This document shows positions 1-22,345 of a stretch of 22,345 nucleotides of DNA, piece by piece (position 1 is the stretch's first letter; each line of letters starts with the position of its first letter). Position numbers and translations under genes: made by a program. The DNA comes from a candidate division LCP-89 bacterium. Lineage in GTDB: Bacteria > Electryoneota > B3-LCP. The notes beneath the pieces were generated by a model. That model had not been told where the DNA came from. It did no database searches and was given only the letters and a program-made list of their open reading frames with translations. The stretch spans positions 1 through 22,345 of the forward strand of contig JALGZU010000008.1 of assembly GCA_025774735.1 (NCBI GenBank). Reading direction: 5' to 3'.

Positions 1-5
1 CTGCC

Positions 6-608
6 ATGAGAAGTCTTCCTGTTATCACCGCAGTTGCGCTTTTGGTTTTCGCGCTGCCCACCTCCAATGTCCTCTTTGCCCAGCTTTACCAGGCCAGCTG
101 GATTCCCTATGATTGGATTGAAATCAGCGAAGTTGGTCTTAATTCTGGAATCATTCAGGATGATCAAATCGTCGGACCCTTCGCTATGGGTGAATATTTC
201 CCATTTTACGGTGATCAATATTATGCGCTGCGGATCGACTCGAATGGGTACCTCATTTTCGACGATCAACCAGGTCCGCCCGGTCCTTCTCCCATCCCTG
301 ATCCAGCGGGACCGAATTGCGCGGTTTATCCGCTGTGGCTCGACCTGTATCCACCCGGAGGGGGATCGGTTTATTATTACCATGATACGATCAATGAGAG
401 CTTCATCGTGGAATGGGAAAATGTGATGAGCTACGAGTGGCCTCAGACACCGCAGAAGTTCGAAGTGATCCTCTACTTTTATAGCGGACAGATCGATCTC
501 GTGTACCATACCCTCCAGCCTCCCTGCGTCAACGCCAGCACGGTCGGGATTGAAAACCAGCACGGCACGCAAGCCCTGCAGTGCACCTACATGGATCGCA
601 CCGGCTGA
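6..608 (+). CDS. T9SS-secreted nidogen-like protein, N-terminal part (frameshifted)
   Basis: N-terminal half of a secreted protein. The first 25 or so residues form a signal peptide (hydrophobic core AVALLVFAL, likely cleavage after VLFA or FAQ). Residues about 55-190 read like the nidogen-like or choice-of-anchor beta domain common in FCB secreted proteins: FPFYG near residue 65, then a SNGYLIFDD strand, FIVEWENV, and the late segment STVGIENQHGTQAL. The frame stops at 606-608, just after the segment that normally leads into a second beta-sandwich. That continuation is present in the +1 frame and runs to 1278, so this is probably one gene of about 420 codons broken by a single-base change near 595-608. 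The ATG at 6 is five bases from the window edge, so its ribosome binding site cannot be seen. Role inferred: export by Sec, then T9SS to the surface or medium; ligand unknown. Confidence 0.7.
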   Translation: MRSLPVITAVALLVFALPTSNVLFAQLYQASWIPYDWIEISEVGLNSGIIQDDQIVGPFAMGEYFPFYGDQYYALRIDSNGYLIFDDQPGPPGPSPIPDPAGPNCAVYPLWLDLYPPGGGSVYYYHDTINESFIVEWENVMSYEWPQTPQKFEVILYFYSGQIDLVYHTLQPPCVNASTVGIENQHGTQALQCTYMDRTG

Positions 609-1278
609 TTCCCCGGTGGAAATCACCCTGGAAGAAAATCCCTTCGCCTGGTATCCCATAGAATTTTGGATCACATTGCAGAATGTGACCGACAGCACGG
701 TTGTCTGCGACGTCTGGAACATGGTCCAGTTGCCTAATGGGTCATGGTATGGTCCAACGATGGGACCTGCGAATCTTATCCTGCCGGACGGCTTCAGCGG
801 TACACGTTTAATGTATCAACCCGTTCCAGGCGCCGCTCCATGTGGGACCTACTGGTACGAGGGCAGAGTGGGAATTTACCCCGACACTATATGGGATACG
901 TCAGGTTTCGAGTTCGAGAAACTAAGTCTTGGAGACGACCAATGGGAACTGGGTGATTGGCTCTGCACAGGAGAACTTTTTCCCGGTGAAAGTGTGGAAG
1001 ACACTGATTTATCATCCAGTTTCATCCTTCACGGTACCTTCCCCAATCCCTTTAATTCAGCGACCACCGTCCGCTTTGATCTGCCCGAAGCTTCCCTTGT
1101 AAGCCTTATTGTTTACGATACCCGGGGGCGTTTGGTAGCCAATCTGGCGGACGGCTGGCGGGAGGTGGGTTCTCACGAACTGCTCTTCGACGGCTCCGAT
1201 CTGCCTTCGGGGATCTACCTCTACCGTTTCACCACCGGAGACCAAATAGCCATTGGAAAAATGTTATTACTAAAATAG
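550..1278 (+). CDS. T9SS-secreted protein, C-terminal part with sorting domain (frameshifted)
   Basis: Downstream part of the gene that begins at 6, read in the next frame. The nominal start is TTG at 550, but the first 17 or so residues (rich in T, A, K, P, C) look like out-of-frame sequence. Genuine reading resumes around 598 with ADSPVEITL. A beta-sandwich follows (FWITLQNVTDSTVVCDVW, then LPNGSWYGPTMGP and VPGAAPCGTYWYEGRVG), a domain I recognise from FCB secreted proteins though its function is not known to me. The last 80 residues are a typical T9SS type A sorting domain: FPNPFNSATTVRFDLP, a YDTRGR turn, LPSGIYLYRF, and the closing KMLLLK strand. There is no signal peptide in this frame, so on its own it could not be exported, which supports the frameshift reading. 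A strong terminator follows. Confidence 0.7.
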   Translation: MKTSTARKPCSAPTWIAPADSPVEITLEENPFAWYPIEFWITLQNVTDSTVVCDVWNMVQLPNGSWYGPTMGPANLILPDGFSGTRLMYQPVPGAAPCGTYWYEGRVGIYPDTIWDTSGFEFEKLSLGDDQWELGDWLCTGELFPGESVEDTDLSSSFILHGTFPNPFNSATTVRFDLPEASLVSLIVYDTRGRLVANLADGWREVGSHELLFDGSDLPSGIYLYRFTTGDQIAIGKMLLLK

Positions 1279-1297
1279 CTGTGAGCTGGTAACCATT

Positions 1298-1328
1298 GCG
1301 GCAGAGGCCCGGGCCCTGCCGCTTTTTT
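1298..1328 (+). terminator. Rho-independent terminator of the first T9SS gene
   Basis: Perfect 7-bp stem GCGGCAG (1298-1304) with CTGCCGC (1316-1322), GC-rich loop that can also pair, then six T residues at 1323-1328. It starts 20 bases after the stop codon at 1278. Confidence 0.85.
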
Positions 1329-1397
1329 AATCCCCTCCATTTCCCCCTTGCACCCTTGCTCGAATCGGTAAATCTCGCAGCTTTTAAACGCATTAAA

Positions 1398-1427
1398 TAA
1401 AAAAAGGCACGCCGTTACTGACGTGCC
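1398..1427 (-). terminator. Rho-independent terminator of the minus-strand haem-domain gene
   Basis: On the minus strand, a stem formed by bases 1422-1427 and 1406-1411 (GGCACG with CGTGCC) is followed by a run of T residues, seen as the A run at 1399-1405. It lies 22 bases past the stop at 1449. With the terminator at 1298-1328 it isolates the two convergent genes. Confidence 0.75.
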
Positions 1428-1448
1428 TTCTCTTCGTTCTATAAGTGC

Positions 1449-2078
1449 TTATTTCAGGTAGAGCATTTTAACGGTGTTCTGCTGAGTTCCGTCGCTGAGA
1501 CGGGCGAAGTAGAGGCCGGCTGACAGGTTCGCCGGTTGCCACGTTAGATTGTGCGCGCCGGCAGTTTGGGTTCCTTCGTACAGTACCGACACTTCCCGAC
1601 CCATTAAATCGTAGATTTTCAGCGATATGGTTCCCGGCTTTTCGATCTGGTAGCTTATCACGGTTTCCGGGTTGAAGGGATTGGGGTAATTTGACGCTAA
1701 GCGGAAGATACCGGGCTGACTTTGTGCCTCGGTCGGTTCCACTCCGGTGAAGCTGGGAAACTGCAGCGTGTGCACGTTGGTATCAGTAAAGTGACTCGTG
1801 CCACCCGAATTGTCGAATTCGGCGACGGTGAAATTGACCGTGCCGCCTGAAACCGGGATGAAATCATCGTCCGCGTTGGCCATGATAGGCCGGATGAATT
1901 CAACCGTCCAGGTTCCGGTATCGTATTTTCCCGCGGACATGACGTCGGCTCGGCTGCCGGCCGGCGTACGTAAAATATACCCGGCGATGTGGTGGCTCGT
2001 GATCCAGTGCGCCAGCGGATCGAAGGCTATCTTCACCGCCGAATTTGCTGTCATTACTCCGAATGGATCGTAGACCAC
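1449..2078 (-). CDS. EB_dh-type secreted protein, C-terminal part with T9SS sorting domain (frameshifted)
   Basis: C-terminal part of the gene that starts at 2629. The nominal start is GTG at 2076-2078, but the open frame is a continuation: reading back over the junction gives DGAVVYDPFG, which joins naturally to DQPAL at the end of the other frame. The first 110 residues carry on the ethylbenzene-dehydrogenase-like beta sandwich, with GTWTVEFIRPI and later FTVAEFDNSGG. A linker rich in T, E and Q follows, then a textbook T9SS sorting domain (LASNYPNPFNPETVISYQIE, YDLMGREV, LSAGLYFARL, ending KMLYLK). No signal peptide and no ribosome binding site are visible at this start, so the fragment is unlikely to be made separately. 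The direction of change is a net loss of one base relative to an intact gene. Confidence 0.7.
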   Translation of the reverse strand: MVYDPFGVMTANSAVKIAFDPLAHWITSHHIAGYILRTPAGSRADVMSAGKYDTGTWTVEFIRPIMANADDDFIPVSGGTVNFTVAEFDNSGGTSHFTDTNVHTLQFPSFTGVEPTEAQSQPGIFRLASNYPNPFNPETVISYQIEKPGTISLKIYDLMGREVSVLYEGTQTAGAHNLTWQPANLSAGLYFARLSDGTQQNTVKMLYLK

Positions 2079-2629
2079 CGCACCATCAATGCAGGTTGAT
2101 CCACGTCGATGTTGTCCGAGTAGGTGCTCGTTCCTGCGTCACCATGTCGGCCGGTGGGATCGGCGTACGTATCGTCAACGTATCCGAGAGGATTGCCCCG
2201 GTGTGACTTCCAGTGCCATAAATCGACTTTGCCGTAATTTGTAGACATATCGGGTGGATGGCACATGGTAACGCAGCTGGCGCCGTCGGGATCGTTCAAT
2301 CCCATATCCCAGAAGATTCCCAATCGATCTTCGTTTCCCGACTGTGACCAGGTAATCCCATCATTACTCCAGATTTTCTTGTCTATGCTCTCGGTGGCGG
2401 AGGCATCGTCCCAGGTTGCCAACAGATAGAAGTTACTTCCGTCAACCATCGCCTTCAGAGTGACGTCTGTGGAGGTTGTGATGGATTCTGCAGGCCATTC
2501 TCCGGGATCTACTACTCCATCTAAAGTCGCTGTCCCCGATCCGACGTTCAAGGTGGCGGCTTTGGATATTCCCATAATGCCCGCGATGACCAGCATAGTG
2601 AGCAACATCTTCGGTACTGAATCTCTCAT
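2054..2629 (-). CDS. Ethylbenzene dehydrogenase-related haem-binding protein, N-terminal part (frameshifted)
   Basis: Start ATG at 2627-2629 is preceded by a strong AAGGAAGG ribosome binding site and encodes a signal peptide of about 25 residues ending KAA. Residues 27-190 match the ethylbenzene dehydrogenase / cytochrome c-552-like haem-binding domain (EB_dh): LDGVVDPGEW near 37-45, FYLLATWDD near 67-75, then a cysteine motif C119-V-T-M-C123-H124 and a WHWK segment at 138-141. Members bind haem in the periplasm or at the outer surface and take part in anaerobic electron transfer; which redox partner applies here cannot be seen. The frame ends at 2054 after WSTIHSE, but sandwich and sorting-domain sequence continue in another frame down to 1449. 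The whole product would be about 390 residues. An ordinary mutation, assembly error or pseudogene are all possible. Confidence 0.75.
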   Translation of the reverse strand: MRDSVPKMLLTMLVIAGIMGISKAATLNVGSGTATLDGVVDPGEWPAESITTSTDVTLKAMVDGSNFYLLATWDDASATESIDKKIWSNDGITWSQSGNEDRLGIFWDMGLNDPDGASCVTMCHPPDMSTNYGKVDLWHWKSHRGNPLGYVDDTYADPTGRHGDAGTSTYSDNIDVDQPALMVRWSTIHSE

Positions 2630-2705
2630 TTTTACTTCCTTCCTTGCTTCTTATTGACTGGCTGTTATTTTCTATAAGTTATGACTTCCTATCTTTGGCC
2701 TTGTT

Positions 2706-2734
2706 GATACAAATGCTATCATTCAAGCTTTCAA
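2706..2734 (-). promoter_or_regulatory. Possible promoter of the EB_dh-type gene
   Basis: Minus-strand TTGAAA (2734-2729), 17-base spacer, TGTATC (2711-2706). The -35 is good and the -10 poor, and the region is AT-rich, so a chance match is quite possible. It lies about 80 bases upstream of the start at 2629. Confidence 0.3.
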
Positions 2735-2874
2735 ATAGACGTACATCAATCTTACCCAATGTCTAATTATTATAATTTTTCTTTTTAAATATATACAAAA
2801 CCCGAGCCAGAAAGACTGGGAAATAGTAATTAATTGATCTTATTGATTTACAATAGCTTAAATTAATCAGGCGG

Positions 2875-2959
2875 AGAGTGGATACTCTGATAAACGGGTA
2901 TTATGCCCTTCATCGGACATTATGCCCGTTCCCAGAATGCCCTATCGGAGGGAATGGGA
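2875..2959. other. Cluster of three hairpins in a gene-free stretch (2640-3200)
   Basis: The roughly 550 bases between the minus-strand gene starting at 2629 and the transporter hold no convincing coding region. Within them lie three adjacent inverted repeats: AGAGT-GGAT-ACTCT (2875-2888); AACGGGTAT with ATGCCCGTT (2893-2901 and 2922-2930, one G-T pair, 20-base loop); and a nested TCCCA..TGGGA (2930-2934, 2955-2959) around CCCT..AGGG (2940-2943, 2949-2952). ATTATGCCC occurs twice within the second element. The rest is AT-rich on the left and unremarkable on the right. It could be a structured RNA, an operator region or decayed sequence. Confidence 0.4.
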
Positions 2960-3124
2960 TACTTTAATATCGAGGCGAAGTTCTAATTTTCTAACTCTCC
3001 CTTGAGTGACATAGGTGGTCTCAGAGTCATGAAGACATGAAAAGACCTCCTTGTTGCGGACAGCAAGCAGCCCAAACAGTTAATGGTAAGGCATACCGAG
3101 GCCAAATTCAAGTTTAGTTAGTTC

Positions 3125-3154
3125 TTGCTCTGAGGCTAAATCAATTGGTAATGT
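3125..3154 (+). promoter_or_regulatory. Possible promoter of the transporter operon
   Basis: TTGCTC (3125-3130), 18-base spacer, TAATGT (3149-3154). It would place transcription start near 3160, upstream of both candidate starts of the first transporter gene. The match is moderate. Confidence 0.35.
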
Positions 3155-3254
3155 TTCCCCATGGTCCGGGTGTTTCCGCAGGGCGCTTTAGCTTTTTATG
3201 ACTTTCCAACTTTCCCCTTGCATCATTTGCCCGAATTCATTATCTTTTTCGATC

Positions 3255-3932
3255 ATGCAGCGCCAGGCTACACGTTACCTGGAGATCATCACCGGCATCT
3301 TCGTCGCCGTGGTGATCATCTCCAACATCGCTTCGACCAAGATCCTGCTCCTGGGTCCCTTCACCTTCGACGGCGGCACGCTGCTGTTTCCCGTCTCCTA
3401 TATCTTCGGCGACATCCTGACTGAGGTTTACGGTTACAAAGCCTCCCGGCGCGTTATCTGGACCGGTTTCCTCTCCTGCCTGGTGATGTCATTGGTCTTG
3501 TGGATCGTGGGCAAGCTGCCCGCCGCCGCCGATTGGCCGCATCAGGAAGCCTATCAGAATATCCTCATGGTCACTCCCCGCATCGCCATTGCTTCGATGA
3601 TTGCCTACGCCGCCGGCGAGTTCTCCAATTCCTACACCCTGGCGAAGATGAAAATCTGGATGCAGGGCCGTCACCTCTGGATGCGCACCATCGGCTCGAC
3701 GCTGATAGGCGAGGGAGTGGACACGGTTCTCTTTTGCGTTATCGCTTTCGCCGGCTGGCTGCCGACCAGCCTCCTGGGCGCCATCATCGTATCGAATTAT
3801 ATCTTCAAAGTCGGAATAGAAGTCATCGCAACGCCCGCCACGTACAGAATCGTCGCATTTCTGAAGCGGCGGGAAGGCATCGACGTATACGACGTCGGCA
3901 CGAAGTTCAATCCTTTCTCCTTGGAAGTCTAA
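3255..3932 (+). CDS. yhhQ: Queuosine precursor transporter, YhhQ family
   Basis: Integral membrane protein of the VUT/YhhQ family (known role in E. coli: uptake of the queuosine precursors preQ0 and preQ1 for modification of the tRNA wobble base). From ATG 3255 it has 226 residues, the usual size. Family marks are VVIISNIASTKILLLGPFTF near the start, then GGTLLFPVSYIFGDILTEVYGYK, then ASMIAYAAGEFSNSYTLAKMK in the middle, and TLIGEGVDTVLFCVIAFAG followed by VSNYIFKVGIEVIATP near the end. About six hydrophobic segments are visible. The start is uncertain: an in-frame ATG at 3198 would add 19 residues, and neither start has a good ribosome binding site. I chose 3255 because family homology begins there. 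It lies 12 bases before the sodium symporter gene and probably shares its transcript. It could also act on other small solutes. Confidence 0.85.
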   Translation: MQRQATRYLEIITGIFVAVVIISNIASTKILLLGPFTFDGGTLLFPVSYIFGDILTEVYGYKASRRVIWTGFLSCLVMSLVLWIVGKLPAAADWPHQEAYQNILMVTPRIAIASMIAYAAGEFSNSYTLAKMKIWMQGRHLWMRTIGSTLIGEGVDTVLFCVIAFAGWLPTSLLGAIIVSNYIFKVGIEVIATPATYRIVAFLKRREGIDVYDVGTKFNPFSLEV

Positions 3933-3944
3933 ACGGGAGACTTT

Positions 3945-5519
3945 ATGGCGAAGAATCTGCTACCGCGCGAGAACTGGGGATCGAGAATCGGCGTCATTCT
4001 GGCCGTATCAGGCAGCGCCGTCGGCCTGGGAAATTTCCTGCGCTTCCCCGTTCAGGCTGCCTCAAACGGCGGCGGCGCTTTCATGATTCCCTATTTCCTG
4101 GCGTTTCTCCTGCTGGGCATCCCTGTTGCCTGGGTGGAATGGACCATCGGGCGCTACGGAGGCCGCCATGGACACGGCACGGCGCCGGGCATCTTCCATC
4201 TGTTGTCCGGCCGAAAGCGCTGGGCGAAATACCTGGGGGTCACCGCCCTTCTAGGTCCGATGTGCATTTTTTTCTACTATTGTTACATTGAGGGTTGGAC
4301 GCTGGCTTATGCCTTCTTTTCGCTTACGGGAGAATATCAGGGGGTCTCAGCCCCTGAGCAAATGCAGGCTTTCCTGTCGGGATTCCAGGGAGTGGAGACC
4401 AATCGCTGGTTCAACGGACCTTGGACGGCCTACTCAGCCTTTGCCGTGGTCTTCGTAATCAACTTCTACTTCATCTACCGCGGCGTGACCCGTGGGATCG
4501 AACAGCTCAATAAAGTTGCGCTTCCCCTCATGCTGCTGATAGGTCTGGTGCTGCTGGGGCGAGTAGTAACGCTGGGCGTCCCCTTTGCGGACAAGCCCGA
4601 TCAGAATTTCTTCAACGGGCTCGGTTTTATGTGGAATCCGGATTTCGCCGCCCTGAAGGATCCTTCGGTCTGGCTGGCCGCCGCCGGCCAGATGTTCTTC
4701 ACACTTTCGGTCGGCATGGGATCCATCATGGCTTACGCCAGCTATCTGCGGGCGCAAGACGATGTGACGCTATCCTCACTGACGGCAAACTCTACGAATG
4801 AGTTCTTCGAAGTCGTCCTGGCCGGGACCATCGTCATCCCGGCGACCTTCATCTTCTTCGGCGCCATGGGCACGCAGCAAGTCGCACAGGGTGGTTCCTT
4901 CAATCTCGGCTTCATCACCATGCCGTTGATTTTCAACCAGATGCAGGGGGGAGCCTTCGTCGGATTCCTCTGGTTCTTCCTACTCTTCATAGCGGGCATT
5001 ACATCTTCAGTATCATTGATTCAGCCCATGATCACCTTCCTCGAAGACGAGTTGAAGTGGTCCCGTCAGCAATCGGTAGTGGCGATCGGTGTGGTCGGTT
5101 TTGCGGTCACCAACTTTATCATCTTCACCCTGGCGGGTGGGAGCCTGGATGAACTCGATTTCTGGGCCGGGACTCTCTTCCCGGTGCTCAATGCTCTGGT
5201 GGTGGTGGTGATGTTCGCATGGGTATTTGGGTTGCGCAAGGGATTCCGAGAATTTGACCTCGGAGCAGATTTGAAAGTCCCGCGCATCTTTAAGCTGATC
5301 TTCCTGGTAATCACGCCGCTGTCACTACTGGCGATCCTGGTCACCTGGTTTATCCAGATGGGACTGCCCGTTCTGACGCTTGAAAATGTCGCCCCCGAGA
5401 ACCGCTTAACAGTCTGGATTACCCGTCTCATTATCGTTGGAGTAGCCGTTACCATCGTTGCCCTCATTGTCATCGCGCGGCGAAGAGGACGATTTGTCAA
5501 ACAGGAGGAGACGCGATGA
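3945..5519 (+). CDS. Sodium-dependent transporter, NSS (SLC6/LeuT) family
   Basis: Sodium-coupled amino-acid type symporter of the neurotransmitter:sodium symporter family, 524 residues and about twelve hydrophobic segments. The diagnostic first helix is intact: W11, then GVILAVSGSAVGLGNFLRFP (residues 16-35) and the NGGGAF motif at 41-46. The unwound GLGN part supplies sodium and substrate ligands in LeuT. The usual GNIWRFP reads GNFLRFP here. Later landmarks are the YFIYRGVTRGIE loop, the FFTLSVGMGSIMAYASY helix and the FLLFIAGITSSVSLIQP helix. Substrate cannot be read from sequence, but the small gene that overlaps its stop codon resembles the MetS subunit of methionine/alanine importers (MetPS), which favours a hydrophobic amino acid. 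ATG at 3945 is preceded by GGGAG. Acts in the inner membrane. Confidence 0.93.
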   Translation: MAKNLLPRENWGSRIGVILAVSGSAVGLGNFLRFPVQAASNGGGAFMIPYFLAFLLLGIPVAWVEWTIGRYGGRHGHGTAPGIFHLLSGRKRWAKYLGVTALLGPMCIFFYYCYIEGWTLAYAFFSLTGEYQGVSAPEQMQAFLSGFQGVETNRWFNGPWTAYSAFAVVFVINFYFIYRGVTRGIEQLNKVALPLMLLIGLVLLGRVVTLGVPFADKPDQNFFNGLGFMWNPDFAALKDPSVWLAAAGQMFFTLSVGMGSIMAYASYLRAQDDVTLSSLTANSTNEFFEVVLAGTIVIPATFIFFGAMGTQQVAQGGSFNLGFITMPLIFNQMQGGAFVGFLWFFLLFIAGITSSVSLIQPMITFLEDELKWSRQQSVVAIGVVGFAVTNFIIFTLAGGSLDELDFWAGTLFPVLNALVVVVMFAWVFGLRKGFREFDLGADLKVPRIFKLIFLVITPLSLLAILVTWFIQMGLPVLTLENVAPENRLTVWITRLIIVGVAVTIVALIVIARRRGRFVKQEETR

Positions 5520-5656
5520 ATATCACTGGCTGGATTATGATAGGGATCAGTTGGATCGTCATCTTTTCCCTGGTGATCTTCTGTTACGGCCGGATCTTCA
5601 AGGCCCGAAAGACGCACATGCGTGCCCCACTCGAAATCGACACCGAAGAGAATTGA
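5516..5656 (+). CDS. MetS-like small subunit of the NSS transporter
   Basis: A 46-residue gene overlapping the stop of the symporter in an ATGA arrangement and preceded by CAGGAGG (5501-5507), an excellent ribosome binding site. The protein begins MNITGWIMIGISWIVIFSLV, one transmembrane helix, and ends in a short cytoplasmic tail with KARKTH and an acidic finish. Size, single helix, position and basic after-helix patch match the small MetS subunit (methionine/alanine import NSS transporter small subunit) needed by MetP in Corynebacterium. I infer it stabilises or activates the symporter in the inner membrane. It is short enough to be missed by automatic gene callers. No terminator is evident after it. 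Confidence 0.8.
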   Translation: MNITGWIMIGISWIVIFSLVIFCYGRIFKARKTHMRAPLEIDTEEN

Positions 5657-5675
5657 ACAGTTTCTAAAAAAGCCC

Positions 5676-5704
5676 TTGATTTTCAGCTAAAAATTGGTTA
5701 AATT
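5676..5704 (+). promoter_or_regulatory. Sigma70-type promoter of the TPR lipoprotein gene
   Basis: TTGATT (5676-5681), 17-base spacer, TAAATT (5699-5704). It lies 38 bases before the start codon at 5742 with an AGAGGA ribosome binding site between. Its layout resembles the citrate synthase promoter at 7823-7851. Confidence 0.6.
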
Positions 5705-5741
5705 TAGGCTGAAGTCAAGTTAAACACAGAGGATTTAAATC

Positions 5742-6167
5742 ATGAAGCGCGTCATCGTTTGTTTGATGCTTGTTCCGCTTACTCTGGCTTTCGTGTCGAG
5801 CTGTAAAAAGGGCCCGTCGCCGGAGGACATTTTCAGCCAGGCCAAGAGTCTCCAGGAAGAGCAAAAATACGCTGAGGCTGTTGCCAAATATGAAGAGCTG
5901 GTGACTCTGCACCCCAAGGATAAACTGGCGGCGCAGTCCCAGTTCATGGTCGGATTCATCTGCGCCAATGAATTAGATGAGTTGGAGAAAGCGGCGGAAG
6001 CTTACAAGGCATTTTTGGAGAATTACGCCGCCACGTCCGACAGCGGTATGGTTGCATCTGCCCAGTGGGAGCTGGATAACCTTGGCAAAGATATCAATGA
6101 GATAGAGGATCTTTCTGTCATTACCAAGGGCGGTGATGAGTCGGAGGCTTCAGAGAGCGGCGAGTAG
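5742..6167 (+). CDS. TPR-like lipoprotein
   Basis: A 141-residue lipoprotein. The N-terminus is a lipoprotein signal peptide: MKR, a hydrophobic stretch and a lipobox-like VSSC with Cys21 as the likely lipidated residue, followed by KK. Residues about 28-115 read as two tetratricopeptide-type helical pairs: IFSQAKSLQEEQKYAEAVAKYEELVTLHP is a classic TPR, and the next unit carries a DELEKAAEAYKAFLENY helix, as in BamD/YbgF-type outer-membrane scaffolds. The tail is acidic and serine-rich (DESEASESGE), probably disordered. Likely anchored to a membrane facing the periplasm, serving as a protein-binding adaptor; the partner is unknown. BamD itself is about 240 residues, so this is not a full BamD. 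It has its own promoter and terminator, so it is likely transcribed alone. Confidence 0.85.
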   Translation: MKRVIVCLMLVPLTLAFVSSCKKGPSPEDIFSQAKSLQEEQKYAEAVAKYEELVTLHPKDKLAAQSQFMVGFICANELDELEKAAEAYKAFLENYAATSDSGMVASAQWELDNLGKDINEIEDLSVITKGGDESEASESGE

Positions 6168-6240
6168 AACTTATCTGCCCGCCTGCACGACTCAGTAAAT
6201 TTGCCGCTTGACGTAACCGGATTCACGACCGAGTCTCCGA

Positions 6241-6266
6241 CGCCGGATCAGAAGATTCGGCGTTTT
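6241..6266 (+). terminator. Rho-independent terminator after the TPR lipoprotein
   Basis: Stem CGCCGGATC (6241-6249) with GATTCGGCG (6254-6262), nine pairs including one G-T, AGAA loop, then TTTT. It ends before the next gene and argues against an early start of that gene at 6271. Confidence 0.8.
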
Positions 6267-6330
6267 ATATTTGTATGTAACATCACAATTAGCCGCGGGT
6301 CAGCCGTTTTGGCTGAGCCGTCAGTCCGCC

Positions 6331-7305
6331 ATGGAAACAGCGCTGAAGCCGATTCAAAACCCAATCCCACTGGAGCGCCAGCTTACCCGACAGAAAATTC
6401 GGAATCGGCTCACCAGAATCCGGGATGCTCTTCCTTTACTACAGAAATATCTGGATCCCTGCCGGCTCTGCCCGCGTCGCTGCGGTGTCAGGCGGATGCA
6501 GGAGGAGTACGGCGAATGCGGCCTGGGAGTGAGTCTGCGCGTCGCTTCAGTTACCCGCCACTTTGGCGAAGAACCTCCTGTTTCTGGCGACGACGGCGCC
6601 ATAAACGTCTTCTTCTCCGGCTGTAACCTGCACTGCAGCCACTGCCAGAACTGGCCGATTTCTCAGCAGGGGGTTGGCGAGGATATCAAGCCTTCAGCTC
6701 TCGCTTCCCGAACCCTGAAGAAATGGTATCGAGGCGGTCAGACGCTGGGGTGGGTTACGCCGACAGCTCAGATTGCCGGAGCTCTGGAAGCCTATGCTAT
6801 CTGCCTCGAAGCCGGTTTCGATCTGCCGTTGGTTCACAATAACGGGGGGTATGAAGAACCCGAGGTAATCGCACGGCTCGCCGGCATCGTCGATATCTGG
6901 CTGCCCGATGTTAAAACCCTCGATTCTGTCCGTGCTGAAAGCCTGCAGAGTGCCGCAGACTACGCGGAGCGTAACTCTGCGGCACTTGAAGCGATGGTCA
7001 AGCAGGTCAGGGACGGAGATGCTAGGGCGGTGATCGTGCGTCACCTGGTTGTACCGGGTGGCTGCGAAGACAGTATGAAAATCCTCCAGACTTTATGGCA
7101 TAAATATAAGCATGAAATTCACCTGAGTCTCATGGGACAGTATTTCCCAACATTTCACACAATCGATCATTACGACCTGGGTCGCAGGGTGAGCGAAGCA
7201 GAATACTTTAGTGTGGTTGAACAAGCGCAGAAACTCGGCTTCAAAAAAGGATGGGTGCAGGAGTATGACACAGAAACCGGTATTCCACTACACTGCCTAC
7301 AGTAG
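6331..7305 (+). CDS. Radical SAM protein, PflX-like (pyruvate formate-lyase activating enzyme-related)
   Basis: Radical SAM enzyme of the PflX-like group, 324 residues from ATG 6331. The iron-sulfur motif is C98-N-L-H-C102-S-H-C105 within INVFFSGCNLHCSHCQN. An upstream cysteine set C44, C47, C51 and C63 (CRLCPRRCGV..GECG) is typical of this group. Other family marks are FGEEPP at 79-84, WVTPTAQI, VHNNGGYEE, DIWLPDVKTL, LVRHLVVPGG and MGQYFPTFH. Members are annotated as pyruvate formate-lyase activases, but true substrates are mostly unknown and no glycyl-radical enzyme lies in this window. An alternative ATG at 6271 would add 20 residues but falls five bases after a terminator, so 6331 is preferred; neither has a strong ribosome binding site. 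The 3' end overlaps the next gene by 41 bases, suggesting translational coupling. Confidence 0.85.
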   Translation: METALKPIQNPIPLERQLTRQKIRNRLTRIRDALPLLQKYLDPCRLCPRRCGVRRMQEEYGECGLGVSLRVASVTRHFGEEPPVSGDDGAINVFFSGCNLHCSHCQNWPISQQGVGEDIKPSALASRTLKKWYRGGQTLGWVTPTAQIAGALEAYAICLEAGFDLPLVHNNGGYEEPEVIARLAGIVDIWLPDVKTLDSVRAESLQSAADYAERNSAALEAMVKQVRDGDARAVIVRHLVVPGGCEDSMKILQTLWHKYKHEIHLSLMGQYFPTFHTIDHYDLGRRVSEAEYFSVVEQAQKLGFKKGWVQEYDTETGIPLHCLQ

Positions 7306-7789
7306 TCCCCTGGGACAGCTCTACCTACTGGCTGAGGGTAACAATCTGCTGGCTGTAGGTATGGGAGAAAGTCTTGAGGCTTTCAAGAAGCGCTCGTTGC
7401 GGCGAGCTCCGGGGATCTGGGAAAAAATCAATCCGGACCGCAGTCCGGTCCTGACACGGGCGGTGAATGCCCTAGATGCCTTTTTTAAGGACAACAGGCC
7501 CCTGAATCTGGACGGTCCGTTCGAAACCGGTGGGACTCCCTTCCAGCGGAAAGTTTGGAAGCAACTCTGGAATATTCCCAGCGGGGAGACGCTGACTTAC
7601 GGTCAGGTGGCGGAGGAAATCGGATCCCCGAGAGCAGCCCGCGCAGTGGGTTCGGCATGTGGAGCAAATCCCATTCCCCTGTTCATTCCCTGTCATCGAG
7701 TGGTCGGTTCTAATGGGAACCTGTGCGGCTTCGGCGGCGGTGGGATAGAAGTGAAAAAGTGGCTGTTAGATTATGAGCAGCGGCTATAG
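7265..7789 (+). CDS. ogt: Methylated-DNA--protein-cysteine methyltransferase
   Basis: DNA repair suicide enzyme that takes the alkyl group from O6-alkylguanine (and O4-alkylthymine) in DNA onto its own cysteine. From ATG 7265 it has 174 residues, normal for Ogt. The active site is I-P-C143-H-R-V within FIPCHRVVGSNG. The helix-turn-helix and arginine finger segment is TYGQVAEEIGSPRAARAVG (111-129), and GFGGGGIEVKKWLL follows the active site. The N-terminal fold has the usual SSPLGQLYLLAEG. An in-frame start at 7211 would add 18 poorly conserved residues, so 7265 is chosen; AGGAG lies just upstream, rather close to the ATG. The gene starts inside the radical SAM gene. There is no sign of an Ada regulatory domain. 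Confidence 0.93.
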   Translation: MTQKPVFHYTAYSSPLGQLYLLAEGNNLLAVGMGESLEAFKKRSLRRAPGIWEKINPDRSPVLTRAVNALDAFFKDNRPLNLDGPFETGGTPFQRKVWKQLWNIPSGETLTYGQVAEEIGSPRAARAVGSACGANPIPLFIPCHRVVGSNGNLCGFGGGGIEVKKWLLDYEQRL

Positions 7790-7822
7790 TCGAGAACTTT
7801 TGGTAGAAAGCCGAAATATCAC

Positions 7823-7851
7823 TTGACTTTTGCGCTATAAACTGGTATTTT
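7823..7851 (+). promoter_or_regulatory. Sigma70-type promoter of citrate synthase
   Basis: TTGACT (7823-7828), 17-base spacer, TATTTT (7846-7851). Transcription would start near 7860 and give a leader of about 150 bases before the ATG at 8008. Confidence 0.65.
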
Positions 7852-7872
7852 TTAGATCCCGTGAAAATTTTA

Positions 7873-7913
7873 ACATAGTGCTGTTGTGGGGATTCCAATA
7901 GACCGCGCTATGT
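7873..7913 (+). promoter_or_regulatory. Hairpin in the citrate synthase leader
   Basis: ACATAGTGC (7873-7881) pairs with GCGCTATGT (7905-7913), nine pairs with one G-T, around a 23-base loop. It lies at the start of the predicted transcript. It may stabilise the mRNA or control it; there is no T run, so it is not a simple attenuator. Confidence 0.4.
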
Positions 7914-8007
7914 GACAGTTAAATCCCGAAAAACAAAACTAACTCATCAAATTTACCACCGGTGGATCTCGTCGCCGGATGGCATATTCTTCAGAAGGAG
8001 TGCACTC

Positions 8008-9285
8008 ATGGCATCGTTAAAACAAAGAATGGCGGAAATTATCCCCGGTATGCGGGAAGATATCCGCTCATTTCTCAAAGAACACGGAGATAAGACCGTC
8101 AGCGAGGTGACTCTCACCCAGGCATACGGCGGAATGCGCGGCGTCAAGGCTATGGTCTGTGATACTTCGGAAGTCCCTCCGGAAAAAGGGCTGCTGGTCC
8201 GCGATATTCCCATCGGCGAGTTGACTGATCGTCTGCCCGAGGAGATCTTCTATCTGCTATGCGTCGGCAAGCTTCCCCCCAAGGAAGATCTTGAAGATCT
8301 GAAAGCAGAATATCGCAAGCGCGGCACCGTCCCACAGTACGTTTGGGACGTTCTCAAAGCCATGCCGAATGATTCCCATCCCATGGCTATGTTCGACACC
8401 GGCATCCTGGTAATGCAGCGGGAGTCCGAATTCGTCAAGGCCTACAATTCCGGCGTGAAGAAGACCGAATACTGGGAATCCACGCTCGAAGATTCATTGA
8501 ATCTTCTGGCGAAACTTCCGGCGCTCGCTGCTGGCGTTTACCGCATCCGGTTCAACAAGGGTGATCTCATCGATCCCGATCCGAACCTGGATTGGGGTGG
8601 CAACTATGTCCACATGTTGGGCATCGATGATCCCACGGGCGATTTCAAAGCCCTCATGCGCCTCTATCTGACGCTGCATTGCGATCACGAGGGCGGCAAT
8701 GTCTCTGCCCATACGACCCATTGCATCGGCTCGGCGCTTTCCGACGCCTACTACGCCGTCTCCGGCGGTTTGAACGGTCTGGCAGGGCCCCTGCACGGTC
8801 TGGCCAACCAGGAATGCCTGGGCTGGGTTCTCGAAACCATGGAGAAGTTCGGCGGCAAGCCGACGGACGAGCAGTTGACTCAGTTCGCCTGGGATACTCT
8901 GAATTCAGGCAAGGTCATTCCGGGTTACGGGCATGCCGTGCTGCGAGTTACCGACCCTCGCTTCACCGCCTTCCGCGAATTCGGTCTCAAGCACTGTCCG
9001 GACGATCCCACCTTCGCGACTGTCAGCAAGGTTTATGACATCGTCCCCGGCGTCCTGAAGGAACACGGCAAGGCCAAGAATCCCTGGCCCAACGTGGATG
9101 CCGGTTCGGGTTCGCTGCTGTATAACTACGGCATGAAAGAGTTCCCATATTACACCGTGCTCTTCGCCGTTTCCCGCGCCATGGGCATGTGTTCGCAACT
9201 AATCGTCAGCCGCGCCTGGGGCGAAGCCATCGAGAGACCCAAATCGTTAAGCACGCCCAAGTTCAAGGCGATGCTGGGCGTCTGA
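8008..9285 (+). CDS. gltA: Citrate synthase, eukaryotic (mitochondrial) type
   Basis: Condenses oxaloacetate and acetyl-CoA to citrate at the entry of the TCA cycle; cytoplasmic. From ATG 8008 it has 425 residues. The ribosome binding site AGAAGGAG at 7993-8000 decides this start over an upstream in-frame codon at 7912. It matches the mitochondrial class along its length: DHEGGNVSAHTTH, NGLAGPLHGLANQE, PGYGHAVLRVTDPRF, NPWPNVDAGSG and the ending IERPKS. Catalytic residues are H263, H309 and D364. Each is exactly 11 below pig H274, H320 and D375, so the active-site spacing is preserved. The His after VDA in the pig enzyme is Gly here, a position that varies in bacteria. Monocistronic, with promoter and terminator. 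FCB bacteria commonly use this class rather than the E. coli NADH-sensitive type. Confidence 0.95.
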   Translation: MASLKQRMAEIIPGMREDIRSFLKEHGDKTVSEVTLTQAYGGMRGVKAMVCDTSEVPPEKGLLVRDIPIGELTDRLPEEIFYLLCVGKLPPKEDLEDLKAEYRKRGTVPQYVWDVLKAMPNDSHPMAMFDTGILVMQRESEFVKAYNSGVKKTEYWESTLEDSLNLLAKLPALAAGVYRIRFNKGDLIDPDPNLDWGGNYVHMLGIDDPTGDFKALMRLYLTLHCDHEGGNVSAHTTHCIGSALSDAYYAVSGGLNGLAGPLHGLANQECLGWVLETMEKFGGKPTDEQLTQFAWDTLNSGKVIPGYGHAVLRVTDPRFTAFREFGLKHCPDDPTFATVSKVYDIVPGVLKEHGKAKNPWPNVDAGSGSLLYNYGMKEFPYYTVLFAVSRAMGMCSQLIVSRAWGEAIERPKSLSTPKFKAMLGV

Positions 9286-9310
9286 TACCTACAACAAAGC
9301 AAGCAACAAG

Positions 9311-9344
9311 AAGCCGGGATGGATTTCGGTCCATTCCGGCTTTT
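9311..9344 (+). terminator. Rho-independent terminator of citrate synthase
   Basis: Long stem AAGCCGGGATGGA (9311-9323) with TCCATTCCGGCTT (9330-9342), 13 pairs with one G-T, TTTCGG loop, ending in TTTT (9341-9344). It could also stop minus-strand transcription weakly. Confidence 0.9.
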
Positions 9345-9425
9345 ATGTTTTATAACCCAAGTGTAAGAGCGTCATTACAGGGGCTGCGACATTTCTAACA
9401 GGTCGGAAAGTTTATGTGAGCTTAA

Positions 9426-9653
9426 TCAAACTGCGATCCATCCTCCAACCGGAACCGTGTCCTCATTCGATAGGGTCTTGAAGATTGGCGCCGTGGCTTC
9501 GCTGGGCAGCTTAGCCCACAGGAATGTCCCCGTCTCTGCTATATAGCAGTAGATGAAGTAATGACCGTTCGACTCAATCTGTTGTGTTTCGTAATCACGA
9601 TTCTGGAAATCTTTGATGACTAAAGGTAGATTAACAGTTTCTTGAACCTGCAT
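9426..9653 (-). CDS. Hypothetical protein of 75 residues
   Basis: Small open frame 29 bases after the stop of the LVIVD-repeat gene on the same strand. It begins MQVQETVNLPLVIKDFQNRD and ends VPVGGWIAV, with no signal peptide, membrane helix or motif I recognise. An AAGAAGG sequence sits right before the ATG, with spacing shorter than ideal. Composition is balanced and hydrophobic residues alternate (GHYFIYCYI), as in a real beta-rich protein, so it may be translated from the same mRNA as the large gene. It could equally be the remains of a longer gene. Function unknown. Confidence 0.4.
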   Translation of the reverse strand: MQVQETVNLPLVIKDFQNRDYETQQIESNGHYFIYCYIAETGTFLWAKLPSEATAPIFKTLSNEDTVPVGGWIAV

Positions 9654-9682
9654 GCCTTCTTCTTTATACGAGGGGAACCAGC

Positions 9683-11848
9683 TTATTTTACAAGCACAAC
9701 CTTCTGTATCTGAACGAAATCTGCGGCTGAAATGCGTGCCAGATAAACTCCCGAACTGAGTCCATTGCGATTGAAGCTAATGCTGTGCAGACCTGCACTG
9801 AGGAAATCGTTCAGCAATGTGCTGACTTTTCTGCCTTGAACGTTGTAAATTTCCAGTTTCACCTGAGCTGGATGAGGCAGCTCGAATTGAACGGTTTGTG
9901 GATTAAATGGATTTTGGAAGGGAGGCGATGATGAGAAGGTTGTCGGCATTTCTGTGTATCGGCGTTTTTCTAAATTTAAGGCATTCGAATGATCAAGGAC
10001 AACGAAGTAGTCGTCCGCGGCCATATAGGAATACTGACCTGAGACGGCCAGCCCGTATGAATCATCGTCCAGGCGGTAATATCCGGTCTCGAACATATTT
10101 GAGGGAACGCGTACATCAACGACACTGAGTCCATGATACCCACCAGCCACATAAACGTAATGGCCGCTTGCTTTAATATCGCATCCCGTTCCTGGTACGT
10201 CAAAATATCCGATTTCTGATGGATTATAGGGATTGGAAACGTCAACTGCATACATCCCTTCGTAGCAAATCGTGATGTAAGCGATATCCCCTGAAACTGC
10301 AACGTCCCGAATTTCATCATTGTAGAAGGTGCCGAGCACATAAGGATTAGCTGGATTTTCAACGTTGAGGATCATCAATCCCTCATTGTCCACTGCTGTA
10401 TAAGCATATTCATCGATAACTTCCGCATGGAGGGTGTAACCCGGCAGGGGCGTTTGACTTGTCACAACAGGATTGTTAACATCTGTAATGTCGACAATCA
10501 AAAGGCCTTCCCACACACAACCAATATAGGCGTAATTATCGACAATTTCGATCTCATCCATATAATTGGTAAAATTGCTTTCGCTAACCACAAAAGGTTC
10601 ATAAGGATTTGAAATATCGATGATATAAAAGACTCCTCCGGCACCAGTCACGAAGCAATAATTGCCTTCTACATATATACCCTTGGCTTGATCAGAAAGG
10701 AGACAATTTGAGATGAAAGTGGCATTGTGTGGTGAACTTACATCAAAAATGCAGAGTCCCATATTGATGTTTGTGACATAAGCGTAATTTCCTGCTACTG
10801 TAACTCCCCAGTGTTTCCCGTACCGACTGAAGTTACCAACGGTAGTAATATTCGAGGGATCTGCAACATCCAGTATCATCAATCCTTGCTCGTAACTCCC
10901 GACGAATGCTAAACCATTTTCAACGGAGATACCGAATGGGCTCGTGACGGCTGAGCTCGTTCCTATCAATGTCGGATTGACGGGATCTGATATATCCAAT
11001 ATTGATAATTGGTTCTCAAACCAGCCTTTTGTGAAATATAAGTTGTTCTCATCAATATAAAGATCGTGTGTATCGTAGTAGGTTATATGATTACTTAGTT
11101 CTTCAATCTGGAAAGGATTGGAGATATCATAAATGAAAATGCCGTAAAAATTAGTGGCAATGCACAGAAGGCTATCGGAAATCTCTGCGCTTATACCGAG
11201 ATATCCTGTAGATAGAGTATCTATCATAAATGGATTAAGGGCGTCCGAAATATCAATGGTATACAACCGACCGCAATACCCGCAGCCACATTCGGCAAAA
11301 GTCAGGTATGCATAATTATCCGACAGCACAATGGCATCAGCGCCGTACTGGCCATAGCCTGTAAAAATACTCGCAGTTTCTATGGGATTGGCGGGATCCG
11401 AGGTGTCGATTATCCTGAAACCTTCCAGTCCATCGGCAAGGTAAACGTAATCATCCCTCACTTCTAGACCATATGTGTAGCCGGGGGTGTCATAGAATCC
11501 CAGTTCAATTGGATTGGTTGGATCAGAGACATCAATGATTCTCAGTCCACCACCACCATCTGCGAGGTAGGCGAGATCACCGGATATTACAATCTCTTCT
11601 ACCGCACCAGGAGTGTTAAAGGATCCGGCTTCTGCTGGATATTGAGGATTTGAGATATTAAAGATGTGCAAACCCTCACTACCAGCCGATGTATACATAT
11701 AATCACCGGAGACGGCATTTTCATAAAGACAATCCCAGAAAACGACTTCGCTGGTCATGATGACGTTCAGGCTGTCCTGGGAGTTGGCGATATCAGCAGC
11801 CATCGTGAATATGCTGATTACAAGACCAATATGATACAAATTTTTCAT
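9683..11848 (-). CDS. LVIVD-repeat beta-propeller protein with T9SS sorting domain
   Basis: Secreted protein of 721 residues. Residues 1-24 are a signal peptide ending NSQ. From about residue 45 to 640 I count fourteen repeats of roughly 40-45 residues built as D-x-A-Y-L/V...G-L-x-I-I-D-V-S-D-P-x-N-P-x-x-x-G, the LVIVD repeat known to form beta-propeller blades; fourteen would suit two seven-bladed propellers. The C-terminal 80 residues are a T9SS sorting domain (NPFNPQTVQFELP, YNVQGRKV, LSSGVYLARI, ending KVVLVK). LVIVD proteins are surface-exposed and probably adhesive or ligand-binding; the ligand is not known. The gene is visibly AT-richer than its neighbours (18 G+C of 60 at 11041-11100), hinting at acquisition or different selection. 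Own promoter at 11918-11946. Confidence 0.88.
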   Translation of the reverse strand: MKNLYHIGLVISIFTMAADIANSQDSLNVIMTSEVVFWDCLYENAVSGDYMYTSAGSEGLHIFNISNPQYPAEAGSFNTPGAVEEIVISGDLAYLADGGGGLRIIDVSDPTNPIELGFYDTPGYTYGLEVRDDYVYLADGLEGFRIIDTSDPANPIETASIFTGYGQYGADAIVLSDNYAYLTFAECGCGYCGRLYTIDISDALNPFMIDTLSTGYLGISAEISDSLLCIATNFYGIFIYDISNPFQIEELSNHITYYDTHDLYIDENNLYFTKGWFENQLSILDISDPVNPTLIGTSSAVTSPFGISVENGLAFVGSYEQGLMILDVADPSNITTVGNFSRYGKHWGVTVAGNYAYVTNINMGLCIFDVSSPHNATFISNCLLSDQAKGIYVEGNYCFVTGAGGVFYIIDISNPYEPFVVSESNFTNYMDEIEIVDNYAYIGCVWEGLLIVDITDVNNPVVTSQTPLPGYTLHAEVIDEYAYTAVDNEGLMILNVENPANPYVLGTFYNDEIRDVAVSGDIAYITICYEGMYAVDVSNPYNPSEIGYFDVPGTGCDIKASGHYVYVAGGYHGLSVVDVRVPSNMFETGYYRLDDDSYGLAVSGQYSYMAADDYFVVLDHSNALNLEKRRYTEMPTTFSSSPPFQNPFNPQTVQFELPHPAQVKLEIYNVQGRKVSTLLNDFLSAGLHSISFNRNGLSSGVYLARISAADFVQIQKVVLVK

Positions 11849-11917
11849 AACACTGGCCCAATAATTTGAACGTGTTCAACGAAGTTGTTCCCGTCGCGTA
11901 TTGAACAAGCAAACCAC

Positions 11918-11946
11918 AATATATGATATTTTTCTTAAAAAGTCAA
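11918..11946 (-). promoter_or_regulatory. Sigma70-type promoter of the LVIVD-repeat gene
   Basis: Minus-strand TTGACT (11946-11941), 17-base spacer, TATATT (11923-11918). This is the best promoter match in the window. Transcription would start near 11910, giving a leader of about 60 bases. Confidence 0.7.
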
Positions 11947-12003
11947 GTCAAAATCATAACAATGATAAAATTTATAAAGGAGATTTGGTGTTATTGTTTC
12001 CGG

Positions 12004-12044
12004 AAAAAAAAACAGGAACCCAAAACCGTTTGAGTCCCTGTTTT
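12004..12044 (-). terminator. Rho-independent terminator of the DUF5916 gene
   Basis: On the minus strand AAAACAGGGACTCAAA (12044-12029) pairs with TTTGGGTTCCTGTTTT around a CGGT loop, 16 pairs with two G-T, followed by a T run (A run at 12004-12012). It lies about 40 bases past the stop at 12087 and just upstream of the LVIVD promoter, insulating that gene. The symmetric U/A-rich flanks mean it could work in both directions. Confidence 0.85.
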
Positions 12045-12086
12045 CTTATGTATGTGAAGTCGAGCTTTCAACTCGACAATAGGCTG

Positions 12087-14213
12087 TTATATCTGCACGA
12101 AATAGACCACTTTCATCTTGATTTTCCGGTCGTTCACCGTATTCCAGCCCAACAGCTCGCTGCGGTCGTCGTCATAGACTAAGTAAAAGTAGCTTTCCGG
12201 AGCAAAGTTGTATCCGAGTAGTGCGTTGGTATAGTAGGAGGCATCTTCGTGAACGTACTGAACGTTCAGGCGGGTGAATATCTTCAGGGAGAGCGTCCAT
12301 TCCATTTTAAAGCGGCTGACGATGAAGTCTGTGGCGGCCCCGTCTTCGATATCGGAAACGTTTTCGACGTGGTCCAGTTCATTGTTATAATTCAAAGTTA
12401 GATTATCCTTCGGCCGCCACTGTACACCTCCCCAGACCTCACGTTCGTATCCGTCCCGGAAATCTCCCTGGCTGTGGCCGACGTTAAAGGCGAGCTGCTT
12501 GGAATAATCCGTTTCGAACCAGATCCAGTAATCCCATCCGGCGTAGTTCTCCATGTTGAAATTACCGAAATTGTCACTGAATTCGTAAGGTTCATCTTCG
12601 TCCTCGTCCACGTAGTTCCGCCGCCAGACGTCACTGCCGCTCAAGCCGAATCCCCAATACCAGTAGTTCATCATCTGGAAGGAATTGTTATAATTCCACC
12701 ACTTTTCGCCGAATTGACCGTCGATCTGCCATTCCAATCCGGCGTTGACGTTGTTGTAAACTTTCCGGATACCCAGCTTCTCCGGCCGGGGAGCCCACTG
12801 CAGCCAGGAGCCGATGCGGTGAAAGTCCGTATAACTGATGAAACCGGCGTCGTTCGCTCTGAAGTTTGCCCCTGTCCCTTCCGCCCAGAATGATCCGGAA
12901 TATTTGTCCGTGAGGTAATGGCCGCCCAGGTCATAGGCAAGATTGTCGGTCAGTAGATCCGGTTTGAAGCTTTGTGCGACCTGCATATCGATACCCCAGG
13001 GCTCGCCCCAGCGGAACGTCGCATCTGCGCTCCAGACCCGAGCGTAATCCCCACCCGGTCCCTCTTTATCCGTCAGAAGAACACCCACCGCACTACGATC
13101 AAAGATGTCTCGTCTCAATCTCATCACTACGAAATCTTCGATTTCATCGTCCTCATTGAGGTTGCGCGCCGCGATGGCGGCGACCTGAAAGTCGGCGATT
13201 TTGCCCGTTAATTTCGTTCCAGCCTGGGGATTGGTAATGCGGCGGCTGTAGAAGAGATCCATGCGGATATCGAAAAGGGACGCACCCTCCATGAAGAACG
13301 GCCGCTTTTCCGATAGGTAAACGGGATAGTCTGAAAGATTGATGACTTCGTTGTCCGCCTCGATCTGGGCGAAATCTGGATTGATCGTGGCGTCCAGCGT
13401 CAGGTTGGTGGCCAGGCGGTATTTTACATCGATGCCAAGATTATCCCAGTCGTTCTGGCCTTGGAGTGGCACGGGGCCCTCTTCTTCGAAATTGGCCACT
13501 GCGTAGGGACGCATCTCCAAACCTCGTCCCGGCGTGATGTTTGATAATCCTTCTAAATGTCCGAAATCGCTGACCCGTTCTCTATTATCGCGAGTGACCG
13601 TCTGCCAGTAAGTCCATTCCTTGTTGCGTTCGATGTTGCGGAAAGCATTGAATCCCCAGGTCTGCTCGTCTTCGCTGGGATTGAATCTCAGTGTGGAGAA
13701 GGGGATGCGAAATTCCGCCACCCAGCCTGAATCATCGATGGCTGACGCCGCTAACCAGTAACCGTCCCATTCGTCTTCTTCTTCGTAATCATCGTAAAAT
13801 GTGCCGTCCATCATCACACCGTAAGGATTCGTTCCGAAATAGAAGGCATTGCGATGATCGTGGTAGGTATCCACCCAGAAGACGACCCGGTCGGAGGCCC
13901 AGAGTCGGTCTCGTTTGGTTAACTTACTTTCGATCAGAGTGGGATTTTCTTCATAACAGCGGAAGGCAACGTACAGGTCGGTTTCTGAATGCATCACCCG
14001 GATATCGGTCCTCTGCGTGCTCAGAGCCCCCTCCTCCGGCTCACGCTGCACGAAGCGGCTACTTGCAGGTGATTGCCACCATTCAGAGTCTAGAACGCCG
14101 TCGATGACAGGGCTGTTGGTGGGTGTAGAACGCAGCACCCGCACACTGTCGTTTTGACCCCAGACGGTTGCACTCAGTAAGATCAGGAGTAAGAGTGATA
14201 TAAATCTGTTCAT
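12087..14213 (-). CDS. DUF5916 family outer-membrane protein with CBM9-like domain
   Basis: Protein of 708 residues with a signal peptide (MNRFISLLLLILLSATVWGQ). Residues about 25-210 resemble the carbohydrate-binding family 9-like domain (SPVIDGVLDSEWW, DLYVAFRCYEENP, WVDTYHDHRNAFYFGTNPYG, GWVAEFRIPFSTLRF). From about 230 onward it matches DUF5916: PDFAQIEADNEVINLSDYP and LSEKRPFFMEGASLFDI are highly characteristic, followed by FYSRRI. The remainder has alternating aromatic strands typical of an outer-membrane beta barrel and ends in VVYFVQI, with an aromatic residue near the C-terminus. Family function is unknown; members are often called hydrolases without proof. Surface carbohydrate handling is plausible from the first domain only. 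Transcribed alone, with a terminator at 12004-12044; the ribosome binding site is weak (GGTGAAAAG). Confidence 0.88.
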   Translation of the reverse strand: MNRFISLLLLILLSATVWGQNDSVRVLRSTPTNSPVIDGVLDSEWWQSPASSRFVQREPEEGALSTQRTDIRVMHSETDLYVAFRCYEENPTLIESKLTKRDRLWASDRVVFWVDTYHDHRNAFYFGTNPYGVMMDGTFYDDYEEEDEWDGYWLAASAIDDSGWVAEFRIPFSTLRFNPSEDEQTWGFNAFRNIERNKEWTYWQTVTRDNRERVSDFGHLEGLSNITPGRGLEMRPYAVANFEEEGPVPLQGQNDWDNLGIDVKYRLATNLTLDATINPDFAQIEADNEVINLSDYPVYLSEKRPFFMEGASLFDIRMDLFYSRRITNPQAGTKLTGKIADFQVAAIAARNLNEDDEIEDFVVMRLRRDIFDRSAVGVLLTDKEGPGGDYARVWSADATFRWGEPWGIDMQVAQSFKPDLLTDNLAYDLGGHYLTDKYSGSFWAEGTGANFRANDAGFISYTDFHRIGSWLQWAPRPEKLGIRKVYNNVNAGLEWQIDGQFGEKWWNYNNSFQMMNYWYWGFGLSGSDVWRRNYVDEDEDEPYEFSDNFGNFNMENYAGWDYWIWFETDYSKQLAFNVGHSQGDFRDGYEREVWGGVQWRPKDNLTLNYNNELDHVENVSDIEDGAATDFIVSRFKMEWTLSLKIFTRLNVQYVHEDASYYTNALLGYNFAPESYFYLVYDDDRSELLGWNTVNDRKIKMKVVYFVQI

Positions 14214-14374
14214 GATCTTTTCACCCGGTTAAATACCCCTGCCCACTGATTTGACGCCGAAACGTGCAAAAAGGTTGTCCGATGCAGTGAAATGGAACAC
14301 CCTATTGTTTAGTCAGTCTCAAATGTAGCGTTTTGGGAAGATACGATAGGCTATGCGAGCGCTATACTTTGGTG

Positions 14375-14411
14375 TGCAAAAATAATACCATGCCCGCTAC
14401 AAATTTTTGCA
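14375..14411. promoter_or_regulatory. Inverted repeat in the divergent intergenic region
   Basis: TGCAAAAAT (14375-14383) and its exact reverse complement ATTTTTGCA (14403-14411), 19 bases apart, between the divergent genes starting at 14213 and 14485 and 20 bases upstream of the -35 box at 14431. It could be a two-half-site operator. The rest of 14214-14484 shows no gene and no convincing minus-strand promoter. Confidence 0.4.
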
Positions 14412-14430
14412 TCGCGCGTGGATAAAACAC

Positions 14431-14459
14431 TTGACTGAAGGGAAAAGAATTCGTACATT
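14431..14459 (+). promoter_or_regulatory. Sigma70-type promoter of the sialidase-like gene
   Basis: TTGACT (14431-14436), 17-base spacer, TACATT (14454-14459), 25 bases before the start codon at 14485. Transcription start near 14466 leaves just enough room for the AAGGAGG ribosome binding site at 14473-14479. Confidence 0.65.
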
Positions 14460-14484
14460 AAAAAATATAGCTAAGGAGGCCGTC

Positions 14485-16155
14485 ATGAAAAGGATACTTA
14501 GTTTCGCTATTTGTTTAATCTGTTTCTCAAGCCTCGCCTACTCAGAAGTCACTCCAGTCGTCTATGAACAACCGCTGGCTTTGCGAGCCGTTCCCTCAAG
14601 CGTTTCCTCTCTGCAACCGGTCTCAACGCGTGGCCTTGACGATTGGCTCAACATGCGCATCAATTCCGACACCACCGGCCAGGTCCAAAATGAACAGCAG
14701 GTCGTCGTCAATCCGATGAATCCGGATAATGTAGTCGCCGTCTGGCGTGATTTTCGACTGGGATACCGCCGCGTCGGGGTGGGGTGGTCGTTCGACGGCG
14801 GCTATACCTGGGAAGACGACCTCTTCGTCGAACCGACCTTCCCCCGTCAGAGTGATCCCGGTTTGACCTGGCATACTTCGGGGACGATCTACGCCGTCGT
14901 CCTCTCCTTCGATTGGAGCAGCGGAGACGGCCTCTTCGTGGCGTCCAGTATCAACGGTGGGGTAACCTGGGGATCCTGGGTCCCCGCGGTGATTAACTAT
15001 TCTTCCGACTTGTTCGAAGATAAAGAACTGATGGCTTGTGACCGCTCAGGCAGTCAGTATGATGGCAATCTCTACATCGCCTGGGCTCGCTTTGAATATA
15101 CACCTTCACAACAAACCACCATCACCCTCGTAAGGTCCACCGATGGCGGTTCAAGCTGGGAACCATCGGTTGCCGTCAGCGATGAGTCAGGAGTGCAATG
15201 GCCTGTTCCGGCAGTGGGTTCTGATGGTGAAGTTTACATCGGTTGGGTGAAATACTATGATGACGAAATCCGCTTTGATAGGTCATTTGATGGTGGAATG
15301 ACCTGGGGAGATGATGTTACCGTGCAGTCCACCAGTTTTGCCAACACCTCTATCGACCCGGAATTGTCCATCTTTGCCTTTCCGGCCATGGATGTGGATA
15401 TCACTGGAGGGCCAAACCGGGGGACCATCTATATCGCTTATTCCGATGATTGGTACGGTGATACCGATATTTTCCTGACGAAGTCCACCAACAGCGGGAT
15501 TGACTGGACGACACCGGTCCGGATCAATGATGACCATATCGGCAACGGAGCTGACCAGTTTCACCCCTGGCTGGTCTGTGACGAGAACGGCGATCTTCAC
15601 CTGACCTTCTATGATCGTAGAACCGACCTTCCCCGCAATATTCTTATGGACCTGTACTACTCCTATTCCAGCGACGCAGGAAGTACCTGGTCGCCCAATG
15701 AGAGGATCACGGATGTCTCATCAAATCCTGCCCGGGATTCGCTGGATTCGGGCTTGATCGGTGAGTACAATGGTCTTGCCGTACGTAACGGCGTCATCCA
15801 CCCCGTTTGGACCGATACCCGAAACGGTCATCAGGATACCTATACCGCCGTGTGGGAAGCCCCCGTCCCGGTGAGACCCCCGGAAGCCGGTACGACCATC
15901 GGCTGGATCGTGGATGCGTCACCAAATCCCTTCAACGATGAACTCCGAATCAAGTTCAACCTGCATAGACCGGGTTCGGTCGAACTGACAGTCTTCGATA
16001 CCCGGGGCAGAAAGGCTGAGACATTGCTGCAGAGTGATCTTCCGCCCGGTGAATACGTACGAATATGGAAACCGAACTGTCCGTCCGGGATATACTTCTT
16101 GCGCGCATCTGGCCCGGATGGAATCCAGGTAAGGAAGATTTTCTACCTTAAATAG
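14485..16155 (+). CDS. Asp-box (BNR repeat) sialidase-like protein with T9SS sorting domain
   Basis: Secreted protein of 556 residues. The start at 14485 is chosen over an in-frame upstream codon at 14407 because of the AAGGAGG ribosome binding site and because the signal peptide (MKRILSFAICLICFSSLAYS) begins there; the promoter also lies after 14407. Six Asp-box motifs S-x-D/N-x-G-x-x-W begin at residues 102, 155, 218, 267, 334 and 395, marking blades of a sialidase-type six-bladed propeller. YDRRTDLP near 375 resembles the conserved segment of exo-sialidase-like proteins. I cannot confirm the arginine triad and catalytic Tyr/Glu of true sialidases, so catalysis is unproven; many Asp-box proteins only bind glycans. 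The C-terminus is a T9SS sorting domain: SPNPFNDELRIKFNL, FDTRGRK, CPSGIYFLRA, KIFYLK. Confidence 0.87.
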   Translation: MKRILSFAICLICFSSLAYSEVTPVVYEQPLALRAVPSSVSSLQPVSTRGLDDWLNMRINSDTTGQVQNEQQVVVNPMNPDNVVAVWRDFRLGYRRVGVGWSFDGGYTWEDDLFVEPTFPRQSDPGLTWHTSGTIYAVVLSFDWSSGDGLFVASSINGGVTWGSWVPAVINYSSDLFEDKELMACDRSGSQYDGNLYIAWARFEYTPSQQTTITLVRSTDGGSSWEPSVAVSDESGVQWPVPAVGSDGEVYIGWVKYYDDEIRFDRSFDGGMTWGDDVTVQSTSFANTSIDPELSIFAFPAMDVDITGGPNRGTIYIAYSDDWYGDTDIFLTKSTNSGIDWTTPVRINDDHIGNGADQFHPWLVCDENGDLHLTFYDRRTDLPRNILMDLYYSYSSDAGSTWSPNERITDVSSNPARDSLDSGLIGEYNGLAVRNGVIHPVWTDTRNGHQDTYTAVWEAPVPVRPPEAGTTIGWIVDASPNPFNDELRIKFNLHRPGSVELTVFDTRGRKAETLLQSDLPPGEYVRIWKPNCPSGIYFLRASGPDGIQVRKIFYLK

Positions 16156-16177
16156 TTAGGGGACAGGAGGAGAGAGA

Positions 16178-16205
16178 ACATCCCGGCGATGATGTGCCGG
16201 GATGT
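16178..16205. terminator. Perfect inverted repeat between convergent genes, probable bidirectional terminator
   Basis: ACATCCCGGC (16178-16187) and GCCGGGATGT (16196-16205), ten perfect pairs around an 8-base loop, between the stop at 16155 and the stop of the minus-strand gene at 16218. No T run follows on either strand, so termination would need Rho or may be inefficient. Confidence 0.55.
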
Positions 16206-16217
16206 CCGTGTGAGGTT

Positions 16218-16625
16218 CTAACTGAGATTTTGCAGGAAGCGTAGAGTTTCCAGCTTTGATTCAAAATCCAGATTCAGGATCCGGTTAAGCAGTTCGAGAT
16301 CGAGGTTTGAAAGGCGGAGGTTCGCTCCCTCCCGCCTGGTCGGCATGGCTTTGGCACTTTCGCCAGAGAGAGTGTCTTCAACCGGCCCTGCGGCGCTGGC
16401 GGCATCTCCGCGCATGCTGAAGAACTCCTCCCGGCCTAATTTGAAGCCGTTGAGGATCTTCTCCAGGGTTTTCCCACGACCCTTACGCTTGCCGGACTCC
16501 AGTTGGCTGATGGTTAAAGCGCTGGTGTTGGCCAACTCGGCCAACCTGGCTTGTGAGAATCCCTTTTTTGCCCGCCAGTATTTTAAAGCTTCCGCCATGT
16601 CGATGTTTGAACGTTGCCTGGGCAT
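16218..16625 (-). CDS. XRE-family helix-turn-helix regulator
   Basis: Small DNA-binding protein of 135 residues. Residues about 10-66 form an XRE/Cro-type HTH: ALKYWRAKKGFSQARLAELANTSALTISQLESGKRKG, then LEKILNGFKLGREEFF. A flexible linker of about 35 residues follows. Residues 106-135 form a short helical module, DLELLNRILNLD..K.....FL, that recurs in the adjacent upstream gene. Start ATG 16625 has an AAAGGAG ribosome binding site. The gene lies 27 bases downstream of the 16653-17156 gene and probably shares its promoter at 17314-17342. It likely represses or activates transcription as a dimer; target unknown. There is no toxin gene, phage gene or peptidase domain nearby, so an antitoxin or phage-repressor role is not supported. 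Confidence 0.8.
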   Translation of the reverse strand: MPRQRSNIDMAEALKYWRAKKGFSQARLAELANTSALTISQLESGKRKGRGKTLEKILNGFKLGREEFFSMRGDAASAAGPVEDTLSGESAKAMPTRREGANLRLSNLDLELLNRILNLDFESKLETLRFLQNLS

Positions 16626-16652
16626 TATTGCTCCTTTATTTAATGTATGTAT

Positions 16653-17156
16653 CTAATCCAACTGTGAAAGTGCTTTTAAAATGGTTTTGCGGCGCAGGAA
16701 ATCCCGTACCTTTATCTTATTGGATTCGTCCAATTCCAGGATCTGATGAATGAGCTCCAGATCAATTGGGATTAGATCGATGCGCCCGGTATAAACTGTT
16801 GATCTATGGGAAATTATTTTTAGCTTGGGTTTTCTTGTGCGTGTTTTCCGTATCGTGACCCCTTCTTCCGCCGCTTCAGAACGCGCGGGCTTGGGAGGAG
16901 GGGTATGGAGGCGTTTAAGGGTATCCTCGTTGAGTTTCTCCCACTCCTCGGCTTGGGGCATGAAGGGATTCAGTTCCTGGAATGGAGGACCTTCGTTGTA
17001 TCCGTTCTGAATCAATTCTACCATTGTACTCGATAGTGGTGAACGGAATTCCCCGATAACGCTATAGCCCTTTTCCTCCAGAAATGAGATCAGGGATGCG
17101 CTCGAGATGCGGAGTATCCTCGATACATCACAAACGCGAACCGGCTTCGTTTTCAT
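16653..17156 (-). CDS. Small protein with IF2-N/MerR-like winged helix and shared C-terminal module
   Basis: Protein of 167 residues. Residues 5-50 (VRVCDVSRILRISSASLISFLEEKGYSVIG, then SPLSS and MVELI) look like the small winged-helix fold of translation factor IF-2 N-terminal domains and MerR-type DNA binders. A proline- and charge-rich linker follows (PPPKP, then a basic patch RKTRTRKPKLK near 103-113). Residues 130-155 repeat the module of the downstream XRE protein: DLELIHQILELD at 132-143, K147, FL at 153-154, with the same spacing from D to FL (21 residues). I infer a DNA- or RNA-binding partner that may form mixed oligomers with the XRE protein. No clear ribosome binding site precedes ATG 17156. 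Function otherwise unknown. Confidence 0.7.
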   Translation of the reverse strand: MKTKPVRVCDVSRILRISSASLISFLEEKGYSVIGEFRSPLSSTMVELIQNGYNEGPPFQELNPFMPQAEEWEKLNEDTLKRLHTPPPKPARSEAAEEGVTIRKTRTRKPKLKIISHRSTVYTGRIDLIPIDLELIHQILELDESNKIKVRDFLRRKTILKALSQLD

Positions 17157-17313
17157 TGTCTAAGGCTTTGATACCTAATTCGGAGTTAATGAGCCCGCGT
17201 GCAGGAAACGTTGAGGCCTGATGAAGTAATCCGTTTATTCGTAACGTATGGTCGTGATTGTTCGATAGTATTTATGATGGGATCAGCATCTATATACTTG
17301 AGGGCAATGAATA

Positions 17314-17342
17314 AATATAATATTTATTAAGTTGGTTTGCAA
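17314..17342 (-). promoter_or_regulatory. Sigma70-type promoter of the two-regulator operon
   Basis: Minus-strand TTGCAA (17342-17337), 17-base spacer, TATATT (17319-17314). It gives a leader of about 150 bases before the start at 17156, long enough for a control element, though none was recognised there. Confidence 0.6.
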
Positions 17343-17379
17343 GACGAAAATGTGGCTTTGACTATAAACGAATAGTTAG

Positions 17380-17718
17380 ATGGATATAATGATGAGTGAA
17401 CGGTTAATGATCACGGTCGTTACCGGTTTGCTGGTGGTTGGTGCCTGTTATTATGTATGGCGGGAGAGGTTTACAAACTGGTGGGGATTGTGCATCAGTA
17501 CGTTCTCTCTGACGGGGTGCCTGCTGGTCTATTACCACGGCTGGATTCACCATCCCTCGCATGGAATGAGCATAGCGATTCTACCACTGGCGACCTGGTG
17601 GCTCTCATGGAGGCGGGAAACGACAGGAAAGCCCGCCTGGACTGTCCCGAAATTTGTCCTGATTCAGGTCGCCTTCAGCGTGCTCTACGTGATCGTTTCT
17701 CAGTGGCAGGAAATTTAG
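17380..17718 (+). CDS. Small hypothetical membrane protein
   Basis: Protein of up to 112 residues with about three or four hydrophobic segments: MITVVTGLLVVGACYYVW, the ISTFSLTGCLLVYY stretch, AILPLATWWLSW and FVLIQVAFSVLYVIV. No family recognised. The start is uncertain: ATG codons lie at 17380, 17389, 17392 and 17407, none with a ribosome binding site, and a perfect TATAAT at 17385-17390 overlaps the first ones. If that is the -10 box, translation probably begins at 17407 or on a leaderless message. Its stop codon interlocks with the stop of the opposing patatin gene (bases 17715-17718 TTAG serve both). Inner-membrane location inferred; function unknown. Confidence 0.6.
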   Translation: MDIMMSERLMITVVTGLLVVGACYYVWRERFTNWWGLCISTFSLTGCLLVYYHGWIHHPSHGMSIAILPLATWWLSWRRETTGKPAWTVPKFVLIQVAFSVLYVIVSQWQEI

Positions 17719-20342
17719 AAGTGATGGCCAATGTTGAAGTAAAAGATATCCCTGTCTTTGACGTTTTTTTGAGCGAAGAGGTAGCCGTAAGCAATTGAGA
17801 TCGGCCCCACGACCGTATCCAGTGAGAATTTCATACCGATACTCTGTTTGAGATCGCCGGAATTGACGTCCGCTTCCAGATCTTCCCAGATATTCCCGAA
17901 ATCGCCCAGGAAGGAGATGTAGGCATCGGCGAGGATCCGGCTCAACAGGTCCTCTCGAAGCTCGATTCGCAGGCTGACGAGTTGACGTCCCGATATCTCA
18001 TCCTGATGCAATCCCATGAAGGATCGCTCACCCCCCAGCCGGAACCATTCCGAAAACGGGGTTGCCTGGTCGCATATCCCGCCCCGGAGTGTGCCCAGGA
18101 CGGTGATTCGGTGTGTGATGGGCAGGGCCCGAGTGAGCTCCAGGTGGATGCGGTGAAATGATAGATCGCCACCCAGATTGGACGGCGCACTTTCCAGGAG
18201 GAAGTCGTAGCGCAATCCCGTGCTGGGGAATTCGCTGCGATCATGAGTGTCGAACTCGGAACGCAGGAATATACGCCTGAGATCGAGTTCGTATGGGCTG
18301 GTGATGTGATCGGTGCGGATACGTTCACCGCGAACGCCGATCAGTAACCGGCCCCAGGTGCGGAACTGCATTCCCAGGTGAGCCGTTGCCCCCATCCGGT
18401 CGAAATGATAGAGGCCTGTGGAATTACCTTCTGAATCGTAATACTCGTATTCCGTCCGGTTCGAGATGAGGGAACACGACCCTTCCATGTACGTTTTTAA
18501 AATAGCCAGATGGCGGTAAATCAGCTCATATTTCTCTTCGAACTCGGCATATTTTAGCCAGGCTGTCAAGCTGCCACCTGATACAGGTAGCGATCCATAG
18601 GAAAACTCCACCAAACCCCGGCCGTTGCGTTCGGAATCTACGCCCGCCCCGATCCGGAGGCGTGACCTTGGTTTCTCCCGAACTTTGAAGGTTAGCGTAT
18701 CATTGACGAGGGTTGAACGGACGAGAGTGAACAGATCGCTGCCGTGTAACTCTTCAAGGCTGGTTGTCAGGTCGGGCAGACTCAACGGTTCCTCGCTCTT
18801 TACCAGCACATCCCGAAGGATGCGACCGGCGCTTTGGATTTTATTGCCTTCGACGTTGAGTGCTCGTGCTGTACCTTCATCAATCTGGATAGTGAGATTT
18901 CCGTCGTCGTCGATCAGGAACGCTTCGAACCTCGCCAGGGGATTACCCTGGCTGCGGTAGGCTCGCAGGACGGCCTCCATGTCGAGGTCGTAAAGTCTGA
19001 TCCCCGGTGGCTGCCCTGATTTTGATGTGGCGTTGTTATACAGAATTTCTGGTGATATCTGCGCAGTTCCGGTGAAAGTGAGCGAATTGATTGCCGGATT
19101 GCCTTCCAATGCGTATATTAGTGTATCACCTGAAATGATGCCCTTTGCCGAATGAATATTTTCGATCTTTTCCAGGCGTCGGAGGTCGAGTAGAACAGCA
19201 CCGCGGGTGGGCAACGCCCCGGTTTGTATGCTCGCGGCTGCCCCTAACTCTGTTTCGATCTCTCCTGGGATGTTATCGCTGCGGATAACAACATGTTTGA
19301 CCGCTATCAAGGTAGTATCATTCGCGCCTGCTATTCGGTTGAGCTGCGCTTTGATTGCAGGAACGTTCTTCAAACCCGCCTGGTAACCCATCTCGATGAA
19401 TAGCTTCGGCTTCACGAACGAGAACGTGGTCAGGGAATCGGCCAGAGGCACGATGGCTATGTCAGCGCGATCGAGTAGGTCTCTGTTGCGGTCCTCGGCC
19501 ATCAAGCCGGTGACCTGATTGGCGATGACCCAGGGTTGATGAGGTGGAGGCCCCAGGACAGGCGGCATAGTGACATCGACAGCGATGACAAAATCACCGA
19601 GTTCCGAGGCCGCCAGAACCGGGATGTTTTCGGCGACACCTCCATCGATTAAGAGGCTCTCTTCGTACTGGACGGGAGCGACTAAAAGTGGCAGTGCCAT
19701 CGAGGCGAAGATCGCCTCGGCGAGGTCCCCGCGCCGGAAGAGTAACCGGTCGCCCGTCTTCAGATCCGTGGCCACGGCGATGAAGGGGATTTTGAGGTGG
19801 TCGAAGTCGGGTTCACCCCGGTAGGGCGCCCGGTATATTTTATCGATCAGATAGTTCGAAAGGGTCTGTCCGGTGACCAGGGCTGAAGGGATGTAGGGTT
19901 GAGTGCCTTCGAACCGCAGTTCAAGAAGGTATTGAGATTGGGTACTCTTACTGGAAAGCGGCAGGCTTTTTCTTCGAGGAGCGTCGAGAAAAATGCTGCT
20001 CCAATCGATTTCCTGGACCAGAGCCTCCATTTCCGCAACTGTGTACCCTGCGGCGTAGAAGCCGCCGATGATTGATCCGATGCTCGTTCCGGCGATGCCA
20101 TCAATGGGAATCCCGGCTTCCTCGAAGGCTTTAAGGATTCCAATGTGGGCGATGCCGCGAGTGCCCCCACCCGAAAGAGCGAGGATCACACCCGGATCGG
20201 TCTTGATGATTTCCGACGATCCGACCGGTGTTTCTGGTACGCTGGAGCTGACGAGATCCCGTGCGAATGGATCAGGTCCGATTAGCACGATAATCATCAG
20301 CAGCGCGGTGAAAGTATGATTGGCGTTAAGTTGAATTTTCAC
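17715..20342 (-). CDS. Patatin-like phospholipase with C-terminal outer-membrane barrel
   Basis: Protein of 875 residues. A signal sequence (hydrophobic FTALLMIIVLIG at about 11-22) precedes a patatin domain at about 50-330: oxyanion loop GGGTRG (58-63), nucleophile elbow G-T-S87-I-G, and catalytic D233-G-G, so the Ser-Asp dyad is complete and lipid acyl hydrolase activity is expected. Residues about 410-590 look like POTRA-type repeats (EGNPAINSLTFTG, VEGNKIQSAGRILRDVL). The last 280 are a BamA/Omp85-like barrel: RLRIGAGVDSERNGRG, SEFPSTGLRYDFLLE, FRLGGERSFMGLHQDE, ending IFYFNIGHHF. This layout is that of PlpD-type (type Vd) or FCB patatin-barrel proteins, placing the lipase at the outer membrane. 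Promoter at 20376-20404. RssA-like patatins lack the barrel. Confidence 0.93.
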   Translation of the reverse strand: MKIQLNANHTFTALLMIIVLIGPDPFARDLVSSSVPETPVGSSEIIKTDPGVILALSGGGTRGIAHIGILKAFEEAGIPIDGIAGTSIGSIIGGFYAAGYTVAEMEALVQEIDWSSIFLDAPRRKSLPLSSKSTQSQYLLELRFEGTQPYIPSALVTGQTLSNYLIDKIYRAPYRGEPDFDHLKIPFIAVATDLKTGDRLLFRRGDLAEAIFASMALPLLVAPVQYEESLLIDGGVAENIPVLAASELGDFVIAVDVTMPPVLGPPPHQPWVIANQVTGLMAEDRNRDLLDRADIAIVPLADSLTTFSFVKPKLFIEMGYQAGLKNVPAIKAQLNRIAGANDTTLIAVKHVVIRSDNIPGEIETELGAAASIQTGALPTRGAVLLDLRRLEKIENIHSAKGIISGDTLIYALEGNPAINSLTFTGTAQISPEILYNNATSKSGQPPGIRLYDLDMEAVLRAYRSQGNPLARFEAFLIDDDGNLTIQIDEGTARALNVEGNKIQSAGRILRDVLVKSEEPLSLPDLTTSLEELHGSDLFTLVRSTLVNDTLTFKVREKPRSRLRIGAGVDSERNGRGLVEFSYGSLPVSGGSLTAWLKYAEFEEKYELIYRHLAILKTYMEGSCSLISNRTEYEYYDSEGNSTGLYHFDRMGATAHLGMQFRTWGRLLIGVRGERIRTDHITSPYELDLRRIFLRSEFDTHDRSEFPSTGLRYDFLLESAPSNLGGDLSFHRIHLELTRALPITHRITVLGTLRGGICDQATPFSEWFRLGGERSFMGLHQDEISGRQLVSLRIELREDLLSRILADAYISFLGDFGNIWEDLEADVNSGDLKQSIGMKFSLDTVVGPISIAYGYLFAQKNVKDRDIFYFNIGHHF

Positions 20343-20375
20343 GACGAGAGATAACCTGGATGAATAGTCTCATCA

Positions 20376-20404
20376 ATGATAGCGCATTTCACTTAAAAAA
20401 GCAA
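20376..20404 (-). promoter_or_regulatory. Sigma70-type promoter of the patatin-barrel gene
   Basis: Minus-strand TTGCTT (20404-20399), 17-base spacer, TATCAT (20381-20376), about 30 bases upstream of the start at 20342. Confidence 0.6.
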
Positions 20405-20410
20405 GTGAAA
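20387..20410. promoter_or_regulatory. Palindrome TTTCACTT-N8-AAGTGAAA, candidate operator
   Basis: Perfect 8-base inverted repeat (20387-20394 and 20403-20410) covering the -35 box of the patatin promoter and lying between two divergent genes. Its position suits a repressor site; a hairpin with an A-rich loop is the alternative. Confidence 0.45.
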
Positions 20411-20433
20411 CCTTCAGTCTAAGCGGAATAAAT

Positions 20434-21921
20434 ATGGAAAGTCACCCTGTGCTCGCCCTGATTTTACCTCCATTGGGAAAGGAGGAAGATATCGAGAAGA
20501 CTGTTCATTCACTCGAACCGCTTGCCGACAGGCTGCAGCTCATCGTCTCCACCGATTTGAAGATAGCTGGCGCTTTCCCCAATTTGGTTCTTTTGGATGG
20601 GGTGCAACCGGATACGTACGCCAAGCTTCTGAACGCAGCCCTGCCGCAGCTTCATGCAGATTTCGTCGGTATCCTACAGCCGGGATTGGAAATAGAAAAG
20701 GACCTGATTGATATTCTGGAAAACCTGGGGGTAGAGGGGAGGTCTGCAGATTATCTCTATGGAGATTACTACCGTACAAATGCAACGGGGGATTGCGAAT
20801 TGGTGCAGTCTAATCCCTGTCCAGACGATATTACAGAGCGGGAAGACTGGGGTCCTCTGGAGCTGTACCGGGTGGAGGCGCTTCGAGAAATCGGCGGTTG
20901 CGAAGAGAACTTGCGCTTTCGCGCCGACTATGATCTGCGTCTCAGCTTGACCCTACAATGGCCTGCCCTACATCTACCAAAACCACTGTGTGTGATGCCT
21001 TATACCGAATCCGAAGGCGAACCCGGGGCGGAGGCGCTTTTCTTCCCTGGGCACGGGAAATTTGGAGGATTCTCCTACCTCTTCATGGATCCTGAGGAGG
21101 AAAAAGAGACCGAGGAGATTTTTTACCGTGCACTGAAGAGGCGAAATGCCTACCTGGACGGCTCTTCAGATGCCATCTTTCCGAAATCCTCCCCTGTGAG
21201 TCCCCGCGTTTCGGTGATCATTCCGGTGCATAATCGGGCGAAGTTTCTGCCTCTGGCCGTACAGAGCATCCAGCGGGGGAATTTTACGGATTTCGAAATC
21301 ATTATCATCGACAACGCCTCAACGGACGACACCCTGTCGGTGGCGGAGAACCTGGCTGCAGAAGATTCGAGGATTAGTGTGATCCCACTGCCGGACAACG
21401 TCATCGCCAGGGCGCTGAACAGGGGTATTAAGGCCGCCCGGGGCGAATATATCGCCCAGTTGGACAGCGACGACGAATACACGCCCGATACACTGGAAGT
21501 GATGGTGAGCCACCTGGATAGAAACCGGGATTGGGCTTTAGCGATCTCATATTACGAACTGATGGATGAGGGCGGGACCACCCTCGATGAATTCGGTGTC
21601 ATCAAGCATCTCGAATACAACCGCAATAACATTTTGCGCGTCGATGGCGCCGGTGCAGTGCGCGTCTGGCGCAGAGCGGCCATTGAAGAATTCGGTGGAT
21701 TTAACGAGAGAGATTTCGGTCATTACGGTGAGGACTACGACCTCGTGCTCAAGGTGGGGGAAAAATACGAAGTCGGGCGGGTGCACCAGGTTTTGTACCG
21801 TTACCGGCGCCATCCCGGAAATTCGGACATCCTGCGCCCTCACCAAATGAAGATCGAGAACAAAACCCTGGCCCGCATGCGAGCCATCGAACGGCGGCGG
21901 GCTCTTAACCAATCACGCTGA
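20434..21921 (+). CDS. Tandem GT-A glycosyltransferase, family 2-like
   Basis: Protein of 495 residues with two GT-A-like halves. Residues about 256-495 form a standard family 2 glycosyltransferase: RVSVIIPVHNRAKFLPLAVQSI, DFEIIIIDNASTDDT, ALNRGIKAARGEYIAQLDSDD with the metal-binding D344-S-D346-D347, then GGFNERDFGHYGEDYDLVLK containing the ED acceptor-side motif, and LYRYRRHPGNSD. Residues 1-250 mimic the same order (LILPPLGKEEDIEKTVHSL, QLIVSTDL, FVGILQPGLEIEKD, LYRVEALREIGGCEENLRFRADYDLRL), but the DxD position reads Q-P-G, so the first half is probably non-catalytic. It transfers a sugar, likely onto a surface glycan or a secreted protein; donor and acceptor are unknown. Soluble, no membrane segment. 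No strong ribosome binding site before 20434. Followed after one base by a sugar kinase gene. Confidence 0.9.
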   Translation: MESHPVLALILPPLGKEEDIEKTVHSLEPLADRLQLIVSTDLKIAGAFPNLVLLDGVQPDTYAKLLNAALPQLHADFVGILQPGLEIEKDLIDILENLGVEGRSADYLYGDYYRTNATGDCELVQSNPCPDDITEREDWGPLELYRVEALREIGGCEENLRFRADYDLRLSLTLQWPALHLPKPLCVMPYTESEGEPGAEALFFPGHGKFGGFSYLFMDPEEEKETEEIFYRALKRRNAYLDGSSDAIFPKSSPVSPRVSVIIPVHNRAKFLPLAVQSIQRGNFTDFEIIIIDNASTDDTLSVAENLAAEDSRISVIPLPDNVIARALNRGIKAARGEYIAQLDSDDEYTPDTLEVMVSHLDRNRDWALAISYYELMDEGGTTLDEFGVIKHLEYNRNNILRVDGAGAVRVWRRAAIEEFGGFNERDFGHYGEDYDLVLKVGEKYEVGRVHQVLYRYRRHPGNSDILRPHQMKIENKTLARMRAIERRRALNQSR

Positions 21922-21922
21922 A

Positions 21923-22345
21923 ATGGACAAATATTATATCGGAATCGACGGCGGCGGCAGCCGCTCCAGAGGCGTCTTGACAGACGTTCATGGTAAGTCT
22001 GTCGAACAGGCTGAAGGGCTTTGCCTGAATCCATTGACTATCGGGTGGGAGGAGTTCCGGAGTCATCTCCAACAGCTGCTGGATACCCTGCAGTCAGATA
22101 TCACTGCTGAGGCGATAGGCGGCGTTTGCGCAGGCCTGGCGGGCAGTGGTGATGAAGCTGTCAGGAAACGCGCTGAAGCAGAGATTATCAAGCTACTCCC
22201 GGCTTCCGAAGTGTATGTGATTTCGGATGCCCTGGCGGCTCTCTGGGGGGCATTCGGGGGGAAGTCAGGATTGCTGCTGATCGCGGGTACAGGCAGCATC
22301 TGCCTGGGCATGGATGAAAATGGCAAGAACGCCCGATCAGGCGGT
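21923..22345 (+). CDS. BadF/BadG/BcrA-type sugar kinase, N-acetylglucosamine kinase-like (partial)
   Basis: The first 141 codons of a gene cut by the window end. It begins MDKYYIGIDGGGSRSRGVLTD, the phosphate-1 loop of the ASKHA ATPase fold in the BadF/BadG/BcrA/BcrD and N-acetylglucosamine kinase family. Later come GGVCAGLAGSGDE, a VYVISDALAALWGAFGG stretch holding the conserved Asp, and LLLIAGTGSICLG, the phosphate-2 region. GGVCAGLAG and the SDA segment favour the GlcNAc/glucosamine kinase branch over the CoA-dehydratase activators, which need a cysteine iron-sulfur motif not seen so far. It would phosphorylate an amino sugar in the cytoplasm. It starts one base after the glycosyltransferase stop with no ribosome binding site, so translation is probably coupled. 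Confidence 0.85.
   Translation, partial: MDKYYIGIDGGGSRSRGVLTDVHGKSVEQAEGLCLNPLTIGWEEFRSHLQQLLDTLQSDITAEAIGGVCAGLAGSGDEAVRKRAEAEIIKLLPASEVYVISDALAALWGAFGGKSGLLLIAGTGSICLGMDENGKNARSGG

Follow-up and report, generated by a model that had tools for sequence, protein, structure and literature searches.

Two small genes lie side by side on the reverse strand of the window, by which we mean the whole stretch of 22,345 nucleotides that was analysed. The first of these (16653..17156) encodes a 167-residue protein made up of an IF2_N/MerR-like winged helix-turn-helix head (residues 1-57), a conserved helical middle (58-87), a basic linker (88-123) that carries AT-hook-like patches in homologues, and a two-helix tail (124-166, DNA 16659..16787, reverse strand). 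The second (16218..16625) encodes a 135-residue XRE protein with an HTH_3 head (residues 9-72), a linker that is modelled at low confidence (73-101) and, again, a two-helix tail (102-135, DNA 16221..16322, reverse strand). The genes are separated by a gap of 27 nt (16626..16652, reverse strand) with a GGAG ribosome-binding-like site 5' of the XRE ATG, and together they look like one transcription unit, that is, a small operon. A sigma70-like promoter, TTGCAA-N17-TATATT (17314..17342, reverse strand), starts 186 nt before the ATG of the pair; the pattern TTGNNN-N17-TA[AT]ATT, which was derived from these same sequences, occurs at 7 of 7 loci of the near clade (genomes G001-G005 and G015 together with the window), with 0.02 occurrences expected per 300 nt. 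No operator palindrome common to these seven loci was found upstream. At positions 17380-20342 lie a patatin-Omp85 gene and a 112-aa gene, the latter convergent and with no Pfam match; both are kept beside the pair in the near clade. Elsewhere in the window, proteins encoded at 550-1278, 1449-2078, 9683-11848 and 14407-16155 end in FlgD/Por-secretion-like sorting tails (NPFN...GxYxxxL); the Por_Secre_tail match to the last of these is weak and below cut-off, and the other three were judged by eye.

The XRE protein matches HTH_3 (PF01381) above the curated cut-off, with an E value of 6.2e-9, and its conserved tail falls outside every matching model. For the 167-aa protein of the window no family matched and there is no IF2_N (PF04760) hit above the curated cut-off; across its family, which comprises 32 clusters including the window's own, IF2_N matches are seen in 5 of 32 members, all weak (best E 0.0015). 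The tail gave no accepted match among Pfam or PDB-sequence families. When the 32 tails of this family were scanned against Pfam at E<=10, a search in which the HMMER filters drop most very weak matches, six families were hit, by one member each, and the SinI family was not among them. The initial annotation knew of no named domain for the tail, and none was found, a generic domain match being absent in both Pfam and PDB sequences.

That the two tails are homologous is established by profile-profile comparison. Tail against tail, hhalign gives a probability of 95.7 and an E value of 8.6e-9 for the single pair, over 33 ungapped columns with 36 % identity; head against head gives a probability of 0.4, and the two head-to-tail comparisons between the proteins give 0.2 and 1.1. 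The proteins therefore share a homologous module of ∼33 residues, C-terminal in both, and the earlier proposal of a single C-terminal module on neighbouring XRE and IF2-N/MerR-like proteins is confirmed, the heads being without a match to each other. Reciprocal searches were run over 2023 ORFs from 25 stretches, mostly chosen for carrying a tail. A profile built from the tails of the 167-aa family only (hereafter IF2N) returned 31 matches at E<=1, all tail proteins, the weakest at E 0.04: 12 IF2N-type (7 of them the profile's own family or near-clade kin), 18 XRE-headed and 1 headless. It recovers every XRE tail, those of distant genomes at E values down to 4e-8, and matched no unrelated ORF among the 2023 local ones. 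The XRE-tail-only profile picks up 11 of the 12 IF2N-type tails with weak scores (E 6.5e-6 to 0.61), misses the one at locus L001, and has one stray match at E 0.14 in the same set of 2023 ORFs.

Conservation was measured as the mean majority residue. In the XRE family, aligned as the window protein and 52 relatives (53 rows, including one relative, P0084, that ends before the tail), the tail (0.86) is more conserved than the HTH (0.79); in the 167-aa family the head (0.82) exceeds the tail (0.73). The linkers, about 32-36 residues long, are poorly conserved in both proteins (0.41 and 0.46). AlphaFold models place a low-confidence linker ahead of two confident tail helices in either case. For the 167-aa protein (mean pLDDT 79.3, pTM 0.45) these helices span residues 130-140 and 144-166, with blocks 131-160 at pLDDT 90-93, and for the XRE protein (mean pLDDT 69.9, pTM 0.40) 107-117 and 121-133, with blocks 111-130 at pLDDT 91-93, so that in both models two C-terminal helices lie behind an HTH and a linker, as in the SinI/SinR hook. 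The low pTM values would fit domains on flexible linkers; the models are of monomers and oligomeric state is outside their reach.

With RGRP in a basic context, which we take to be the core of the AT-hook motif, strict matches occur in 3 of 32 proteins of the 167-aa family (0.06 expected from shuffled linkers) and matches to a looser pattern, [RK]xR[KR]P, in 16 of 32 (1.9 expected from shuffled linkers). AT-hook-like patches are found in none of the 53 XRE rows. Of 10 distant-clade XRE-type ORFs, 5 contain RGR[PK]; the motif is absent from all 3 distant IF2N-type ORFs and from each of the 4 ORFs belonging to G038 and G039. As motifs, these basic patches argue mildly for DNA as a ligand.

A tail profile constructed from near-clade tails only matches 30 ORFs at E<=0.1 and nothing else; the 30 come from 15 of the 39 phylum genomes. 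A widened profile, built partly from these 30 ORFs, recovers the same 30 at E<=7e-10 in the 39 genomes, with the next match at 0.036, and in 386 relatives of G002, at least 347 of which are outside the 39 phylum genomes, gives no further tail match below E 0.0107. The module, for which a search across FCB genomes had been suggested, was found in one phylum, the 386 relatives adding no match below E 0.01; so far it has been found only in the LCP-89 phylum, read as AABM5/Electryoneota from the LCP-89 label and the available text of PMC9727166 and PMC11382960. Metagenome-assembled genome (MAG) loci with the 167-aa gene and an adjoining XRE gene come from Calditrichaeota DeMMO3_2, LCP-89 B3_LCP, the LacPavin bacterium, Zixiibacteriota SURF_9 and LCP-89 Meg19, and one phylum set, centred on an LCP-89 genome, covers all five named sources. 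At the Meg19 locus the homologue of the 167-aa gene is short of about 17 residues, and a sixth locus, at a contig end of the same MAG, holds the first 31 residues of the 167-aa protein only. The Meg19 IF2N gene is seen at two contig ends (L005 start, L006 end) with overlapping N-termini, probably an assembly break.

Heads are IF2N in 11 of the 30 tail ORFs, XRE in 17 and not visible in 2, so that all 28 ORFs with a visible head are of one or the other type; the G014 protein is assigned to IF2N chiefly because it is 36 % identical to the G007 protein over 144 aa. One headless ORF (G014, C122) runs off its contig start and the other (G010, C56) is a 46-aa remnant. In G014 a tail (L118, 2-355, forward strand) follows tandem 22-residue repeats with KKRGRKPK, which is AT-hook-like, the contig starting inside the gene. 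A 237-aa open frame of G010 (L122, 1984-2694, reverse strand) has two near-identical tandem XRE heads and one tail, an arrangement that fits a two-headed functional unit, imitating a dimer. A protein of G009 (L128, 6774-7925, reverse strand) has an IF2_N-like head akin to those of the G007 and G013 IF2N-tail proteins and ends in an Mrr_N-like domain without a tail, a possible tail swap.

Both head types occur with the tail in 10 of 15 tail genomes (11 if the cut-off G014 head is XRE). IF2N-tail proteins are present in 11 of the 15, accompanied by an XRE-headed tail partner in 10 and by the headless C122 ORF in G014, and in 0 of 11 is a second tail ORF lacking, as expected of a partner or an antagonist. 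XRE-tail proteins occur without an IF2N-tail in 4 of 15 genomes (G006, G009, G010 and G012, MAGs of unstated completeness), so that, unless these MAGs are incomplete, the tail there works without an IF2N partner. On a tree of IF2 comprising 35 genomes (without G010, G016, G033 and G035) the 14 tail genomes are spread over three clades. A single origin of these 14 alone is rejected (p 4.8e-7), and one in which the nested tail-less genomes G008 and G011 are counted in is not (AU p 0.243). Three of the four XRE-only genomes group with two tail-less genomes, and from this clustering the absence of the IF2N-tail may be one loss.

Of the 15 tail genomes, 8 have the two genes side by side, and these represent at least 3 different contexts: the near clade, G038 and G039. 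In the near clade the pair lies in a syntenic chromosomal block comprising a ∼495-aa gene (glycosyltransferase-like by eye), the patatin-Omp85 gene, the 112-aa gene, the pair, a BNR-repeat gene and a ∼710-aa gene, a block that is incomplete at some loci because of contig ends and has a different downstream gene at L003; those loci are therefore not independent. The two genes are again adjacent in G038 and G039, and the flanks (18 and 17 kb) are unlike the near-clade block and each other, among the matches listed. In G007 the IF2N and XRE tail genes are unlinked, each interior to its own contig. The IF2N gene of G013 lies at the end of a contig, and the XRE gene at least 3 kb from either end of another; the IF2N gene of G014 has an interior position on its contig and no adjoining tail gene. 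Among the matches listed, the XRE genes of G007 and G013 follow a Mg-chelatase gene, presumably ComM-like, and precede an AMP-binding gene, and the IF2N genes of G007, G013 and G014 follow an M28 peptidase gene (BLAST orthologues in each case, with Pfam names taken from one locus each). In the 167-aa family, 20 of 32 clusters are read as sharing a contig with an XRE cluster from the equal size of their longest contigs. Co-occurrence of the two genes elsewhere, on which the earlier proposal hinged, thus holds, including in G007, G013 and G014 (head cut off), where they are unlinked.

The reading that we favour, with a probability of roughly 0.6, is that the locus is an operon of two DNA-binding regulators sharing a private oligomerisation plug, the hooks pairing homo- and heteromerically. 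It is the layout shared with SinR/SinI/SlrR that favours both kinds of association. In each protein a flexible linker, which is often basic and in some cases has RGRP patches, would join the head to a two-helix hook at the C-terminus, and an XRE hook would pair either with another XRE hook or with that of the IF2N protein. In this way the IF2N protein would alter binding of the XRE oligomer, either because its head adds a second DNA specificity and so creates a composite operator, as has been proposed for SinR-SlrR, or because it disrupts the homo-oligomers of XRE in the way that SinI acts on SinR; the hetero-complex would in turn regulate transcription. That the IF2N-tail is never alone and the XRE-tail sometimes is fits an IF2N protein that modifies a self-sufficient XRE oligomer. 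A more elaborate version, which we put forward tentatively and at somewhat less than even odds, is a phylum-private code in which one plug on two unrelated heads, one of them IF2-N-domain-like, forms heteromers on composite operators, with the AT-hook-like linkers adding nucleoid binding.

Both tails could instead dock on a third conserved protein, such as RNA polymerase or a nucleoid or membrane anchor, and so bring different heads to one effector. Retention of the tail in the four genomes without a detected IF2N partner, and where the genes are unlinked, speaks for such docking, as do the near-invariant polar residues of the XRE tail (S106, N107, E111, N114, R115 and N118), conserved beyond the hydrophobic core; they exceed the need of a plain dimer core and could mean a third partner. 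However, no third gene travels with the pair across the compared contexts within about 17-20 kb, among the matches listed (an unlinked partner would escape this comparison), and an HTH followed by a two-helix C-terminus is the layout with which SinR self-associates in the available text of PMC3163267; we regard docking as unlikely. A module copied between regulators that only homo-oligomerise, with co-occurrence a matter of operon history and heads that act separately, would account for the XRE-only genomes and for the different mean net charge of helix 2, +3.75 in the IF2N protein vs +0.29 in XRE. It sits poorly with an adjacency that outlasts turnover of the neighbourhood and with the constant company of a second tail ORF, and we likewise consider it unlikely. 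Leucine-rich short helices are common, and the tail might by chance or convergence be a generic amphipathic end as in many XRE regulators, but this is scarcely credible given the tail-to-tail E value, the exact recovery of 30 ORFs from 39 genomes by the near-clade profile, the gap that separates them from everything else in the 386 genomes (E<=7e-10 vs E>=0.0107, with a profile partly built from them) and the lack of an accepted Pfam or PDB-sequence match.

For the most part, bacterial regulators form homo-oligomers within a single family. What we find is unrelated heads with a single plug, kept across clades of one uncultured phylum. If heteromers form, the pair would provide a simple system for studying the origin of combinatorial control in bacteria and a case of an IF2_N-like domain used outside translation; the phylum-private code, if true, would parallel, in bacteria, the combinatorics that shared zippers give to eukaryotic transcription factors. 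In practical terms, the tail profile could name about 30 genes currently hypothetical or merely 'XRE'.

The heads have familiar counterparts. IF2_N (PF04760) is the N-terminal domain of IF2, whereas the IF2_N-like head here belongs to stand-alone proteins of about 165-235 aa with no room for a GTPase. MerR-type and related winged helices (pSK1 Par, RacA, NmlR, CueR, BldC) have 2-12 % identity to the IF2N head, and neither an effector domain nor the MerR dimer helix is evident in the 167-aa protein. With XRE/HTH_3 regulators (PF01381) the head is shared, the conserved C-terminal tail being additional here. The closest likeness is to SinR/SinI/SlrR of Bacillus subtilis: an XRE/HTH_3 head, a linker, a C-terminal helix pair and a homologous hook on a second protein. 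SinI is not known to have a DNA-binding head, and the head of SlrR is of the same type as that of SinR, whereas the second protein here has an unrelated, IF2_N/MerR-like one. In the available text of PMC3163267 SinR is laid out as HTH, linker and two-helical hook, with self-association, and SinI appears as the hook alone. The present pair differs further in its longer linkers (about 32-36 residues), its phylum and its lack of a match to Pfam SinI. That two proteins can share a hook is already known from SinR/SinI; for a hook common to unrelated heads, one of them IF2_N-like, no precedent turned up in a literature search whose scope took in few subscription journals.
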